A DNA stretch of 64,000 nucleotides from Cryobacterium arcticum (GTDB taxonomy: Bacteria > Actinomycetota > Actinomycetes > Actinomycetales > Microbacteriaceae), in assembly GCF_001679725.1 (NCBI RefSeq), contig NZ_CP016282.1, positions 2,790,001-2,854,000 of the forward strand. Reading direction: 5' to 3'. Position numbers and translations under genes: made by a program. Below, in pieces: positions 1-64,000 of the stretch. The stretch's first letter is position 1. Every line of letters begins with the position of its first letter. The notes under the pieces were generated by a model. The model made no database searches, was not told the DNA's origin, and saw nothing but the letters and a program-made list of their open reading frames with translations.

Positions 1-2
1 TG

Positions 3-197
3 CGCGACCCGTGCTCGATGATCGACAAGTTTCAGCAGGGCCTCAAGAAAACCCTGAAGACAACGGATGCGTCGGGCCGGATCCTGCGCAAGGCCGGCAT
101 CATGGGCATCGTCGTCGTGGACGGCACCGTGGCCCCTGGCGACGAGCTGCGGGTGGAACTACCCGCCGGCGAGCACGTACCCCTGGGCGTGGTCTAG
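3..197 (+). CDS. MOSC domain protein, C-terminal fragment
   Basis: The open frame entering from the left edge encodes the last 64 residues of a MOSC-domain protein. Visible signature: RDPCSMIDKFQQGL followed by a G(R)ILRKAGIMGIVV core and a PGDELRVELP end, which is the typical C-terminus of YiiM-like MOSC proteins. The family binds or transfers sulfur via a conserved cysteine (here in RDPC) and relates to molybdenum-cofactor sulfurases. The start lies outside the window, so partners cannot be judged. It converges with the DarT-like gene, whose stop is about 105 bases downstream. Confidence 0.8.
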   Translation, partial: RDPCSMIDKFQQGLKKTLKTTDASGRILRKAGIMGIVVVDGTVAPGDELRVELPAGEHVPLGVV

Positions 198-303
198 CCC
201 CGCAGGCGACTCACCCGGGTCTCGACGAGCTCGACCGACGCCAGGGGCCCAGCACCGGTGGTCGAGCCTGTCGGAACCCGGCGGGGCCGGTCGAGAATTC
301 GGC

Positions 304-1170
304 CTAGAGCTCTTCGGTGGGGTGGAACCACGGCGGGTAGACGGCGACCTTGGGCTTGTGGCTGGCCGCGGCGAGGATCGGCTTGACCGCATCCCGCACC
401 CGGTCGTTGGCAACGCCGATGAGGGTGATCAAACCGAAGGGAACCTCGCCGGGAACCAGCAGCTCGGCCTTGAGGATCGCGTCCGAGTCCAGGTCGGCGC
501 GCAGGGTGCGCAGCAGGCGGTCGGCGCTGTCGGCCGTGGCGCCGAAGCGGGTGCTCGCGAAGGCGGCATCGCCATCCGTCACCGCGAAGTGGGTGACCGT
601 GGGGTCGGCGGCCGTGGCGACCTGCTGGTCGAGCACCTTCTTGACCGTGGAGACCAGGATCACGAAGTCGAAGGCAGCGGCGTCGTGCGCGTCCTCGGAG
701 AGGCGGGGGTCGAGCGACTGGGCGCGGATGTTCTCCCAGACCAGGGCGTTGGGCGACAGGAAGAACGGAACGTGACCGGCGACGGCAGGGCTGTCGGGTC
801 CGGCAACGAGGGCCTCGCGGCGGGCCTGGCGGTTCTCGGGCGACGAGATGTCGACAACCGGACGCTCTTCCCAGGCCTCACTGTTGTCGGCCAGCAGCCG
901 GCCGGTGGCGAGGATGCCGGGCAGGTTACGGATGTGGGTGAGGTGGTAGATGCGCTGTTCGCCGACGTTGTCGTCGTGGCGCTTGGTCTTGGCGGTGCCC
1001 GTCGTGATCGGTGCCACGACGGTCCGCAGTGCGGTGGGTGCCTCGGGCGTGCGGGCGCGGCTGGCGCGCGGGGCACGCACGGCGGGTACGGTCGATGCGA
1101 CGGGGGCGGCGGGTGGGAAACACAGGGCGCAGAGCTCCCCGTCCAGTCCGTGGATGCATTCCTCGTTCAC
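304..1170 (-). CDS. DarT-like (DUF4433) ADP-ribosyltransferase, orphan
   Basis: 288 aa from a GTG start preceded by GAGAGG. Residues 1-18 hold C5-H7-C14-C17, a likely zinc knuckle; residues 20-70 are a low-complexity Ala/Pro/Thr linker; the catalytic-like part starts at 73 with IYHLTHIRNLPGIL, contains VPFFLSPNALVWENI (134-148) and ends with ILKAELLVPGEVP (232-244), where E236 fits the DarT catalytic glutamate. DarT enzymes ADP-ribosylate thymidine in single-stranded DNA and are toxins paired with the macrodomain antitoxin DarG. No macrodomain gene is adjacent: neighbours are a MOSC gene and a ctaF gene. It may be a tamed or unpaired DarT, or an NAD-dependent enzyme with another target. Confidence 0.75.
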   Translation of the reverse strand: MNEECIHGLDGELCALCFPPAAPVASTVPAVRAPRASRARTPEAPTALRTVVAPITTGTAKTKRHDDNVGEQRIYHLTHIRNLPGILATGRLLADNSEAWEERPVVDISSPENRQARREALVAGPDSPAVAGHVPFFLSPNALVWENIRAQSLDPRLSEDAHDAAAFDFVILVSTVKKVLDQQVATAADPTVTHFAVTDGDAAFASTRFGATADSADRLLRTLRADLDSDAILKAELLVPGEVPFGLITLIGVANDRVRDAVKPILAAASHKPKVAVYPPWFHPTEEL

Positions 1171-1418
1171 AACTCAACCTCTCGTGTGCGCGGGCTCGCT
1201 GCGCGTCGGGTTCGACGGATGCGTGCCTACCTATCTAAGTTACGGTCATTTGCGGCCCACCGGTGACCGAACCGAGACTATCCGGGGGCCAACAGGTGAC
1301 AATCCGGACCCAATCGGGCATCTCGGTGTAGTTTGCCTGCAGACGGCGACGGGAACGCCTCCCGCTGCGAGCCGCTCGACCGGCCGCCGTGCGCGCCGCC
1401 GGAAGGGAGTTCACTCTC

Positions 1419-1874
1419 ATGCGAGCCAATATCAGGCTGTTCTGGGTGCTCGCGGGTTTCTTCCTGGTCGCTGACATCGCCTATACGGTGTGGAACCTCA
1501 TCGTCAACGCTCAGAAGCTCGCCGCGAACACCATCGCCCCGCCCGGCGCTCCGGTGGAGTGGGTGGGCACCGTCGTGCTCGGACTCACCTGCGTGCTGGC
1601 CGCCTTCATCGCCTTCTACCTCGGCCGGGTGCACAAGGCCCAGGGCGGGGAGCTGCCGCAGGACATCGCGACGGCGAACATCGACGATGACGACCCCGAG
1701 CTCGGGTTCTTCAGCCCGTTCAGCTGGTGGCCGATCATCCTGGCCGCCTCCATCGCCACGGTTTTCCTCGGGCTCGCCGTGGGCTTCTGGCTCTGCTTCA
1801 TCGGCGCGGGCGTCGCCGTTATCGCGCTCGTCGGTTGGACCTACGAGTACTACCGGGGGCTATTCGGTCGCTGA
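1419..1874 (+). CDS. ctaF: Cytochrome c oxidase subunit 4 (CtaF-like)
   Basis: 151 aa membrane protein with four hydrophobic segments: residues about 5-25, 45-68, 102-122 and 125-145. The sequence MRANIRLFWVLAGFF at the N-terminus and a late WWPIILAASIATVFLGLAVGFWLCFIG stretch resemble actinobacterial aa3-oxidase subunit IV. The ATG at 1419 was chosen over one 30 bases upstream because GGAAGGGAG sits 9 bases before it. CtaF normally follows ctaD and precedes qcrCAB; here it stands alone between a DarT-like gene and a convergent cupin gene, so it may be a second copy. Family assignment is by overall pattern and is less certain than for motif-bearing enzymes. Confidence 0.65.
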   Translation: MRANIRLFWVLAGFFLVADIAYTVWNLIVNAQKLAANTIAPPGAPVEWVGTVVLGLTCVLAAFIAFYLGRVHKAQGGELPQDIATANIDDDDPELGFFSPFSWWPIILAASIATVFLGLAVGFWLCFIGAGVAVIALVGWTYEYYRGLFGR

Positions 1875-1895
1875 CCCGGACGGTATCCCTGGCAC

Positions 1896-2399
1896 TCACT
1901 CCATGGAGAAGTCGGCGAAGTCGAAGCCGGGAGACACGACGCAGCTCACCAGGGCGTCGTCATCGCTCGGCACTGTGCGCTGCCAGACGTTCTCGGGGAT
2001 GATCACCTGGCTGCGTTCGCCACGCAGCAATCGGCCGCCCAGAATGGCGGTCTCCTCGGTTTCCGGCTCGTCGCCGTCGCCGCCCAGCTCCAGTTCCACG
2101 GTGCCCTGGCCGTTCCAGATCCAGATCTCGCTGGAGGCGACCCGGTGCCATGCGGAGAACTCCCCCGCCGGCAACAGGAAGTGGATGAGCGTGGCCGCCG
2201 GGCGAGTGCGCTCGGAGCCGTCGGCATCCGTGAGCGTCACCGAAACAGGTGACGTCCAGGTGCGCCGGTACCAGCCGCCCTCGGGATGCGGCTCGAGGCC
2301 GAGCTCCACGGCGAGCGCCGGGCGCACCAGCCGTTCGATGAACTCGCCGGAGGCCGTGCGGCGGGTGGCGAGGCGGCTGTCCGCTGGGTTCGTTGTCAT
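1896..2399 (-). CDS. Cupin-superfamily protein (DUF985)
   Basis: 167 aa. The order LGLEPHPEGGWYRRTW (about 36-51), LIHFLLPAGEFSAWHRVASSEIWIWNGQGTVEL and VIIPENVWQRTVP is the DUF985 pattern: a small single-domain cupin with metal-ligand candidates H, E and H in the second block. Members are linked to sugar or isomerase-like chemistry but no single reaction is established. The ATG at 2399 is preceded by GGAGAA at good spacing, whereas an upstream in-frame codon has none. Convergent with ctaF (21 bases between stops); its promoter region is shared with the divergent riboswitch transcript. Confidence 0.8.
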   Translation of the reverse strand: MTTNPADSRLATRRTASGEFIERLVRPALAVELGLEPHPEGGWYRRTWTSPVSVTLTDADGSERTRPAATLIHFLLPAGEFSAWHRVASSEIWIWNGQGTVELELGGDGDEPETEETAILGGRLLRGERSQVIIPENVWQRTVPSDDDALVSCVVSPGFDFADFSME

Positions 2400-2602
2400 C
2401 GAGTTTCTCCCGAAGTAGTGGCGGCGGAGAACGTGGCGTCTCACAGACAATCTCCCTGTCTAGCAGCAGTATCGCAGACAAGAAAGTCCCGAAGTGGGGG
2501 TACGGAACTGCTAACGCGGTCAATCGAATGCTGATTAGCTCTCAATGAGGCAATGATTCACCCACGCAGCGCATCTCGCCGCGTCCGCACTCGCGGAACA
2601 CC

Positions 2603-2680
2603 TCACCCGATAAAGGCAAACCCGGTGCAAGTCGGGGACGCAAAGCCACGGGGCCCTCCAGGGTCAGCCGGGTTACCGAA
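2603..2680 (+). promoter_or_regulatory. Class I cyclic-di-GMP riboswitch (GEMM)
   Basis: The conserved GEMM-I pieces appear in order: AAAGGCAAACC-type strand, a hairpin closed by a GCAA (GNRA) tetraloop at 2627-2630 with arms 2621-2626 and 2631-2636, the receptor GGACGCAAAGCC (2636-2647), a second short stem (2652-2656 with 2661-2665), and the 3' GGGTTACCG end. The outer helix pairs ACCCG (2605-2609) with CGGGT (2669-2673). The aptamer ends about 16 bases before the ATG at 2696, and the Shine-Dalgarno-like GAGAG (2682-2686) lies immediately after it. No terminator is visible between them, so control of translation is likely; ON versus OFF cannot be read from sequence. Confidence 0.93.
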
Positions 2681-2695
2681 CGAGAGACAACCATC

Positions 2696-3235
2696 ATGCG
2701 CAACATCACCCGTGCTTCCATCGCGCTCATCGGCGCCGTAGCACTCACCGGAGCCACCGCGCTCTCCGCGTCCGCCGAGCCCATCAGCGACGGTGGCGCT
2801 CCTGTCACCGTCGCAGTCGATGGCGGTGAACTCGTACTCGGTGCGCCCAGCGCCTTGGCCCTGACGGCTGCAGCACCCAACGCACCCGCGACCGGAATCC
2901 TCGGCAGCATGACCGTCACGGACACCACTGCAAGCACCATCGACTGGACCGTCCAGGTGACAGTGAGCAACTTCGTGTCAACCGTCAATGCGACCGTTGT
3001 CGACACCATTCCTGCAGCAGCGTTCACGTACTCACCGAACGTTGCGACCACCACCGGGGTGGCGACTGTCGTCGCGGGCGCCGACTCCACAGGAGGCGTC
3101 CTCTCGACCGCTCAGTCCGCCACAGCCGTTCACGGTAACAACACCGCCAGCTGGACAGCGGATGTCACCCTGGACATCCCGTCCGACGCACTCGCTGGCG
3201 ACTACACGGGAACAGTGACTCACTCGCTCCTCTAA
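2696..3235 (+). CDS. Secreted WxL-like surface protein
   Basis: 179 aa. A signal peptide covers about residues 1-27 (RNITR, hydrophobic core, ASA-E cleavage). The remainder is a beta-rich domain with IDWTVQVTVSNF in the middle and a C-terminal SWTADVTLDIPSDALAGDYTGTVTHSLL-type end (split by me; the tail is the WxL hallmark of a Trp motif, PSDALAGDYTG and TVTHSLL). WxL domains of Gram-positives bind peptidoglycan non-covalently and occur with DUF916 partner proteins, as here. No LPXTG or membrane anchor. The gene lies directly under the c-di-GMP riboswitch, so its output should follow c-di-GMP. Role inferred: matrix, adhesion or cell-surface component. Confidence 0.8.
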   Translation: MRNITRASIALIGAVALTGATALSASAEPISDGGAPVTVAVDGGELVLGAPSALALTAAAPNAPATGILGSMTVTDTTASTIDWTVQVTVSNFVSTVNATVVDTIPAAAFTYSPNVATTTGVATVVAGADSTGGVLSTAQSATAVHGNNTASWTADVTLDIPSDALAGDYTGTVTHSLL

Positions 3236-3244
3236 GCCAATTGC

Positions 3245-3276
3245 GCGAAGGGGAGGCGTGATTGCCGCCCCTTCGC
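3245..3276 (+). terminator. Intercistronic hairpin / attenuator
   Basis: Arms GCGAAGGGG (3245-3253) and CCCCTTCGC (3268-3276) pair perfectly, followed after one A-G mismatch by GGC/GCC (3255-3257 with 3264-3266) around a 6-base loop. No T-tract follows. It sits just after the WxL-like stop codon and before the DUF916-like gene, so it may partially terminate or protect the upstream mRNA and set a higher yield for the first gene. Confidence 0.6.
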
Positions 3277-3337
3277 CGCATCATGGGTGCCGCTTCCGGC
3301 ATCGTCAGCGTTGTCTACTGAAAGTAGCCCGGAAACT

Positions 3338-4372
3338 GTGCGACCTATACTGCTATCACTTTCGATCGCACTCATCCTCCCTTTCCTTACGACACCTTCC
3401 AGCAGCGCGCTTGCGCAGGAAGCGTCGTCGGCAGAATCTGGTGGTATCGGGATCCGGTTGATCGACGTCCCTGCGGCTGCTCAAAGCAACCCCCGCGCAA
3501 TCCGATACATCGTCGATAGTCTGCCGCCCGGCACCGTCATCGAGCGTCGCGTCGAAATCCTCAACCAGTATTCATCAACGCAGAGCGTCACTGTCTACGC
3601 CGGCTCCGCACGGATCGTCTCTGGTTCGTTCATCGGCGATGACGGGGCCGCACAGAATGAACTGACAAGTTGGACCTCGGTCAGTGCCCCGGAGTTTGAA
3701 TTGGGAGCCGGGAAGTCAACTGAAGTGACGGTAACCGTCACGGTGCCCGAAGATGCGGTGGAGGGCGAGCAATATGCGGCGATCTGGGCCCAAGTCACAG
3801 CGCCCGCGGAGGAAGGCGCCACCGTTACGAATGCCAGCCGCGTCGGCGTGCGCATGTACGTGGCGGTCGGACCCGGCAACGGAGCTGCCGCCGACTTCAG
3901 CATCGGCGAGGTCAAGGCCGGCCGAACAGAAGCAGGCGTGCCGCAGGTCACCGCACAGGTCACAAACACTGGCGGCCGAGCGGTGGACGTGAATGGTTCC
4001 CTCCAACTGTCCGAAGGCCCGAGCGCTCTCTCTGCCGGACCCTTCGCGACCGAGAAAGCACTGACTCTGGCGCCGGGCGAGGACGGCACGGTTGTCGTCG
4101 CGTTGGGGAGCGATCTGCCGGATGGTCCGTGGCGGGCGACGCTCACCCTTACCAGCGGGCTAGTCACTCACGAGGCGACCGCCGACGTGACATTCCCCGA
4201 GGCCGGCGAATCTGTCGCAGTCGACACTGACACCGGGGTCGGAGCGTGGCCATTCCTCGTGGGAGCCGCCGCCCTCGCCCTGATGATCGCGCTGGGCGCA
4301 ACTTTCTGGATTCGCAGACGACGTACCCGTCGATCCGCGGACGTCCCCACGCCCGCCCAGACCCAGCCTTAG
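3338..4372 (+). CDS. DUF916-like WxL-partner membrane protein
   Basis: 344 aa from GTG 3338; a second in-frame GTG at 3287 would add 17 polar residues before the hydrophobic segment, so 3338 gives the cleaner signal peptide (VRPILLSLSIALILPFL, then ALAQ cleavage). Two immunoglobulin-like beta domains follow: one with PGTVIERRVEILNQYSS and VPEDAVEGEQYAAIWAQV (typical DUF916 phrases), one ending near residue 290. A single transmembrane helix (about 304-324) and an arginine-rich cytoplasmic tail (IRRRRTRR) anchor it. DUF916 proteins display WxL proteins at the wall; the neighbouring WxL-like gene supports this. Start is uncertain. Confidence 0.75.
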   Translation: MRPILLSLSIALILPFLTTPSSSALAQEASSAESGGIGIRLIDVPAAAQSNPRAIRYIVDSLPPGTVIERRVEILNQYSSTQSVTVYAGSARIVSGSFIGDDGAAQNELTSWTSVSAPEFELGAGKSTEVTVTVTVPEDAVEGEQYAAIWAQVTAPAEEGATVTNASRVGVRMYVAVGPGNGAAADFSIGEVKAGRTEAGVPQVTAQVTNTGGRAVDVNGSLQLSEGPSALSAGPFATEKALTLAPGEDGTVVVALGSDLPDGPWRATLTLTSGLVTHEATADVTFPEAGESVAVDTDTGVGAWPFLVGAAALALMIALGATFWIRRRRTRRSADVPTPAQTQP

Positions 4373-4399
4373 TTCGAGCCACGTCCGACGAAGGAACCC

Positions 4400-5998
4400 A
4401 TGATCGCCTCTGAACGAGTCGCTGCCACCCTGCACTTCACCGCCCGCGCGGGAACGGCCACTGTGCTGCTCCCCCGCAACCGCAACGGGCAGCTTCCCGT
4501 CGTTCTCGTCGATCCCGTCGACGAGCAGGGTGCCGTCGCCCACGGACTGTGGCTCAGCCACGACATCGCCGGCAGCGACTACCACTGGACCGAGCCCGTC
4601 CGGTCCACCACCCGATACGATTCCGGCGACTCCCCCACTGCCTGGCCGGCCGGACCGCACAGCATCACGACATCAGCCACGGCCAGGGAGCTCTCGAGCC
4701 CGGACTCCGCCGACCTCACCGATTCGCTCACCGGCCTGCCCGGGCGCATCCAGCTCATGGAGCGCATGAAGCGCTGTCGATCCGACGGCAACCGCACGCC
4801 CAGCGCCGTCTTGCTCGTCGTGAATCTCGACCGGTTCAGCATGGTCAACGACGGACTCGGCCATGACGCCGGGGACGCCGTTCTCGTCTACGCCGCACAG
4901 CGGATCGTCGGGGCCACGCGGGCCGGTGACACTGTTGCCCGGCTCGGTGCCGACGAGTTCCTCGTGCTCTGTGAAGGAGCCGACGCCCAGCGCGGACGCA
5001 CCATTGCGAAGCGAATTGTGACCGCACTGCAGGAACCGGTGAGCCTGGGCGGCTATGAGCTGCGCATCACGGCATCGGTGGGAATCGCCAACGTCACCGC
5101 GGAGACCAATCCGACCGACGCCCTCCGCGAGGCCGGGGCAGCCATGCAACGCGCAAAGGTCAAGGGCCGTAACCGAACGGCACAGTTCGAGGAAGGACGC
5201 AGCGCTCAGGCACTGCGGTGGCTCGATCTGCAGCAGGCGCTGGCCCTCGCTCTTCAGCGTGACGAATTCGTTCTGCACTACCAGCCCATCACCACCATCA
5301 CCGGTGGGATCGCCGCGGGCGTCGAGGCTCTGGTCAGGTGGAACCGCCCCGGCCACGGGCTGATTCCGCCGGACGAGTTCATTTCGGTCGCCGAGAGCAG
5401 CGGACTCATCGAGCCTCTGGGAGCCTGGGTACTCGGAGAAGCTCTCCGCCAGCTCAGCGCCTGGAAGCTCACCGACCGGGTACCGCCGGGCTTCTACGTC
5501 TCCGTCAACCTCTCCCCCGTGCAACTGATGGACCGAAGCTTGGTCAGCAACATCACCCGTACCATCGCGGACCACGGTCTGGTCGGCGCGGAGCTGACGC
5601 TGGAGATGACCGAGACCGCGCTCATCGACGACGAAGAGATCATGCTGGCGACAGTCGACGCTCTCGCATCCGCCGGCATCTCGCTCTCCATCGACGACTT
5701 CGGCACGGGATATTCGTCGCTCGCCCGGCTCCGTCACCTGCCCGCCAAGCAGCTGAAGGTCGACCGCTCCTTCGTCGCCGGCATGACAACCGACAGCAGG
5801 GATGCCGCCCTGGTCGCGGCCGTCATCGGACTCGCCCACGAGTTCGGCATGACCTGCGTGGCCGAGGGCGTCGAGACTGCGGAACAGCTGGATGAGCTCA
5901 CGCGGCTCGGCTGCGACTACGCCCAGGGATACCTGCTCGGGCGTCCGATGAAGTCGGCCGACCTTGAAAAGGTCTGGGATCAGGCCGTGGCCGTCTAG
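4400..5998 (+). CDS. GGDEF-EAL c-di-GMP turnover protein
   Basis: 532 aa, cytoplasmic. Residues 1-100 are a poorly conserved N-terminal region. The GGDEF domain (about 105-265) has motif G183-A-D-E-F instead of GGDEF but keeps an RxxD inhibitory site at 174-177. The EAL domain (about 275-528) is complete: E309-A-L, N370, E402/E405, D432-D433-F-G-T-G-Y, K453, E489 and Q509. Phosphodiesterase activity is therefore likely; cyclase activity is doubtful. RBS GAAGGAA precedes the ATG, 27 bases after the DUF916-like stop, so it is probably in the same transcript as the riboswitch-controlled surface proteins and could close a feedback loop on c-di-GMP. Confidence 0.9.
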   Translation: MIASERVAATLHFTARAGTATVLLPRNRNGQLPVVLVDPVDEQGAVAHGLWLSHDIAGSDYHWTEPVRSTTRYDSGDSPTAWPAGPHSITTSATARELSSPDSADLTDSLTGLPGRIQLMERMKRCRSDGNRTPSAVLLVVNLDRFSMVNDGLGHDAGDAVLVYAAQRIVGATRAGDTVARLGADEFLVLCEGADAQRGRTIAKRIVTALQEPVSLGGYELRITASVGIANVTAETNPTDALREAGAAMQRAKVKGRNRTAQFEEGRSAQALRWLDLQQALALALQRDEFVLHYQPITTITGGIAAGVEALVRWNRPGHGLIPPDEFISVAESSGLIEPLGAWVLGEALRQLSAWKLTDRVPPGFYVSVNLSPVQLMDRSLVSNITRTIADHGLVGAELTLEMTETALIDDEEIMLATVDALASAGISLSIDDFGTGYSSLARLRHLPAKQLKVDRSFVAGMTTDSRDAALVAAVIGLAHEFGMTCVAEGVETAEQLDELTRLGCDYAQGYLLGRPMKSADLEKVWDQAVAV

Positions 5999-6022
5999 GA
6001 CGAACACCCGGCGGAGGCCCGC

Positions 6023-6709
6023 CTAGGACAGCGCCTGTCGCAACCCCTCGCCCAGTCCGGCGAGCACCAGGAAGATACCGAGCACCAGCACCGTCAACAC
6101 CGTGATCAGCGGCATGTTGCGCACCAGCCACTCCCGCAGCCGCACCAGCCGCCCGCGCACCGCGGCGCCGCCGAACGCATAGGCGAGCACGGGCCCGAGC
6201 ATCGTGATGGACGCCAACGCGGTGAACACTCCCACCGAGACCAGGATCCCGGTGGGATCGGTGTGCGCCCCCAGGATCACCACACCGGCCGCCGCCGCCA
6301 TCACCAGGTTCTTCGGGCGGAACGCCGCGTAGCCCACCCCGATCAGGGTGGCCCGGGCCGGGGTCAGCCGGTCGAGCGCCATCAGCCAGCGCGGCAGCGG
6401 CACCTCCGCGCCGCGCTCGGGCCGGTCGTGCCACTGCACGATGCCCAGCACGATCAGGGCGACACCGAGCAACAGCGGCACCACCACCTGCAGCAAGCGG
6501 GTGCCGGCCGACCTGTCGTGGGGCAGCAGCGACGACAGCAGGGCCAGCAGGGTGGCCGAGAAGAGCACCCCGAGGAACCAGCCGATGCTGAACCCGGCCG
6601 CGGCCTTGAACCCGTCGGGCGCAAGCAGCATCAGCAGCAGACCCGCCAACGGCAGCGGGCTGAGCGCGATCGTGAGCGCCAGCGGCAGGAGCTGCCCCCA
6701 CTCGGTCAT
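6023..6709 (-). CDS. GAP family (Sap/LysE-like) membrane protein
   Basis: 228 aa integral membrane protein with about six hydrophobic segments. It begins MTEWGQLLPLALTIALSPLPLAGLLLML, and RPKNLVMAAAAGVVIL (about 131-146) is the second family mark. GAP/Sap proteins are related to the LysE exporter superfamily; mycobacterial members move peptidoglycolipids. It follows the cardiolipin synthase gene on the same strand with a 19-base gap, so they are likely co-transcribed, which fits a lipid or envelope role. Substrate is unknown. Confidence 0.75.
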   Translation of the reverse strand: MTEWGQLLPLALTIALSPLPLAGLLLMLLAPDGFKAAAGFSIGWFLGVLFSATLLALLSSLLPHDRSAGTRLLQVVVPLLLGVALIVLGIVQWHDRPERGAEVPLPRWLMALDRLTPARATLIGVGYAAFRPKNLVMAAAAGVVILGAHTDPTGILVSVGVFTALASITMLGPVLAYAFGGAAVRGRLVRLREWLVRNMPLITVLTVLVLGIFLVLAGLGEGLRQALS

Positions 6710-6728
6710 GCGCGCTCCTCACCGGCCT

Positions 6729-8183
6729 CTACTGCAGGGACGAGGTCAGCCTGGCCAGGTTGTCGAACACCTTCGCACCCGTGGGCCGGTCGAGCCAGTC
6801 GGCCAGCTCGACCCGCCGGCTGTTGGACCGGTATTCGTCCTGCACCGCCCGCATCCGCTGCACGAATTCGGCGCCGTGCACGAGCACCGACACCTCCATG
6901 TTCAGGCTGAACGAGCGGATGTCCATATTGCTCGACCCGACCACCGACACGTCGTCGTCGATGGTGAAGTGTTTCGCGTGCAGCACGGTCGGCTCCCGGT
7001 AGAGGTAGATCGCCACGCCCGCGCGAAGCAGCTCCTCGTAGTACGAGCGCTGCGCGTGATACACCAGCGCCTGATCGCCGATGGCCGACGCGAACAGCTC
7101 CACCTGCACTCCACGGGACGCGGCCGTGACGATGGCGAGCATCGTGGATTCCTCGGGCACGAAGTAGGGGCTGGTGATGCTCACCCGCCGCTCGGCCTTG
7201 TGGATGAGCATGGCGTAGAGCTTGAGGTTGTTGTCGTTGTCGAAGCTCGGTCCGCTCGGCAGCACCTGGGCGTCGAGCAGGTCGGTGGCGGCCGGCAGCA
7301 CCACCGGGCTGGTGTCGATGGGCAGCATCTCGTCGGTCTCGCTGTACCAGTCGGCGAGGAAGACCGCGTTGAGTTCCCGCACCGCCGGCCCCTCCAGGCG
7401 CATCATAAGCTCGTGCCAGTGCAGCCCGCGCTTGAGGTTGCCGGGCTTGAGATAGGTGGAGTCGATCATGTTCTGGGAACCGGTGAACCCCACCCGCCCG
7501 TCGACGACGAGCAGCTTGCGGTGGTTGCGCATGTCGGGGCGGCGCCATTGGCCGCGCCAGAATCGCAGCGGCAGCAGCGCCCGCCACTCCGCGCCCATCT
7601 CCGCGAAGGCGGCGATGGTCTCCTTGCGGCGCGGCAGCATCAGGCAGGCCAGGTAGTCGGAGAGCACGTGCACCGAGACGCCGCGCTGGATGGCCCGGGC
7701 CAGGGCGTCGAAGAACGGCTGGGTGACGGTGTCGAGTACCAGGATGTAGAACTGCACGTGCACGAACTCGGTCGCCTCATCGACGGCCGCCACCATGCTG
7801 GCGATCGACCCCTCGTAGTCGGGCAGCAACTCGATGCGGTTGCCGCCGACCATCGGCAGGGCGCCGAGGTTGCGGTTCAGCCGGGCCGCGGAGCCGAGCC
7901 ACTCCGGCCATTCGTCGCGGTGGCCGACCTGGTCGAGTCCGTCCGTGCGCGCCATGATCAACTCGTTCACCTCACGCTGCTTCTCCCGCCGGGAGCGCGG
8001 CAACCGGCCCACCCCGATCAGCAGGAAGACCAGAGCGCCCAGATACGGGATGAAGATGATCGCCAGCACCCAGGCGATGGCCGCGGAGGGCCGCCGGTTG
8101 GCGGAGAGATAGACCGTGGCGATGAACACGATCACGGCATGCAGCGCCACGAGAATCAGTGCTCCGGCCTCGACATCCACCAT
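6729..8183 (-). CDS. cls: Cardiolipin synthase (phospholipase D family)
   Basis: 484 aa. Two N-terminal transmembrane helices (about 5-26 and 35-58) are followed by two phospholipase D HKD motifs: H221-x-K223-x4-D228 in RNHRKLLVVDG and H402-x-K404-x4-D409 in LHAKHFTIDD. Length and layout match bacterial ClsA-type enzymes that condense two phosphatidylglycerols into cardiolipin plus glycerol at the membrane. Tail sequence WLDRPTGAKVFDNLARL is also typical. Likely in an operon with the GAP family gene. Confidence 0.9.
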   Translation of the reverse strand: MVDVEAGALILVALHAVIVFIATVYLSANRRPSAAIAWVLAIIFIPYLGALVFLLIGVGRLPRSRREKQREVNELIMARTDGLDQVGHRDEWPEWLGSAARLNRNLGALPMVGGNRIELLPDYEGSIASMVAAVDEATEFVHVQFYILVLDTVTQPFFDALARAIQRGVSVHVLSDYLACLMLPRRKETIAAFAEMGAEWRALLPLRFWRGQWRRPDMRNHRKLLVVDGRVGFTGSQNMIDSTYLKPGNLKRGLHWHELMMRLEGPAVRELNAVFLADWYSETDEMLPIDTSPVVLPAATDLLDAQVLPSGPSFDNDNNLKLYAMLIHKAERRVSITSPYFVPEESTMLAIVTAASRGVQVELFASAIGDQALVYHAQRSYYEELLRAGVAIYLYREPTVLHAKHFTIDDDVSVVGSSNMDIRSFSLNMEVSVLVHGAEFVQRMRAVQDEYRSNSRRVELADWLDRPTGAKVFDNLARLTSSLQ

Positions 8184-8374
8184 CCGCTCCCTCCGTGGCC
8201 GTGACGTATCAGGGTGACTCGACGTGAACGTACACCTCCTCGGCCCGCTCGCGGGCGACGCCGTTGCCCCGGTGTGCGGGTCGCACTAGATTGCGTTGTG
8301 CGGCGCGCGCCGCCCTCGGCAGCACACCGCGGCCGAGCGCTGTGCCGGTCCACACACGTCGAAGAGGTGATCCA

Positions 8375-9118
8375 ATGGCCATGCACTCCCCCGTGCGACA
8401 GCTGCTGACCGCGGCGGCCGTGCTCCTGGTTCTGGCCGGATGCACCGTGCTCACTCCCAACACGTCGTCGTCACCCAGCCCCGGACAGTCCGGCTCGGTG
8501 CAGCCCGGCGCCCTCGTGGGCACCTGGGTGCTCGACCGCACCTTCGACAGCCCTGAGCAGCCCTACGTCTCGTTCGTGCAGGACAACACCTGGAGCGCCT
8601 CTGACGGCTGCAATCGGGTGCAGGGCACCTGGACGCTCGCAGCCGACGGGAGCCTCAGCACGACGTCGGGCCCACAGACGATGATGGCCTGCGATGGAGC
8701 CCAGCTGCCGCTGGCGGTCAGCCGGGGCACCTCGGTGGAGGTGGACGGCGACACCCTCATCATCCACAGCTCGTTCGACTCGACCGAGACCACACTGGTG
8801 CGCTCCACCGACCCGACCGTGGGCCCGCAGGGGCTGCCGATCGGCTACTGGGTCGAGTCGAACACCCCCACGGCGCCCTTCCTGTCGATCCAGGCCGACG
8901 GCACCTACTCGGGCAACGACGGCTGCAACGCACTCACCGGCAGCTGGGAGCAGGCCGACGACGACGCCATCCGTTTCACGGGAGGCGCGCAGACGTTGCG
9001 GGCCTGCGAGGGTGTGGACCAGTGGCTGAGCCAAGCCGCCCAGGGCCGGGTGCAGGCCGGGGTGATGACGTTGCAATCCGCCGACGGCACCACGATCGGG
9101 CAGCTGACCGCCCGGTGA
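8375..9118 (+). CDS. Lipoprotein with two META domains
   Basis: 247 aa. Start 8375 is set by the RBS GAAGAGGTGA just upstream; the next upstream start would destroy the signal peptide. A lipobox LAGC places the lipidated cysteine at 23. Two related META/HslJ-like domains follow: each has a GxW strand, a DGCNxxxGxW core (SDGCNRVQGTW, NDGCNALTGSW) and an MxAC or LRACEG end. META-domain lipoproteins are envelope proteins linked to stress or heat resistance; function here is unproven. It is followed after 39 bases by a small DUF4190-like gene. Confidence 0.85.
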   Translation: MAMHSPVRQLLTAAAVLLVLAGCTVLTPNTSSSPSPGQSGSVQPGALVGTWVLDRTFDSPEQPYVSFVQDNTWSASDGCNRVQGTWTLAADGSLSTTSGPQTMMACDGAQLPLAVSRGTSVEVDGDTLIIHSSFDSTETTLVRSTDPTVGPQGLPIGYWVESNTPTAPFLSIQADGTYSGNDGCNALTGSWEQADDDAIRFTGGAQTLRACEGVDQWLSQAAQGRVQAGVMTLQSADGTTIGQLTAR

Positions 9119-9157
9119 GGCGCGGGCGGCCCGGGTCACTGAGGAAAGGAACGAGCG

Positions 9158-9490
9158 ATGGGCGTGTACCCGATCACCATCATCGTCATCCTCGCCGGTG
9201 CCATCGGCATGGTCTTCCTACTGCGTCTGGGCATCCGGCAGAATGCCCAGGCGGCGGCGGTCGATCCAGACCCCGACGCTACCGGCGGCCTGGCGGTGCT
9301 GAGCTTCGTCATGGCGCTGATCCTGCCGGTGATCGGGGTGATCCTGGCGCATGTCACGCTCGCGCGCATCGCCGAGGGCCGGGCCAGCGGCCGGGCGTTC
9401 GCCTACGCGGCCCTGTGGGTGGGTTACGTGCTGATCGCCCTCGAACTGGCGGTCATCATCTGGGCATACCAGAGCAACTACTGGCAGTAG
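9158..9490 (+). CDS. DUF4190-like small membrane protein
   Basis: 110 aa with three hydrophobic segments: 4-22, 44-66 and 84-104. Between the last two lies VILAHVTLARIAEGRASGRAFAYAALWVGY, the DUF4190 pattern (helix, HxxLxxI, G, helix) found in many actinobacterial membrane proteins without known function. RBS GGAAAGGAA at good spacing. Downstream of the META lipoprotein in the same direction. Confidence 0.7.
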   Translation: MGVYPITIIVILAGAIGMVFLLRLGIRQNAQAAAVDPDPDATGGLAVLSFVMALILPVIGVILAHVTLARIAEGRASGRAFAYAALWVGYVLIALELAVIIWAYQSNYWQ

Positions 9491-9518
9491 CGGATGCGCC
9501 GGCCGGGGCGGAACCGGA

Positions 9519-10403
9519 TCAGTACCAGTTCACGGCCTGCGAGTGCGACCAGGCGGCGCAGGGCGTGCCGTAGGCGGAATTGATGTAGTCCAGGCCCCAG
9601 GAGATCTGGGTGGTGGCGTTGGTGGCCCAGTCGGAACCGGCAGAGGCCATCTTGCTGCCGGGCAGCGCCTGCGGGATACCGGTGGCACCGCCGCTGTTGT
9701 TGTAGGCCGTGTACGACCAGCCGGACTCCTTCTGCCAGAGCTGGCTCAGGCAGGAGAACTGGGCGTCACCCCAGCCGTAGCGGGAGGCTGCGAGGCTGGC
9801 GGCGGTCGCCTTGGCGCCGGAGGGGGTGTTGCCGGCGGCGAGGGCCTCTGCGGCAGCCTGGGCTTCCGCGGCGGCCTGCGCCTCGGCGGCGGCCTGCGCG
9901 GCCGCGACTTCCACGGCTACCCGGTCGGCCTCGGCGGCGGCGGCCTGCACTGCGGCGGCCTGCTCCTTGACCTGGGACGTGAGCTGGGACACATCCTCGA
10001 GCGGCAACGAGATGTACTCGGCCAGGGAGGCCGATGTGCTGGACAGCGCGGACGCATCCACCTTGTTCGCCGCAGCCTCGAGCGCGGTGTCGGCGTCATA
10101 GAGGGCAACGGATGCGGCCAGGTGGGTCTTGCTGACCTCGGCGGCATGGGCGGCGGCGCGCTCGTCGCGCACCTGCTGGGCCTGCTGTTCCTGTTCGGCC
10201 ACCGCGGACTGCACGGTGAAGCCGGTACCGGCGACAACTCCGGCGAGCACGAGCCCGCCGGCGAGGAGGGTGAGGCGCTTCGTGCGCGGCCTGCGGGTAT
10301 TCCGGGCGGCGCGGGTGGACAGTGCGGCGAGGTTCGGAGTGCTGCTGGTGTTCTCGGGCGTGCTGTTTTCGGGCATGGAGTTCATAGAGTTTGTGGGGCG
10401 CAT
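9519..10403 (-). CDS. Aggregation-promoting-factor / SLT-like secreted protein
   Basis: 294 aa starting MRPTNSMNSMP; GGAAG precedes this ATG, and upstream in-frame sequence has no hydrophobic lead. A basic stretch (RRPRTKR) and a hydrophobic segment (about 54-75) form a signal anchor. A coiled coil and an Ala-rich AAEAQ repeat (roughly 160-205) follow. The C-terminus, from ASRYGWGDAQFSCLSQLWQKESGW to WSHSQAVNWY, is the lysozyme-like fold seen in aggregation-promoting factors and transglycosylase-like proteins, with E in QKESGW as the candidate catalytic acid. It probably cuts or remodels peptidoglycan outside the cell. The 269-base upstream region holds no recognised riboswitch. Confidence 0.8.
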   Translation of the reverse strand: MRPTNSMNSMPENSTPENTSSTPNLAALSTRAARNTRRPRTKRLTLLAGGLVLAGVVAGTGFTVQSAVAEQEQQAQQVRDERAAAHAAEVSKTHLAASVALYDADTALEAAANKVDASALSSTSASLAEYISLPLEDVSQLTSQVKEQAAAVQAAAAEADRVAVEVAAAQAAAEAQAAAEAQAAAEALAAGNTPSGAKATAASLAASRYGWGDAQFSCLSQLWQKESGWSYTAYNNSGGATGIPQALPGSKMASAGSDWATNATTQISWGLDYINSAYGTPCAAWSHSQAVNWY

Positions 10404-10672
10404 AAGCTTCCGGGTCGGGTCAGTGCGCGCCGGACGGGCGGCAGAATCACTGATCGGTGGGGCCCACGCGCGCGGGTCGGCGCAGGCAAGTCGCCTAGCT
10501 TGCACAAAGTTTCTGCATGAATCCTCATATAGTTCTGGCAAACCCATGTGAACGCATCTTCTCGCCGTTGCCGCCCGACCGTCGGCCTCGGGCACCGAAT
10601 GCCCGGTCAGCGGGCGATCTGAGGGGGCCAGTGGTGTGTGCCCGGGTTGCGCTCCTGGAGTAGCGTTAAAAG

Positions 10673-10927
10673 ATGCCCACTTCAGACGAGACCACCCCGA
10701 CAGACCACCAGCCCGCCGGCCAGGCCGCCGCCGACCAGGCCCCGCCGGCCGAGGCATCCACCAGCGTGGCCCGCCTGATGGCCGCCATCGAGAGCATCAA
10801 CACGATCGAGGTCATCAACTCCCCCGTCGACGACCAGTCGGCGTTGCTGCAGCTGCTCGATGTCACCACCGACGACCAGCGCTCCAACATGCTGTTCGCC
10901 CTGCTCCTGGAGCGCATGCGCGCCTGA
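10673..10927 (+). CDS. Small acidic hypothetical protein
   Basis: 84 aa, not recognised. Residues 1-29 are Pro/Ala/Thr-rich and probably disordered; 30-84 are predicted mostly helical (VARLMAAIESINTIEVINS then LLQLLDVTTDDQRSNMLFALLLERMRA). The hexamer TAGCGT at 10661-10666 stands six bases before the ATG with no Shine-Dalgarno, so the mRNA is likely leaderless. No operon partner. Confidence 0.6.
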   Translation: MPTSDETTPTDHQPAGQAAADQAPPAEASTSVARLMAAIESINTIEVINSPVDDQSALLQLLDVTTDDQRSNMLFALLLERMRA

Positions 10928-11060
10928 CTCCCCCTTCGCGAAATGTGAGTAGAGCCCCCAATTCCCGGCGATTCTGGTGCTTGAGCCGCAATTCGCGGGA
11001 GGGCGCAGGGGGCGGAAGCGTGCGCAGGGGGCGTGCAGGGGGTGTGCATAGGATGGCGGG

Positions 11061-12038
11061 ATGCGCGCACTCGTCGTCACCGTTCCCGGGGGCCCGGAGG
11101 CCCTCACCCTGCAGACCGTTCCCGACCTCACCGTCGGCGCCGGCGACATCCGGATCGAGGTTGCCGCCGCCGGGGTGAACCGGGCCGACGTACAACAGCG
11201 TCTCGGGCTCTATCCCTCCCCGGCGGGCGCTCCCGCCTGGCCCGGCCTCGAGGTGTCCGGAATCGTCACCGAGATCGGCACGGCCGTGACCCGTTTCGCC
11301 GTGGGCGACCGGGTCTGCGCCCTGCTGGCAGGCGGCGGATACGCCACCGAAGCCGTGGTGCACCAGGACCTGGCCCTGCCGGTTCCAGCCGCCCTCGACC
11401 TGGTCGACGCGGCCGCCCTGCCGGAGGCGCTGGCCACGGTGTGGTCGAACGTCTTCATGAGCGCCGGCCTCACGGCTGGGCAGACCCTCCTGGTGCACGG
11501 CGGCGCCAGCGGCATCGGAACCACGGCGATTCAGCTGGCCCGACTGGCCGGCGCGCGGGTGCTCGTGACGGCCGGTTCGGCCGAGAAACTCGCGGTGTGC
11601 GGGGAACTGGGCGCTGAGGTGCTGATCAACTACCGGGAGCAAGACTTCGTGGCCGAGGTACTCGCGGCAACCGGCGGACACGGCGCCGACGTGATCCTGG
11701 ACATCATGGGCGGCTCCTACGCGGCCCGCAACGTGGCGGCGCTGGCCCTGGGCGGCACCATCATGGTGATCGCGAACCAAAGCGGCGAAGACGCCGTGTT
11801 CAACCCGTTCCACCTCATGCAGAAGCGCGGCCGGTACTGGGGCACCACCCTGCGGGCCCGCCCCGCGGTGGAGAAGGCGGCCATCATGGCCGAGCTGCAG
11901 GCCCTGGTGTGGCCGTGGCTCGAGTCCGGCGGGCTGCGTCCTGTGGTCGACAGCCGCTACTCCTTCGCCGACGCGGCGGATGCGCACCGGCGGCTCGAGG
12001 CATCCGCTCACGTGGGCAAGATCGTGCTGGTGCCGTAG
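11061..12038 (+). CDS. NAD(P)H-quinone oxidoreductase (zinc-free MDR family)
   Basis: 325 aa. N-terminal GroES-like domain with AAAGVNRADVQQRLGLYPSPAGAP (residues 36-58), typical of the PIG3/QorA branch, then a Rossmann domain with HGGASGIGTTAIQLA (146-160). The zinc-binding cysteines of alcohol dehydrogenases are missing. It most likely reduces quinones or enones with NADPH in the cytoplasm. TAGGAT (11049-11054) lies six bases before the ATG, suggesting a leaderless mRNA. Convergent with the TPR-GGDEF gene, 9 bases between the ends. Confidence 0.85.
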   Translation: MRALVVTVPGGPEALTLQTVPDLTVGAGDIRIEVAAAGVNRADVQQRLGLYPSPAGAPAWPGLEVSGIVTEIGTAVTRFAVGDRVCALLAGGGYATEAVVHQDLALPVPAALDLVDAAALPEALATVWSNVFMSAGLTAGQTLLVHGGASGIGTTAIQLARLAGARVLVTAGSAEKLAVCGELGAEVLINYREQDFVAEVLAATGGHGADVILDIMGGSYAARNVAALALGGTIMVIANQSGEDAVFNPFHLMQKRGRYWGTTLRARPAVEKAAIMAELQALVWPWLESGGLRPVVDSRYSFADAADAHRRLEASAHVGKIVLVP

Positions 12039-12047
12039 AACGACCGG

Positions 12048-13922
12048 TCAGGCGACGGTGACGGCCAGCTCCACCCGGTTGCGACCGGCGGCCTTGGCCT
12101 CGTAGAGGGCGGCGTCGGCGCGCCCGAGCCAGCGTGAGACGCTCTCGCCGCGCTTGAGCAGCGCCACGCCCACACTCGCTGTGCAGCGCAGCCCGCTGGT
12201 CACGACGCCCCACGGGTGGCTGCGCACCTCGCCGAGCAGTCGTTCGCAGATCTGCGTGGCCTGTTCGATGGAGGTGTTGCCGAGCACGAGCAGGAACTCC
12301 TCGCCGCCGACCCGCACGGCCAGGTCGGTCTCCCGGGTGGCCGCGCCGAGGATGCCGGCCATGGTGGTGAGCACCCGGTCGCCGGCGGCGTGCCCGTGTT
12401 CGTCGTTGACTTCCTTGAAGTGGTCCATGTCGATCATGACGGCGCAGAGCGGCTCGGCCCGGTCGAGCGCGCTGCGCATCATGGCGGGCAGCTGCCGGTC
12501 GAGCGCCCGCCGGTTGGGCAGCCGAGTGAGTGGGTCGGTGTTGGCCTGCTCGTCGAGTTCTTCGGCGCGGATGCGTTGCATGTCGGCTTCGAGCTGCGAG
12601 CGTTGCGCCTCGTGACGGGCCTGTTCGATCTCGAGGGAGTTGATCAGCATGCGCGACTGCAGCCCGGCGGTCTGCCTGGTGAGACCGAGCATCAGCACGT
12701 GCAGTTCCTCGTGGTGCCGCAGCGCCTCCTCGAACCGGCCGGCGTTGCGGTGCATCTCGTAGAGTTCCCGGTTCAGCCGCACGTTGAGCGCGGCATCCTC
12801 GGCAATGGACGGGTCGGCGAGCTGGGCGTTCATCATGTCGCAGGCGAGGTCGAGCCGGCCCTCGGCGCGGGCCACCTCGGCCAGCTGCACGTCGTTGTTG
12901 ACCACAAGGTTGCGGTAGCCGTTGGTGGTGGCGATGGTCTTGGACCGCACGGCCTGCCGGCGCGCGTCGGCGTACTCGCCGAGTTCGATGAGGATATCGA
13001 CGAGGTTGGTGCGTGCGATGGTCTCGTAGAAAGCGTGCCGCTGCTTCACGGCCAGCGCCACGGCGGCGAGCGTGAGGGTGAGGCCGTCCTGCAGGGCCTC
13101 GGTGGTGCTCTCGCCCCTCGCCCGCTGCCCCCGGGCGATCTCCAGGCAGGCGTCGCCGAGGTTGTTGCGAGACGCGAACCCGGCCTCCGGGTCATCGAGG
13201 GTGTCCGCCAGCGCGATCGCCTGCTGACCCAGCTCGATGCTGCGTTCGGCATCGCCGAGCGCCTGGTGCACCATCGACGACCGCGACAGCGCCCAGAACT
13301 CCGCCGTGCGGCTGCCGCAGGCGCGTGCCGCTTCGAGGGCACCAAGCACATGGCTGAGCGCCGGCTCTTCGAGCGCGGTCTCGTGAAACGCCAACGCCAG
13401 GGTGCAGTGCACATTGGACTGGCCCAGAAGATCACCGCTGGCGGTGAGGTAATCCAGCGCCAGCAGACCGTGACGAACGGATGCCTCGAACTCGCCCAGC
13501 CGCAACCGGTGTCCGGAGAGCAGCTGCCGGGCCCTGGCCTCCTGGGCCGGGGTGATGAACGGGTCGGTGAGAACCTCTTCAGCCTGGGCCGCGCCCACGA
13601 TGTGCTGACCGTCCCGGTTGGCCGTCGCGCTCTGTTCGAGCAGCCGATCGATCGCCATGCGGCGGGCCGGCGCCGTGACCAGCCCGGGAGCCATCGGCAC
13701 CGGGACCGGAAGCTCGACGGAGTCGACCGGGAGCGGCAGGTCGGCCAGCTCGACGAACCCGCCGGGCAGGTCGACGTCACGGCCGCCGTCCGCGGGCAGC
13801 AGGTCGGCGATGCCGTCGGCCAGCGCGTCGGCCGCGGCCAGCGCCGCATCGGGAGTGGAGGTCTCGGCGGCCACGGTCGTTCCGGAGGGAAGAGGGGCGA
13901 CGGAGTTGCTCGGAGTCGTCAT
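12048..13922 (-). CDS. TPR-containing diguanylate cyclase
   Basis: 624 aa, no membrane segment. Residues about 75-420 are helical repeats of tetratricopeptide type (many LGDAERSIELGQQAIALA-like units); a coiled-coil linker at about 420-450 leads into the GGDEF domain. The active motif is intact as G539-G-E-E-F and the product-inhibition RxxD is at 530-533, so this is a likely active, feedback-inhibited cyclase making c-di-GMP from GTP, with the TPR part as a sensor or partner-binding module. With the GGDEF-EAL protein and the riboswitch it is the third c-di-GMP element in 14 kb. No Shine-Dalgarno is clear before the ATG. Confidence 0.88.
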   Translation of the reverse strand: MTTPSNSVAPLPSGTTVAAETSTPDAALAAADALADGIADLLPADGGRDVDLPGGFVELADLPLPVDSVELPVPVPMAPGLVTAPARRMAIDRLLEQSATANRDGQHIVGAAQAEEVLTDPFITPAQEARARQLLSGHRLRLGEFEASVRHGLLALDYLTASGDLLGQSNVHCTLALAFHETALEEPALSHVLGALEAARACGSRTAEFWALSRSSMVHQALGDAERSIELGQQAIALADTLDDPEAGFASRNNLGDACLEIARGQRARGESTTEALQDGLTLTLAAVALAVKQRHAFYETIARTNLVDILIELGEYADARRQAVRSKTIATTNGYRNLVVNNDVQLAEVARAEGRLDLACDMMNAQLADPSIAEDAALNVRLNRELYEMHRNAGRFEEALRHHEELHVLMLGLTRQTAGLQSRMLINSLEIEQARHEAQRSQLEADMQRIRAEELDEQANTDPLTRLPNRRALDRQLPAMMRSALDRAEPLCAVMIDMDHFKEVNDEHGHAAGDRVLTTMAGILGAATRETDLAVRVGGEEFLLVLGNTSIEQATQICERLLGEVRSHPWGVVTSGLRCTASVGVALLKRGESVSRWLGRADAALYEAKAAGRNRVELAVTVA

Positions 13923-14357
13923 CGGACGACCGGTGGTGTCTCGGGGTCCGACACCGGCCGAGGCCGGTGGGTCACGGAGCGGAAGGGGGCAGACGAGGAC
14001 AGGCTGAGCGCACTGCCCGCACGTCTCTGCGGGAAGCGAAGTGATGGTACGCGAAATGCGCTCACGGCTCAGTCCCCAAACTGCTCGTTGCTCTCGAACC
14101 TAGCAGCGTCTGGACAGCTTCTACGGGCATCCGGGATTCGGCACACACCCCGTTCACGGGTAATTTTCGCGTTTAATGATCGCGCTCTCACGGGGTTCCC
14201 ATAGCCTACCCACAGCGCGCTCCTAGCGCGAAGCGGTGGGATGCCTCGGCTCTGGAGCCAGTCGAAGCTCCGCTCGCATTTGGACCGATCCCTCCCGCCG
14301 ATCCCTGGACACCGTGAGCCGCGACAGGCTTGCCCCCTGGCAGGCGTTTGGCGTTGG
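13923..14357. other. Intergenic region, no gene seen
   Basis: These 435 bases separate the start of the TPR-GGDEF gene from the end of the flavin oxidoreductase gene (both on the minus strand). I see no credible coding frame. The only structure noticed is a weak hairpin GGAGC/GCTCC at 14254-14271. Promoter elements for the cyclase must lie in the left part. Confidence 0.5.
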
Positions 14358-15377
14358 TCAGCGCCAGCCGAGGCCGGGCGCCACGAATCGCAGCACCGAA
14401 TCGAGCAACCGGGCGTTGTAGTCGACGCCCAGCTGGTTCGGCACCGTGATGTGCACGGTGTCGGCGGCCTGCACCGCGGCATCCTGGGCCAGCTGCTCGA
14501 CGAGCGCATCCGGTTCACCGATGTAGCTCTTGCCGAAGCGGGCCAGGCCGCCGTCGAGATGACCCACCTGGTCGCGGTTGTCGGCCTGGGCACGCAGCCC
14601 GAAGTAGCGGCGGTCCTCGTCGGTGACCAGGGGCAGGATACTGCGGCTCACCGCCACCCGCGGTGTCCCGGGGTGCCCGGCCTCCGCCCACGCCGCGCGG
14701 AAGATCGCGATCTGCTCGGCCTGCAGGTCGCCGAAGTCCACCCCGGTGTCTTCGGTGAGCAGCGTCGAACTCATCAGGTGCATGCCCTGCTCACCGGTCC
14801 ATTTCGCGGTGGCGCGGGTACCGGAGCCCCACCAGATGCGCTCGGAGAGTCCGGGCGACTGCGGCTCGATGGATAGCGGCCCGTTGTGTCCGGTGAACTG
14901 CGGGTTGGCGTTCGCCAGGCCGGCCCCGGCGATGGCCAGGCGGAAGCGTGCTGTGCGCTCGCGGGCGTCATCCGCGTCGGACTGCCCCGGAGCCGGCACG
15001 TTGCCGAACGCCTCGGCGCCGCGCAATGCGGTCTCGGGTGAGCCTCGGCTCAGGCCGAGCTGCAGGCGCCCGTTGCTGATCAGGTCGGTGATGGCCGCTT
15101 CTTCGGCCATGTAGAGCGGGTTCTCGTAACGCATGTCGATCACGCCGGTGCCCAGTTCGATGCGGCTGGTGCGAGCGGCCATGGCGGCGAGCAGCGGGAA
15201 CGGGGACGCCAGCTGCCGGGCGAAGTGGTGCACGCGCACAGACGCGCTGTCGACGCCGAGTTCCTCGGCGGCCACCGCGAGCTCCACGGTCTGCAGGAGG
15301 GCGTCTTGTGCGGTGCGCACGAGCGACCCCGGCACCGCCTGATAGTGGCCGAAGGAGAGGAACCCGATGTGTTTCAT
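14358..15377 (-). CDS. LLM class flavin-dependent oxidoreductase
   Basis: 339 aa starting MKHIGFLSFGHYQAVPGS. Luciferase-like monooxygenase features: LGVDSASVRVHHFARQLASPFPLLAAMAARTSRIELGTGVIDMRYENPLYMAEEAA (split across about residues 40-95) and ISNGRLQLGLSRGSPE. It is a TIM-barrel FMNH2- or F420-dependent enzyme; substrate unknown. The start 15377 is preceded by a GC-rich repeat cluster, and the frame upstream of it is repeat-derived, so longer starts were rejected. Confidence 0.85.
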   Translation of the reverse strand: MKHIGFLSFGHYQAVPGSLVRTAQDALLQTVELAVAAEELGVDSASVRVHHFARQLASPFPLLAAMAARTSRIELGTGVIDMRYENPLYMAEEAAITDLISNGRLQLGLSRGSPETALRGAEAFGNVPAPGQSDADDARERTARFRLAIAGAGLANANPQFTGHNGPLSIEPQSPGLSERIWWGSGTRATAKWTGEQGMHLMSSTLLTEDTGVDFGDLQAEQIAIFRAAWAEAGHPGTPRVAVSRSILPLVTDEDRRYFGLRAQADNRDQVGHLDGGLARFGKSYIGEPDALVEQLAQDAAVQAADTVHITVPNQLGVDYNARLLDSVLRFVAPGLGWR

Positions 15378-15812
15378 ACCTGGGCCAGCGTTTCCCGACG
15401 CCCAGCTATTCCCGCCCCCATCCCCGGTTCTGGTGCGCGGGCGTCGAGAAAGCGTCGCGCGGGAAGCGCGCCGCTGCGCGGAGGGCACGCCCCTGCGCGG
15501 AGGGCACGCCCCTGCGGCACAACCCCCGCGAAGCGGCGCGTGACCCGCGCTCCTCGTCGGGACCGCGCTGCGCGGGAGCGGCGCCGCAACGCGGGTGGCA
15601 CGCCCCGGGCGAAGCGGCGCGTGACCCGCGCTCAACGGCGACGAGGGTGAGCGCGGGCACCGCGCCGCTGCGCGGGTGGGCCGCCACCCGCGCGGCAGTG
15701 CCGCGAAGCGGCGCCTACCCCGCGCGGCGCGTTGCGCGGGGTAGGCGCCGTTTCGCAGGTGGCGCGCCACCCGCGGACGGGCGCGTGACCCGCGCGCCGC
15801 CCGGATCGCCTG
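15378..15812. repeat. GC-rich palindromic repeat cluster R1
   Basis: About 435 bases of nearly pure G/C words built from CGCGGGT, CGCCGCTGCGCGGG and their reverse complements, with two adjacent copies of GGAGGGCACGCCCCTGCG-like sequence near 15480-15512. No promoter or gene was seen in it. The same words recur in clusters R2-R5 (16.3, 37.9, 51.2 and 53.3 kb). Confidence 0.7.
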
Positions 15813-16226
15813 TCACACCTTCGTCGGATGCGCCGAGACGATGCCCCTCGGCAACAGCACGTGCCCCCGGCGTCCAAGCACGGTGCCGACGGGCCAGAGC
15901 CCGGCCTGCGCGATGAGGTTGTCGATCGCGGTGGTGTACGAGTGCTCATCTCAGCAGAACAGGTCGCGCCTGGCCCGGACGAAGCCCCGCATCGCGCGTT
16001 CGAGATCCTCCCGAGTCAGGCCGGGAACCTCCGAGACGACCGCGGTGGATGTTTCCCGCAACGAGCTCAGACCCGAGAACATGCGGCCACACGTGCATCG
16101 ACCGTCGGGATAACACCAGCATGCCCGGCACGGTTCCAGCAACCACACCAGCTCACCGTCGATGCCGTCCATTCGATCGTGCACGTGGGCGCCCTGGGTC
16201 GCCTTTGTTGCCACGAATACCCGCAT
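15813..16226 (-). pseudogene. DUF7715-like protein, interrupted by in-frame TGA
   Basis: Reading from ATG 16226 (MRVFVATKATQGAHVHDR) the frame runs 91 codons to a TGA at 15951-15953, then continues in the same frame for 45 more codons (DEHSYTTAIDNLIAQAG ... GRRGHVLLPRG) to a stop at 15813. The total, 137 codons, nearly equals the intact paralog at 20136-20552 (138 aa), and both halves align with it (TQG, DGELVW, GLSS, TTAVV, VGTVLGRRG versus AGQVVERRG). The TGA aligns with an Arg codon region, so a CGA-to-TGA change is the simplest cause. Seven cysteines in the first half (CRACWCYPDGRCTCG) suggest metal binding. Family name is tentative. Confidence 0.7.
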
Positions 16227-16332
16227 GAGTAACTCCATCTCTCGGCACGAGGAGATGCCGCCACGGTAACTGCCACCCCCGACACCGCCCCCAGGCGAGC
16301 GCATCCGACGCGCGACCAACCGGCACGGTGAG

Positions 16333-16396
16333 TGTGCGGAGCGCGGGGTGTGCGGAGCGCGGGGTGTGCGGAGCGCGGGGTGTGCGGAGCGCGGGG
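16333..16396 (+). repeat. Perfect 4 x 16-bp tandem repeat
   Basis: Four identical copies of TGTGCGGAGCGCGGGG at 16333, 16349, 16365 and 16381. It merges rightward into palindromic repeat sequence (cluster R2, to about 16460). The stretch 16227-16595 has no other gene; identical copies suggest recent slippage expansion and likely strain-to-strain length variation. Confidence 0.95.
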
Positions 16397-16595
16397 TGGG
16401 CGCCGCTGCGCGGGTGGCGCGCCACCTGCGGTGCGGCACGCCACCCGCGCATCCGAATTTCGATGGCGCGTGGCACGCGCTGCGGCGGTCGGGACCGCAC
16501 ACGCGGCTGGCCGGCCGCATACGCGGCGGATGCGGCGGATGCGGCTAGTCGGGTCGTTGCGGGACACTTGGTCCGGGTGCTGCCAAGCTTGGGGC

Positions 16596-17330
16596 ATGCG
16601 TCATCTGTTCCTCGACTTCTTCGGCACCCTCGTCAACTACGCGGACTCCCGCGCCGGGCAGGGCTACGCCGACACGCACGCCAGCATGCAGGCCATGGGC
16701 GCGCGCGGCACCGAGCAGGAGACCGCCAGCGCCTGGCTGGATGCCTTCCATCGGCTGAACACGGAGTCCGATGTGGACCACCGCGAGTTCACCATGGAAG
16801 AGCTGTCCCGGCGAGCGATCGTGCAGTTGCTCGGCCGCGAACCCGATACCGCGGAGATCGCCGACGGCGCCGAGAGCAACATGGCGGACTGGGAGCGCGG
16901 GGTGGTGCTCATTCCCGGCATGGCCGAGACGCTGAAGGAACTGGGCCAGACGTTCACCCTCACCATCGTGTCCAACACGCACAGCGCATCCGTCGTGCCC
17001 CGGCAACTCGCGGCCATGGGCGCCACCGACCACATCGCCCACATCGTGACGTCGCTCGAGGTGGGCTACCGCAAACCGCACACCGCGATCTACCAGGCAG
17101 CCCTCGACCGGGCGGAGGCCGACCCGGCCCGGGTGATCTTCGTCGGCGACACCTGGGACGCCGACTTCGACGGCCCCCGCGCGCACGGCATGGAGGCCGT
17201 GTTGGTCGCTTCCGCGCCGCGGGATGGCGTGCCGGAGACCCGCCGGGTCGCCTCCGTGCTCGACCTGCCCGACCTGCTCTCGTTCCGGTACCCGAGCACC
17301 CGCCCCGTCAGCACCCGCGGCGTCGCATAA
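16596..17330 (+). CDS. HAD-family hydrolase
   Basis: 244 aa. Motif I is D7-F-F-G-T (the dehalogenase/phosphonatase-like form with Phe in place of the second Asp), motif II is IVSNTH, motif III is the Lys in YRKPH, motif IV is VGDTWDADFDG. The cap lies between motif I and II (about residues 18-90), subfamily I. It probably hydrolyses a small phosphorylated or halogenated compound through an aspartyl intermediate; substrate unknown. The start was chosen at MRHLFLDFFGTL because everything upstream is repeat DNA. A GNAT gene follows after 57 bases. Confidence 0.85.
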   Translation: MRHLFLDFFGTLVNYADSRAGQGYADTHASMQAMGARGTEQETASAWLDAFHRLNTESDVDHREFTMEELSRRAIVQLLGREPDTAEIADGAESNMADWERGVVLIPGMAETLKELGQTFTLTIVSNTHSASVVPRQLAAMGATDHIAHIVTSLEVGYRKPHTAIYQAALDRAEADPARVIFVGDTWDADFDGPRAHGMEAVLVASAPRDGVPETRRVASVLDLPDLLSFRYPSTRPVSTRGVA

Positions 17331-17387
17331 CTCCTGCTGGGGCTCGTCCTACGGCACCGGAGCGCGTGGAATCGGTATGCTCGGCGA

Positions 17388-17897
17388 ATGGTTACAGAGG
17401 GGTACCGCATCCGCCGCACCGTCGCGAGCGATTGGCGCGAGGTGCGGGCACTCCGCCTGGAGATGCTGGCCGACACTCCGATCGCGTTCGGGGAGACCCT
17501 GCAGGACGCCCTGAGCCACGCCGAGAGCGAATGGCGGATGCGCGCAGCGCGCGGCACCGCCGAGCACGGAACCGTGCTGGTCGCGATCGACCCGGCCGGC
17601 AACTGGGTGGGCACCATGGGCGGCTACGTGCCGGATCCCGGCTCAGGTGCCCTGCTCGTGGGCGTGTACGTGTCGCCGGCGCACCGCGGCCGCGACGCCG
17701 GCGTCTTCGACAGCCTGCTGGGCGCGCTCGAGGAGTGGGCGCGCGGCGAGGGCGAGGTGCTGACCCTGCACGTGCACGAGGACAACGCCCGCGCCCGCGC
17801 CGCCTACCTGCGTCGCGGGTTCATCGAGACCGGGCACCGGGTGCAGTACGTGCTGGATGCCGCCTCGGAGGAGATCGAGATGGTCAAGCGGCTCTAG
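17388..17897 (+). CDS. GNAT N-acetyltransferase
   Basis: 169 aa single GNAT domain: N-terminal IRRTVASDWREVRALRLEML, central VGVYVSPAHRGRDAGVFDSLL (motif A, acetyl-CoA pyrophosphate loop HRGRDAG in place of the usual RxxGxG/A) and C-terminal VHEDNARARAAYLRRGFIETGHRVQY (motif B). It transfers an acetyl group to an amine; target unknown. TATGCT at 17376-17381 lies six bases from the ATG with no Shine-Dalgarno: likely leaderless. Its last codons overlap the end of the convergent DUF2207 gene by 4 bases. Confidence 0.88.
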   Translation: MVTEGYRIRRTVASDWREVRALRLEMLADTPIAFGETLQDALSHAESEWRMRAARGTAEHGTVLVAIDPAGNWVGTMGGYVPDPGSGALLVGVYVSPAHRGRDAGVFDSLLGALEEWARGEGEVLTLHVHEDNARARAAYLRRGFIETGHRVQYVLDAASEEIEMVKRL

Positions 17898-20053
17898 CGG
17901 CCGCCTCCGCCACCGCCACCACCGCCACCACCGGAGAAGCCGCCGCCGAAGGAGCCGCCGGAGAAGCTTCCGCCGCCGCTGCCCGACCAGGAGGTCGGCG
18001 GCGGTGTGGGCGTTTCGGTGGTGTGCACCGAATTGACGATGCCGTTCAGCGCCGACGCCAGGTAGATGCCGTTGAACGCGTTCTGCGACACGAACCAGCC
18101 CGGCGGGGTGGCGTCCTGCTCGTAGTAGACCGCCAGTTCGGCAGCCCACTCGCGTTCAACGCCCCAGAGCACCGCGTAGGGCAGCAGCTTCTCGTAGAGC
18201 TTCACGAGCTCCACGGTGTCGACACCGTCGGCGCTGCCGGCAGCCGCCGAGCCGTTCGAGGCGGTAGCGGTGGTGGCGGGAACCGCACTGGGCACGGTGA
18301 CCCGCAACGCGCCATCCGGGCTCTGCAGCATGCGGAACCGGTCGGCCTCGGCCAGGTCGAGGTAGACCTTCATGCCGGTGAGGTAGTCGCGCTGCTCCAC
18401 CCCGGCGGTGCTCAGCTGCACGGGCCGCTGGGCCGCGACGATAGCCACGATCGCCGCCGCAACGGCCAGAACCAGCACCGAGAACCACCAGCCGGCTGGC
18501 GGCTGGAGGATTCCTAGCGCTCCCAGGCTGAGCAGCGCGAAGGCGCCGAGACCGATGATCAGGCGCTTGCGGGCAGGTGACATGGCAGGCCGGGTGCGCC
18601 AGCCGCGGGCGATGTTACGGCGATTCGCATCGGCGGTCGCCGCGGTCAGAGCTCGCGCCAGGGGGTCGTTGGTGACGCCGAGCGCGCACACGGCCCCCTC
18701 GGTGAGGCCCGGGAAGAACGTGGCCAGCAGCGTCAACTCCTGGTCGTCGACACCGTCGGTGCGCAGCAGTTGCAGCGTGTAGTCGCCGCCCGAAGCGCTG
18801 ACCGGGTAGTCCAGGATGCGCACCTTGCCGCGCACCGCCAGGCTCACGATCTCCGCGGCGACGCCCGAGCGGGTGCGGCCGATGAGGTCGGCCGCCTCGA
18901 GCAGGTTGTAGCCGGCGGGCACGCTGTACTGGGCGATGATGGTGCCGCGGCCGCGGGGCTCACGGGGGTACGCGAACACTCGGGCGAGGACGAAGACTCC
19001 GCCGAGCAGGGCCAGGCCGATCAGGCCGAACGGGATGCCGCTGGCGTCGATCGGAGCGCTGAACCCGGGCTGGTAGCCGGATCCCGACTGGTAATCGGCG
19101 GGCACCTGCACGAAGGTTCCGGCCGTGAATCCGATGGCCACGGTGAGATTCTCACCCGGGCCCAGGTCGGTGGCCTCAGCGGTGAACATCTGGCCGGCCG
19201 GGAGAGCGCCGGCGGGGTCGGTCGCGGCGGGGTCGGTCGCCGCCGGGTCTGCCGGAGCGGGGTCTACAGCGGCCGGGTCTGTGACCGTGGGATCAGCCGC
19301 GGACGGCTCAGCGGCGGCAGGGTCGCCGGCCGCGGTGGCCGGCGCATCCGGATCGTCCTCCTGCAGCATGGTGCAGTCGCCGCTCTCGCCCTGCGCACCG
19401 GTGTAGCAGGCGTTGTTGCCCGTGAGGAACCCCGCGATCGCCGGGGCCACGTGCACCCGGGCGGCGACGGAGCCGAACGGCTGGTCGAAGCCGGTGCCGT
19501 TGGTGTCCCAATAGAGCTCGTCGTCGTTCGTGTCGGCAAAGGCGCGCACGACGTTCTGCTGGGTGTAGCTGATGACATAGGTCTGGGTGCCGCGCACGAA
19601 CTCGTCGGTGCCGAGGGCGAGCTCGGTGAATCCGCCGGTGTCCGTGGACTCGAAGTAGACCGGCGTTCCCTCGGCGTCGGTGACGGACTCGACCGTGGTG
19701 TTCAACGGCACGCCGTCGTAGTCGTTGGGGATGGCCCGGATGATGCCCCGGTTCTGGTCGAAGTCGGGGAACTCGGCGACGAAGGTCTCGACGGTGCGCA
19801 GCGTGGAGTGACCTGTCGTATCCCGGTCGAGGTAGTACTCCCCCGCATAAAGCGCGAAGCTGAAGTCCGACGTGTCCGCGGGCACGGCGGCACGCGCGCT
19901 TCCGGCCAGGCCGGACACCCCGCCCGGCACCGTCGAGGCCGACCGTCCGGCCGCGACGGGAGCCGGCGCAACGGCGGTCGCCGCCAGCGGCGCACCGAGT
20001 GTCAGCACGGCGGTCACGGCAAGGGAGGACAGGACCTTCAAAAGACGAGTCAC
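17894..20053 (-). CDS. DUF2207 membrane protein with Gly-rich tail
   Basis: 719 aa from GTG 20053. TAGGCT at 20061-20066 stands seven bases upstream, so the transcript is probably leaderless. A signal peptide (VTRLLKVLSSLAVTAVLTLGAPLAATA) leads to an extracellular DUF2207 domain (about 60-235). A spacer of Asp-Pro-Ala repeats (TDPAA, ADPAA units; about 255-305) precedes a transmembrane helix (about 345-368), a cytoplasmic-type domain, two further helices near 505-550, and a Ser/Gly tail ending in about eleven glycines. DUF2207 proteins with Gly-rich ends are common in Actinobacteria; function unknown. Confidence 0.8.
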   Translation of the reverse strand: MTRLLKVLSSLAVTAVLTLGAPLAATAVAPAPVAAGRSASTVPGGVSGLAGSARAAVPADTSDFSFALYAGEYYLDRDTTGHSTLRTVETFVAEFPDFDQNRGIIRAIPNDYDGVPLNTTVESVTDAEGTPVYFESTDTGGFTELALGTDEFVRGTQTYVISYTQQNVVRAFADTNDDELYWDTNGTGFDQPFGSVAARVHVAPAIAGFLTGNNACYTGAQGESGDCTMLQEDDPDAPATAAGDPAAAEPSAADPTVTDPAAVDPAPADPAATDPAATDPAGALPAGQMFTAEATDLGPGENLTVAIGFTAGTFVQVPADYQSGSGYQPGFSAPIDASGIPFGLIGLALLGGVFVLARVFAYPREPRGRGTIIAQYSVPAGYNLLEAADLIGRTRSGVAAEIVSLAVRGKVRILDYPVSASGGDYTLQLLRTDGVDDQELTLLATFFPGLTEGAVCALGVTNDPLARALTAATADANRRNIARGWRTRPAMSPARKRLIIGLGAFALLSLGALGILQPPAGWWFSVLVLAVAAAIVAIVAAQRPVQLSTAGVEQRDYLTGMKVYLDLAEADRFRMLQSPDGALRVTVPSAVPATTATASNGSAAAGSADGVDTVELVKLYEKLLPYAVLWGVEREWAAELAVYYEQDATPPGWFVSQNAFNGIYLASALNGIVNSVHTTETPTPPPTSWSGSGGGSFSGGSFGGGFSGGGGGGGGGGGR

Positions 20054-20135
20054 GTCTCCGAGCCTAGCGACCCCCTTTGTCCGTTTATCCGTTTCACCGG
20101 CATCTGTGCTGGTCCACGGTGGTACGCCGTCGGCC

Positions 20136-20552
20136 TCACCGCTTCGCGCTCGACAGGGACTTGGTGCGTGCGTACACGGTGTTTCCGCGTCGTTCCACGA
20201 CCTGCCCGGCGGGAAACCCGGCTGCCAGGCTGACGATCTGGAAGCTGAGCAGCGTCGCACTCACGATCATGGCTGGGTGCGTCGAGTCCCGTCCGGCCGC
20301 GTGCCACCGCGCCAGCACCGCATCGACAATTTCTTCCACCGTGAGACCAGCGATGTCGCGCACGACGGCAGTCGTCGTGTCAGCGTCCGAGCTCAGACCC
20401 CGGAACGTCCGGCCGCCCGGACACGCACCGTAAGGATTGCGCAACCCTGAGCGACAAGCGTCCACCATCCAGACAAGTTCTCCGTCCGCACAGCCCGCGT
20501 GATCGCTTGAGCGCGTCCCCTGGGTCGCCGACGTCGCCACCAATACCCTCAT
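20136..20552 (-). CDS. DUF7715-like protein (intact paralog)
   Basis: 138 aa: MRVLVATSATQGTRSSDHAG at the start, DGELVWMVDACRSGLRNPYGACPGGRTFRGLSSDADTTTAVV in the middle (two fragments joined by a Cys pair) and AGQVVERRGNTVYARTKSL at the end. Small actinobacterial protein of unknown function; resembles a family I know as DUF7715, name to be treated as tentative. It is the full-length counterpart of the interrupted copy at 15813-16226; the two flank the HAD-GNAT-DUF2207 genes on the same strand, so the block may reflect an old duplication. Confidence 0.65.
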   Translation of the reverse strand: MRVLVATSATQGTRSSDHAGCADGELVWMVDACRSGLRNPYGACPGGRTFRGLSSDADTTTAVVRDIAGLTVEEIVDAVLARWHAAGRDSTHPAMIVSATLLSFQIVSLAAGFPAGQVVERRGNTVYARTKSLSSAKR

Positions 20553-20650
20553 GATCTGCTCCGTTTTCTCGGCACGAGGGTGAGTGAGTAGGTGACGCCA
20601 AGCTACGCGACACCGCCGACATTCGGCGGGCCGGTCGCCCGAGTGGACGG

Positions 20651-21628
20651 CTAGAACCCCTCGGGGGCGTGCGGCCGGTACGGCGCGGCGAGCCGGGCCA
20701 GTTCCTCGTCGGTGAGGGTGAGGTCAACCGAGGCGACAGCATCCGTGAGGTGGTGGGCCTGCGTGGCGCCCACGATCGGCGAGGTCACGGCGGGCTGCTG
20801 ACGCACCCACGCCAGGGCCACCTGCGCCCGCGGCACCCCGCGCTCAGCCGCGACCTGAGCCACGACCGCGGCGATCTCGCGGTCGTCCGACTCCTGCTGC
20901 TTGTAGAGGGTCTGGCCGAAGGTGTCGGTTTCGGAGCGGTTGGTGGACGCGTCCCACTCGCGAGTGAGCTTGCCGCGCGCCAACGGGCTCCAGGGCAACA
21001 CCCCCACGCCCTGGTCGAGGCAGAACGGGTGCATCTCCCGCTCTTCCTCCCGGTTGATCAGGTTGTACTGGTCCTGCATCGACACGAAGCGGGTGAACCC
21101 GGCCAGGTCGGCGGTGTACTGCGCCTGCGCGAACTGCCACGCGTACATCGACGACGCTCCGATGTAGCGGGCCTTCCCGGCCTTGACCACGTCGTGCAGG
21201 GCCTCCATGGTTTCCAGGATGGGCGTGAGCGGGTCCCAGCGGTGGATCTGGTACAGGTCGACATGGTCGGTGCCGAGCCGGGTGAGGCTGTGGTCGATCT
21301 CGGCCAGGATGGCGCGGCGCGAGAGTCCGGCACCGTTCGGACCCGGCCGCATCCGCCCGTGCACCTTGGTGGCCAGCACGTAGTCGTCGCGGCTGCTGAA
21401 GTCCCGCAGCGCCCGGCCGAGGATCTCCTCGCTGCTGCCGTCGGAGTACACATTGGCAGTGTCGAAGGTGGTGATTCCGGCCTCCAACGCCTGCCGGATC
21501 AGCGGGCGGCTCTGTTCCTCGGGCAGGGTCCAGGCGTGATTGCCGCGCATCGGGTTGCCGAAGCTCATGCAGCCCAGCGTGATCGCCGACACTTCGAGAC
21601 CGGTGGTGCCCAGACGGGTGTACTTCAT
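20651..21628 (-). CDS. Aldo/keto reductase
   Basis: 325 aa (beta/alpha)8 NADPH reductase. Catalytic set: D in FDTANVYSDGSSEE, Y in the same segment, K in LATKVHGR and H in QIHRWD; C-terminal NADPH loop IVGATQAHHL. It starts MKYTRLGTTGLEVSAITLGCMSFG after AAAGGAAACCC. Members of this branch reduce aldehydes or sugar ketones. It has a clear paralog at 26740-27708 sharing MQDQYNLI(N/K)REEEREM and SSMYAWQFA. The next gene downstream on the other side is a small membrane protein on the same strand with a 32-base gap. Confidence 0.9.
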   Translation of the reverse strand: MKYTRLGTTGLEVSAITLGCMSFGNPMRGNHAWTLPEEQSRPLIRQALEAGITTFDTANVYSDGSSEEILGRALRDFSSRDDYVLATKVHGRMRPGPNGAGLSRRAILAEIDHSLTRLGTDHVDLYQIHRWDPLTPILETMEALHDVVKAGKARYIGASSMYAWQFAQAQYTADLAGFTRFVSMQDQYNLINREEEREMHPFCLDQGVGVLPWSPLARGKLTREWDASTNRSETDTFGQTLYKQQESDDREIAAVVAQVAAERGVPRAQVALAWVRQQPAVTSPIVGATQAHHLTDAVASVDLTLTDEELARLAAPYRPHAPEGF

Positions 21629-21660
21629 GGGTTTCCTTTCGACGGCGGCGGCCGATCGGC

Positions 21661-21864
21661 CTAGAGGCCGGCGCCTCTGCCGGTGTTGCGGATCTTAGTG
21701 CCCTGGGCGGCTTCGAGTTGGGTGCGAGCGTCGCGTTCGGCCCGCTCCTGTTCGGTCAGGTGGGCCGACCGCGAGCGGCGCGACGTCACGTACAGGAACA
21801 CCGAAACGGCGATCGCTCCCAGCACCAGCGCGGTGCCGAGGATAAGGGTGAAGGTGTCGGACAC
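21661..21864 (-). CDS. Small single-pass membrane protein
   Basis: 67 aa from GTG 21864, fixed by the strong TGGAGG nine bases upstream. One N-terminal helix (TFTLILGTALVLGAIAVSVFLYV) and a charged cytoplasmic tail with ARTQLEAAQGTKIRNTGRGAGL. Not a recognised family. It precedes the aldo/keto reductase gene on the same strand and may be co-transcribed with it. Confidence 0.65.
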   Translation of the reverse strand: MSDTFTLILGTALVLGAIAVSVFLYVTSRRSRSAHLTEQERAERDARTQLEAAQGTKIRNTGRGAGL

Positions 21865-21997
21865 GAGTCCTCCAAACGTTGCGAACCGGCCGTCGGATGG
21901 GTCACACGGGGCGGCCGACCCTTCCATCGTGTCTACCGCTTACGCGCGGTGCAGTCAATTACGCGCACCCTGTTGCTCTCGCGCTACGATCGGCCGC

Positions 21998-22393
21998 ATG
22001 GTTGATCGCTACGGTTCGGTTCAACAGTTCCTCGCTGCTCAGCCCGCGGCCCGACTCCCCGTGATCGAGGCGCTGCGGTCGCTCGTGCATGAAGCGAACC
22101 CGACCGCGCAGGAACACATCAAGTGGAACTCCCCCAGCTACGTCATCGACGGTGTCGACCAGGCCACGATCAGCGCTCAGGGCAAGGACGGTGTGCGCCT
22201 GGTGCTGCACAGGGGCGCGACGACCGCCGAGAACACGGATGCCGCATCCGCCTTCACCGGCGACCCGCAGGGCCTGCTCACCTGGCACTCCGACATCCGG
22301 GCGAGCCTGCTCGTGACGGATCTGGCCGACCTCACGGCGAAACGCGCCGCGGCCGTGGAGGTGGTGCGGGCCTGGCTCGGCCAAGGTGACTAG
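21998..22393 (+). CDS. DUF1801 (YdhG-like) protein
   Basis: 131 aa. The LRSLVHEANPTAQEHIKWNSPSYVIDG segment (about 26-52) and RLVLHRGA, with WHSDIRASLLVTDLADLTAKRAAAVEVVRAWL at the end, match DUF1801 (SCP2-like YdhG fold). Reaction unknown. TACGAT at 21985-21990 lies seven bases before ATG with no Shine-Dalgarno, again a leaderless arrangement. Confidence 0.82.
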   Translation: MVDRYGSVQQFLAAQPAARLPVIEALRSLVHEANPTAQEHIKWNSPSYVIDGVDQATISAQGKDGVRLVLHRGATTAENTDAASAFTGDPQGLLTWHSDIRASLLVTDLADLTAKRAAAVEVVRAWLGQGD

Positions 22394-22468
22394 GTCGCAC
22401 GGAAAAAAGGATTTCGGAAGCTTATGCGGATGTTGTGGCGCAAAGCGTCCTCATAACCTCACCATTGC

Positions 22469-23248
22469 CTATCTATCTGCGGATGCGTCTGCGTCTGTGC
22501 CCAGCCGCCCGCCCGCCCGCACCCGCACGGTGCGCCAGGTGTCGAGGGCGATGATGCCGCCGAGGATCGCGAGCGCGAGGGCGATGGAAGCCAGCGCATC
22601 AGTTGGCCAGTGATAACCGAGGTAGACCCTGCTGATGGCGGCCAGGCCCACGGCGATCACGAGCAGCACTCCCACGACGATGACCGCTCGTCGGCTCGCT
22701 GCGCGCCGGGAGTAGATGAGGTACGTGAGCAGCAGCAGGAAATTCGTGGCACCCGACACATGCCCGGACGGGAATGAGTAGGTGGTGTCCACGCCGAAGA
22801 GCATGAGCTCCACCGGCGGGCGGTGCCGCTCGACGAGCCGGGTGATCACCTGCACGAGGACCAGGCCGGTGAGTGTGCCCAGGGCCAGCAGCACCGGCCG
22901 CCACAGGTGCTTGGCGAGCACGCCCCACACCACGATCGTGCCGAAGATGATCACCGGCAGCGCCACCGGTCCGAACCCGATGGCCAGGCCGATCATGATC
23001 GCGGTCATGGCCCCGGTGCGGGTCTGCATGAGCCATTCGTTCATCGGGATGTCGATGCCGGCCACGTCATCGCGCTGCACGATGTCGGCGAGGATGATCA
23101 GGAACCCCGCCACCCCGATGACCACGAGGGCCGCCGACAGCAGGTAGAGCCGGGTGCGTTCGTCGGCCGTGCGCCACCGGTCCTCCACAATGAACTTGTC
23201 GTGCAACGCCCGAAGGCGCTCCCGCTTGCCGAGGGACGATTCGCTCAC
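22469..23248 (-). CDS. PAP2-family membrane phosphatase
   Basis: 259 aa with about six transmembrane helices. The three phosphatase motifs are present: RLVERHRPP (Kx6RP type), PSGH in YSFPSGHVSG and SRVYLGYHWPTD (SRx5Hx3D). It probably dephosphorylates lipid phosphates such as undecaprenyl pyrophosphate or phosphatidate on the outer face of the membrane. GTG start at 23248 has only a weak upstream purine run. Single gene. Confidence 0.88.
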   Translation of the reverse strand: MSESSLGKRERLRALHDKFIVEDRWRTADERTRLYLLSAALVVIGVAGFLIILADIVQRDDVAGIDIPMNEWLMQTRTGAMTAIMIGLAIGFGPVALPVIIFGTIVVWGVLAKHLWRPVLLALGTLTGLVLVQVITRLVERHRPPVELMLFGVDTTYSFPSGHVSGATNFLLLLTYLIYSRRAASRRAVIVVGVLLVIAVGLAAISRVYLGYHWPTDALASIALALAILGGIIALDTWRTVRVRAGGRLGTDADASADR

Positions 23249-23423
23249 AGGGCTGAGCCGAACGAGATACGGATGCGTCGGTGCATGTGGAGCCTTTCAG
23301 GTGCGGGTGCCGGCCGCCGTTCGGTCGTGGTGCGGATCGTGGTTGGCCGGAGACCGACGTTACACAGCGGCAAAGGTGAAATCCACTCGACTCGCCCAGG
23401 AGCGGTGGTGCCAAGATGAGGGC

Positions 23424-23966
23424 ATGACAACGGATCGTTCCGATGCTCCTCACGCACTGTCCCCCGGTCCGGCCCCGCGCCCCGGCACCGACTCTCGCTG
23501 CTCCATCGCCCGCACCATGCAGGTGCTCGGAGACAAGTGGACCGTGCTGATCGTGCGGGAAGCGTTTCGCGGCCACACCCGGTTCAGCGACTTCCGCCGG
23601 ATCCTCGGCATCCCCACCGACATCCTCACCTCACGGCTGTGCGGCCTCGTGGATGCGGGTGTGCTTGAGCGGCGCGGCTACCGGGAGCCCGGCGCCCGGG
23701 AACGCTTCGACTACCACCTGACCTCGGCCGGCGACGCGCTGCTGCCCGTGCTCGGTGCGCTCGCCCAGTGGGGCAATGTCTACCGGCCCTCGGGGCACGG
23801 CCCGAGCCGCCTGTATCAGCACGCCGACACCGGCGAGGCGGCCTCGATCGCCTTCGTCACCGCTGCGGGCAGGGTGATTGCGCCGGAGGACATCGCCATT
23901 GTGCCAGGCCCGGGCGAGAACGACCCTGAGATCTTCGCCATCCGCCCCGTCGGCGGGCCGCACTGA
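23424..23966 (+). CDS. HxlR-family transcriptional regulator
   Basis: 180 aa. Winged-helix domain with C27 in SRCSIARTMQVLGDKWTVLIVREAFRG, then FSDFRRILGIPTDILTSRLCGLVDAGVLERR and the wing YHLTSAGDALLPVLGAL. HxlR proteins often respond to aldehydes or disulfide stress through the N-terminal cysteine. The start at 23424 removes an out-of-family N-terminal extension and is preceded by GATGAGGG. No obvious target gene is next to it; the PAP2 gene is divergent. Confidence 0.88.
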   Translation: MTTDRSDAPHALSPGPAPRPGTDSRCSIARTMQVLGDKWTVLIVREAFRGHTRFSDFRRILGIPTDILTSRLCGLVDAGVLERRGYREPGARERFDYHLTSAGDALLPVLGALAQWGNVYRPSGHGPSRLYQHADTGEAASIAFVTAAGRVIAPEDIAIVPGPGENDPEIFAIRPVGGPH

Positions 23967-24046
23967 CCTGGGCGTCTGCGCCGAGACATGCGGCCGGCTG
24001 CCTTCGCCCTGGACCGTCCGGGTACCCCGAGTGAGGTTGCGGCACC

Positions 24047-24244
24047 ATGAAACGATCTACTCCGAGGTTCCTTGTCTTCCTCGCTGTGCTCGTGATCTCG
24101 AGCTGCGTCCTCATTCTGACGCTTCCGGCCAGCCTCGGGGCTGGCGCCTCGATTCGAGCGTGGATTCCGATCACGGTGGGTGCGCTCGCTGCCGTGAGCG
24201 CCGTGATGGCCTGGTTGGTTCGGCCGAAGTGGAACGCCGGTTGA
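24047..24244 (+). CDS. Small two-helix membrane protein
   Basis: 65 aa, hypothetical. Two hydrophobic segments (9-30 and 39-58) and a basic N-terminus (MKRSTPR). Preceded by GTGAGG. No family recognised; the gene is isolated between HxlR and the next minus-strand gene. Confidence 0.5.
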   Translation: MKRSTPRFLVFLAVLVISSCVLILTLPASLGAGASIRAWIPITVGALAAVSAVMAWLVRPKWNAG

Positions 24245-24362
24245 TCACGGCCGTCCCATCCCGATTCGGCTCAGTGGCTCTTCCTGGCCCGAAACAGCCG
24301 GATGCACAGAATCCTCTTGTCGTCGCTATCGCGCCCACCCGGAGGACGGAACGGCCGACCCG

Positions 24363-25088
24363 TCACGGGGATGGTGGCGCCGGTGGTTGCTTCCGAGGCT
24401 GGTGGACCTCTATGTCTCGCTCGGACAGCTCCACGTGAAGCGGCTCTGCTCCACGCAGACCCAGATTGACGAGAAAGGCGTGAACCTCATGCGGCCCGGG
24501 ATGCGCATCGCGCCATTGGCCCGAATCGACAACAACCCGCACCCGTGCGTACTCGCCCGGGTCCAGGGGCAGTGCAGGGTTCTGTCCGGCGACGTACGCG
24601 AAATTGACTCCAGGGGCAGGCTCACCCGGTCGGCCGAGCGCCGCGAACACCATGAACGAGTCCCCCTGGGGATACCAGCGTTCTGCTCCAGCGTTGACGA
24701 TATCGATCGCCAGCAGGTCCAGATCGGGTGCCGTGCGAGTGGCAGCCGTCCACCGGAGGGTGAGCCGGCCAGCCCGGTCCTTCCTGCTGGGCCGGCGACG
24801 TTGTGAAGTGGAATGCAGCTCGAGAAGACGCGGTGCGCCCTCACTCTGCGCGCGCCTGATGAGGCCAATCCGCCACCACTGACCATCGGCATCCGTTGGC
24901 GCGCCGACCATCTCGGCCGCACCGTCCCGTGTGGTGAGCACACGCCACCCCTGGCGAGGAGTGTCCGCCGGCATCTCCCCGGTGAGGTCCGCCTGCAGCT
25001 CAGCGAGCATCACGTCGAGCTCAACCCCGTCCTGTCCGAGCACGCTGGCCTCGACCGCGATCGTTCCAAGTTCTGGTCTCTCGTCCAT
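24363..25088 (-). CDS. Hypothetical protein
   Basis: 241 aa, not recognised. It begins MDERPELGTIAVEASVLGQDG. A basic segment (TSQRRRPSRKDRAGR, about 95-110) separates an N-terminal domain from a beta-rich C-terminal half with WYPQGDSFMVFAAL and PLDPGEYARVRVVVDSGQWRD, which looks like an immunoglobulin-type sandwich. No signal peptide. The ATG at 25088 was preferred to an upstream one because the extra residues are low-quality and Cys/Arg-rich. Divergent from the DUF6578-like gene. Confidence 0.55.
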   Translation of the reverse strand: MDERPELGTIAVEASVLGQDGVELDVMLAELQADLTGEMPADTPRQGWRVLTTRDGAAEMVGAPTDADGQWWRIGLIRRAQSEGAPRLLELHSTSQRRRPSRKDRAGRLTLRWTAATRTAPDLDLLAIDIVNAGAERWYPQGDSFMVFAALGRPGEPAPGVNFAYVAGQNPALPLDPGEYARVRVVVDSGQWRDAHPGPHEVHAFLVNLGLRGAEPLHVELSERDIEVHQPRKQPPAPPSP

Positions 25089-25203
25089 ACCCACATGGTC
25101 ACACACGGGCCTGGACTCCGACGTTCTGCACCTGAACTCGCTACGGAACGGTTGACTTCCGCAGGTCCTCGCGCACGGCGCTGTCCCCACCTAGTCTGGG
25201 TCA

Positions 25204-25758
25204 ATGTCACTCCCGAGCAGCGAGCAGCCTTCAGCGGGGAGTACCGGGAGTCACCACGTCGCGTCCTGCGACTCCACCGATCACATGCGTCTCGGCGCCT
25301 CGTACGAATCACTCATACGAAGCGAAGCACAAGCGGTCGACGCAGAAGACATCTCGCCGCCCAGAGATTCCGACGAAACGGATGTCTGGCTCACCGAATG
25401 GCAGGTCGCCGAGGACGGCTTCAAGGTCGAACTCGATCAGCGGGTCGACTGGGCCCTAGTGCCGATGGATCAGGACTGGCTGGCCCGACTGTTCGCCGGC
25501 CGCCGAACCGTTCCGCTACAGCGAGACACCTACGCCGAGGCGACGCGGGACCTCGGCGCCTCGGACTGGACCTACCTTTCCGGTCGCGTGGCTCGGATTG
25601 ACCAGATCTCGGTGCGGTACCAACTGTCGGACGACCCAGCGGAACACGGACTGGTGCCCGAGCCCGGCGGTGCCATGCAGCACACGGTGCCGAGTCTGCA
25701 CAAGCCACGCGCACATCATGGTCGGATTGTCGGCTGGATAGTCCGAGTCCGGGGATAG
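25204..25758 (+). CDS. DUF6578-like hypothetical protein
   Basis: 184 aa. After an apparently disordered N-terminus, VWLTEWQVAEDGFKVELDQRVDW (about 61-83) and the following W/F-rich strand pattern resemble DUF6578, a small actinobacterial beta-barrel family without assigned role; this match is by memory and tentative. TAGTCT at 25192-25197 sits six bases from the ATG, so a leaderless mRNA is likely. Confidence 0.5.
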   Translation: MSLPSSEQPSAGSTGSHHVASCDSTDHMRLGASYESLIRSEAQAVDAEDISPPRDSDETDVWLTEWQVAEDGFKVELDQRVDWALVPMDQDWLARLFAGRRTVPLQRDTYAEATRDLGASDWTYLSGRVARIDQISVRYQLSDDPAEHGLVPEPGGAMQHTVPSLHKPRAHHGRIVGWIVRVRG

Positions 25759-25803
25759 TGTTCTGTGGCGCCCGCCGCAGCCCCGTCCCGGGCAGAACGG
25801 GTC

Positions 25804-26712
25804 CTACTCGGCGGCGAGGCGAACGGTGCTTGTGCCGGAGTTCTCGTGGGTCGCTGCCCACGCGCCGAGCAGTTGGAGTGCAGCGGCGGAGCTGGAGCCC
25901 GGTTCGGCACCGTAGATGAGCAGGGAGAGTCCGGGATCTGCGACCAGCTCTGCGGCTTCGTAGACCAGATGGAGATCACCCACGACGGGATGCCGGAAGT
26001 GTTTTGTGCCCGTCCCGTGATCACGGACGTTGTGGGCGCCCCACCGTCTGCGGAAGTCCTCACTGCGGGTGGTTAGTTCATCGATCAGGTCGTGCAGGTC
26101 CTTGTCGTGGGGGTCCCGTCCTGCCTCCATGCGCAAGATCCCGACTGTGATGTCGGCTGCGAGATCCCAGTTCGGGTGGAAAGGCTCCGAATGCTTCCGG
26201 TCGAGGATGGTGAACCGGGCCAGGTTGGGCTGTGCGCCCTGGCCGGCGTACATATCGGCATAGAGAGCGCGCCACAGCTGGTTGCCGGCGAGAACATCCA
26301 TCCGCCCATTGCGGACAAACGCCGGCCCGGTCGTGATCGTGTCGAGGACGAACTGGAGGCTGGGACGCACGGTCAAGACGCCGCCCGGTCGCCGGCGCGG
26401 CCGAGGGGACACCGAGTCGAAGGTGCGGGCGAGGTCGAACAGGTGCGCGCGCTCGGCGTCGTCCAGCAGGAGCGCGCGGGCGACGGCGTTGACAACGGTC
26501 TCGGACACTGCACCGACGTCTCCGCGTTCCATGCGGGTGTAGTACTCGACGCTGACGCCGGCGAGTTGTGCGACCTCTCCGCGCCGCAGCCCGGGAACCC
26601 GCCGATTCGTGCCGGGATGCAGGCCGACCTGCTCAGGTTGGACCTTGGCGCGACGCGACGTGAGGAAGTCCTGCAGCTGCATCTTGCTCTCCATATCCTC
26701 GAGGGTAGTCAC
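25804..26712 (-). CDS. MmyB-like helix-turn-helix regulator
   Basis: 302 aa. N-terminal Xre-type HTH in RRVPGLRRGEVAQLAGVSVEYYTRMERGD (about 38-66) and a C-terminal ligand domain of the MmyB type (NPxLAR-like NLARFTILD, DLAADITVGILRMEAGRDPHD, WGAHNVRDHGTGTKHFRHPVVGDLHLVYEAAEL). Such regulators often control a neighbouring oxidoreductase. Here the aldo/keto reductase gene lies just upstream on the same strand, with a gap of 27 bases, so the pair is probably one operon under its own repressor. Confidence 0.88.
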   Translation of the reverse strand: MTTLEDMESKMQLQDFLTSRRAKVQPEQVGLHPGTNRRVPGLRRGEVAQLAGVSVEYYTRMERGDVGAVSETVVNAVARALLLDDAERAHLFDLARTFDSVSPRPRRRPGGVLTVRPSLQFVLDTITTGPAFVRNGRMDVLAGNQLWRALYADMYAGQGAQPNLARFTILDRKHSEPFHPNWDLAADITVGILRMEAGRDPHDKDLHDLIDELTTRSEDFRRRWGAHNVRDHGTGTKHFRHPVVGDLHLVYEAAELVADPGLSLLIYGAEPGSSSAAALQLLGAWAATHENSGTSTVRLAAE

Positions 26713-26739
26713 GATCGCCGGGCACGGTCGTTGGCCGGA

Positions 26740-27708
26740 TCAGTACCAGAACGGCGCCTGGGTCACGTACGGTGCCTCCAGCATGCGCATCTCCTCGGCG
26801 GTGAGTTGCAGCTCGACGGCCGCCGCCGCGTCAGCGAGGTGGTGTGGTTTGGTGGCACCGACGATCGGCGCACTGACGACGGCTTTGCTGAGCACCCAGG
26901 CCAGGGCGATCTGGGCCATCGGCACGCCGCGGTCGGCCGCGAGCCGCTCGACGGCATCGATCACCGGCCCGTCGAAGTCCGTGTCGAACGCCTTCGCCAC
27001 GGTGTCGACGGCCGACCGTTCGGTGACGGCGTCGCGGGGCCGGGTCAGCCGGCCCTTCCCCTGCGGCGAATACGGGACGGCGCCGACACCCATGTCGGCA
27101 CACATCGGCAGCATCTCGCGTTCTTCCTCGCGCTTGATCAGGTTGTATTGATCCTGCATCGACACGAAGCTCGTCCAGCCGTGCTGCGCGGCGGCCGACT
27201 GGAGTTTCGCGAACTGCCAGGCGTACATCGACGATGCACCGAGGTAGCGCACCTTCCCCGCCCGGACGATGTCGTGCAGAGCTTCCATCGTCTCTTCCAC
27301 CGGGACGTCACCGTCGAAACGGTGAATCTGATAGAGGTCGATGTAGTCGGTGCCGAGGCGGCTGAGCGAAGCGTCGACCTGCTCGAGAATGGCTGCCCGC
27401 GAGAGACCCGAACCTCCGGGACCGGCGTGCATCGTCCCGCTGACCTTGGTGGCGAGAACGATCTCCTCCCGGCGGGCGTAGCGCCGTATGGCGCGCCCGA
27501 CGTATTCCTCGGACGAGCCGCTCTGATAGACGTTCGCGGTGTCCCACAGGGTGACGCCGAGTTCGACGGCCTGCCGGAAGAACGGGGCGGCGGCATCCTC
27601 ATCGAGGGTCCAGCTGTGCAATCCGGACTGTGGATCGCCATAGCTCATGCAACCAAGCCCGATCCGGCTCACCGTGAGTCCGCTTCGGCCTAGACGGGTG
27701 TATTGCAT
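26740..27708 (-). CDS. Aldo/keto reductase
   Basis: 322 aa with AKR catalytic residues in LWDTANVYQSGSSEE, LATKVSG and YQIHRFDGD. RBS AGGAGGAG just before ATG 27708 fixes the start; a TATAAC box at 27733-27738 (minus strand) may be its -10. Paralog of the enzyme at 20651-21628. The MmyB-like regulator follows in the same direction. Substrate unknown. Confidence 0.9.
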   Translation of the reverse strand: MQYTRLGRSGLTVSRIGLGCMSYGDPQSGLHSWTLDEDAAAPFFRQAVELGVTLWDTANVYQSGSSEEYVGRAIRRYARREEIVLATKVSGTMHAGPGGSGLSRAAILEQVDASLSRLGTDYIDLYQIHRFDGDVPVEETMEALHDIVRAGKVRYLGASSMYAWQFAKLQSAAAQHGWTSFVSMQDQYNLIKREEEREMLPMCADMGVGAVPYSPQGKGRLTRPRDAVTERSAVDTVAKAFDTDFDGPVIDAVERLAADRGVPMAQIALAWVLSKAVVSAPIVGATKPHHLADAAAAVELQLTAEEMRMLEAPYVTQAPFWY

Positions 27709-27969
27709 GGCTCCTCCTGTTGTCGAGCGGTTGTTATATCGGCTGCGAGCGACGGTACGCGACTGGCGAAAAACGAGGGAGTCCCTGACGGGGAACGGCT
27801 CGCACCGAACCGAACGACGCCGGTCGAAGACGGGCCACAGTGTCACGGACGGATGATTCGAGGGTTCTCAGACACGCCGGCTCGCGCGGTACTTCCGTGG
27901 CCGGGGCGCCGGCAGTACCGTGTGCGGCGAGGGGCGGATGCGCGCCTCGCTTTGAGAAAGGAGCCTCCA

Positions 27970-28407
27970 GTGAGCACCACCCACGTTCGTCAGGGCGGCT
28001 ACCTCCCGCCCAGCCCGTTCCTGCAGCACGTCGTCAACCCCGTCGCGCGCACCCTCGGCGCCCCCACGCTCATCGTGCGCGGCCGCACCAGTGGACGCGA
28101 GATCGGCACCCCCGTCGCCCCGTTCGACATGGAGGGCGACCGCTATGTGATCGCCGGCCGCGGGGAAACCCAGTGGGTCCGCAACCTCCGCGTCGCCGGA
28201 CGGTGCGAGCTGCGCATCCACTGGCGTCGGCACCCCTACCGTGCCACCGAGCTACGCGGCGACGAACATGCCCGGATCGCGGCTGCGTACCTCAAGAGGC
28301 TCGGCCGGCGGGCCGACGCGTTCCTCGCCGAGCTGCCGGATGTGGCGGACCATCCGATCTTCCGGCTCGACCCGTGCGCCCTGGTCTTCGCACCGGCCGA
28401 GCACTGA
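27970..28407 (+). CDS. F420-type deazaflavin-dependent nitroreductase
   Basis: 145 aa from GTG 27970, preceded by AAAGGAG. The length and the split-barrel pattern PTLIVRGRTSGREIGTPVAPFDMEGDRYVIAGRGETQWVRNLRVAGRCELRI (two overlapping segments, residues about 33-85) match the Ddn-like deazaflavin-dependent oxidoreductases, which use cofactor F420H2. Cytoplasmic; substrate unknown. Its stop codon lies in a hairpin shared with the convergent monooxygenase gene. Confidence 0.88.
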   Translation: MSTTHVRQGGYLPPSPFLQHVVNPVARTLGAPTLIVRGRTSGREIGTPVAPFDMEGDRYVIAGRGETQWVRNLRVAGRCELRIHWRRHPYRATELRGDEHARIAAAYLKRLGRRADAFLAELPDVADHPIFRLDPCALVFAPAEH

Positions 28408-28424
28408 GCCCGCCGCCGGCTCAG
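28404..28424. terminator. Bidirectional hairpin over two convergent stop codons
   Basis: CTGAGCC (28404-28410) and GGCTCAG (28418-28424) pair around a 7-base CG loop. Each arm contains the stop codon of one of the two convergent genes (TGA 28405-28407 on plus; TGA at 28421-28423 on minus). No T-tract. Confidence 0.6.
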
Positions 28425-30025
28425 CCGACGAGCAGGCCCACCATCCGCAGCCACGCGGCGAGGTTCGGCTCGTCGACGACGGGAGCACGCAGCGCCACGT
28501 ACCCGTCGGGTCTCACGACGAGCATGCCGGTGCCCGGCCGGTCGGCGAGCCGATAGGCGTGCGTCAGCGCTCCGAGCAGCCGCTCCGGCACCGGGCGGGC
28601 ATCCGCCTGCAGCAGGATATGCACCCCCGGCCCCGCAAGCAGTTCGTGCAACCGCACCCGGCGGCCCTCGCAGCGCACCAGGGTGTCGGCCACGCGGGAC
28701 CCGGGCCGCAGCCCGCGCCGGGCCAGGCCGCCACGCACCGGCGTGAGTGAAGCGTGCACCTCCACCGACAGCGGACTGTGCCGGTACCGCAGCCGGAACT
28801 GGGCCAGCGTGCGCACCCCCGCAGCCGTGAGACGGCGGCCGCGAAGCAGCCAGGGCACCAGCGGCGCGGCCAGCGGTACGAGCACGCCGCGGGCCAGTTG
28901 GGCCACCGGATTGAGGCTCGCCTCGGCCCAGTAGATGGCGTGCGTCAGGCGCAGCACGGCGGCATCCGCGCGGCGGCGCTCCGCGGCGTACGAATCCAGC
29001 AGCGCCGATCCGGGCAGGGCGGCCAGTGACCCGGCGGGGCCGGCGGCCGCCGCGAAGGCCAGTTTCCAGCCGAGGTTGACGGCGTCATGGATGCCCGCAT
29101 TCATGCCCTGCGCTCCCGCCGGCGAGTGCGCGTGGGCGGCGTCGCCGGCCAGGAACAGGGGCCCGCGGCTGAACCGGCTGGCGAGGCGGTGTTGCAGCCG
29201 CACCTGGGCCGACCAGGCCACGGACGCGATCCGGGCCGGCAGCCCGGCCTCGTCGAGCAGGCTCTGCAGGGCCGTGGCCGGCACGGTCGGTCCCGGCTGA
29301 CCGAACGGCTGCCGGTCGGCGCCGGCTGGGCGGGTGGCGAGCATGCGCCAGCCGGCCCGCTCCCCGATGTTGAACAGGAAGACCAGCCCGCGCCGCCCCA
29401 CGACCACCTGCGCCACCCCCGGCTCGAGCACCGTGGATGCTCCCAGCTCCAGGTCGGCCAGCACCACCTCCTGGGCGTAGTCACCGCCCAGCCAACCGCC
29501 CACCGACCGGCGCACCAGACTGGCCGGTCCGTCGCAGCCGGCCAGATACCGGCAGCGCACCTCCTGCTCGGGCCGGTCGTCCCCGCGCAGCACCGCCCGC
29601 GCACCGCCGCCGCCCAGCCGGGCCACCCGCACCACCTCGGTGCCGCGCTCCACCAGCACGCCCCGCTCGGCGAGCGCCGCGGCCAGCACCGCCTCCACAT
29701 CCGCCTGCCGGATCAGCAGCAGGTGCGGGAAGGCCGTGCCCGGCAGATCGAACCGGTCCGCAGACACCGCGACCTCGCGCGAGCCCAGGTGCAGCCGCAC
29801 GGACGGTGAGGTATCGCCGCGGCTGAGCAGGGCATCCGTCACCCCCAGCGGACGCAGCAGCTCCAGCGTGCGCGGATGCATCACCATCGCCCGTGACGGC
29901 CGGAACGGCTCCGGCCGCCGTTCCACGATTCGCACCCGGGCACCGTGGTCGTGCGCCTGCAACGCGAGAGTGAGCCCCGTGGTGCCGGCGCCCACCACGA
30001 GCACATCCGTGTCGAAGCCGGTCAT
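28421..30025 (-). CDS. FAD-dependent aromatic monooxygenase (PheA/TfdB type)
   Basis: 534 aa. FAD motif VVGAGTTGLTLAL near residue 9, the DG motif GCDGPASLVRRSVG, and the second FAD motif LFLAGDAAHAHSPAGAQGMNAGIHDAVNLGWKLA-type segment (split here; GDAAH to WKLA). The last 150 residues are the thioredoxin-like fold usual for phenol-hydroxylase-type enzymes. It likely hydroxylates a polyketide, phenol or related aromatic with NAD(P)H and oxygen. ATGA overlap with the preceding gene shows translational coupling to an unknown 217-aa protein. Confidence 0.88.
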   Translation of the reverse strand: MTGFDTDVLVVGAGTTGLTLALQAHDHGARVRIVERRPEPFRPSRAMVMHPRTLELLRPLGVTDALLSRGDTSPSVRLHLGSREVAVSADRFDLPGTAFPHLLLIRQADVEAVLAAALAERGVLVERGTEVVRVARLGGGGARAVLRGDDRPEQEVRCRYLAGCDGPASLVRRSVGGWLGGDYAQEVVLADLELGASTVLEPGVAQVVVGRRGLVFLFNIGERAGWRMLATRPAGADRQPFGQPGPTVPATALQSLLDEAGLPARIASVAWSAQVRLQHRLASRFSRGPLFLAGDAAHAHSPAGAQGMNAGIHDAVNLGWKLAFAAAAGPAGSLAALPGSALLDSYAAERRRADAAVLRLTHAIYWAEASLNPVAQLARGVLVPLAAPLVPWLLRGRRLTAAGVRTLAQFRLRYRHSPLSVEVHASLTPVRGGLARRGLRPGSRVADTLVRCEGRRVRLHELLAGPGVHILLQADARPVPERLLGALTHAYRLADRPGTGMLVVRPDGYVALRAPVVDEPNLAAWLRMVGLLVG

Positions 30026-30675
30026 ACCGGTTCGCGCAGCCGGGCCTTCGGCAGCATCGGCCGGGCCGGTCGCCACCAGCCCGCCGGGCCGATCACCGTC
30101 ACGGCCGGTGGGCCTTCCAGAGCCGGCGCGACCCCGGGCAGGTACGCGGCCGGATCGGCGAGGAACTCGTCCCGGTGCACCCCGGGCAGCACCCGGTAGT
30201 GGATCGACCCGGGCACGCTGCCCAGCGCCAGCACCCGCCACAGGGTGCGCGCGTAGGTCTCCGCGCGGTCGGGGCCGTCCCACTCATAGATCCCGCGGTA
30301 CACGCCGTGTTCGTCGTGGGTCATCCAGAGCTTGGACACGAAGCCGGGAAACCCGACGAACAGGGGTGTGTTGAGGATGCTCTGCACCCGGAACCAACGG
30401 TGCGCCCGGCCCCGCAATACCCGCAACCGGAACCCCACGACGAGCACCGCCGGGTCGTGGGTGACCCCGCGGTCCACCACGGTCTCGCGGTACACCACGG
30501 CCTGGCTGCCATCGCCGAACCGGAGCAACCGGCCGGTGTTCTCCTGGGGCAGGTGGATGCGCCGCTCCGCCAGCAGCAGAGCGGTGCGGGCCACGCAGCC
30601 GGCCAGCCCCCGCACCGCCGGGCCCACCTTGAGCGGCGGTTTCTCGGGGCGCCCGTCGAGATCGGTGAACGTCAT
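30022..30675 (-). CDS. Unknown partner of the FAD monooxygenase
   Basis: 217 aa, family not recognised. Features: LLRFGDGSQAVVYRETVVDRG, FRVQSILNTPLFVGFPGFVSKLWMTHDEHGVYRGIYEWDG and TLWRVLALGSVPGSIHYRVLPGVHRDEFL. The middle looks like a dimeric ferredoxin-like barrel (YdhR-type) in style, unproven. RBS GGAGGGAACCC fits ATG 30675. The gene overlaps the monooxygenase start by ATGA, so both proteins probably act on one substrate. Confidence 0.65.
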   Translation of the reverse strand: MTFTDLDGRPEKPPLKVGPAVRGLAGCVARTALLLAERRIHLPQENTGRLLRFGDGSQAVVYRETVVDRGVTHDPAVLVVGFRLRVLRGRAHRWFRVQSILNTPLFVGFPGFVSKLWMTHDEHGVYRGIYEWDGPDRAETYARTLWRVLALGSVPGSIHYRVLPGVHRDEFLADPAAYLPGVAPALEGPPAVTVIGPAGWWRPARPMLPKARLREPV

Positions 30676-30877
30676 GGGTTCCTCCCTGGCTCCGGGCACG
30701 CGCACCGCGGAAGCACCGCCGGCCTGCGCACGACCCTGCCAGCATAGGCAGGCATCCGGCCGCCGGAAAGGGCCGCCCGCGCCGGTGGCGCACCCACCGG
30801 CTCCGGCATCCGTGCCAAGCTTGAACCCTGTGCCCCGCACCGGATTCGCGACCTCCACCGGAAAGACCCCTGACGCA

Positions 30878-32140
30878 ATGACGCCTCCCGCTCGCTCCAG
30901 CATCCGCCCCGCCGTGGAGGTGCGCCGCGCGCGCGTGGCCGTCGCCGTTCTGTTCTTCACCAACGGCGCGCTGTTCGCGAACCTGATCCCCCGGTATCCG
31001 GCGATCAAGTCCGAGCTGGGCCTGAGCAACGCCGAGTTCGGGCTGGCCGTCGCGGCGTTCCCGCTGGGCGCGCTCATCGCCGGACTCGCCGCGGGCATGC
31101 TCATCCGCCGGTTCCGCTCCTCGCGGGTGGCCATCGCCTCCACCATCCTCACCTCGGTGGGCCTGATCGTGGCCGGCATCGCGCCCAGCTGGATCGCCCT
31201 GGCGGCCGGCATCTTCCTCGCCGGGGCCATGGACTCCATCACCGACGTGGCCCAGAACTCGCACGGCCTGCGGGTGCAGCGGCTCTATAAGAGGAGCATC
31301 CTCAACTCCTTCCACGCGGTGTGGAGCATCGGCGCGGTCACCGGCGGTCTGCTCGGCGCCGCAGCCGCCCAGCTCGACGTGCCCCGAGGCACCCACCTCG
31401 TGGTCTCGGCCGTCACGTTCAGCCTGTTCGCGCTCTACACCTACCGGTTCCTGCTGGCCGGCCCCGAGCCACTGGAGCCCGAGGCCGCCGCGCCGATCGC
31501 CACCACGGTCCCCACCCGCTCCCCCGCCCGACTCGGCAAGTGGCTGGTGCTCGGAGCCCTCGTGGTGATCGCCGCGTCGGGCGCCGTCGTGGAAGACGCC
31601 GGGGCGTCGTGGTCGGCCATCTACCTCACCGACACGCTCGAGACATCCGCTCTGGTGGCCGGCCTGGGCTTCATCGCCCTGCAGGGCATGCAGTTCATCG
31701 GCCGGATGCTCGGCGACGGTCTGGTCGACAGGTTCGGCCAGCGCGCCGTGGCCCGCGCCGGCGGCGCCATCGTGTTCCTCGGCATGGGCAGCGCCCTCGC
31801 GTTCCCGTCCATCCCGGGCACCATCGTGGGCTTCGGCCTCGCCGGTCTGGGCGTTGCCACGCTGATCCCCGCCGCCATGCACGCCGCCGACGAGCTGCCC
31901 GGCTTCCGGGCCGGCACCGGGCTCACCATCGTGGCCTGGTTGCTACGGCTGGGCTTCCTGGTGTCCCCGCCCATCGTGGGCGCCATCGCCGACCTCACGG
32001 CGCTCCGCTACGGGCTGCTCGTGGTTCCGTTGGCGGGGCTGCTCGTGGTTCTGTTCGCGCCGGTGCTGGCCACCCGGGTGCGGCCCGGCGCTGCCGATGT
32101 GGCGCCCTCCGACGAACCGGAACTCACCTCCGCGAGCTGA
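30878..32140 (+). CDS. MFS transporter
   Basis: 420 aa, twelve hydrophobic segments. Starts MTPPARSSIRPAVEVRRARVAVAVLFFTNGALFANLIPRYPAIKSELGLSNAEFG (first helix and loop; given in pieces). The A-type motif between helices 2 and 3 is degenerate (GMLIRRFRSSR). Best resemblance is to the sugar-porter-like YfcJ/FucP-unrelated DHA family with VEDAGASWSAIYL in the central loop, seen in actinobacterial membrane proteins. Substrate unknown. Divergent from the monooxygenase pair, which it might serve. Weak Shine-Dalgarno. Confidence 0.85.
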   Translation: MTPPARSSIRPAVEVRRARVAVAVLFFTNGALFANLIPRYPAIKSELGLSNAEFGLAVAAFPLGALIAGLAAGMLIRRFRSSRVAIASTILTSVGLIVAGIAPSWIALAAGIFLAGAMDSITDVAQNSHGLRVQRLYKRSILNSFHAVWSIGAVTGGLLGAAAAQLDVPRGTHLVVSAVTFSLFALYTYRFLLAGPEPLEPEAAAPIATTVPTRSPARLGKWLVLGALVVIAASGAVVEDAGASWSAIYLTDTLETSALVAGLGFIALQGMQFIGRMLGDGLVDRFGQRAVARAGGAIVFLGMGSALAFPSIPGTIVGFGLAGLGVATLIPAAMHAADELPGFRAGTGLTIVAWLLRLGFLVSPPIVGAIADLTALRYGLLVVPLAGLLVVLFAPVLATRVRPGAADVAPSDEPELTSAS

Positions 32141-32250
32141 ACCTCTCATGCTCCGGTCCGGTTGTTGCATCGGACGTGACCGACCGGCGACGGCCGGCAC
32201 AGCGCGGGTGCCCAGGGTTCTCCAAGCCGGCCCGCCCGTAAGCTCGACCC

Positions 32251-32529
32251 ATGACCGCACCCGCAACGCCCGCCGCCGCCACCGCCGACCTGACCATGTT
32301 CGGCGCCGAGTGGTGCAAGGACTGCCGCCGCTCCAAGAAACTGCTCGACGGCCTGGGCGTGGCCTACAACTACGTGGACCTGGAGACCGTCGAGGACGGC
32401 GCCGACCGGGCCAGGGCCATCAGCGGCCGCACCCAGATTCCCGTGCTCGTCTTCGCCGACAACACTCACATGGTCGAGCCCAGCGACGCGGATGTGCGCG
32501 CCAAGCTCACCGCACTCGGCACGATCTAG
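32251..32529 (+). CDS. Glutaredoxin/mycoredoxin-like protein
   Basis: 92 aa thioredoxin fold with active site C-K-D-C in FGAEWCKDCRRSKKLLD, cis-Pro loop IPVLVFAD and C-terminal PSDADVRAKL. The CxxC at the start of helix 1 and the size fit actinobacterial glutaredoxin-like proteins that may work with mycothiol. TAAGCT at 32239-32244 is six bases from the ATG: leaderless. A stem-loop terminator follows. Confidence 0.85.
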   Translation: MTAPATPAAATADLTMFGAEWCKDCRRSKKLLDGLGVAYNYVDLETVEDGADRARAISGRTQIPVLVFADNTHMVEPSDADVRAKLTALGTI

Positions 32530-32537
32530 GCGCGAGC

Positions 32538-32564
32538 GGGCGGCTCCCACGAAGGGAACCGCCC
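32538..32564 (+). terminator. Stem-loop between convergent genes
   Basis: GGGCGG (32538-32543) pairs with CCGCCC (32559-32564); an inner TCCC/GGGA pairing extends the stem across one mismatch. No clear T-tract. Lies between the glutaredoxin-like gene and the convergent SDR gene. Confidence 0.6.
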
Positions 32565-32581
32565 AGCTGGAGTGATGCGAC

Positions 32582-33367
32582 TCAGTTGTAGAGCATGCCA
32601 CCGTCGACCAGCAGCACCTGCCCGGTGACGTAGTCGGAGTCGGGCCCGGCGAAGAATGAGACCACCTTTGCCACGTCTTCCGGGGTCTCGATGCGGCCGA
32701 GCGCGATGCCGTCGACGTTCTCCTTGAGGTTCTGCCCACGGGGCTTGCCATTGATCACGCTGAGCTTCTCGTCGATCAGGTCCCACATCCCCGTGCCGAC
32801 GATTCCGGGGGCGTAGGCATTGACGGTGATGTTCTTCGGCGCCAACTCCTGCGCGGCGACCTGGGTGATACCGCGCACGGCGAACTTCGAGGCCGAGTAC
32901 GCACCGAGGATCGGGAAGCCCTGGATGGACGCGATCGACGCCGCGTTGATGATCTTGCCGGGGCGTCCCAGTTCGTCGAACTTGGCCACGGCGGCCTGGA
33001 TGCCCCAGATCACGCTGTTCACGTTGATGCGGAAGATCGAGTCGAGCTCGTCTTCGGTTATCTCTGACAACGGCGTCACTTGGGCGATGCCGGCGTTGTT
33101 GACGATCACGTCGAACCCGCCCAGTCGCTGCGCCGCGGCGTCGACCGCGGCGAACACGTCGTCGCGCTGGGAGACATCCACGCTGACGAACACTGCCGCG
33201 CGGCCCAGCGCCTCGATCTCTGTGATGACGCCCGCAGCCTTTTCGGCCTGCACCGCGAGGTCGGCCACGGCGATATCGAAGCCGTCCTGGGCGAGCCTCA
33301 GAGCGATGCCGCGTCCGATGCCTTGGCCGGCTCCGGTGACGAGTGCGACTTTGTTGGTGACGGTCAT
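32582..33367 (-). CDS. SDR: diacetyl/acetoin reductase (butanediol dehydrogenase type)
   Basis: 261 aa. Classical SDR marks: TGAGQGIG near residue 11, NNAG, catalytic S in INAASIASIQG, YSASKFAVRG (Y-x-x-x-K) and the C-terminal VTGQVLLVDGGMLYN. FRINVNSVIWGIQAA and the LSVINGKPRGQNLKENVDGIALGR segment are typical for (S)-acetoin-forming diacetyl reductases / meso-butanediol dehydrogenases. Start 33367 is preceded by AGGGGT. A hairpin GAAGGC/GCCTTC (33438-33454) lies in its long leader. Confidence 0.87.
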   Translation of the reverse strand: MTVTNKVALVTGAGQGIGRGIALRLAQDGFDIAVADLAVQAEKAAGVITEIEALGRAAVFVSVDVSQRDDVFAAVDAAAQRLGGFDVIVNNAGIAQVTPLSEITEDELDSIFRINVNSVIWGIQAAVAKFDELGRPGKIINAASIASIQGFPILGAYSASKFAVRGITQVAAQELAPKNITVNAYAPGIVGTGMWDLIDEKLSVINGKPRGQNLKENVDGIALGRIETPEDVAKVVSFFAGPDSDYVTGQVLLVDGGMLYN

Positions 33368-33551
33368 GGTGATACCCCTGTTCCTGTCAGTGCGGCGGAC
33401 GCCGTGATGGGCGTCCTCCTTGGCGGGCGCAAGGTGTGAAGGCTCGTGGCCTTCGCCTGCGTCGTCCCGAATTAAAAACGCTATCAACAGGCATTTCGCT
33501 AGGGGCGTATCGCAGTGAGCAGCCGGTCAGGCCTGTGTGATAACGGTTGAG

Positions 33552-34907
33552 TCAGGCCGGTTTGACCTCTCCTGTGGCTGTGATGCCCAGTGCGGCGAGT
33601 TCCGTCACGAGGGCCTCCCGGAGCGCCTGCAGGTCGGGGCAGGCATCCGGGTCGGCGACAATCGTGATCACCAGGGTGCCCGCGTAGGAGAGTGCAACGA
33701 ACGCGACGGAGACATTGCCCGTCGCGGCGCTCAACGGCAGCAGCGCGGTGATCGGGCAGCCGACGAGGGTGAGCGGCTCGGCCGGCCCGCGCACGTTGCT
33801 CGTGAAGGTGTGGATGAGCCGTTGGCCGTCGATGAACCATCGGTAGAGCCCCAGCCGGGCCAGCAGCCGGAAGAGCGGGCCGATCAGGGCCGTGGATGCG
33901 CCGCGCGCTGTGCGCTTGGCGGTGCGGGTGAGCGCCGCCACCCGGCGCAGCCGCTCGTCGCGGTCGCCCACGGCGGGGATGCGCAGCGGGATGACGCCGC
34001 TCGCGTTGCCGAGCTGCCCGGCGCTGGCTTGCAACCGGGCCGAGAACGGCACCGACACCACGAACTCATCGACCAGTTCGCCGCGGCTCAGGAGAAGGGT
34101 GTGCAGGGCACCGGCGATGGCCACGAGCAGAACGTCGTTCACCGTGGCCTGACGCGCCCGGGCGGCTGCGAGAGTCTGCGGCAGGCCGACCCGGATGTCG
34201 AGGAACCGGCGGCGGGCTCCCGTCGGCACGTTGAGGGAGGTGCGCGCCACACGGCTGGCGCCCACGAGCCGCAGCTGGCGGGCGGCCGCGGCCAGGCGCA
34301 GCAGGTCCCGCGGCACCCGGCGAAGAGCGCGCAGGCGGAGCCGCAGCATGTCCGCGGCGATCTGCCCGGCGGACGGCCGCGGCCGGGGGAACGGGGCGAT
34401 TGGCGCCGGCGAGCCGTCTCCGTGGGTGCCGTCGACCAGGCCGGCAAGCACCGCGAGGCCGCCGATGCCGTCGGCGAGCACATGGTGGAACACCACGATG
34501 AGGGCGGCCTCTGTGCCGCCCGGGGTCACTACCAGGGTGGCCGTCCAGAGCGGGCGGCTGCGCGGCAGGGGCGTGCTCAGCAGCGTCGCGGCGATGTCGA
34601 GCACCTCGTGCTCGGCCAGCGGGTCGCTTACCTCGGTCACGGTTACGTGCCGGGCGATATCGAAGCCGGGGTCGTCCACCCAGATCGGTCGGCCGAATCC
34701 CACCGGCACCGTCGCGAGTCGCTGGCGCAGCCGCGGTATGCCCGCGACCCGGCGGCCCAGCTCACGGACCAGCCGGGTGGCATCCAGGCCGGGCCTCGTG
34801 TCGAGCAGCAGCACCGCGCCGACCTGCATCGGCGTGGAGCCGTGTTCGGCGACCAGCGACATGAGGTCGTCGGCGCTCACCCGGTCGATCGATGGCGGCG
34901 TGCGCAT
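33552..34907 (-). CDS. Wax ester synthase / diacylglycerol acyltransferase (WS/DGAT)
   Basis: 451 aa. The acyltransferase motif HHxxxDG is H141-H-V-L-A-D-G147; the N-terminus MRTPPSIDRVSADDLMSL and the later AGTLVITIVADPDACPDLQALREALVTEL (two pieces) fit the WS/DGAT family. These enzymes make triacylglycerol or wax esters from acyl-CoA. Uncommon in small-genome Microbacteriaceae. The adjacent 157-aa gene lies 15 bases upstream on the same strand, suggesting an operon. Confidence 0.9.
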   Translation of the reverse strand: MRTPPSIDRVSADDLMSLVAEHGSTPMQVGAVLLLDTRPGLDATRLVRELGRRVAGIPRLRQRLATVPVGFGRPIWVDDPGFDIARHVTVTEVSDPLAEHEVLDIAATLLSTPLPRSRPLWTATLVVTPGGTEAALIVVFHHVLADGIGGLAVLAGLVDGTHGDGSPAPIAPFPRPRPSAGQIAADMLRLRLRALRRVPRDLLRLAAAARQLRLVGASRVARTSLNVPTGARRRFLDIRVGLPQTLAAARARQATVNDVLLVAIAGALHTLLLSRGELVDEFVVSVPFSARLQASAGQLGNASGVIPLRIPAVGDRDERLRRVAALTRTAKRTARGASTALIGPLFRLLARLGLYRWFIDGQRLIHTFTSNVRGPAEPLTLVGCPITALLPLSAATGNVSVAFVALSYAGTLVITIVADPDACPDLQALREALVTELAALGITATGEVKPA

Positions 34908-34922
34908 GCCTAGACGGTATAC

Positions 34923-35396
34923 CTACCGGGGCACCCCGAGCAGGCCGGCCAGGGTATGGAGCGCGTCGAGTTCGTGGTCTCCGATGACCCGCCGGTCGCC
35001 GGGAGGGCCCTCGGCCGACGCCCGGGCCACGTGTTCGGCTACCCGGAAGAGCCAGGCCCGGAACGCGGAGTCCAGGCCGGGCACCTGCGTCTTCACGAGC
35101 GCCAGCGCCAGGGTCAGCTCGCCGAGCACCCGGGCCTGGGTCTCGTCGGCGCCGTCGACCAGACCGAAGTCCCTCGTCAGAACCTCCGCCACCAGGTCGG
35201 CCTCGATCTCCTTCACGATGGGCAGCCCGTCGGGCTGGGATGCCTCGAGAGTGACCGCCTTCTCCGCGGCCAGCATCTCCGTGACGATCCCCATCGGAGA
35301 GCTCTGCGACGCCCCCACCAGGTACAGGCCGACCAGGAACGGCGCGGCGCCGACCGTGCGCCACTCCTCTGTGCTGAACGCATCCCTGACGGCCAT
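34923..35396 (-). CDS. Hypothetical protein upstream of WS/DGAT
   Basis: 157 aa, function unknown. FSTEEWRTVGAAPFLVGLYLVGASQSSPMGIVTEMLAAEKAV is followed by an Asp/Glu-rich region and a long amphipathic helix (LGELTLALALVKTQVPGLDSAFRAWLFRVAEHVARAS, in pieces). It resembles TerB/DUF533-like helical bundles only in overall style. GGAG precedes ATG 35396. Same strand and 15 bases ahead of the acyltransferase, so possibly a lipid-storage accessory protein. Confidence 0.6.
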   Translation of the reverse strand: MAVRDAFSTEEWRTVGAAPFLVGLYLVGASQSSPMGIVTEMLAAEKAVTLEASQPDGLPIVKEIEADLVAEVLTRDFGLVDGADETQARVLGELTLALALVKTQVPGLDSAFRAWLFRVAEHVARASAEGPPGDRRVIGDHELDALHTLAGLLGVPR

Positions 35397-35567
35397 CTGA
35401 GCTCCCGATCGGTGCCGGCCCCCGGCGCTGGGTGTCGAAACATCCCCGCCTGTGCCATCCACGCTACGCCCGCGCATCCGCTGCCCGAAAGCCCCGTGCG
35501 ACCGAGGCATCCGACAGACCACCGCTGCCCGTTGAAGCGCACCTGCGGCCGGGGTACCGTATGCGCC

Positions 35568-35867
35568 ATGACCACCGTCACCCAGTACTGGGCACCGCAC
35601 GACAACCAGAACGGCCTCTACCAGGCCAGGGGCCAGCTCATCTGGTCGTGGCCGCTCGGCGACAACTCGCACTACTGGGGCTTCGCCGTACGCCCGCACC
35701 AGGGCAACATGCAGGTGGAGGTCGAACGCCAGTGGACCACCTCCGACAACGACATGCGGTTCGTCGAGAACTTCCTGGTCACCGTGTCCGACCCGGTCGG
35801 CCGCGAATTCCGGCCGTCGGGCAACGGCGGCCTACTCATGTTCACCGCCATCAAAGTGGAGGCCTGA
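35568..35867 (+). CDS. Small hypothetical protein, coupled pair, first gene
   Basis: 99 aa, aromatic-rich beta protein (TQYWAPHDNQNGLYQARGQLIWSWP at the start, in pieces). No family recognised. TACCGT at 35555-35560 is seven bases from the ATG: leaderless. Its stop TGA overlaps the next start (TGATG), so the two are coupled. Confidence 0.55.
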   Translation: MTTVTQYWAPHDNQNGLYQARGQLIWSWPLGDNSHYWGFAVRPHQGNMQVEVERQWTTSDNDMRFVENFLVTVSDPVGREFRPSGNGGLLMFTAIKVEA

Positions 35868-36094
35868 TGCTGCTTCTCGCCGTGCACGACCACGCCGGAA
35901 CCATCATCGGCGCCGTCATCGACGACGGTGAACACCCCACGCCCACGCCGGTTCCGCCCGAGGACTACACACTCGCGCGCATCGAACTCACCGACGAGCA
36001 GGCCCGGCTGCCCCTCGACGAGTTGTGCACCCGGATGCGGGTGGACGCCCGCACCAACACCCTCACTGCTCTCGACGACAACTCGGCCGTGTGA
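35867..36094 (+). CDS. Small hypothetical protein, coupled pair, second gene
   Basis: 75 aa, acidic, not recognised. MLLLAVHDHAGTIIGAVIDDG then a Pro-rich bend and LARIELTDEQARLPLDELCTRMRVD. Its ATG shares bases with the previous stop, with GGAGGC just upstream. The partner protein at 35568-35867 is equally unknown. Confidence 0.5.
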   Translation: MLLLAVHDHAGTIIGAVIDDGEHPTPTPVPPEDYTLARIELTDEQARLPLDELCTRMRVDARTNTLTALDDNSAV

Positions 36095-36147
36095 GTCCGG
36101 CCGGCCCGCAGTGACCAGGCACCGGTAGTCTTCCCCCGGGGGTACAG

Positions 36148-36387
36148 ATGAGCACGCCAGAGCAGAACACGACCGCAGCCGAGAATGCCGGCCACGCCGA
36201 CGGCCTGGCGATCTTCGAGGATGAGCACGAGGTGGCCAGCCCGCCCGTCGGCGTGGTGGGGCTGCAGCTGCTGGCCGTGGTGCTCACCTACGCGGTGATC
36301 CTCGGCCTCGCCGTGCTCGTGGTGGTGGTCATCGTGCTGTTCGTGTCGTTGCTCTGGCCGGTGCTGCAGGACATGTCGCTGCCGTAG
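36148..36387 (+). CDS. Small single-pass membrane protein
   Basis: 79 aa; an acidic N-terminal half (NTTAAENAGHADGLAIFEDEHE) and one long helix (about 42-70, VVLTYAVILGLAVLVVVVIVLF). GGGGGT provides a Shine-Dalgarno; TAGTCT at 36126-36131 may be the -10. No family recognised. Convergent with the hemerythrin gene. Confidence 0.6.
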   Translation: MSTPEQNTTAAENAGHADGLAIFEDEHEVASPPVGVVGLQLLAVVLTYAVILGLAVLVVVVIVLFVSLLWPVLQDMSLP

Positions 36388-36403
36388 CCGGAGCATCGTA
36401 GGG

Positions 36404-37114
36404 CTAGCGCACCAGCTGCGCGCGGTACCGCTCGTACCGCGGCCGTCCCACCAGCCGCCAGAGCAGCCGCACCGGAGCGGGCAGGTGCTCGTGCTGCCAG
36501 GCGGTGCCGCCATCCGGTTGTGCGGACAGGATCGCGCCCAACTGGATGAACATCTTGCCCTTGGGCGTGGCCTTGCGCGCGTGCTCGGCGAGCGCGTCGA
36601 CCTCGCGCGGCGTGATGACGGTCTCGATCACGGGCACGATGTTCGTCTCCTCGTCGGGCAGGTGCACGGCCAGGGCCGCGTTGATGCCGGCGAGGGCGGC
36701 CGAGACGGATGCGGCATCCGACGCTCTGCCGCTCCCCCGCCAGGCCGGCAGGCTCGCGTCGAGCTCCTCGAGGTGCACGAGCATCTCGGCATGCTGCTGC
36801 TTCATCCGGGCGACGTGAGCCGCGCACGACGGGGCACGGCTTTCGAGTCGGCCCCAGAGCAGGGTGTCTTCGCCTTCGTGGTGGGCGTGCAACGCGGTGG
36901 AGAGCATCGCGAGGTGGTCGCCGACGGTCTCGGCCCGGCCGGAATCGCCGTCGGCGACACCGCCCACCAGTCCGGGCGCCTCACCGAAACCGGCCCGGAA
37001 CAGCCGGTGGATCTCGGCCATGCCCCGGGCGTCGCAGGTCTGCACGGTACCGGGGCCGGGGCCGGCCCCGTCGTCGGGGGTGTCACCGCTGGACGGCAGT
37101 GCTGTGGCGGGCAT
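36404..37114 (-). CDS. Hemerythrin HHE domain protein
   Basis: 236 aa. Iron-ligand pattern: HRLF, LHAHHEGEDTLLWGRL, HVARMKQQHAEMLVHLEELD and VHLPDEETNIVPVIE, a four-helix diiron or oxygen/NO-binding domain (about 33-180). C-terminal PRYERYRAQLVR tail. Start 37114 follows the perfect AAGGAGGT. Hemerythrin-like proteins in Actinobacteria are linked to oxygen or redox sensing; partner unknown. Confidence 0.85.
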   Translation of the reverse strand: MPATALPSSGDTPDDGAGPGPGTVQTCDARGMAEIHRLFRAGFGEAPGLVGGVADGDSGRAETVGDHLAMLSTALHAHHEGEDTLLWGRLESRAPSCAAHVARMKQQHAEMLVHLEELDASLPAWRGSGRASDAASVSAALAGINAALAVHLPDEETNIVPVIETVITPREVDALAEHARKATPKGKMFIQLGAILSAQPDGGTAWQHEHLPAPVRLLWRLVGRPRYERYRAQLVR

Positions 37115-37298
37115 GGGAACCTCCTTCGTTTCCTTTGTCAGACGTGCACACCGAGACCGTATCCGCGTGACTGTCACCCATCAAGGGGCCAGCGCGCCCG
37201 CCGCGCAACGGCGTCGCTCCCGAGCATCCGTCGGGGAGATGCCATCTCTGGCACGCGTGACTCGCCCCATCCGAGAGAAGCACCGTTAGGTTGGGGGC

Positions 37299-37868
37299 AT
37301 GAGACGATCCGTAGTCCCCGCGTGTCTGGCCCTGGTCCTTGTGCTGACTGGATGTGCGGCAGGGAACGACGCTCAACCGTCGCCGACGCCGACTCGGACC
37401 GCGACGGTGGCCCCGACACCGACCGCCACTCCGACGCCGACCGCTGCCGCGCCTGCAGCCGAGCCGGAGGCATCCGCGGCCACGGCCAGCTGCGACACCG
37501 TGCTGACCGCCGAGGAGTACTCGTCGTTGGAGGAGGACGGACTGACCCTGAATCCGGACACCCGCGCGTTCGACGCCACGATGCAATCGCTCATGGACGC
37601 GGGCTTCGGCTGCTACTGGAAACGAGACGGCGGCGATGTGCAGGTCTGGTACGCCCAGGCGACGCAGGATGACGCAAGCTGGGCCGCGCAGAAGCAGCAA
37701 CTGCTCGACGAGGGGTGGACCCAGACGGATGTTCCCGTCCAGGGCGTCCTCCGCGCACCGACCGACTACGACCCGAGCTTCCTGCCCGTGGTCGTCAACA
37801 GCGGCGGCATCACCTATTACGCGAGCTACCCCGAGTTCTTCGGTTCGGTCACAGCGCTGCAGGGCTGA
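37299..37868 (+). CDS. Lipoprotein, Thr/Pro-rich linker
   Basis: 189 aa. Lipobox LTGC with the lipidated cysteine at 19, then a Pro-Thr repeat linker (TPTRTATVAPTPTATPTPT, about 30-48) and a compact C-terminal domain with three cysteines and FGCYWKRDGGDVQVWYAQ. No family recognised; likely a cell-envelope protein. TAGGTT at 37287-37292 is six bases before ATG (leaderless). Followed by repeat cluster R3. Confidence 0.7.
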   Translation: MRRSVVPACLALVLVLTGCAAGNDAQPSPTPTRTATVAPTPTATPTPTAAAPAAEPEASAATASCDTVLTAEEYSSLEEDGLTLNPDTRAFDATMQSLMDAGFGCYWKRDGGDVQVWYAQATQDDASWAAQKQQLLDEGWTQTDVPVQGVLRAPTDYDPSFLPVVVNSGGITYYASYPEFFGSVTALQG

Positions 37869-38037
37869 GTGGCCGGGCGCCGCGCGGGCTAGGCGCGGGC
37901 CGGGCGCCGCTGGGCGGGCTGCGCGCCACCGGCGCAGCGGCGCGCTGCCCGCGCTCGGCGTGTGCGGGCGGATGCGCGGGCCAGGCGCCGCTGCGCTGGC
38001 CTCGCGCCGCCCGGGACGGTTCGCGCCCCGGGCCGCT
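37869..38037. repeat. GC-rich palindromic repeat cluster R3
   Basis: 169 bases of CGCCGCTGGGCGGG/GCGCAGCGGCGC-type words between a lipoprotein gene and the convergent MFS gene. Shares its core words with R1, R2, R4 and R5. No gene in it. Confidence 0.6.
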
Positions 38038-39327
38038 TCAGAACCCGGCCACCCGCCCCCGCGCCGACACCGCCAGCACCAGTGCCACCACCACGGCCAT
38101 GACGCCCGCGCCCCAGTAGGCGATCACGAGCATGCCGCCACCGGCGATGATGGCGCCGCCGGCCAGGGCGCCCAGGCCCGTGCCGAGCGCGATCACCGAG
38201 GAGTTCAGCGCCACGACGAGCTGCCCGTGGCGTCCGGCGAGGCCGAGCAGGATGCCCTGCAACGGCGAGTTGGCCGCCCACGCGGCGAACCCCCACACGG
38301 CGAACACCAGGCCGGCGCCCACGATCGACCGGCTCGCGATCGGCAGCAGCACCAGCGCGATCCCGCACACCGCGAAGCTCAGCCAGAGGGTGCGCGAGGC
38401 ACCCCAGCGGTCGGCCAGCCGGCCGCCCACAATGTTGCCGAGCACCCCGGCCGCGCCGTAGCAGAGCAGCAGCACGCTGAGGCCGATGCCGTCCACGCCC
38501 GACATCGCGGTGAGCAACGGGGATGCGTAGGTCTGAACCATGAGGGCCGCAGCGGTCTCGAGCATCGACACCAGCAGCACCACGAGCACGATCGGTGACG
38601 GCCAGCCCCGGCCGGGCCGCGCGACGATCGCGGCCTCGAGCGATTCGCGTGACGGCCGCGGCACGAGGGCGAGCACCGCCACGAAGGCCAGCACCGCCAG
38701 GCCCGCGGTGAGGGCGTATACGCCGCGGTAACCGAGCACCGGGCCGAGCAGGTTGCCCACCGGCGCGGCCACGACGGTCGCCGTGGTGAGCCCGCCGAAC
38801 ACCGTCGCCAGGGCCCGGCCGCGCTCCCCCGGCGCCGCGAGCCGCGACGCCAGCACCGTGGCCGTGGGCGTGAACCCACCGGCAGCGAACGCGGCCAGGC
38901 CGCGCAGCAGCGCCACGGTGTCGTAGTCCTCGGCGAACGCGGTGCCCACGCAGGCCAGCGCGAACAGCGCCAGCGCGGTGAGCATCAGCAGCCGCCGGGG
39001 CAGCCTGTTGCCGGCCAGGGCCACTATCGGCGTGGTCACGGCGTAGGTGAAGCCGTACACGCTCACGAGCCGGCCGATCTCCGGCACGGTCACGCCCAGG
39101 TCGGCGGACATGGTGGGTAACAGCCCCGTGACGATGTTCGAGCCGAACCCGATCGCGAAGGTGCCCAGCGCCAGCGGCCAGAGCCGGGGCCTGACGTGGG
39201 GCACGGATGCGCCGCGACCGGCCACCGCGCCTGCCCCCGCCGCCGGAACCACCGGCGAGACCGGCTCGAGTCCGGGCAGCGGCAGTGAATCGGTGCGGGG
39301 CGAGCTCGAGCGTCCGGCGTCAGGCAC
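38038..39327 (-). CDS. MFS exporter (DHA1/AraJ-like)
   Basis: 429 aa, twelve hydrophobic segments. Start taken as GTG 39327, which overlaps the allophanate hydrolase stop (GTGCCTGA). Motifs: LPTMSADLGVTVPEIGRLVSVYGFTYAV in helices 1-2, RLADRWGASRT after helix 8 and RALATVFGGLTTATVVAAPVG. This is the antiporter family of drug/sugar efflux proteins. As the last gene of the urea/guanidine-type catabolic operon it may export an intermediate or toxic analogue. Confidence 0.83.
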   Translation of the reverse strand: MPDAGRSSSPRTDSLPLPGLEPVSPVVPAAGAGAVAGRGASVPHVRPRLWPLALGTFAIGFGSNIVTGLLPTMSADLGVTVPEIGRLVSVYGFTYAVTTPIVALAGNRLPRRLLMLTALALFALACVGTAFAEDYDTVALLRGLAAFAAGGFTPTATVLASRLAAPGERGRALATVFGGLTTATVVAAPVGNLLGPVLGYRGVYALTAGLAVLAFVAVLALVPRPSRESLEAAIVARPGRGWPSPIVLVVLLVSMLETAAALMVQTYASPLLTAMSGVDGIGLSVLLLCYGAAGVLGNIVGGRLADRWGASRTLWLSFAVCGIALVLLPIASRSIVGAGLVFAVWGFAAWAANSPLQGILLGLAGRHGQLVVALNSSVIALGTGLGALAGGAIIAGGGMLVIAYWGAGVMAVVVALVLAVSARGRVAGF

Positions 39328-41176
39328 GGACGGCTCCGCCCACGTGCGCACGCCAGTCGCCGTCGGCCACCACGGGCTTGCCGGTCGCTGCGGTGGCCTC
39401 GCAGAGGTAGCCCACCACCTCGCGGCCGTCGGACAGGGTGACCCGGCCGAGGCCCAGCGGGGCGGCGGCCTCGAGCAGCAGTGCCGAGAGCGCCGTCTCG
39501 GGCACCCGCCACAGTTCGCCGAGCACACTGGAGTCGGAGTAGGGCGTGCGGATCATGCCGGGCCGGTTCAGCGGGTCGCCGAGGGCCACGAGGGTGTAGC
39601 CGGGCGCTGTGCGCACGTCGCCGGCGAACAGGGCGCCGTGGCGGCGCATCCGGTCGTGCAAGGGCAGGCCGGACAGGTGCGCACCCACCACGAGCAGGTG
39701 TACGCCGGCCGCGAGGTCCGAGCGCACGTGGTGTCCCGCCATACGCCGCTCCCCCACGTCCTCTCGCGACACCACATCCCGCGGAAGCGGCGAAGTGGCT
39801 GCTTCGGGAGCACGGAGGTGGCCGTTCGACCGCTCTCGCGAGCTCAAGGCCCGGGATTCCACGCGCAGCAGCAGGGCGGCCACGTCGCGGGCGACGGCGT
39901 CGGCGAAGGGGCGGGCGAGCACCTGCACGCCCACGTTCTCGTCGGGTGCGCCGGCGTCGATCGGCACCGCGTAGGCGGGGTAGCCGAAGAGGTTGGCGAA
40001 GTTGGTGAAGGTGCCCAACCGGGAGTTCACGGCGATGGGCTCCGCCGCCACCTCGGCCAGGGTGGGGTGGTGGGTGGTGGTGGGCAGCAGCATGGCATCG
40101 GCGCCGGCGAAGGCCCGTTCTCCGGCGAGCTTCAGCTCGGCCAGGCGCACCAGGTCGGCCGCGTACCGGTGGGCGGGCAGCTGCCCGGCGGCGGTGACGA
40201 TGCCGGCGACGACAGGGTCGAGTCCTGCGGGTGCTGCGTCGATGGCCGCTCCGACGGCGGCGTAGCGTTCGGCCACAAAGGCGCCGTTGTAGAGCAGCGC
40301 GGCGGCCTCCAGGAACGGGGAGATGTCGATCTCGACGAGGGTGACGCCGGCGTCGCGCAGGCGGCCGAGGTGGGCGTCGAAGGCGCTCCGCCAGAGCGGC
40401 GCAAGTGCCGTGAGGTCGGCGGCGCGCGGCACCGCGATCACGGGGTCCGCTGGGGCGGCGAGCGGGGCGGATGCGTGGGGCAGGGCCGCGAGGGCGTCGC
40501 GGCCGTCCGGTCCGGCCATCACCCGCAGCACCGACTCGGCGGTGTGGAGGTCGCGGGCGAACGCGGTGACGCAGTCGAGGCTCCGGCAGGCCGGCACGAC
40601 GCCCGTGGTGGGCACCAGGCCGACGGTGCCCTTGACCCCGACGAGCCCCTGCAGGGCGGCGGGAACCCGACCGGAGCCGGCCGTGTCGGTGCCGAGGGCG
40701 AAGTCCACCAGGCCGAGGGCAACGGCCACGGCCGAACCCGACGACGAGCCGCCGGAGATGCGGTCGGGGCGCCGGGCGCTCCGCACCGCGCCATAGGGGC
40801 TGCGGGTGCCGACCAGGCCGGTGGCGAACTGGTCGAGGTTGGTCTTGCCGAGCACCACGGCGCCGGCGGCGCGCAATCGGGCCACGGCCGTGGCGTCCTC
40901 CTCGGCGGGGTAAGCGAAACCGGGACAGGCCGCCGTGGTGGGCAGGCCGGCCACGTCGATGTTGTCCTTCACGGCGAACAGCAGCCCGGCCAGGGGCAGC
41001 GGTTCCCGCGCGATAGCGGCGCGGGCGAGCACCTCGTCGACCTCGGCCTGCACCTCGGCCTCGGCGCGCAGGGTGATCCACACCTCGGGCCGGTCCGCAG
41101 CGGCGATCGCCGCGTAGACCTCCGCGACACGAGCGGCGGGCGGGGTGCCGGGCGAGGCGAGGTCGGCGGGGGTCAT
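39320..41176 (-). CDS. atzF: Allophanate hydrolase
   Basis: 618 aa, the full two-domain length of AtzF. The amidase-signature domain (about 20-460) has K70 in LLFAVKDNIDV, the Ser cluster 144-146 in SGGSSSGSAVAVA and nucleophile S168 in GTDTAGSGR. The C-terminal allophanate-specific domain (about 490-618) contains GAHLSGLPLHDRM and the closing GYLCEATAATGKPVVADGDWR, in pieces. It hydrolyses allophanate in two steps to ammonia and carbon dioxide. ATGA overlap with UAAP2 and 8-base overlap with the MFS gene tie it tightly into the operon. Confidence 0.93.
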   Translation of the reverse strand: MTPADLASPGTPPAARVAEVYAAIAAADRPEVWITLRAEAEVQAEVDEVLARAAIAREPLPLAGLLFAVKDNIDVAGLPTTAACPGFAYPAEEDATAVARLRAAGAVVLGKTNLDQFATGLVGTRSPYGAVRSARRPDRISGGSSSGSAVAVALGLVDFALGTDTAGSGRVPAALQGLVGVKGTVGLVPTTGVVPACRSLDCVTAFARDLHTAESVLRVMAGPDGRDALAALPHASAPLAAPADPVIAVPRAADLTALAPLWRSAFDAHLGRLRDAGVTLVEIDISPFLEAAALLYNGAFVAERYAAVGAAIDAAPAGLDPVVAGIVTAAGQLPAHRYAADLVRLAELKLAGERAFAGADAMLLPTTTHHPTLAEVAAEPIAVNSRLGTFTNFANLFGYPAYAVPIDAGAPDENVGVQVLARPFADAVARDVAALLLRVESRALSSRERSNGHLRAPEAATSPLPRDVVSREDVGERRMAGHHVRSDLAAGVHLLVVGAHLSGLPLHDRMRRHGALFAGDVRTAPGYTLVALGDPLNRPGMIRTPYSDSSVLGELWRVPETALSALLLEAAAPLGLGRVTLSDGREVVGYLCEATAATGKPVVADGDWRAHVGGAVRA

Positions 41177-41877
41177 CGGGCGGTCCGGGTCACGAGCATC
41201 CGCACCGGGGTGGGGTTGAACCCGTTGCAGGGGTTGTTGATCTGCGGGCAGTTCGAGACCAGCACGAGCACGTCGCGTTCGGCGCGCAGGGTGAGTGAGA
41301 GCCCGGGGGCCGAGAGGCCGTCGACGATGCCGAGCGCGCCATCCGCCTCGACGGGCACGTTCATGTAGAAGTTGATGTTGCTGACCAGGTCGCGTTTGCC
41401 CAGGCCCCACCGGGCGCCCTCGGCGAGGAAGTTCTCGACGCAAGCGTGCTGGTGCACGGTGTGGTGGCCGTAGCGCAGGGAGTTGGACTCCTTGCTGCAG
41501 GCGCCGCCGATGGTGTCGTGCCGGCCGACCTCGTCGTGCACGAGGGTCATCAGGGCGTCGCCGGTGTTGGCGCGCAGCACCGAGCCCTGGCTGAGATAGA
41601 CGTTGCCCTGGGCGCTGATGGTGTCCGGCGCGCTGTAGCGCACGGCGGTGTCGGCGGCGTCGTAGAGCAGGAAGTCGACGGCCTGGTTGCCCTCGAGGTC
41701 GACGATGGTGAGTTCATCGCCGGCGGCCACGACGTGGGACCAGGGGCCGCGACGGCCCACGACCTCGTCGAGCACGATCTCCCGGCCGGACAGGCGCTCC
41801 GGTACGGCGTTCGGCGTCGGGTCGGCGGCGGGGCCGGTGCTGCTGTCGCTGCTGGTCTGCGTGTCGGTGCGGCCCAT
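41173..41877 (-). CDS. UAAP2 (DUF1989), carboxyguanidine deiminase subunit
   Basis: 234 aa. DUF1989 with LEGNQAVDFLLYDAADTAVRYSAPDTISAQGNVYL and the Cys motif SNCPQINNPCNGFNPTPVRML near the C-terminus, typical of urea-carboxylase-associated protein 2. In guanidine users the UAAP1/UAAP2 pair forms the carboxyguanidine deiminase CgdAB, which yields allophanate and ammonia. TGATG overlap with UAAP1. Assignment to UAAP2 is from the NCPQINNPCN signature. Confidence 0.88.
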   Translation of the reverse strand: MGRTDTQTSSDSSTGPAADPTPNAVPERLSGREIVLDEVVGRRGPWSHVVAAGDELTIVDLEGNQAVDFLLYDAADTAVRYSAPDTISAQGNVYLSQGSVLRANTGDALMTLVHDEVGRHDTIGGACSKESNSLRYGHHTVHQHACVENFLAEGARWGLGKRDLVSNINFYMNVPVEADGALGIVDGLSAPGLSLTLRAERDVLVLVSNCPQINNPCNGFNPTPVRMLVTRTAR

Positions 41878-42761
41878 CACAGTCCTCTCGTTCTGGCGTA
41901 GTCGATGGTGTTGACGAAGGCGCGGGCGGCCTCGGGGGTGGCGGTGGCCTCGGGCGACTCGAGCGTGGCCGCCTCGCCTCGCCAGGCCCGGATGCGCACC
42001 GGCGTGCTGGTGTACTCCGGCCGCGGGTCGACCGGGGACGGCACATTGGCCACGAGGAGCACGGCGGGCAGCTCGAAGCGCAGCCGCACGGCAGCGCCGG
42101 GGCCGGTGGAACCGGTGAACACCAGCGCGCCGTCCTCGGCGACCCGAACACCCTGGAACAGGGCGACGGTCGGCGGCAGGTCGCGCGGGGTGAGGCCGTG
42201 CTTGGCCGCGCCGAGGATCAGCAGCTCGCGACCGGCGGGGGTGCCGCCGTGCGCGGAGCCGTCTCCGTAGCGGGTCTCGTTCACCGCGCGGGTGGAGGTG
42301 CCCGCGAAGGTGTCGTGGGTGCCGGAGTTGTCGGAGACGATGGTGGCGAGCACCCGGCCGCGGTCGGAGAGCAGCATCGCGCCCTCGCCGAGGTAGGCCT
42401 GCCACTGGATCTTCACGGTGTCGGCCACGTTCAGGCGCTCGTCGAGTTGCGCCTGGTTGAAGATCGCCAGGTGCGCGCAGGCGTCGCCGTCGAGGTCGGT
42501 GAACTCCACGATCGTGCCGCGTTGCACGGCGAGGGTCGTGTAGTTGCCGCCCGCCACCGTTTCGGCGACGAAGCGGTCGTTCTCGGCGAGCCCGGCGGGC
42601 CATCCGCCGGCCGTGGCGGCCGGAACCGTGGGCATGGTCGAGACCCGGGTGCCGCCCTGCGCGCGGGCGTGTGCCCGGGCGCCGGCGGGCGACGCGGTCG
42701 ACGCCGCTCCCGCCGAGGCTGTGCCTGCGGCGTCCGAAGTCAGCTCAGTAGCCTCGTTCAC
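41877..42761 (-). CDS. UAAP1 (DUF1989), carboxyguanidine deiminase subunit
   Basis: 294 aa from GTG 42761, whose TGA-containing overlap (GTGA) with the hydrolase stop sets the start. The first 50 residues are Ala/Thr-rich and lack the family pattern. DUF1989 follows with LAENDRFVAETVAGGNYTTLAVQRGTIVEFTDLDGDACAHLAIFN (pieces) and the end RPEYTSTPVRIRAWRG then FVNTIDYARTRG, the UAAP1 signature. Predicted partner of UAAP2 in the deiminase. No carboxylase gene accompanies it, unlike the usual guanidine operons. Confidence 0.86.
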   Translation of the reverse strand: MNEATELTSDAAGTASAGAASTASPAGARAHARAQGGTRVSTMPTVPAATAGGWPAGLAENDRFVAETVAGGNYTTLAVQRGTIVEFTDLDGDACAHLAIFNQAQLDERLNVADTVKIQWQAYLGEGAMLLSDRGRVLATIVSDNSGTHDTFAGTSTRAVNETRYGDGSAHGGTPAGRELLILGAAKHGLTPRDLPPTVALFQGVRVAEDGALVFTGSTGPGAAVRLRFELPAVLLVANVPSPVDPRPEYTSTPVRIRAWRGEAATLESPEATATPEAARAFVNTIDYARTRGL

Positions 42762-43414
42762 GCGTTGCGCACCAGCTCGTGCACCGGGCTCACCGGCTTC
42801 GGGGTGGGCAGGGTGGCCAGCCACTCGTTGGTCTGCGCGGCGGTGACGAGAGCGTCGCGCTGCAGGTAGTGCATGGCCTGCAGGGCGTTGTCGTGCGCCT
42901 GCTGGGTGGAGCCGCCGACGCAGTCGGTGAGCACCCGGAAGCGGTAGTCGTGCTGGTGCGCATCCACCGCGGTGTAGTGCACGCAGACGTCGGTGAGTCC
43001 GCCGACGAGCAGCAGGGTCTCGGCCTTGTAGCCCTTGAGCACGATCTCCAGCTCGGTGCCGAAGAACGCGGAGTAGCGGCGCTTCTTGATCAGGAATTCC
43101 TCGGGGCGCGGGTCGATGCCCGGGGCCAGCTCGGTCTCTTCCCAGCCCTCGAGGCAGTGCGGGCCCTCGGAGCCGTCGAGCTCGCGGCCGATGTCCACGA
43201 GCGACGGCTTGTGCACCTCCTGGATGAACACCACCGGGATGCCCTTCTCGCGGCAGTGCCGGATCACTTCGCGCACCCGCGGGGCACGCTCGGTGCGGCC
43301 GCCCATGTAGGGGATCTCGGTGCGGGAGTCCTCGCGGGGAATCTCGCCGCCCTGGATGTCGACGACGATGAGAACGGTGTTTCCGACGATGTCTAGCGTC
43401 TCGGCGGCAGTCAT
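42758..43414 (-). CDS. Isochorismatase-family amidohydrolase (biuret/guanylurea hydrolase-like)
   Basis: 218 aa. Catalytic triad of the family: D19 in VVDIQ, K110 or K111 in EFLIKKRRYSAFFGT and C144 in GGLTDVCVHYTAVDAHQHDY. The cysteine nucleophile and RYSAF loop are those of amidohydrolases (biuret, triuret, guanylurea, N-carbamoyl amides), not of true isochorismatase. RBS AAAGGAA before ATG 43414. Directly upstream of UAAP1-UAAP2-AtzF, so its product should be a carboxylated amine feeding them: biuret would give allophanate and guanylurea would give carboxyguanidine. Substrate is inferred. Confidence 0.82.
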   Translation of the reverse strand: MTAAETLDIVGNTVLIVVDIQGGEIPREDSRTEIPYMGGRTERAPRVREVIRHCREKGIPVVFIQEVHKPSLVDIGRELDGSEGPHCLEGWEETELAPGIDPRPEEFLIKKRRYSAFFGTELEIVLKGYKAETLLLVGGLTDVCVHYTAVDAHQHDYRFRVLTDCVGGSTQQAHDNALQAMHYLQRDALVTAAQTNEWLATLPTPKPVSPVHELVRNA

Positions 43415-43527
43415 GGTGGTTCCTTTCGTGGTGGCGGGCGGTGAGGCCTGCCGGGGCAGTTCGAACATGCCGGCACCAGCGCCGGTCGGGGGTGAAGCTG
43501 GGTGAGGTGAAGACGGGATAGGTGAAG

Positions 43528-43562
43528 CGGATGCGGCGCCGGAACCCGGCCGGCCGCATCCG
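43528..43562 (-). terminator. Strong intercistronic hairpin
   Basis: CGGATGCGGC (43528-43537) pairs with GCCGCATCCG (43553-43562), with GCCGG/CCGGC inside and an AAC loop. It lies between the permease stop and the isochorismatase-family gene start, without a T-tract. It may partly uncouple or stabilise the importer and enzyme halves of the operon. Confidence 0.6.
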
Positions 43563-43566
43563 TGGG

Positions 43567-44565
43567 TCAGGTGAGGGAGATGCGCCGGTCGGCCACGACC
43601 TGGAGCACGTCGACGATGGTGTTCAGCAGCACGTAGGTGATGCCAAGCAGCAGGGCCACGCCGGCGATGCCGGGGAAGTCGCTGACGTTGACCGACTTCT
43701 CGAGGTAGCTGCCCAGGCCCGGCCAGGCGGTGATCTTCTCCACCACCACAAGGCCGCCGAGCAGCAGCCCGGTCTGGATGCCGATCATCGAGAGGGTGGC
43801 GCCGAGGGAGTTGCGCAGCGCGTGCCGCACGAGCACGGCGGACTCCTTCATGCCGGCCGAGCGGGCGGTGCGGGCGTGGTCGGAGCCGAGGTTGACCTTG
43901 AGGCCGTCCACGAGCACTCGGCCGATGGCCACCGCCGGGCTGATCGCGGCGCAGGTGGCGGGCAGCAACAGGTGCCAGACGGCGTCGCCGGCCACATCCA
44001 TTCGGCCGGCCAGCAGCGCGTCGAGCACGAGCAGGCCGGTGGGGCTGGACGAGCCGCCGCTGAAGCTGGAGCGGCCGCCGGCAGGGATGAGGCCGAGCGA
44101 CCCGTAGAACACCAGCAGCCCCACCATGGCGAGCAGGAAGGTGGGGGCGGCGGCTCCGGAGAGCAGCACGAACCGCACCACGGCGGCGCCCTTCCAGCGC
44201 ACCACGGTGAGCAGGGCGAAGAACGCGCCGAGGATCAGGGCGAAGCCGAGGGTCCACAGGGCCAGTTCAAGCGTGGCCGGGAACGCGGTGGCCAGGCCCT
44301 CGGCGACGGGGGTGCGGGTGCGCAGCGAGTTCTGCAGGTCGCCGTGCAGCAGGCCGCCGAGGTAGTCGAAGTAGCGCACCACGGCGCTCTGGTCGAGTCC
44401 CAGGCGTTCGCGGGCCCGTTCGAGGGCCTCGGCCGAGGCGTTGGCGCCCACATAGGCCTTGGCCGGGTCGACACCGCTGAGCTCCTGCAGGGTGAACAGG
44501 GCCACGGTGAGCGCCAGCAGCACGCCGGCCATGGCGACGATGCGCTTGAGGATGAACATCAGCAT
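43567..44565 (-). CDS. ABC permease, DppB/OppB type
   Basis: 332 aa with six transmembrane helices, starting MLMFILKRIVAMAGVLLAL. The EAA-type loop is HARTARSAGMKESAVLVRHALRNSLGATLSMIG (about 218-250, in pieces). Belongs to the peptide/nickel/opine importer family. No strong Shine-Dalgarno. Follows the DppC-type gene by 52 bases. Confidence 0.9.
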   Translation of the reverse strand: MLMFILKRIVAMAGVLLALTVALFTLQELSGVDPAKAYVGANASAEALERARERLGLDQSAVVRYFDYLGGLLHGDLQNSLRTRTPVAEGLATAFPATLELALWTLGFALILGAFFALLTVVRWKGAAVVRFVLLSGAAAPTFLLAMVGLLVFYGSLGLIPAGGRSSFSGGSSSPTGLLVLDALLAGRMDVAGDAVWHLLLPATCAAISPAVAIGRVLVDGLKVNLGSDHARTARSAGMKESAVLVRHALRNSLGATLSMIGIQTGLLLGGLVVVEKITAWPGLGSYLEKSVNVSDFPGIAGVALLLGITYVLLNTIVDVLQVVADRRISLT

Positions 44566-44617
44566 GTCGGCATCCGTTCTGAGGTAGGTGAGTGAAGGGC
44601 GGGGGCGGATGCGGGGG

Positions 44618-45499
44618 TCATCGGCGGGCCAGCAGGTCGCGGATGCCGTCGCCGGCGAGGTTGGCGCACAGGGCCAGCAGCATCACGGCCAGGCCGGGCA
44701 CCACGGGCACCCACCAGAACTGCAGCAGGTACTGCATGCCCTGGGCGGCCATGGCGCCGAGCTCGGGCGCCGGGGCCGGCGAGGAGAGACCGATGAAGGA
44801 CAGACCCGACATGGCCACGACGAGGCCGCCCACGTCGAGGCTCGCCGCGATCACCACCGTGGAGGTGACGCCGGGCAGCAGGTGCCGGGCGACCCGGCGG
44901 CTCCAGCCCACGCCGGCCAGGGTCGCGGCCTCCAGGTGCGGCCGGGCCGCCCAGGAGCGCACCTCGCCGCGCACCAGCCGGGCGTACATCGGCCACCACA
45001 CGACGGCCACGCCGATCAGCGAGCTGGTGAAGCTGGCGCCGAGGGCGGCGGCCACGACCATGGCGATGAGGATGCCCGGCAGGGCGAGGAACAGGTCGGT
45101 GACCCGCATGAGCAGGCCGTCCGCCCAGCCGCCGAGGGCGCCGGCGACGACACCGACGAGCCCGCCGATGATCACGCCGGAGGCGATCACGATGGCCGCG
45201 GCGGTGATGCTGGCGCGCAGGCCGAAGAGCAGGCGGGAGAAGATGTCGTAGCCCAGGGCATCCGTGCCGAGCAGGAAGCCGGGGCTCAGCGGCGGCTGGA
45301 ACGGTGCGCCGGCGCGCAGGATCGGGCTGTAGGGCGCGAGCACCGGGGCGAGCAGTGCCAGGAGCACGAGCAGCACCAGGCCGGTGAGGCCGATGAGGTT
45401 CACGACCGTGGAGCGGTGCCGCAGCGCGGTGACCCGCTGGAACTTGCGGGCGCCGCGGCCGGGCCGGGCCACGGTGGGCGTGGGGGCGAAAACGCTCAT
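44618..45499 (-). CDS. ABC permease, DppC/OppC type
   Basis: 293 aa, six helices. Starts MSVFAPTPTVARPG with ATGA overlap to the ATPase stop. Family marks: LLGTDALGYDIFSRLLFGLRASI near residue 78 and the EAA loop VRSWAARPHLEAATLAGVGWSRRVARHLLPG. With the DppB-type gene it forms the translocation channel of the importer. Confidence 0.9.
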   Translation of the reverse strand: MSVFAPTPTVARPGRGARKFQRVTALRHRSTVVNLIGLTGLVLLVLLALLAPVLAPYSPILRAGAPFQPPLSPGFLLGTDALGYDIFSRLLFGLRASITAAAIVIASGVIIGGLVGVVAGALGGWADGLLMRVTDLFLALPGILIAMVVAAALGASFTSSLIGVAVVWWPMYARLVRGEVRSWAARPHLEAATLAGVGWSRRVARHLLPGVTSTVVIAASLDVGGLVVAMSGLSFIGLSSPAPAPELGAMAAQGMQYLLQFWWVPVVPGLAVMLLALCANLAGDGIRDLLARR

Positions 45500-47256
45500 G
45501 CGCGGGCCTCTCCGAGGTCGAGGTCGAGATCCAGGTCGATGTCGAAGGTGTCGAGGGTGTTGCCCGCAACCGTGGGGATGGTGCTGGTGGGCGGCCGTTG
45601 CGGGGCCACCCGCAGGTGCTGGCCGGGGATGGCCGCGAGCAGCGACCGGGTGTACGGCTTGATCGGGTTGGCGCACACCTCGGCCGCGGCGCCGAGCTCC
45701 ACGATCTCGCCGCGGTTCATCACGGCGATGCGGTCGGAGATGACGCGGGCGGCGGCGAGGTCGTGGGTGACGAAGAGCAGCGACATGTTCAGTTCGCGGC
45801 GCAGCCGACCGAGCAGATTGAGCACTGTGGCGGCCAGGGACACGTCCAGGGCGCTGGTGGGTTCGTCGCAGAGCAGCACGGCGGGCGGCACGATCACGGC
45901 GCGGGCGATGGCCACGCGCTGGCGCTGGCCGCCGGAGAGGCTGTCGCCGCGGACCCGGGCGACGTCGGCGGGCAGGCCCACGCGTTCCAGAGCTTCCTCG
46001 ATGCGGTCGCGCACCTGGGTGCGGGTGAGGCCCGGGGTGGTGGCGGTGAGGCGTTCGCGGAGCAGTTCGCCCACGCTCAGCCACGGGGTGAGGGAGGAGC
46101 CGGCATCCTGGAAAACCATCTGTGGGCGGGTCGTGCCGGCCACGCTGACGGTGCCGGAGGTGGGGGTGTCCAGGCCCGCGACCATGCGCAACAGGGTGGA
46201 CTTGCCGCAGCCGCTCTCCCCCACGAGCGCCACCGACTCACCCTGCGCGATGGTGAGGCTGACACCGCGGACGGCGTCGAGGCTGCGGCGCTTCCACAGC
46301 GGGCCGCTGACGAAGCTGCGGCGCACATCCGTGATGGTGACGGCGGGGCCGCCGGGAGACACGTCCGGCCAGCGGGCGGGCAGGTGGTCGGCGGCACCGG
46401 CGCCGTGGGCGCTCACAATGGGCCGGTCGGTGGGGGTGTTCAGGTCGATGCGGGAGGCCAGCAGACCCTTGGTGTAGTCGTGTTGCGGGGTGCCGAGCAC
46501 GCTGGTGACCGTGCCGGATTCGACGATCTCGCCGCGGTACATCACGGCGATGCGGTCGCTGATCTGCGCGGCCACGCCGAGGTCGTGGGTGACGAAGATG
46601 ACGCTGCAACCGTGTTCGTCGCGCAGGGTGAGCAGCAGGTCGAGGATCTGCGCCTGCACGGTCACGTCGAGCGCGGTGGTGGGTTCGTCGGCGATGATGA
46701 GCGACGGATTACGGGCCAGGGCGAGGGCGATCATGACCCGTTGGCGCAGGCCCCCGCTCAGCTGGTGCGGGTAGGCGCCGAGCCGGGTGGCCGGGTCGGG
46801 GATGCCCACATCCGCCAGCAGCGTGAGCACATGGGCCTTGTCGCGGGCGACCTCCGCGAGCTGGTGCCCGATGGTCATGGTGGGGTCCAGCGACGTCATC
46901 GGGTCCTGGAAGACGGCGCCGATGTGTTCCTTGCGCACCAGCCGGTCGGCTTCGGCGGTGGTGCCCACGATGTCGGTGCCCTGGATCTGGATCGAGCCGG
47001 TGACCTTGGGCTTGGCGTAGTCGGGCAGCAGCCCCATCATGCTCAGGCCCAGCACGCTCTTGCCGGAGCCGGATTCCCCGACCAGGCCGAGGATCTCGCC
47101 GGGCATCACGTCGAAGCTCACGCCGCGCACGGCCTCGATGGCCGCGCCCTCACGGTGCAGGGTGATGCGCAGGTCCCGGACCCGGGCGACCGGGGCGGAT
47201 GCGTCGGGACCGGCGCCGGGCTGTGTTGCGCCGGACTGTGCGGTGGGGAAGGTCAT
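45496..47256 (-). CDS. Fused double ABC ATPase (DppDF type)
   Basis: 586 aa with two complete ATP-binding domains in one chain. Domain 1: Walker A GESGSGKS at 60-67, signature LSGGLRQRV, Walker B IIADEPTTALD. Domain 2 (from about 310): Walker A GESGCGKS, signature LSGGQRQRV, Walker B LLCDEPTSALD. Fused DppD/DppF-like subunits energise peptide-type importers. Overlaps the DppC-type gene by four bases. Confidence 0.93.
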   Translation of the reverse strand: MTFPTAQSGATQPGAGPDASAPVARVRDLRITLHREGAAIEAVRGVSFDVMPGEILGLVGESGSGKSVLGLSMMGLLPDYAKPKVTGSIQIQGTDIVGTTAEADRLVRKEHIGAVFQDPMTSLDPTMTIGHQLAEVARDKAHVLTLLADVGIPDPATRLGAYPHQLSGGLRQRVMIALALARNPSLIIADEPTTALDVTVQAQILDLLLTLRDEHGCSVIFVTHDLGVAAQISDRIAVMYRGEIVESGTVTSVLGTPQHDYTKGLLASRIDLNTPTDRPIVSAHGAGAADHLPARWPDVSPGGPAVTITDVRRSFVSGPLWKRRSLDAVRGVSLTIAQGESVALVGESGCGKSTLLRMVAGLDTPTSGTVSVAGTTRPQMVFQDAGSSLTPWLSVGELLRERLTATTPGLTRTQVRDRIEEALERVGLPADVARVRGDSLSGGQRQRVAIARAVIVPPAVLLCDEPTSALDVSLAATVLNLLGRLRRELNMSLLFVTHDLAAARVISDRIAVMNRGEIVELGAAAEVCANPIKPYTRSLLAAIPGQHLRVAPQRPPTSTIPTVAGNTLDTFDIDLDLDLDLGEARA

Positions 47257-47334
47257 GCTCGCCTCTGGGGTTCGGGGGCTGGAGAGGGGGTGGCCGGCGG
47301 GGCTGAAGCGCCGCCGCCGGCCGGGTGGGTGCTA

Positions 47335-48951
47335 CTACTCGTTGCCGAGAGCCGCGAAGTGCAGCACGTTGTACTCGAGCAGGTTGCGGGCGTCGTCCAG
47401 GCCGGTCAGACCGGTGCGGGCGATGGTCGTGGTCTGCAGCGAGCCGATCGAGAACCAGTACTTGGCCGCGATGATCTTTTGGGCGATGGCGGCATATGCG
47501 TCATTGCCCTCAGTGGCCAGGGCCGCGTCGAGGTCGTCGTTCAGGCCGGGCACCTCGGCGCCCAGCACGTCGAGGCCGCCGGTGGGCGTGTAGATGATGC
47601 GCGCCCAGGCGTCCACGTGGCCGGCGTCGGGGAACGCGGCCATGATCACCAGGTCGGGGGCTGCGGCCAGGTCGTCGGTCAGGGAGTAGACCGATCCGCT
47701 GCCGAGCGACACGGCCTCGGCGGGCAGGCCGGCGGAGCTGAGCGTTGCGCCCATTTCCTGGGCCACGGCCGCGGCATCGGAGCTCGACGCCGGGTAGCCG
47801 ATGCGGATGGTCTTGCCCGCGGCGATGCCGGAGTCCACGATGCCCTGCAGTGCGGCGGGGTCGTAGGTGACACCCTGGTCATCCGCTGCGGCGTCGAGCA
47901 TACCGGCCGGGAACAGCTGGCTGGTGGGCACCTCGAGCTCGCCCATGGACGAGTCGATGATCGTCTTGGTGTCCAGGCCCGAGAACAGCGCAGTGCGGTC
48001 TTCCACTGTGGTGAAGATCGCGGAGGCCGGGTTGACGTAGACCATCTGGGTGGTGAAGTTGGGGAACGTCGACGCGTCGAGCTTGTCGTTGCTCGCCAGC
48101 GACGCGAAGGTGGTCTTGTTCAGGTTGCCGAGGATCGCGTCGATCTCACCGCGCTCCAGGCGCAGCTGGGCGGCCGAGGCGTTGTCGCTGATCTCGATGT
48201 TCACGGTGCCAAACTCGGGGGCGTCGCCCCAGTAGTCGTCGGCGGCGGTCAGCGTGTAGGAGACGCCGGTTTCGACATCCGACAGCTCGTAGGGGCCGGT
48301 GCCCGCGTCGTGCGTGGTGAGGTAGGTCTGCGCGAAGTCGTCGCCGGCCTCCTCGGTGAGCACGGTGGGGCTGACCATCTTGAGGCCGAACGGCGAGGCG
48401 AGGTAGTCCACGAACGCCGAGTTCGGCGCCGCGAGGGTCACGTCGACGGTGTAGTCGTCGACGGGAGTGACGGCCGTGACGTCGCCGACCATGTACGCCG
48501 GGCCGCCGTCGACGGCGGTGCGGCGCTCGAACGAGGCCACCACGGCGTCGGCGTTGAACTCGGTGCCGTCGTGGAAGGTGACGCCCTCGCGCAGGGTGAA
48601 GGTGTAGGTGAGGCCGTCGTCGGAGAGGGTCCAGTCGGTGGCGAGTTCGGGCACGATCTCGGCGGTGTCCGAGCCGTCCTGGTAGGCGACGAGGCCCTCG
48701 TAGGTGCTCTCGATGATGTTCAGGCCCGGGCCGTCGTAGTTCGTGTCGGGGTCGGGCGGGGTGGTGTAGGTCTGGGTGATCACGACGGTGAGGCTGTCGG
48801 AGGCGCTCGAGCCGAAGCTGTCGGTCGCGGCGGAGCTGGAGCAGCCGGCGAGCGCGAGCGCGGTGACGGCGGCGAGGCCGGTGAGCAGAGCGGCCTTCCG
48901 GGGGCGGGAGAAGGCGGACCGCGCGGGGCGGCTGAACGGGGTTGGGGACAT
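47335..48951 (-). CDS. ABC substrate-binding lipoprotein (family 5)
   Basis: 538 aa. Lipobox LAGC with C37; the N-terminal basic stretch is long (SRPARSAFSRPRK). SBP_bac_5 features: GLVAYQDGSDTAEIVPELATDWTLSDDGLTYTFTLREGVTFHDGTEFNADAVVASFERR (first lobe, in pieces). Family 5 proteins bind peptides, opines, nickel or other small solutes; the catabolic genes downstream suggest a urea- or guanidine-containing ligand. First gene of the importer operon. Confidence 0.92.
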   Translation of the reverse strand: MSPTPFSRPARSAFSRPRKAALLTGLAAVTALALAGCSSSAATDSFGSSASDSLTVVITQTYTTPPDPDTNYDGPGLNIIESTYEGLVAYQDGSDTAEIVPELATDWTLSDDGLTYTFTLREGVTFHDGTEFNADAVVASFERRTAVDGGPAYMVGDVTAVTPVDDYTVDVTLAAPNSAFVDYLASPFGLKMVSPTVLTEEAGDDFAQTYLTTHDAGTGPYELSDVETGVSYTLTAADDYWGDAPEFGTVNIEISDNASAAQLRLERGEIDAILGNLNKTTFASLASNDKLDASTFPNFTTQMVYVNPASAIFTTVEDRTALFSGLDTKTIIDSSMGELEVPTSQLFPAGMLDAAADDQGVTYDPAALQGIVDSGIAAGKTIRIGYPASSSDAAAVAQEMGATLSSAGLPAEAVSLGSGSVYSLTDDLAAAPDLVIMAAFPDAGHVDAWARIIYTPTGGLDVLGAEVPGLNDDLDAALATEGNDAYAAIAQKIIAAKYWFSIGSLQTTTIARTGLTGLDDARNLLEYNVLHFAALGNE

Positions 48952-49008
48952 CGGGTCGAACCTCTCGGAACAGGGGTGGGCCAGGGGGCTGTGCAGGGGG
49001 TGAGGCTG

Positions 49009-49054
49009 GGTGACACAGGGAATGAAGCTGAGGTGACACAGGGGTGACGCAGGG
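49009..49054. repeat. Three direct 12-bp repeats in the importer leader
   Basis: GGTGACACAGGG occurs at 49009 and 49032, and GGTGACGCAGGG at 49043 (plus strand). They lie in the leader of the binding-protein gene on the minus strand, 58-100 bases before its start. Role unknown. Confidence 0.8.
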
Positions 49055-49095
49055 GCCGATGCGGGGCAACACCCGGAATCGAGCGGGCCGCCGAA

Positions 49096-49109
49096 ATATC
49101 TATCGCTGA
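49096..49109. promoter_or_regulatory. Operator half A of inverted pair
   Basis: ATATCTATCGCTGA here is the reverse complement of 49171-49184 (13 of 14 positions). It lies next to the predicted promoter of the importer operon on the minus strand. Probable binding site of the TetR protein at 50463-51203. Confidence 0.65.
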
Positions 49110-49165
49110 CAAAAACTATCCCGGCACTGTTTCGGCGTGATTGCCGAATGTTTCGATCACGTAAA

Positions 49166-49194
49166 TTCGATCAGCGATAGGTATTCGGTAGACT
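49166..49194 (+). promoter_or_regulatory. Promoter of amidohydrolase-tetR operon
   Basis: -35 TTCGAT at 49166-49171, 17-base spacer, -10 TAGACT at 49189-49194. The expected start point falls on the ATG at 49201, so the mRNA is leaderless. Confidence 0.65.
49171..49184. promoter_or_regulatory. Operator half B of inverted pair
   Basis: TCAGCGATAGGTAT sits exactly in the spacer between the -35 TTCGAT (49166-49171) and -10 TAGACT (49189-49194) of the amidohydrolase promoter, a classic place for repressor binding. Pairs with 49096-49109. Confidence 0.65.
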
Positions 49195-49200
49195 GGGCCC

Positions 49201-50466
49201 ATGACCCCGAGCCTGCTGCTGCGCAATGTCACCGTGATCGACGGCCTCGGCGGAGCCCCGCGCCCCGCCCACGATGTGCTCATCACGGACGGCCTGTTCA
49301 CGTCGATCTCCCCCACCGGCTCCCTGCCGCTGCCTCAGGTGGTCAACCCGGATGCCCTCACCGTGCTCGACGGCACCGGCCACACCGCGCTGCCGGGCTT
49401 CTTCGACTGCCACGTGCACGTGAGCACCTCCCCCGCCACCGACACCCTCACGAGCATCACCGAACCGGAAAGCGCCAAGACCCTGCGGGCGGTGCCGGCC
49501 CTGCGTGCCACGCTCGACGCCGGGGTCACCAGCGCCCGGGACCTTGCCGGAGCGGACTCCGGGTTTCGCGATGCCATCGCCGACGGCGTCATCGCCGGGC
49601 CGGCGCTGCAGCTGGCCATCCGCATCCTGAGCGTCAGCGGCGGGCACGGCGACTGGCGCACCGTGGGCGGCACCCCGTTGGACACCGGCCCCGGCGCCGG
49701 CGTGGTGGGCGACTCCCCCGCCGACTTCGTGCGGCTCACCCGTGAGGTGATCCGCGAGGGCGCCGACTGGATCAAGGTGGCCGCCACGGGCGGCATGGGC
49801 AGCCCGCGCAGCAACCCCGAGGGCGGTGGCCTCAGCGAGGCCGAACTCCGCGCCGTCGTGGAGGAGGCCGCCCGGCACGGCCACATCGGCGTCGCCGCGC
49901 ACTCCATCGGCACCGCGGGCATCGCCGCGGCCGTGCGCGCGGGTGTGCGCAGCATCGAGCACGGCTACCTCATCGACGACGCCACCATCGAGTTGATGGG
50001 CGAGCAGGGCACGTTCTTGGTGCCGACCCTCTCCACGCTCACCCGCCCGGCCTCCCCCACCGCGGCACCCTGGACGGTGGCCAAACGTCGCCGCACGGTC
50101 CAGAACGCCCGTGAACGGGTCGGCGCCGCCATCCGTGCCGGTGTGAATGTGGCGCTCGGCACCGATGCCGGCATCGTGGAGCACGGCACCAACCTGCGCG
50201 AACTGGCCCTGCTCGTGGAGTTCGGCCTCACCCCGATGCAGGCGATCCTGGCCGGCACGTCGTCCGCGGCCCGCATGAGCGGCATACTGGACGAAGTCGG
50301 CACCATCGAGCCGGGCAAAAGGGCCGATCTGGTGGCAACTCTGGTCGATCCGCTTGCCCAGATCGCTGCCCTGGCCGATCCCGGCGCAATGCGACTGATC
50401 GTGCAGTCCGGCCGCATCCACTCGTCCACCTTCCCCCTCGAGAGCACGGAGCCCCAGAGCGCATGA
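49201..50466 (+). CDS. Metal-dependent amidohydrolase (prolidase/imidazolonepropionase-like)
   Basis: 421 aa amidohydrolase-superfamily TIM barrel. Metal ligands: HxH in FFDCHVHVS (about 68-76), K in DWIKVAATGG, H in AAHSIGT, H in SIEHGYLI and D in LGTDAGIVEHG; the C-terminal LDEVGTIEPGKRADLV closes the small beta domain. This branch contains Xaa-Pro dipeptidases and hydrolases of cyclic or aryl amides. In this locus it may release the urea- or guanidine-type unit from an imported precursor. ATGA overlap with tetR. Confidence 0.88.
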   Translation: MTPSLLLRNVTVIDGLGGAPRPAHDVLITDGLFTSISPTGSLPLPQVVNPDALTVLDGTGHTALPGFFDCHVHVSTSPATDTLTSITEPESAKTLRAVPALRATLDAGVTSARDLAGADSGFRDAIADGVIAGPALQLAIRILSVSGGHGDWRTVGGTPLDTGPGAGVVGDSPADFVRLTREVIREGADWIKVAATGGMGSPRSNPEGGGLSEAELRAVVEEAARHGHIGVAAHSIGTAGIAAAVRAGVRSIEHGYLIDDATIELMGEQGTFLVPTLSTLTRPASPTAAPWTVAKRRRTVQNARERVGAAIRAGVNVALGTDAGIVEHGTNLRELALLVEFGLTPMQAILAGTSSAARMSGILDEVGTIEPGKRADLVATLVDPLAQIAALADPGAMRLIVQSGRIHSSTFPLESTEPQSA

Positions 50467-51203
50467 CCTCGACACCCGACACCGACGCGAGTGGCACCTC
50501 TGGCACCGCGGCGACCTCCCCGACGGATGCGCCGACCACGCCCAAGCGCACCGCCGGCCGCCCCCGCGCCGAGGGCAAGCAGCGCGCGGGCCTGAGCACC
50601 CGCGACGAGATCCTCGAGGCCGCGGCCACCCTGTTCACCGACCAGGGCTACACCGACACCACCACCCGGCAGATCGCGTCGGTGGTGGGCATCCGCCAGG
50701 CCTCGCTGTACTACCACTTCGCCGACAAGGGCAGCATCCTCAGCGCTCTGCTCACCGGAACCGTCGAGCCGGCCGTGCACTTCGCCGAGTGGCTCGACAC
50801 CCAGCCGCTCGACGCCCCCACCAAGCTCTACGCGCTGGCGAAGTACGACCTCGACGTGATCCTGCAGGACCGCTGGAACCTGCACGTGCTCTACCGCCTG
50901 CCCGACGCCAAGGCCGAGCGCGGCGACACCATGCAGGCCGCCCTGCAGGAGCACTACCTCCGCTTCGCCACGGCCGCCGCGGCTGCCGGCACCGACCCTC
51001 AGGCCGTGACCGACGACCTGCACCTGGTCTTCGGCCTGGTGGAGAGCATCCTGGTGCAGCGTGACTGGGGCGGCGGGGCCGCCCGGCACGCCTACGCGGA
51101 CTCGATCGCCCGCGGCTGCCTCCGCCTGGTGCGGGTGCCCGAAACGGCCTTCCCGACCATTTTCGACATCGCCCAGCGCGCCATCGCGACCTACCCGGCC
51201 TGA
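50463..51203 (+). CDS. TetR-family regulator of the catabolic locus
   Basis: 246 aa. A disordered Thr/Ala-rich N-terminus (1-45) is followed by the HTH: TRDEILEAAATLFTDQGYTDTTTRQIASVVGIRQASLYYHFADKGSIL (in pieces, about 46-93). Ligand domain has RWNLHVLYRLPDAKAERGDTMQ. Co-translated with the amidohydrolase (ATGA). It probably binds the inverted pair at 49096-49109/49171-49184 and controls both divergent operons in response to the substrate. Confidence 0.88.
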   Translation: MTSTPDTDASGTSGTAATSPTDAPTTPKRTAGRPRAEGKQRAGLSTRDEILEAAATLFTDQGYTDTTTRQIASVVGIRQASLYYHFADKGSILSALLTGTVEPAVHFAEWLDTQPLDAPTKLYALAKYDLDVILQDRWNLHVLYRLPDAKAERGDTMQAALQEHYLRFATAAAAAGTDPQAVTDDLHLVFGLVESILVQRDWGGGAARHAYADSIARGCLRLVRVPETAFPTIFDIAQRAIATYPA

Positions 51204-51608
51204 CCCGCAGGCGCACGCGCTCACTCGGACGGCGCTCGGGCCATCTCATTGCGAATCGCGGGTCAGACGCCGCTTCGCGGGCGGCGCGCCGCCCGCGCAT
51301 CGGCGCCGCACCCGCGCAACGGCGCCGCACCCGCACCCGGCGATTCGCGGGTCAAACGCCGCTGCGCGCCCTGCGCGCCGCCCGCGCCTCGGCGCCGCAC
51401 CCGCGCACGGCGAAGCGCGGGCGACACGCCGCTGCGCGGGATGAGCGCCTCCCGGACGCCGCACCCGCGCAACGGCAGCGGTAGGCGGGAGGCGGCAGCC
51501 ACAACGGCCCGCATCCGCCGGGCGGTCGACCGCCGATGGCCCGGATGGCGGTCAACGCTCCGGCCCGGATGGCGGTCAACGCTCCGGCTCGGATGGTCCG
51601 GACCGCCG
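51204..51608. repeat. GC-rich palindromic repeat cluster R4
   Basis: Contains a 60-base imperfect palindrome, 51257-51316, centred at GGCGCGCC (51283-51290) with outer arms CGCGGGT/ACCCGCG. Two further copies of the arms follow up to about 51450, then a tandem direct repeat CGGATGGCGGTCAACGCTC near 51544-51585. No gene was seen in the gap. Confidence 0.8.
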
Positions 51609-52328
51609 TCAGTGCTCCGCGGCGTCGATCGACCGGCCCACCCACTCCGTGAGCAAGCTCCGCTCGGCGGGGGTGAGCGCCAGCAGGGTGGGAATGTGAG
51701 CGGCGAAGGTGACGGCGATCGCCGTGCTGGAGATGTCGCCCTGGATCCCGTCCGCGTCGGGCTCGAGAATCTGCTGCAACACGGCGTCCAGCAGCGCCTC
51801 GGACAGACCGGGATCGCGCTCCTCGGGCGCAGCCTCCTGGAGTGCCAGTACGGCCCCGGCGCCGGCAGCGTGAATGAGATCCACCGCGCGCCGCTGGCTC
51901 ACGCGGAGGAGCCCGGCTTCGGCGAGCGCGCGCACTCGCGCGCGAAGCACCTCGATGCCGGCCTCGATGGCGGGTGAGCGCCGCGCTCGCCCCGGCGCGG
52001 TCAGCAGGGCACCCAGATCGGGGTTGGCCAGCCCGAAGTCGATCTGTAGCTGCCAGCCCGACCGCAGGGCGGCGACGGGGTCGCCGGAGTCGCCCACCGT
52101 CGACTTCGCGGCGACGTGCTCGGCCAGGACGTGCTCGGCGACGGCCTCGATCAAGCCGTCCTTGTCGCCGAACAGCCGGTAGATGGCCGGCGGCTGCACG
52201 TCAGCGGCATCCGCGACCCCGCGAGTGGTGAGCCCGCCGGCACCCCGTTCGCGCAGCAGTCGGGCGGCCACCTCGACAATGCGGGTGCGCTGGTCGTCAC
52301 TGACGGATGCTGCGGCAAGTTCGGTCAT
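51609..52328 (-). CDS. TetR-family regulator
   Basis: 239 aa. HTH region RTRIVEVAARLLRERGAGGLTTRGVADAADVQPPAIYRLFGDKDGLIEAVAEHV (in pieces, about 14-68). Helical ligand domain follows. Divergent from the NmrA-like oxidoreductase, with inverted GTTTCCA/TGGAAAC words (52352-52358 and 52395-52401) in the 88-base gap; it probably represses that gene. Confidence 0.87.
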   Translation of the reverse strand: MTELAAASVSDDQRTRIVEVAARLLRERGAGGLTTRGVADAADVQPPAIYRLFGDKDGLIEAVAEHVLAEHVAAKSTVGDSGDPVAALRSGWQLQIDFGLANPDLGALLTAPGRARRSPAIEAGIEVLRARVRALAEAGLLRVSQRRAVDLIHAAGAGAVLALQEAAPEERDPGLSEALLDAVLQQILEPDADGIQGDISSTAIAVTFAAHIPTLLALTPAERSLLTEWVGRSIDAAEH

Positions 52329-52349
52329 GAAACCAACGATATCGCGCAA

Positions 52350-52401
52350 TTGTTTCCACCGGAACTTCAGTGCTAGTCTGCCAACCAGAATCACTGGAAA
52401 C
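52350..52401. promoter_or_regulatory. Divergent promoter/operator, tetR-oxidoreductase
   Basis: Plus-strand elements: -35 TTGTTT at 52350-52355, 18-base spacer, -10 TAGTCT at 52374-52379. GTTTCCA (52352-52358) and TGGAAAC (52395-52401) are inverted copies on either side of the -10, and TTCC-ACC-GGAA (52354-52364) is itself a small palindrome. Confidence 0.55.
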
Positions 52402-52416
52402 GAATGGAGCGAATCA

Positions 52417-53280
52417 ATGATAATCGTCACTGGTGCCACCGGGCACCTAGGAACCCAGATCGTCGAGAGCGTCTTGGAACGGGTGCCGGCCGCATCCGTC
52501 GGAGTGAGCGTGCGGGACCCCGCCAAGGCGCGCGGACTGTCCGACCGCGGCGTGCGGGTGCGTGCCGGGGACTTCACCGACCCCGGGTCGCTCGCGCACG
52601 CCTTCGAGGATGCGGACCAGGTGCTCGTGATCTCGGCGGCCATCCGCGGCGGTGGCGCATTCGACGCCAACCGGGTCGCCATCGACGCGGCGAAGGCGGC
52701 CGGGGCCGGGCGGGTGCTCTACACGAGCCACCAGGCAGCGTCACCCGACTCGCTCTTTCCCCCTCAACTCGTACACGCCGCCACCGAGGCCCACCTGGCC
52801 GGGCAGAGCGTGCCTTTCACCGCGCTGCGCAATGGGTTCTACGCCAACGCGCTCGGCATCCACCTGGACAGCGCGCTGAGCACGGGCCGCATTGTCGTGC
52901 CCGAGGACGGTCCGGTGTCCTGGACCGCCCACGAGGACCTCGCGGAAGTGGCCGCAATCGCCCTCACCGACGACGGCACTTTGGACGGCATCTCCGCCCC
53001 GCTCACCGCGTCGGTCGCCCTCGATCTCGGGCAGGTGGCAGGCATCCTGAGCACGCTGACCGGCCAGACCATCACCCGCGTCACCGTGAGCGACGACGAG
53101 TGGCGGGCCTCGGCGATCGAGCGCGGACTGCCGCCCATGGTGGCGGACTTCTCCCTGGGCATGTTCCAGGCCGCGCGCCGCGGTGAGTTCGCCGTCACCG
53201 ACTCCACCCTGGAGACCCTCATCGGGCACGCCACTACCCCGGTCGAGCACACTCTGCGGCAGCTCCTCGCCGACCGCTGA
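52417..53280 (+). CDS. NmrA-like NAD(P)H-binding oxidoreductase (QorB type)
   Basis: 287 aa. Rossmann motif TGATGHLG at residues 5-12, then SVRDPAKARGLSDRGVRVRAGDFTDPGSL, typical of NmrA/QorB proteins that lack the SDR Tyr-Lys pair and either reduce quinones or sense NADP. GGAGC precedes ATG 52417. Divergent TetR likely controls it, as in quinone- or electrophile-responsive pairs. Confidence 0.88.
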   Translation: MIIVTGATGHLGTQIVESVLERVPAASVGVSVRDPAKARGLSDRGVRVRAGDFTDPGSLAHAFEDADQVLVISAAIRGGGAFDANRVAIDAAKAAGAGRVLYTSHQAASPDSLFPPQLVHAATEAHLAGQSVPFTALRNGFYANALGIHLDSALSTGRIVVPEDGPVSWTAHEDLAEVAAIALTDDGTLDGISAPLTASVALDLGQVAGILSTLTGQTITRVTVSDDEWRASAIERGLPPMVADFSLGMFQAARRGEFAVTDSTLETLIGHATTPVEHTLRQLLADR

Positions 53281-53777
53281 CCTCTCTCGCTGCTCCCGTG
53301 GACCGGCGGCATACCCGCGCACCGGCGCCGCACCCGGGCACAGCATCCGGGCACAGCATCCGGCCTCGGCTTAGCGCGGGTCAGGGGCCGCTGCGCGGGA
53401 TGCGTGCCACCCGCGAAACGGCGCCGCACCCGCGCTCGGCATATGGGAGGCCACTCGCGGGCCCGGCGGGACGGAGTACCCGCAAACTGGCGCCACACCC
53501 GCGGAACGGCGCCACACCCGCGCCCCGCATCCGCCGGCGGCCAAGGGCGGGCCGCACGCCGTTGCGCGGGATGCACGCCACCCGCGAAACGGCGCCGCAC
53601 CCGCACTCGGGACATGAGGGGCCACCCGCGGGTGGGCACGAGACGGAGCACCCGCGGAACGGCGCCGCGCCCGCGCACAACATCCGGCCTCGGCCTCGCG
53701 CGGGCCACACGCCGCTGCGCGGTATGCGCGCCACCCGCGAAGCGGCGCCGCACCCGCGCTCAGGGCGCTCAGGGCGC
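53281..53777. repeat. GC-rich palindromic repeat cluster R5
   Basis: 497 bases holding several imperfect palindromes; the clearest is 53374-53435 with arms GCGCGGGT/ACCCGCGC. CCACCCGCGAAACGGCGCC and close variants occur at about 53407, 53578 and 53737. No gene. It separates the NmrA-like gene from the lacI gene (convergent). Confidence 0.8.
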
Positions 53778-54833
53778 TCAGGCCGGCGCCGGGGCCTCCA
53801 TGGGGATGGCGGCGAACTCGCGCACCACCAGCCGGGGCTTCACCATGCGGTGCCGAGGCTCCGCCGACTCGGGGGCACCGTGCACCTTGCCGCCGAACTC
53901 GCCCGTCAGCAACTCGAGCACCCCCGCGGCCACCTCGTCCACGGACTGATCGACGCTGGAGAGCCCGATCGCCGCGGCGACGGGCGTGTTGTCGTAGCCG
54001 GTGACCGGCACCCGCTCAGGGTTGGCGATCATGGCGCCCAGGGCGAGGGAATCGCTCGCGCAGAGCACCGCATCGAGCCTTCCTGCAGTGCGGCGCAACT
54101 CCTGCATGGCCGCGGTTCCCTCGGCCACGCCGTCTACCGTGACCACCTCGAGGGCGGCCAGTTCGTCTTCGGTCACGTCATTGCGCTCGAGCATCGCATC
54201 CCGCCAGCCGCGCCGGCGATCCTCGCCCGTGCCCGACGGGCTCGGCCAGCCGATGTACCCGATGCGCCGGGCCCCGGCCTCCTGCTGCGCGCGGGTGGCA
54301 TCGTGCAGGCCGGTCCAGCCGTCCACATCCACCCAGAGATGTTTGGGGTCGTCGAGATCGTCGACCCCCCACGGGCGGCCGAAGGTCACGAACGAGATCC
54401 CGTTCTCGAGCAGCCAGGTCGTGCGGGGGTCGCCGGCGAACGTGGAGGTGAGCACGAAGCCGTCCACATCGGCGCCGTCGTTCAGGCGCTTGAGCTGGGT
54501 GATCTCGTCTTCGGGGCCGGTCGCGGTGAACAGCAGCACCCGCAGGCCCTGCCGGTCCGCCTGCTCGGTGAGGGCGTGCAGAAAGCTGTCCAGCACCGAG
54601 CCGGAGATGCCGTCGATCATCGGGTCGAGCCGGATGCCGATGGTGGAGCTGCGCCGGGTGCGGAGCCGCCGCGCCGACGCGTGCGGGCGGTAGCCCAGCT
54701 CGGCGATCGCGGCCTGCACCCGCTCCCGGGTGTCGGCGCGCACGATGCCGGGCGAGTTCATCACATTGGACACGGTCTGGCGGGAGACGCCGGCGGCCAG
54801 CGCGACATCCGTCACGGTCGGAAACGTAGTCAT
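53778..54833 (-). CDS. LacI-family repressor of the sugar operon
   Basis: 351 aa. LacI headpiece PTVTDVALAAGVSRQTVSNVMN (residues 5-26, in two parts) with hinge PHASARRLRTRRS, followed by a periplasmic-binding-like sugar domain. GGAGG in front of the ATG. Divergent from the sugar ABC genes, with three GATCGATC palindromes between them, so it almost certainly represses that operon (and itself) until the imported sugar binds. Confidence 0.92.
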   Translation of the reverse strand: MTTFPTVTDVALAAGVSRQTVSNVMNSPGIVRADTRERVQAAIAELGYRPHASARRLRTRRSSTIGIRLDPMIDGISGSVLDSFLHALTEQADRQGLRVLLFTATGPEDEITQLKRLNDGADVDGFVLTSTFAGDPRTTWLLENGISFVTFGRPWGVDDLDDPKHLWVDVDGWTGLHDATRAQQEAGARRIGYIGWPSPSGTGEDRRRGWRDAMLERNDVTEDELAALEVVTVDGVAEGTAAMQELRRTAGRLDAVLCASDSLALGAMIANPERVPVTGYDNTPVAAAIGLSSVDQSVDEVAAGVLELLTGEFGGKVHGAPESAEPRHRMVKPRLVVREFAAIPMEAPAPA

Positions 54834-54884
54834 GGCCGCTCCTCCCCCGAGTCCCGCATCGGCACGGCACCTAAGCGCCCGTCA

Positions 54885-54896
54885 ATGGATCGATCC
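54885..54896. promoter_or_regulatory. LacI operator O1
   Basis: Perfect palindrome TGGATCGATCCA between lacI and the sugar operon, on the lacI side. Confidence 0.75.
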
Positions 54897-54947
54897 AACA
54901 CCGATCTCCCACAGAGTACCGCGTTTGCTCCCACAAAATACCCAATA

Positions 54948-54960
54948 TTTGATCGATCCA
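54948..54960. promoter_or_regulatory. LacI operator O2
   Basis: Near-palindrome TTGATCGATCCAA sharing the GATCGATC core with O1 and O3. Confidence 0.75.
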
Positions 54961-54966
54961 AGAAAA

Positions 54967-54982
54967 CATTTGATCGATCAAA
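54967..54982. promoter_or_regulatory. LacI operator O3
   Basis: Perfect 16-base palindrome ATTTGATCGATCAAAT. It covers the proposed -35 TTGATC (54969-54974); a 17-base spacer leads to the -10 TACTGT (54992-54997) of the sugar operon. Confidence 0.8.
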
Positions 54983-55049
54983 TTAATTCAGCTACTGTGA
55001 CCACTACACAAGCAAGCGCGCACCGTAGCGCGACAGAAGGAGCATCAAG

Positions 55050-56309
55050 ATGCAACGACGCAACTCCCGCTGGTTGATCGGCGCAGGCCTCACCGTGGTC
55101 GGCGCCCTCACTCTCAGCGCATGTGGTTCCGGGTCGGGGTTCGGCGACAGCGCCGGCTCCACCGACGGCGAACTCACCAGCGATTCCTCCAAGGGCCTCA
55201 CGGTTCTGATCGGCTCGAGCGGCGACGCCGAGACCGCGGCCGTCAACGAGGCCGTGGCCGCCTGGTCGAAGGACTCCGGCACCGACGCGAAGGTCAGCGT
55301 CGCCAGCGACCTCAACCAGCAGCTCGCCCAGGGCTTCGCCGCCCAGAAGCCGGCCGACGTCTTCTACCTCTCCACGGATGCCCTCGCCGGCTACGCGTCG
55401 AACGGCTCGCTGCTCCCCTACGGCGACGACCTGGCCAACAAGGACGACTTCTACCCGAGCCTGGTCAGCTCCTTCACCTACGACGGCGAGTTCTACTGCG
55501 CCCCGAAGGACTTCTCCACCCTGCAGCTGATCATCAACACCGACCTCTGGGCGGCGGCCGGACTCACGGATGCCGACATCCCCACCACCTGGGACGAGCT
55601 CGCCACCGTAGCCAAGACCCTCACCACCGACACGCAGGTGGGCCTGGGCATCGGCGGCGAATACGCCCGGCTGGGCGCCTTCATGACCGAGGCCGGCGGC
55701 AACCTGATGAACGACGACAGCACCGAGGCCACCGCGAACAGCCCGGAGAGCGTCGAAGGACTCGAGTACGCGCAGACCCTGCTCAACGACGGCGTGATGA
55801 AGTACGCCACCGAGCTCGGCGCGGGCTGGGGCGGCGAGGCGTTCGGCAAGCAGCTGTCCGCCATGACCATCGAGGGCAACTGGATCACCGGGGCCATGAC
55901 GAACGACTTCCCCGACGTGAACTACACGGTCGCCGAGCTCCCCGCGGGCCCGGAGGGCAAGGGCACCCTGCAGTTCACCAACTGCTGGGGCATCGCCGCC
56001 GACAGCCCCAACCAGGCCGCAGCGCTCGACCTCGTCGAACAGCTCACCAGCAAGGACGCCCAGCTGACCTTCTCCGAGGAGTTCGGCCCGATGCCGTCCA
56101 TCCAGTCCGCCGCCGAGGACTGGAAGAGCGCCAACCCCACCCTGGTGCCCTTCCTCGCCGGGGCCGACTACGCCAAGGGCGTGCCCAACCTGCAGGGTTC
56201 AGCGGATGTCGTGAGTGACCTCAACGCACAGCTCGAGTCGCTCAAGACCGGGGATGCGCAGACCATCCTCGACTCCACGCAGAAGAACCTCGAAGCACTG
56301 CTGAAGTAG
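55050..56309 (+). CDS. Sugar ABC transporter substrate-binding lipoprotein
   Basis: 419 aa, SBP_bac_1 family. Lipobox LSAC with C25. First lobe has VNEAVAAWSKDSGTDAKVSVASDLNQQLAQGFAAQKPADVFYLSTD (in pieces); later GELSAMTIEGNWITGAM-like QLSAMTIEGNWITGAM is the family sugar-site region. Binds an oligo- or monosaccharide outside the cell for the two following permeases. Strong AGAAGGAG leader. Confidence 0.92.
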   Translation: MQRRNSRWLIGAGLTVVGALTLSACGSGSGFGDSAGSTDGELTSDSSKGLTVLIGSSGDAETAAVNEAVAAWSKDSGTDAKVSVASDLNQQLAQGFAAQKPADVFYLSTDALAGYASNGSLLPYGDDLANKDDFYPSLVSSFTYDGEFYCAPKDFSTLQLIINTDLWAAAGLTDADIPTTWDELATVAKTLTTDTQVGLGIGGEYARLGAFMTEAGGNLMNDDSTEATANSPESVEGLEYAQTLLNDGVMKYATELGAGWGGEAFGKQLSAMTIEGNWITGAMTNDFPDVNYTVAELPAGPEGKGTLQFTNCWGIAADSPNQAAALDLVEQLTSKDAQLTFSEEFGPMPSIQSAAEDWKSANPTLVPFLAGADYAKGVPNLQGSADVVSDLNAQLESLKTGDAQTILDSTQKNLEALLK

Positions 56310-56314
56310 CCATC

Positions 56315-57409
56315 ATGTCGACGCCTACACAGACGCCCCGCCGCTCCGGAATCCGGGGCGGCGAGGCCGCCTCGGGGTGGCTGTTCACGGCCCCGATGAT
56401 CATCCTGCTCGGGATGTTCCTGGTCATCCCGGTTCTGATGGCCCTCTGGGTGAGCTTCTCCGACTGGAACGGTCGCGGCAGCCCCTTCGCCGGTTCGGTG
56501 GGGTTTGTGGGCCTCGACAACTACTCCGCCCTGCTCGGCGGTGGCGGCCTGGCCGAACAGGACTTCGGCACGGCTCTGCGCAACAACGCCTGGTACGTGC
56601 TCCTGGTCGTGCCGATCCAGACCATGCTCAGCCTGTTCCTGGCCGTGCTGGTGAACCGACAGATCCTGCGCGGCCGCGGCTTCTTCCGCACCGCCTTCTA
56701 CTTTCCGTCGGTCACCAGCTCGGTCGCCATCACCGTGCTCTGGCTGTTCCTGTTCAGCTCCACCGGCGCGGTCAACAAGCTGCTCTCCTTCATCGGGGTG
56801 AACGGGCCCAACTGGTTCAACGACCCCAGCGGCGTGCTGCACAACATCCTCCGGGTCTTCGGCGTGCAGAACGGCCCGGCGGCACTCACCGGCAACGATT
56901 TCCTCGGCATCTCCTTCTGGGAGTGGCTCGCCGGACCATCCGTGGCCATGAGCGCGTTCATCTTGATGGCCGTGTTCACCACCAGCGGCACGTTCATGCT
57001 GCTTTTCATCGCGGCGCTGCAGAACCTCAGCGGCGACGTCGTGGAGGCGGCCATGATGGACGGCGCCAACGGCTGGCAACGGTTCTGGCGGGTCACCCTG
57101 CCCCAGCTGCGGCCGACGCTGTTCACCGTGCTCACCCTGGGCCTGATCGGCGCCTGGCAGGTGTTCGACCAGATCTACACCGGCACCCAGGGTGGTCCGG
57201 GCAAGACCACGCTCACCCCCGCGTACTTGTCCTACCAAACCGCGTTCACCAACCAGGCCTGGGGCCAGGGCGCCGCGATCGCGTTCATCCTGTTCGTGAT
57301 CATCGTGGTCTTCACCCTTTTCCAGCGCGCTCTGCTGGCCGAACGCAAGGTCTCCGCCCGCCGGATGCGCATGTACGTGCAGACCCCCACCCCCGGAGGT
57401 TCCAAATGA
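56315..57409 (+). CDS. Sugar ABC transporter permease (MalF type)
   Basis: 364 aa, six or more helices; starts 5 bases after the binding-protein stop. EAA loop: GDVVEAAMMDGANGWQRFWRVTLPQLRPTLF (in pieces, about 245-275). Overlaps the second permease by ATGA. Its large periplasmic loop (ANDPSGVLHNILRVFGVQNGP region) is longer than usual. Confidence 0.92.
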   Translation: MSTPTQTPRRSGIRGGEAASGWLFTAPMIILLGMFLVIPVLMALWVSFSDWNGRGSPFAGSVGFVGLDNYSALLGGGGLAEQDFGTALRNNAWYVLLVVPIQTMLSLFLAVLVNRQILRGRGFFRTAFYFPSVTSSVAITVLWLFLFSSTGAVNKLLSFIGVNGPNWFNDPSGVLHNILRVFGVQNGPAALTGNDFLGISFWEWLAGPSVAMSAFILMAVFTTSGTFMLLFIAALQNLSGDVVEAAMMDGANGWQRFWRVTLPQLRPTLFTVLTLGLIGAWQVFDQIYTGTQGGPGKTTLTPAYLSYQTAFTNQAWGQGAAIAFILFVIIVVFTLFQRALLAERKVSARRMRMYVQTPTPGGSK

Positions 57410-58314
57410 GCACCACCGCACGCGCCCGGGTGCAGCCCCGCTCCCCCTCCCAGCGACTGCGCAACCTGAGCCGGCCGCAGCTGCCCACCTCCGCCATCGC
57501 CGGCCGGTCGCTGCTCTACGCCATCCTGATCGTGCTCGCGATCATTTACATCGCCCCGTTCCTGGTGCAGGTCGCCACGTCGTTCAAGACGGATGCCGAA
57601 GCGGCGAGCAACCCGATGTCGCTGATTCCGGCCACCTGGTCGTCGGCCGCGTACGAGAAGTTGTTCCTCAACTCGGACTTCCCGGTCTGGTTCCAGAACT
57701 CGGCAATCGTGACGGTCTTCGTCACCCTCGGCCGGGTCTTCTTCAACTCCCTGGCCGGGTATGCGCTGGCCCGGCTGCACTTCCGCGGCCGCAACGTGAT
57801 CTTCGCGCTGCTCATCGCCGTGATGAGCGTGCCCGGTGTGGTGCTGCTGATCCCCAAGTTCCTGGTGATCAACCAGCTGGGCATCTACGACACCTACGTG
57901 GCCATGATCGTGCCGCTGCTCACCGATGCCGCCGGCGTGTTCATCATGAAGAACTTCTTCGAGTCCATCCCCGCCAGCGTGGAGGAGCAGGCCCGCATCG
58001 ACGGCGCCGGCACCTTCCGGGTGTTCTGGTCGATCGTGCTGCCGATGGCCCGGCCGGCGCTGGTGACCATCATCATCCTGTCGTTCCAGGGCTCCTGGAA
58101 TGAGCTGTCGCACTTCATCGTGGCCACCCAATCGCCCGAACTCACCACGCTCACCAAGGGCGTCGCGTCGCTGGCGTCCGGGCAGCTGAGCCAGGGCACG
58201 CAGTACCCGCTCAAGCTCGCCGCGGCGGCGATCATGACCATCCCGGTGGCGGTGATGTTCTTCATCTTCCAGAAACGCATCATGAACACCACCGACGGGG
58301 CCGTGAAGGAGTAG
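57406..58314 (+). CDS. Sugar ABC transporter permease (MalG type)
   Basis: 302 aa, six helices; GGAGGT before ATG, which overlaps the previous stop. EAA loop: PASVEEQARIDGAGTFRVFWSIVLPMARPAL (in pieces). No ATPase gene is present in the operon, so a shared MsiK-type ATPase encoded elsewhere is expected, as is common in Actinobacteria. Confidence 0.92.
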   Translation: MSTTARARVQPRSPSQRLRNLSRPQLPTSAIAGRSLLYAILIVLAIIYIAPFLVQVATSFKTDAEAASNPMSLIPATWSSAAYEKLFLNSDFPVWFQNSAIVTVFVTLGRVFFNSLAGYALARLHFRGRNVIFALLIAVMSVPGVVLLIPKFLVINQLGIYDTYVAMIVPLLTDAAGVFIMKNFFESIPASVEEQARIDGAGTFRVFWSIVLPMARPALVTIIILSFQGSWNELSHFIVATQSPELTTLTKGVASLASGQLSQGTQYPLKLAAAAIMTIPVAVMFFIFQKRIMNTTDGAVKE

Positions 58315-58377
58315 CCGCTCCTGAACGCTTTGTTTCCCGGATCCGCACCACAACACCACTGGAGTCGTACCTCACTC

Positions 58378-60456
58378 ATGCTTTCCCACCCCGTCCAGCC
58401 CCTGCTCCACGATTCCGCCATCGTTCTGGCCGCGCCCACCCAGGCGTGGTCCGGCTCCGACGGGCGCACGAGTCTGCCGATCCACGGCCTGTATCACGCC
58501 GACACCCGCATCCTCTCCGGGTGGACCCTCCTGGTCGGCGGCGCCGCCGGCGAACCGATCGGCTCGGCCGCCCGCGGGGCCGGCGAGATGACGTTCAACG
58601 CGCTGCTCCGCCACCTCGACGACCGCACCGCCGACCCACGGCTGCGGCTGCACGTCACCCGCACGGTCACCGCCGGGCGGCTCACCGAGCAGATCACCAT
58701 TGAGTCCGGGCTGGCCGAGCCGGTCGACACCACGGTGTCGGTGCGCCTGTCGGCCGACTTCGCCGATATGCAGACCGTCAAGGCCGGGCTGGCCAGCGCG
58801 GCCGACCGGGCCGCGTTCCCGGCGGCCGAGCTGCCCGAGATCCCGTCCGTCGAGGTGCAGACCAGCGACGCGGGCATCCGCCTGACCACCCCCACCGTGG
58901 CAGCGCTCGTGCAGGTGAGCGGCGACGGCGTGCTCGGCACGGATGCCGCGGCGCTCGGCCGCCACTCGGCCGACCCGGTCGGCGCTCTCGGCCGGCCCAC
59001 CGAACTCGGCGCCAACTGGGCGGTCACCGTGCCGGCCCGCGGCAGCGTCACCGTCACCTGGACCGTCGACATCGACCACTCCGCCACCGTCGTGCAGGCG
59101 GCCCCCGGGCTCCCCGAATGGGCGGGGGTGTCGGTGCAGTCCGGCGACGCCCGGCTGGGCCGCTGGGTGCAGAAGGCCCTTGAGGACCTCTCCGGCTTGC
59201 GGATGGCCACCACCGCGCGTCCGGAGGAGCCGTTCCTCGCCGCCGGCGCCCCGTGGTTCTTCACCCTGTTCGGCCGGGACTCGATCTGGGCCGCGCGGTT
59301 CCTGCTGCCGCTGGGCACCGAGCTGGCCGCCTCCACCCTGCGCATCCTCGCCGAGCTGCAGGGCACTTCGACTAACGACGAGACCGCCGAGCAGCCGGGC
59401 AAGATCATGCACGAACTGCGGCCGGCCGCGTTCACCATCCCCGGCGAAGACGTGTCGCTGCCCCCGCTGTACTACGGCACTGTCGACGCCACCCCGCTGT
59501 GGATCTGCCTGCTCGCCGACGCCCACCGCTGGGGCATGGCCGACGCCGAGGTCGAGGCCCTGCTGCCGCACCTCGAGGCGGCCCTGGCCTGGATGCGTGA
59601 CTTCGGCGACAGCGACGGCGACGGGTTCCTCGAGTATGTCGACAGCACCGGCCACGGCCTGGCCAACCAGGGCTGGAAGGACTCCGGCGACTCCATCCAG
59701 TGGCGTGACGGCAGCCTGGCCGACGGCCCGATCGCGCTCTGTGAGGTGCAGGCCTACGCCTACCAGGCCGCCATCGGCGGCGCCGACCTGCTCGACGCGT
59801 TCGGCCGGCCCGGCGGCGACGTGTGGCGGGCCTGGGCCGAGAAGCTCAAGACCCGGTTCCGCGAGTCTTTCTGGATCGACTCGCCCGCGGGTCGCTACCC
59901 GGCCGTGGCGCTGGACGCGTTCAAGCGCCCGGTCGACACCGTCACCAGCAACATCGGCCACCTGCTCGGCACCGGCCTGCTCTCCGCCGAGGAAGCCGCC
60001 CTCGTCGCCGCCCGGTTGGTCTCCCCCGAGCTCAACTCCGGCTACGGCCTGCGCACCATGTCCACCGACTCGGCCGGCTACTGGCCGGTGAGCTACCACG
60101 GCGGCTCCGTGTGGACCCACGACACCGCCATCGCGATCGCCGGCCTCGGCCGCGACGGCTTCGGCGCCGAGGCGGGCGAGCTGATCACCGGCCTGCTCGC
60201 CGCGGCCGAGTCGTTCGACTACCGGATGCCCGAGCTGCACTCCGGCGACGACGCCACCGCCGTGACCGCCGCCGGCCCCTACCCGGCCGCCTGCCGCCCG
60301 CAGGCATGGGCCGCCGCCGCCGCGGTGGCCGTGCTGGGCACGGTGCTCGGCTTGGCCCCCGACCCCGCCACCGGCGAGGTCACCTCCGCCCCCATCACCC
60401 CGGCCGTCGTGGGCGACGTGACCGTGCACGGCCTGCCCGCCCGCTGCATCCGCTGA
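58378..60456 (+). CDS. Glycogen-debranching type glucosidase (GDE N-term + GH133-like)
   Basis: 692 aa from ATG 58378. N-terminal beta domain of bacterial debranching enzymes (PIHGLYHADTRILSGWTLLV, about 35-54), then an (alpha/alpha)6 barrel: APWFFTLFGRDSIWAARFLLP, the acid-rich DSDGDGFLEYVDSTGHGLANQGWKDSGDSIQW (pieces) and GYWPVSYHGGSVWTHDTAIA. Candidate catalytic acids are in the FGRDSIW and WKDSGDS segments. It probably removes glucosyl residues from the imported oligosaccharide inside the cell; substrate class unproven. Same operon as the LacI-controlled importer. Confidence 0.87.
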   Translation: MLSHPVQPLLHDSAIVLAAPTQAWSGSDGRTSLPIHGLYHADTRILSGWTLLVGGAAGEPIGSAARGAGEMTFNALLRHLDDRTADPRLRLHVTRTVTAGRLTEQITIESGLAEPVDTTVSVRLSADFADMQTVKAGLASAADRAAFPAAELPEIPSVEVQTSDAGIRLTTPTVAALVQVSGDGVLGTDAAALGRHSADPVGALGRPTELGANWAVTVPARGSVTVTWTVDIDHSATVVQAAPGLPEWAGVSVQSGDARLGRWVQKALEDLSGLRMATTARPEEPFLAAGAPWFFTLFGRDSIWAARFLLPLGTELAASTLRILAELQGTSTNDETAEQPGKIMHELRPAAFTIPGEDVSLPPLYYGTVDATPLWICLLADAHRWGMADAEVEALLPHLEAALAWMRDFGDSDGDGFLEYVDSTGHGLANQGWKDSGDSIQWRDGSLADGPIALCEVQAYAYQAAIGGADLLDAFGRPGGDVWRAWAEKLKTRFRESFWIDSPAGRYPAVALDAFKRPVDTVTSNIGHLLGTGLLSAEEAALVAARLVSPELNSGYGLRTMSTDSAGYWPVSYHGGSVWTHDTAIAIAGLGRDGFGAEAGELITGLLAAAESFDYRMPELHSGDDATAVTAAGPYPAACRPQAWAAAAAVAVLGTVLGLAPDPATGEVTSAPITPAVVGDVTVHGLPARCIR

Positions 60457-60487
60457 CCGGCGGCAGATCGGGGATCTCACCCAGCCT

Positions 60488-60533
60488 GAACGGGCGCCGC
60501 ACCAGCCATCGTCGCTGACTACGGCGCCCGTTC
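60488..60533 (+). terminator. 12-bp perfect hairpin after the sugar operon
   Basis: GAACGGGCGCCG (60488-60499) and CGGCGCCCGTTC (60522-60533) with a 22-base loop. No T-tract. Probable terminator of the sugar operon. Confidence 0.65.
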
Positions 60534-60699
60534 CTGCAGGTGTGCACCGAATCTCAGGCAATTCCGTGACGATTCGGCCGCTGTTCCCCTCTCAGTAGTG
60601 AGGGCGGGCCAATCGCTGCGGCACTGCGGCGACCCGCCCGCCCTCGCCAACGCTTGCGTCGACACGTCCGCGTCCTCCGCAACAAGAAAGCAGGCCACC

Positions 60700-60906
60700 A
60701 TGACCGCTCTACGCCTCATCGTCACCGCCGCCATCGCCTTTGCCGCGTACTTCATCGGAGCCAAGGCCGGCCGCGGCCGCTACAAGCAGATCCGTCGGAA
60801 CGCCAAGAAAGCCTGGAACGACCCGACCGTGAAGAAGGCTCGCGCCCGCACCCACAAGCTCGCCAGCCGCAACGCGAAGAAGATCACCAAGGCCGTTCAC
60901 CGCTAA
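60700..60906 (+). CDS. Small basic membrane-anchored protein
   Basis: 68 aa. One helix (LRLIVTAAIAFAAYFIGAKAG, residues 4-24 in two parts) followed by a strongly basic, helical tail (RYKQIRRNAKKAW, KKARARTHKLASRNAKKITKAV). Start 60700 preceded by AAGAAAG. Hairpin GAGGGCGGG/CCCGCCCTC (60600-60608 and 60637-60645) in the leader. YtxH-like in style; no family assigned. Followed by a DUF3618-like gene. Confidence 0.65.
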   Translation: MTALRLIVTAAIAFAAYFIGAKAGRGRYKQIRRNAKKAWNDPTVKKARARTHKLASRNAKKITKAVHR

Positions 60907-60959
60907 GCCGTTCGCCGCTTCGCCCTGAACCATCCCGACCCCTCGCCCGAAAGGACACC

Positions 60960-61247
60960 ATGACTGACAACACCGCCCAGCAGGCCCAGCACCTCGCCGA
61001 GGACGCCGCCGACAAGGCCACCGACCTCGCCGAGCAGGCCCGCCACGCCATCGACGACACCGTCTCCACCGTCAAGTCGGCCGTCAACGACCTCGACCTC
61101 GACAAGACCGCCGACACCGTCATCGCGACGGCCCACGAGACGCTCGACAAGATCACCGCGGCGTACAAGCGCAACCCCGCCCTGGTGCTCACCATCGCGT
61201 CGGTCGCCCTCGCGATCGTCGGCACGATCGTCTCCCGCCGCCGCTAA
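60960..61247 (+). CDS. DUF3618-like small envelope protein
   Basis: 95 aa; residues 1-65 form an acidic amphipathic helix (EDAADKATDLAEQARHAIDDTVSTVKSAVNDL, pieces) and 70-95 a C-terminal anchor (NPALVLTIASVALAIVGTIVSRRR, pieces). Resembles actinobacterial DUF3618 and stress-linked membrane-shaping proteins. GAAAGGA before ATG 60960. Acidic partner to the basic 68-aa protein just upstream, which hints at a complex. Confidence 0.65.
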   Translation: MTDNTAQQAQHLAEDAADKATDLAEQARHAIDDTVSTVKSAVNDLDLDKTADTVIATAHETLDKITAAYKRNPALVLTIASVALAIVGTIVSRRR

Positions 61248-61281
61248 CCGGCCCCAGGCCGCCACGACGGCCCGTCACCGA

Positions 61282-61328
61282 ACCGGGTGGCCGCATCCGC
61301 TACACACGGATGCTGCCACCCGGTTTTT
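61282..61328 (+). terminator. Rho-independent terminator
   Basis: ACCGGGTGGC (61282-61291) pairs with GCCACCCGGT (61315-61324) and GCATCCG (61293-61299) with CGGATGC (61307-61313), with a 7-base loop and a TTTTT tract right after. Ends the two-gene unit at 60700-61247. Confidence 0.93.
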
Positions 61329-61336
61329 CTGTGCCC

Positions 61337-61404
61337 TCAGGTTCGGTGTGTGCCCACGTTCTGTGTGTGCTCAGGTTCGGTGTGTGCTGGTGTTCGGTGT
61401 GCGC
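61337..61404. repeat. 4 x 17-bp tandem repeat
   Basis: Units at 61337, 61354, 61371 and 61388. Units 1 and 3 are identical (TCAGGTTCGGTGTGTGC), units 2 and 4 differ at 3-5 positions. It directly abuts the stop codon of the NUDIX gene (61405-61407). Confidence 0.9.
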
Positions 61405-61870
61405 TCAGCGTCCGAGCAACTCGGCGAGCGCCCCGAGAACCGCGACCTGCCCCTTCACCAGCTTCTCCCGCGCCTCCGGGATACTCACCCAGCGCGCATC
61501 GTCGATCTCGGGGAACTGCTTGATAGTGCCCGATCCCCTGGGCCACTCGAGGTCGAAGGTGTTGCTCGCCACCCTCTCCACAGCGAGGTCGGAACGGGCG
61601 GCGAACACCGTGACCACCTTCCCCGAGGGCTGGCGGAACCCCCAGCTGCACATAGTCCGCGGCCGGAGCCGGAACGCCGATCTCTTCCTCGAACTCTCGC
61701 CTGGCCACCGTGAACGGATCCTCTCCCGGCTCGTACTCCCCCTTGGGGATCGACCAGGCCGCGGCATCCTTGCGCGCCCAGAACGGCCCACCCATGTGGG
61801 CGATCCACACCTGCAGAACCCCGGCATCCGTCACCCGATACAGCAGGATGCCCGCACTGAACACGGTCAT
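61405..61870 (-). pseudogene. NUDIX hydrolase with +1 frameshift
   Basis: The N-terminal half reads MTVFSAGILLYRVTDAGVLQVW and carries a complete NUDIX box G-x5-E-x7-REFEEEIGV (GEYEPGE ... REFEEEIG). After YVQLG the frame is lost and the natural C-terminus, FRQPSGKVVTVFAAR to GALAELLGR, continues one frame over. The junction is a run of five C (61639-61643, G on the coding strand); four would restore a 154-aa protein, and 466 bases is one more than 155 codons. So a single base was gained there, in the genome or in the assembly. The family hydrolyses nucleoside diphosphate-linked compounds. Confidence 0.85.
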
Positions 61871-61938
61871 CGCGCTGCTCCCCGCGTCAGGGCCGCCAAC
61901 GTGCCCGCCCGCGCAATCCAGCGCTTCGCTCCGTCCAT
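61867..61938 (-). CDS. Possible 23-aa leader peptide before NUDIX gene
   Basis: ATG 61938 opens a 23-residue frame (MDGAKRWIARAGTLAALTRG, then AAR) whose TGA overlaps the NUDIX ATG. It is preceded by TAGGAGC. The overlap suggests translational coupling, but its size makes chance a real alternative. Confidence 0.3.
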   Translation of the reverse strand: MDGAKRWIARAGTLAALTRGAAR

Positions 61939-62169
61939 GCTCCTAGTGTCACACCGCGCTCCACGCTTTCGCGGCACAGGCCCTGGCAGCGCCGCAACAT
62001 AGGCAAAAGTGAGATTAGAAGGATGCGCGCGGCGAATTCGTCCTATCGATGTCGCGATGTCCCTTTAATCGTGCTGCGCCATAGCCTGGGGTGCTCCGGC
62101 TAGTGCCCAGGCGCCCCGTGAGCCGCACGGTGAGGGCCGCTCAACGGATGCGACACCCACTGGGCAACC
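61939..62169. other. Intergenic region between NUDIX and RHH genes
   Basis: No coding frame or RNA gene recognised in these 231 bases; the operator array of the RHH operon begins at 62170. Confidence 0.4.
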
Positions 62170-62230
62170 TGACACCACTAATTCCATATCTGACACCACA
62201 AAACCTTGCGGTGACACCACAGTGGTGTCA
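62170..62230 (+). promoter_or_regulatory. Phased TGACACCAC operator array
   Basis: TGACACCAC at 62170, 62191 and 62212: spacing exactly 21 bases, two helical turns. The last copy is joined, around one central A (62221), to its inverted copy GTGGTGTCA (62222-62230), forming a perfect palindrome from 62211 to 62231. The array ends 10 bases before the ATG of the ribbon-helix-helix gene, over the likely promoter (-35 TTGCGG 62206-62211). Typical of cooperative autoregulation. Confidence 0.8.
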
Positions 62231-62240
62231 CACTGAAGTC

Positions 62241-62729
62241 ATGGAACTCGCACCCTACGTCACCGACCTTCAGCGGCAGCTTCTCGAGGCCGCGGAGACC
62301 GGCAGCGACGACACCCGCGCGTTGGCCGAACGGCTTGCCGCGGGGCTCGACGCGGCCGCGCGGCTGGTGCTGCTCGACGTGCTGTCGGCCGCGGCCGGCG
62401 AGATCACCCGTGACCTCGCCCCCGGGTCGGTGGACCTGCGGCTGCGCGGGCGCGAGGTGGAGTTCGTCGTGACAGCGCCCACGGCCGAGCAGGAGGGCGA
62501 CGACGGCTCCGCCGCATCCGTCGACCTGGACGATGTGAGCACCTCACGCACGACGCTGCGCCTGCCCGATGCCCTCAAGGCGCGGGTCGACGAGGCGGCC
62601 CTGGCCGACGGCCTGTCGGTCAACACCTGGCTGGTGCGCGCAATCGCGGCCGCGGTTCAGCCCAAACAACGACGCTCCGCGCAGCGCACCCTGCGCACCG
62701 GCGACAACTTCGCGGGCTGGGCGCGCTAA
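62241..62729 (+). CDS. Ribbon-helix-helix (HicB/Arc-like) protein
   Basis: 162 aa. Residues 1-90 are an uncharacterised acidic helical domain (DLQRQLLEAAETGSDDTRALAERLAAGLDAAARLVLLDVLSAAAGE, pieces). Residues about 105-145 are the RHH: SRTTLRLPDALKARVDEAALADGLSVNTWLVRAIAAAV (pieces), which inserts a beta-strand (TTLRL) into the DNA groove. No toxin gene follows; next are a DUF4097 protein and an ABC ATPase. It likely represses its own operon through the TGACACCAC array. Confidence 0.85.
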   Translation: MELAPYVTDLQRQLLEAAETGSDDTRALAERLAAGLDAAARLVLLDVLSAAAGEITRDLAPGSVDLRLRGREVEFVVTAPTAEQEGDDGSAASVDLDDVSTSRTTLRLPDALKARVDEAALADGLSVNTWLVRAIAAAVQPKQRRSAQRTLRTGDNFAGWAR

Positions 62730-62822
62730 GCCCAGGCCCCGCCGTACCACCAGCTCCGCACAGCCGCGGGGCCGGTCGACCATACCCAAAAATGCCCGAG
62801 CCCACGAAAGGCAGGCGTCAGC

Positions 62823-63668
62823 ATGCCCAGCTTCCCCACCCCTACCCCGATCGATCTGGCCGTCAACCTGCAGGTCGGCGACCTCGAGATCGTGGCCGGC
62901 GACCGCACCGAGACCGTCGTGACCGTGTCGCCGAGCAACCCCGCCAAGGCCGTCGACCGTCGCGGCGCGGAGGAGACCCGCGTCGATTTCGACGGCCAGC
63001 GGCTCACCGTGACCGGCCCACGGCCTCGGCTCAGCTGGATCGGCCCTACCGAGTCCGTCGACGTGCGAGTGGAACTGCCGGCGGGGTCGCGGCTCACCGC
63101 GGAGATCGCGGTGGGCGGCGTGCACACCTCCGGCCGGCTCGGCGCCACCCGCATCAAGTGCTCCATGGGCGCGGTGGACGTTGACGGCACCGGCGACCTC
63201 TGGCTGCGCGCCGGGCACGGCACCATCAGCGTCAACGGCATCGCGGGCGGCGCCGAGATCACGGCCGACCACGGGCAGATCCGGGTCGGCAGCGTGGCCG
63301 GCGACGCGCTCCTCAAGGCCTCGCACGGCAGCATCGAGATCGGTGAGTCGGGTGGCGACCTGGACGCCAAGCTCTCCTACGGCGACCTCGAGATCACCCG
63401 GGCGCTCGCCTCGGTGACCGCGAAGACCGCCTACGGCAGCATCCGGTTGACCGAGGTCTCGGGCGGGTCGGTACAGGTGGAGAGCGGCTACGGCCAGGTC
63501 ACCATCGGCGTGCGGCCCGGCGTGGCCGCCTGGCTCGATCTCGCCTCGAAGGACGGCCGGGTGCGCAACCACCTCGAGGCCGACCGCGCCCCGGCAGAGT
63601 CCGAGCCCACCGTCGCGGTGCGCGCACGCACCCAGTACGGCGACATCACCGTGCGGCACGCCCCGTAA
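62823..63668 (+). CDS. DUF4097 beta-strand-repeat protein
   Basis: 281 aa, all-beta repeated strands: AGHGTISVNGIAG, ADHGQIRVGSVAG, ASHGSIEIGESGG, LSYGDLEITRA, TAYGSIRLTEVSG, SGYGQVTIGV. This right-handed helix-like DUF4097 fold (putative adhesin/envelope stress domain) has no signal peptide here, so it is probably cytoplasmic. Located between the RHH regulator and an ABC ATPase; may sense a ligand or the membrane. Confidence 0.85.
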   Translation: MPSFPTPTPIDLAVNLQVGDLEIVAGDRTETVVTVSPSNPAKAVDRRGAEETRVDFDGQRLTVTGPRPRLSWIGPTESVDVRVELPAGSRLTAEIAVGGVHTSGRLGATRIKCSMGAVDVDGTGDLWLRAGHGTISVNGIAGGAEITADHGQIRVGSVAGDALLKASHGSIEIGESGGDLDAKLSYGDLEITRALASVTAKTAYGSIRLTEVSGGSVQVESGYGQVTIGVRPGVAAWLDLASKDGRVRNHLEADRAPAESEPTVAVRARTQYGDITVRHAP

Positions 63669-63704
63669 CGGGCGCGCGCCGATCAGCCACAGAAACACCC
63701 GTCA

Positions 63705-63728
63705 GAACCACCCACAGAACCACCCACA
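63705..63728 (+). repeat. Two direct 12-bp repeats
   Basis: GAACCACCCACA twice in a row (63705-63716, 63717-63728), with a partial third unit, in the short leader of the ABC ATPase gene. Confidence 0.8.
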
Positions 63729-63743
63729 GAAGGGAACCACACC

Positions 63744-64000
63744 ATGAGCGACACCCTCACCCGGCACCCGGCGATCCGGGTGCAGAACATCGAGAAGTCC
63801 TACAAGGAGCTGCACGTGCTGCGCGGCGTCAGCTTCGACGTCGCCCCGGGCAGCATCTTCGCCCTGCTCGGCTCCAATGGCGCAGGAAAGACCACCCTGC
63901 TGCGCATCCTGTCGACCCTGCTCCGGTTCGACGCCGGCACCGCGGCCGTCAACGGACACGACGTCGCCACCGAGCCGCTCGAGGTGCGCACCTCCATCAG
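63744..64000 (+). CDS. ABC transporter ATPase (DrrA-like), N-terminal part
   Basis: First 85 residues only; the gene runs off the right edge. Walker A is GSNGAGKTT in ALLGSNGAGKTTLLRIL, preceded by VQNIEKSYKELHVLRGVSFDV, the form found in DrrA-type drug/lipid exporter ATPases. AGAAGGGAA precedes the ATG. Expected partner permease lies outside the window. Third gene of the RHH-DUF4097 operon. Confidence 0.88.
   Translation, partial: MSDTLTRHPAIRVQNIEKSYKELHVLRGVSFDVAPGSIFALLGSNGAGKTTLLRILSTLLRFDAGTAAVNGHDVATEPLEVRTSI

Follow-up and report, generated by a model that had tools for sequence, protein, structure and literature searches.

The window analysed here is a 64,000-nt stretch of the Cryobacterium arcticum genome, and the gene set named in a first-pass annotation of it was found in full at 38038–51203 (Table 1). 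The TetR/amidohydrolase (AMH) pair described there lies on the plus strand and is divergent from a run of nine genes on the minus strand, in the order substrate-binding protein (SBP), fused ATPase, two permeases, isochorismatase-like hydrolase (IHL), UAAP1, UAAP2 (UAAP1/UAAP2 being CgdAB), allophanate hydrolase (AtzF) and MFS transporter. The peptide-type ABC importer that had been proposed is likewise present, its SBP, fused ATPase and two permeases being recognized by PF00496, PF00005 and PF00528. The genes of 38038–51203 include no carboxylase, and neither the window nor a carboxylase operon of the same genome (L014) has a guanidine riboswitch that reaches the Rfam gathering score. The flanking genes (hemerythrin, wax-ester synthase, TetR, NmrA-like, LacI) look unrelated to the cluster.

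Table 1. Features of the locus (positions in the window)
Feature	Position	Strand	Evidence
MFS exporter-type transporter (AraJ/Cmx-like)	38038..39252	-	PF07690, 139.5 bits
AtzF allophanate hydrolase, 618 aa	39320..41176	-	TIGR02713, Amidase + AH_C
UAAP2 deiminase subunit	41173..41877	-	TIGR03424
UAAP1 partner deiminase subunit, GTG start	41877..42761	-	TIGR03425, N-terminal motif
IHL, isochorismatase-like cysteine hydrolase, 218 aa	42758..43414	-	PF00857, 135.0 bits
Peptide/nickel-type ABC permease B	43567..44565	-	PF00528 + PF19300
Peptide/nickel-type ABC permease C	44618..45499	-	PF00528 + PF12911
Fused two-domain ABC ATPase, peptide-type importer	45496..47256	-	PF00005, two stretches
SBP, family 5 substrate-binding protein	47335..48951	-	PF00496, 204.5 bits
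Operator-like palindrome CTRTC-N3-GAYAG, 1 mismatch	49100..49112		pattern search
Second operator-like palindrome, 1 mismatch	49168..49180		pattern search
AMH amidohydrolase, arginine-carboxypeptidase/prolidase/ochratoxinase group	49201..50466	+	PF01979, 149.7 bits
TetR regulator, 4-nt overlap with AMH	50463..51203	+	PF00440, 49.1 bits

UAAP1 and UAAP2 overlap by 1 nt, and UAAP2 and AtzF by 4 nt (the AtzF ATG lies over the UAAP2 stop codon). A GTG start of UAAP1 at 42761 gives a 4-nt overlap (GTGA) with the IHL stop codon, and an alternative ATG at 42635 a gap of 122 nt; conservation of the N-terminal GARxHARAQ motif suggests the GTG start, and if this is the one used, the four overlapping genes of the first-pass annotation stand as described. 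The start codon of the MFS gene is uncertain (39252, 39327 and 39351 are among the candidates); this gene is also found in the Agreia, Cellulomonas-type and Demequina clusters. Since the gene order recurs in Cellulomonas-type genomes (e.g. locus L019) at 55–82% identity per gene, the cluster is not a product of chance.

The IHL scores above the PF00857 cut-off and has the fold (AF2 model, mean pLDDT 81.9) and the D-K-C triad (D19, K111 and C144 by alignment) of the isochorismatase-like superfamily. It had been placed among relatives of the biuret, triuret and guanylurea hydrolases, a kinship that does not appear to be close: the IHL scores 67.6 bits against the NCBIfam BiuH equivalog (NF050097, cut-off 370) and shares 28% identity over 151 residues with the MET guanylurea hydrolase (GuuH), the triad and a Tyr being common to both. 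GuuH-MET is itself close to BiuH (227 bits to 6xjm), whereas the IHL is not (62 bits). The E66, D142 and Gln185 columns are shared with BiuH and TrtA, Gln185 aligning with their substrate-binding Gln (Glu in the MET enzyme). In a sequence alignment with two BiuH chains, however, Tyr114 occupies the column of the BiuH/TrtA substrate-binding Lys, corresponding to TrtA K132, given as the second substrate-binding Lys in the available text of the TrtA report (PMC7948467), and the IHL lacks the N-terminal DFC...GY stretch seen in BiuH. By sequence, the IHL is outside the BiuH/TrtA/GuuH group, so free guanylurea as its substrate is a guess. Nor can the structure search pick a substrate, since RutB, N-carbamoylsarcosine amidohydrolase, maleamate amidase, BiuH and TrtA all fall within about 1 Z unit. 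No member of the IHL clade with a known activity was found, and viral contigs held no IHL relative.

Downstream of the IHL, the remaining enzymes score above their NCBIfam cut-offs: UAAP2 (TIGR03424, 325.0 versus 284.7), UAAP1 (TIGR03425, 268.3 versus 205.95) and AtzF (TIGR02713, 598.2 versus 511.05; domains PF01425 and, C-terminally, PF21986, AH_C). Ten IHL-only UAAP pairs (window and Cellulomonas-type) were compared with 33 other, mostly carboxylase-linked, pairs, the Streptomyces (G160) and Micromonospora (G171) pairs being left out; the G171 UAAP1 is only 33% identical to that of the window. The majority residue is kept at 85 of 85 conserved columns in UAAP2 and 57 of 58 in UAAP1 (142/143 altogether), including UAAP2 cysteines C127, C146 and C210, which probably bind zinc by analogy with other DUF1989 proteins (available text of PMC12560246). 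This degree of retention indicates that the pair probably still receives carboxyguanidine, for which the coupled IHL is the likeliest maker; the IHL–UAAP1 junction measures −3 or +10 to +12 nt in 10 of 10 loci. In the UAAP tree the window locus is nested among carboxylase-linked pairs; monophyly of the IHL-only clade is weak (0.44), and that of a wider clade including Herbiconiux strong (0.999). No IHL match was found in genome G281, the source of UAAP locus L206 in this tree.

Elsewhere in its genome, about 2.55 Mb from the window locus, C. arcticum carries a canonical UAAP1-UAAP2-guanidine carboxylase-AtzF operon (L014); the two PF02682 matches, at C1:279632 and C1:3921298, fall beyond the window. 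The L014 carboxylase has the Asp that marks guanidine carboxylases (available text of PMC11410670). Absence of a carboxylase is therefore true of the locus and not of the genome, and the product formed here could also pass via guanidine. A carboxylase co-regulated with the locus had been named in the first-pass annotation as a finding that would speak against it; the carboxylase exists, but co-regulation through the operator-like palindromes of the locus is not supported, although it might act by other means. The TetR is 35–42% identical to TetRs adjoining carboxylase-type guanidine operons. The two operator-like palindromes are of interest only because they lie between AMH and SBP and similar ones recur (by eye) in seven related intergenic regions; the window as a whole contains 4 matches to the pattern, versus 4.55 expected. 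Nine other IHL loci gave no mismatch-free match. With one mismatch allowed, L014 has none either (1.27 expected by chance), and the Cellulomonas carboxylase operons L193–L195 match only at two mismatches.

The distribution of these genes was analysed in an order sample of 396 genomes from 109 genera. Counted without regard to relatedness, the UAAP pair occurs in 45 genomes, the carboxylase in 48 and the IHL in 19 (6 of the 109 genera); all 19 IHL genomes have the UAAP pair and 16 have the carboxylase. In a family sample the IHL was found in 5 of 150 genomes, all five among the 23 with DUF1989, and DUF1989 is present in 45 of 47 genomes chosen for their IHL loci. The comparison of gene order across genomes proposed in the first-pass annotation yielded 11 genomes from three lineages (nine Cellulomonas-type, one Micromonospora, one Streptomyces; 10 of the 11 are drafts) that possess IHL and UAAP genes without a full-length carboxylase. 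None was detected in any of the eight Cellulomonas-type genomes carrying IHL-UAAP1-UAAP2, the same search being positive in the C. arcticum, Agreia and Demequina genomes. The Cellulomonas-type genome G411, a single 3.44-Mb contig, has no match to the PF02682 carboxyltransferase domain; its IHL directly precedes UAAP1 and no AtzF lies beside the pair. In Streptomyces G160 (one draft) only fragments of the carboxylase are left between UAAP2 and AtzF, and in Micromonospora G171 a contiguous UAAP1-UAAP2-AtzF lies 6.7 kb from the IHL. Within one genus (g120), four genomes with the UAAP pair have the carboxylase and no IHL, and two have the IHL and no carboxylase. G159, a MAG, gave no match even for the usual acyl-CoA biotin carboxylase. 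Two genomes without carboxylase were excluded from the set because of the position of their UAAP genes at or close to the end of a contig: G348 (at a contig end), which has the UAAP pair and neither IHL nor carboxylase, and G354, which moreover is 88% complete.

The IHL is not confined to such arrangements. In Agreia (IHL 89–91% identical) the importer, AMH, TetR, IHL and MFS genes are clustered without UAAP or AtzF genes, the UAAP pair being located elsewhere within a carboxylase operon, and both IHL and carboxylase are kept in Demequina, Conexibacter, the L076 bin and genus g115. IHL-type genes are also seen in catabolic clusters of quite another kind, alongside oxygenases and amine oxidases. 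Neighbours were grouped with a crude gene caller, employed for this grouping only, that misses the window's IHL.

The gene content, order, coupling, conservation and phyletic pattern, together with carboxylase absence from some IHL-bearing relatives, are direct observations. As for reactions, substrates, transport and regulation, we infer, with somewhat better than even confidence, that the locus encodes a complete pathway by which a guanylurea-type compound, H2N-C(=NH)-NH-CO-X (X = NH2 or NHR), is broken down hydrolytically. Such a compound would be taken up by the peptide-type importer, AMH possibly trimming a larger precursor, and the IHL would cleave the carbamoyl C-X bond to give carboxyguanidine; UAAP1/UAAP2 would convert this labile intermediate to allophanate before it loses CO2 to form guanidine, and AtzF would release ammonia and CO2, bypassing the ATP- and biotin-dependent guanidine carboxylase. 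The 11 carboxylase-free genomes support the central proposal of the first-pass annotation, that a hydrolase replaces the carboxylase as source of carboxyguanidine. There is precedent for release of a carboxylated product, carboxybiuret having been observed by NMR along with biuret for TrtA (available text of PMC7948467). Isochorismatase-fold GuuH is active on guanylurea, but its product is reported as guanidine, a point against carboxyguanidine release (available text of PMC9800807).

The nature of X is suggested by the importer and AMH. The nearest solved chains to the SBP are peptide, dipeptide and nickel binding proteins, and the solved relatives of AMH (3feq, 3mtw, 3be7, 4c5y) include L-Arg carboxypeptidase Cc2672 (3mtw); Cc2672/prolidase amidohydrolases are among its nearest at 173–181 bits, and AMH is below the cut-off of its best NCBIfam model (NF051886, 261.3 versus 500). 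A peptide-type importer combined with an arginine-carboxypeptidase-like AMH suggests a substituted guanylurea, e.g. gigartinine or gongrine, rather than free guanylurea, and a bulkier imported precursor, one of the first-pass alternatives, fits these genes best. Gigartinine, gongrine and gigartinyl-gigartinine make up much of the nitrogen in some red algae. An operon dedicated to these guanylureido amino acids and dipeptides is a speculative and unlikely extension: a dipeptide-type importer would take them up, AMH would split the dipeptide, the IHL would yield carboxyguanidine and ornithine or GABA, and CgdAB and AtzF would finish.

Other readings of the locus were weighed. The IHL might free guanidine (e.g. 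from an acylguanidine), the distant carboxylase operon completing the pathway and the linked UAAP/AtzF genes adding capacity, as could be expected from the co-occurring carboxylases (C. arcticum, Agreia, Demequina and the 16 order-sample genomes) and the L014 Asp; we regard this as unlikely, as free guanidine would be a dead end in the 11 genomes without a full-length carboxylase. That the substrate of IHL and AMH is an amide with no relation to guanidine, UAAP/AtzF being a neighbouring acquisition, appears a little less likely still: the oxygenase/amine-oxidase and Agreia clusters agree with it, but the co-occurrence with DUF1989 (19/19 and 45/47 genomes, unlinked cases included) and the tight IHL–UAAP1 junction do not.

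Two further readings draw on the resemblance to BiuH and TrtA in fold and triad. In the first, rather improbable, the IHL is a biuret- or triuret-type hydrolase feeding AtzF directly, with the UAAP pair as passenger: Gln185 matches the substrate-binding Gln, but the BiuH model score is low, Tyr114 replaces the Lys, and the UAAP pair, which the IHL tracks in all 19 genomes, is retained with conserved residues where the carboxylase is gone. Least probable is a reversed order, in which the pair deiminates guanylurea to biuret and the IHL converts biuret to allophanate; genes and net nitrogen yield would be identical and the fold suits biuret, yet the IHL lacks the Lys and the pair keeps the residues conserved in mostly carboxylase-linked pairs.

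Compared with the guanidine carboxylase pathway (gca-cgdAB-atzF), the window operon shares the deiminase pair, AtzF and their order, but it has no carboxylase, an IHL precedes the pair and the importer is of peptide type. The Pseudomonas mendocina guanylurea route (GuuH, GC, CgdAB and AtzF) also feeds CgdAB/AtzF from an isochorismatase-fold hydrolase, but uses a carboxylase, according to the available text of PMC9800807. The BiuH/TrtA pathway as published has no UAAP pair, whereas the window locus does. No description of a carboxylase-free route into carboxyguanidine was found in the available parts of the literature searched, most subscription papers lying outside its scope.

The described bacterial entry into carboxyguanidine, via the carboxylase, costs ATP and biotin. 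If true, a hydrolase that delivers carboxyguanidine directly to the deiminase would make this entry less costly, and the four proteins would be a candidate actinobacterial enzyme set for removing guanylurea-type pollutants. It would also account for the UAAP pairs of carboxylase-less genomes, which might otherwise be taken for defective guanidine or urea pathways, and suggests that guanylurea-type compounds served as natural sources of nitrogen before the arrival of metformin and dicyandiamide; the algal reading, if true, would supply a pre-industrial natural substrate for such catabolism.

All genes that the first-pass annotation had named at this locus were found, in a genome of 4.35 Mb (100% complete, three contigs) that shares its family, Microbacteriaceae, with a compared Agreia genome. 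UAAP1, UAAP2 and AtzF passed curated family cut-offs in a model search of the window proteins. As judged from the sequence, UAAP1 probably starts at GTG 42761 and overlaps the stop codon of the isochorismatase-like hydrolase (IHL) gene by four bases, because its N-terminal GARxHARAQ motif, common to the UAAP1 proteins of carboxylase operons, precedes ATG 42635; the description of four overlapping genes therefore stands. The window also holds a c-di-GMP-I-GGC riboswitch.

Features of the locus, of the rest of the window and of the loci compared (AMH, amidohydrolase; SBP, substrate-binding protein; permB and permC, ABC permeases)
Feature	Location	Strand	Remarks
AMH-TetR pair	within 38038-51203	plus	diverges from the minus-strand run
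SBP, fused ATPase, permC, permB, IHL, UAAP1, UAAP2, AtzF, MFS	within 38038-51203	minus	in the order listed
UAAP1, probable GTG start	41877-42761	minus	
c-di-GMP-I-GGC riboswitch	2606-2681	plus	64.0 bits
Arrangement (a), window-like, without carboxylase	Cellulomonas-type L018-L020, L022-L025, L078		tblastn maps
Arrangement (b), importer, AMH, TetR and IHL without UAAP/AtzF	Agreia L016, L017; Streptomyces L034		tblastn maps
Arrangement (c)	Demequina		TetR, UAAP1, UAAP2, AtzF, importer, two IHLs, MFS, AMH
Arrangement (d), IHL, UAAP and carboxylase	Conexibacter L093; bin L076; genus g115 L202, L203		
DUF1989 match in operon L014, window genome	C1:275863-277166		
UAAP1, UAAP2, AtzF, Streptomyces G160	L210:6762-10848		carboxylase remnant in between
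Cluster L192	G411:C1:1506001-1525000		carboxylase-free
AMH-like stretch, Agreia	L204:1-282		57% identity

The locus had been described as carboxylase-free, and a genome-wide search for a carboxylase had been proposed; it found one, so that the description does not extend to the genome. DUF1989 matches fall in two places, the study locus and L014, a canonical UAAP1-UAAP2-carboxylase-AtzF operon about 2.55 Mb away on the same contig; its carboxylase (~1200 amino acids), used as a query, gave only partial matches to the other biotin-carboxylase genes of this genome. It carries Asp opposite Asn737 of the K. lactis urea carboxylase chain 3va7, equivalent to K. lactis position 1330 (chain offset of 593 between 3va7 and 5i8i), which separates guanidine from urea carboxylase according to PMC11410670. 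With this residue, at one of two diagnostic positions, in a complete operon, the organism is therefore probably able to carboxylate guanidine through a separate, complete enzyme set. A co-regulated carboxylase elsewhere had been named as an argument against the proposal. The carboxylase is present, but no palindromes shared by the two loci were found: two 13-bp palindromes lie in the AMH/SBP intergenic region, visual inspection of related intergenic regions picked out similar ones in seven, and a pattern search found no such sites in L014. The window TetR is 35-42% identical to TetRs adjoining carboxylase operons.

At E 1e-20 the IHL has 7448 homologues. Named genomes gave 216 matching stretches, and tblastn maps of the best 80 revealed four arrangements, (a)-(d) in the table; several arrangement (a) loci end at contig edges, L018 before AtzF. 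The Demequina carboxylase adjoins TetR on the far side (inside L205; other loci were judged from coordinates). L076 is titled as a Bifidobacterium breve MAG, a name that is probably wrong for a ~5.0-Mb genome with a guanidine cluster. In an Agreia genome, an AMH-like stretch lies ~3.5 kb from the AtzF of a canonical carboxylase operon, a second link between the window-type amidohydrolase and guanidine genes.

Among 26 genomes searched with the L014 carboxylase, full-length matches were obtained in its own genome and those of Agreia, Demequina, Herbiconiux and Nocardioides, the Nocardioides copy containing one internal TGA; some others gave piecemeal matches. No full-length carboxylase was found with this query in the eight Cellulomonas-type genomes, where it aligned only with biotin-carboxylase regions of different enzymes (41-42%), with a stand-alone carboxyltransferase-like segment (38-41%), or with both; G159, a MAG without even a biotin-carboxylase match, is weak evidence for absence. 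The same query detected no full-length carboxylase in Streptomyces G160 or Micromonospora G171. G160 possesses two IHLs (L033, L034) and a UAAP1-UAAP2-AtzF set enclosing a decayed carboxylase remnant (residues 1-46 and, in a different frame, 74-104), and G171 a contiguous UAAP1-UAAP2-AtzF 6.7 kb from its IHL, an order also seen in Micromonospora G176. In the order sample (396 genomes), no carboxylase was found in four genomes with a UAAP pair: G348 and G354, where the UAAP genes are at or near contig ends, G499, which is the same genome as G153, and G411. The latter, a single contig of 3,437,431 bases, yielded no PF02682 (carboxyltransferase domain) match; in its cluster the IHL immediately precedes UAAP1, and UAAP2 is followed by an MFS gene with no AtzF between. 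Its congeners G252, G321, G349 and G569 carry a UAAP pair and a carboxylase without IHL. The proposed gene-order comparison thus provides 11 genomes with IHL and UAAP and without a full-length carboxylase (G152-G160, G171 and G411; 10 are drafts).

In the family sample (n = 150) all 5 IHL genomes, with two to four DUF1989 matches apiece, fall within the 23 that have DUF1989. The order sample contains 45 UAAP pairs (including G256 and G348, with the second member broken or cut), 48 carboxylases and 19 IHL genomes, the latter in 6 of 109 genera; all 19 have the UAAP pair (Fisher P = 2e-20, for related and hence non-independent genomes). Among 47 hand-picked, non-random IHL-locus genomes, DUF1989 was found in 45, 43 of them with two or more matches, and not in one Acrocarpospora and one Streptomyces.

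Ten IHL-only pairs (window and Cellulomonas-type) were compared with 33 others, which include Demequina and further pairs with an IHL nearby, at columns at least 93% conserved in the others; the comparison left out three unclear-context pairs (one from G160), three duplicates and the pair of G171. The majority residue is retained in 85 of 85 UAAP2 and 57 of 58 UAAP1 columns. The exception is UAAP1 Arg44 (numbering from ATG 42635): all ten IHL-only pairs have Glu or Asp there and 32 of the 33 others Arg, perhaps a contact lost along with the carboxylase. The UAAP tree places IHL-only pairs inside carboxylase-linked lineages, which reads as carboxylase loss, and in all ten UAAP1 lies directly downstream of the cysteine hydrolase with a tight junction. 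With a conserved pair of carboxyguanidine-deiminase type, genomes seemingly devoid of guanidine carboxylation and the IHL directly upstream, the simplest reading of these sequences is that IHL would produce carboxyguanidine; its substrate must then be H2N-C(=NH)-NH-CO-X, X being a nitrogen or oxygen leaving group.

This core of the original interpretation is retained, with three corrections: the genome has a carboxylase operon outside the locus, by sequence IHL falls outside the BiuH/TrtA/GuuH group, and free guanylurea becomes less likely. IHL has a D-K-C triad and, in the alignment, shares E66, D142 and Gln185 with BiuH (roles of the residues taken from PMC7948467). Where BiuH and TrtA have Lys, IHL has Tyr114, a residue shared by the MET guanylurea hydrolase; the latter carries Glu in the Gln185 column. 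Tyr114 also occurs in further family members and so argues against BiuH/TrtA only; the AF2 model (mean pLDDT 81.9) matched many family members about equally well. The neighbourhood of the MET enzyme has an annotated sulfonate-type transporter, in contrast to the peptide/nickel-type SBP of the window.

Elsewhere (Microbacterium, Micromonospora, Streptomyces and others) the IHL resides in other catabolic clusters, beside Rieske oxygenase, ferredoxin-type, glutamine-synthetase-like, aldehyde dehydrogenase and copper amine oxidase genes, or phosphotriesterase-like, amidohydrolase, gamma-glutamyltransferase or dimethylformamidase-like ones. Such large clusters include L031, L033, L048, L060, L080 and similar loci, and in most the UAAP pair was not found by tblastn within the flanks examined. 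A shared carbamoylguanidine intermediate would explain these varied contexts; a broader amidase activity of IHL would explain them too. Tandem IHL pairs occur at L046, L055, L063, L067, L068, L071, L072, L074, L075, L079, L083 and L084, the second copy being 53-58% identical to the window IHL in tblastn maps; by analogy with TrtA and BiuH, they possibly perform two hydrolytic steps in succession.

A substituted guanylurea seems a likelier substrate than free guanylurea. The nearest relatives of AMH are prolidases, arginine carboxypeptidases and ochratoxin-type amidohydrolases. Gigartinine and gongrine are natural guanylureas, guanylureido amino acids that in one red alga are reported to contribute 48.3% of the organic nitrogen (PMC13208526, whose references include a report with L-gigartinyl-L-gigartinine in its title). 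Substrates of this type would suit IHL in combination with a predicted dipeptide importer and an AMH of dipeptidase-like kind. The window locus is a variation on the known CgdAB/AtzF pathway.
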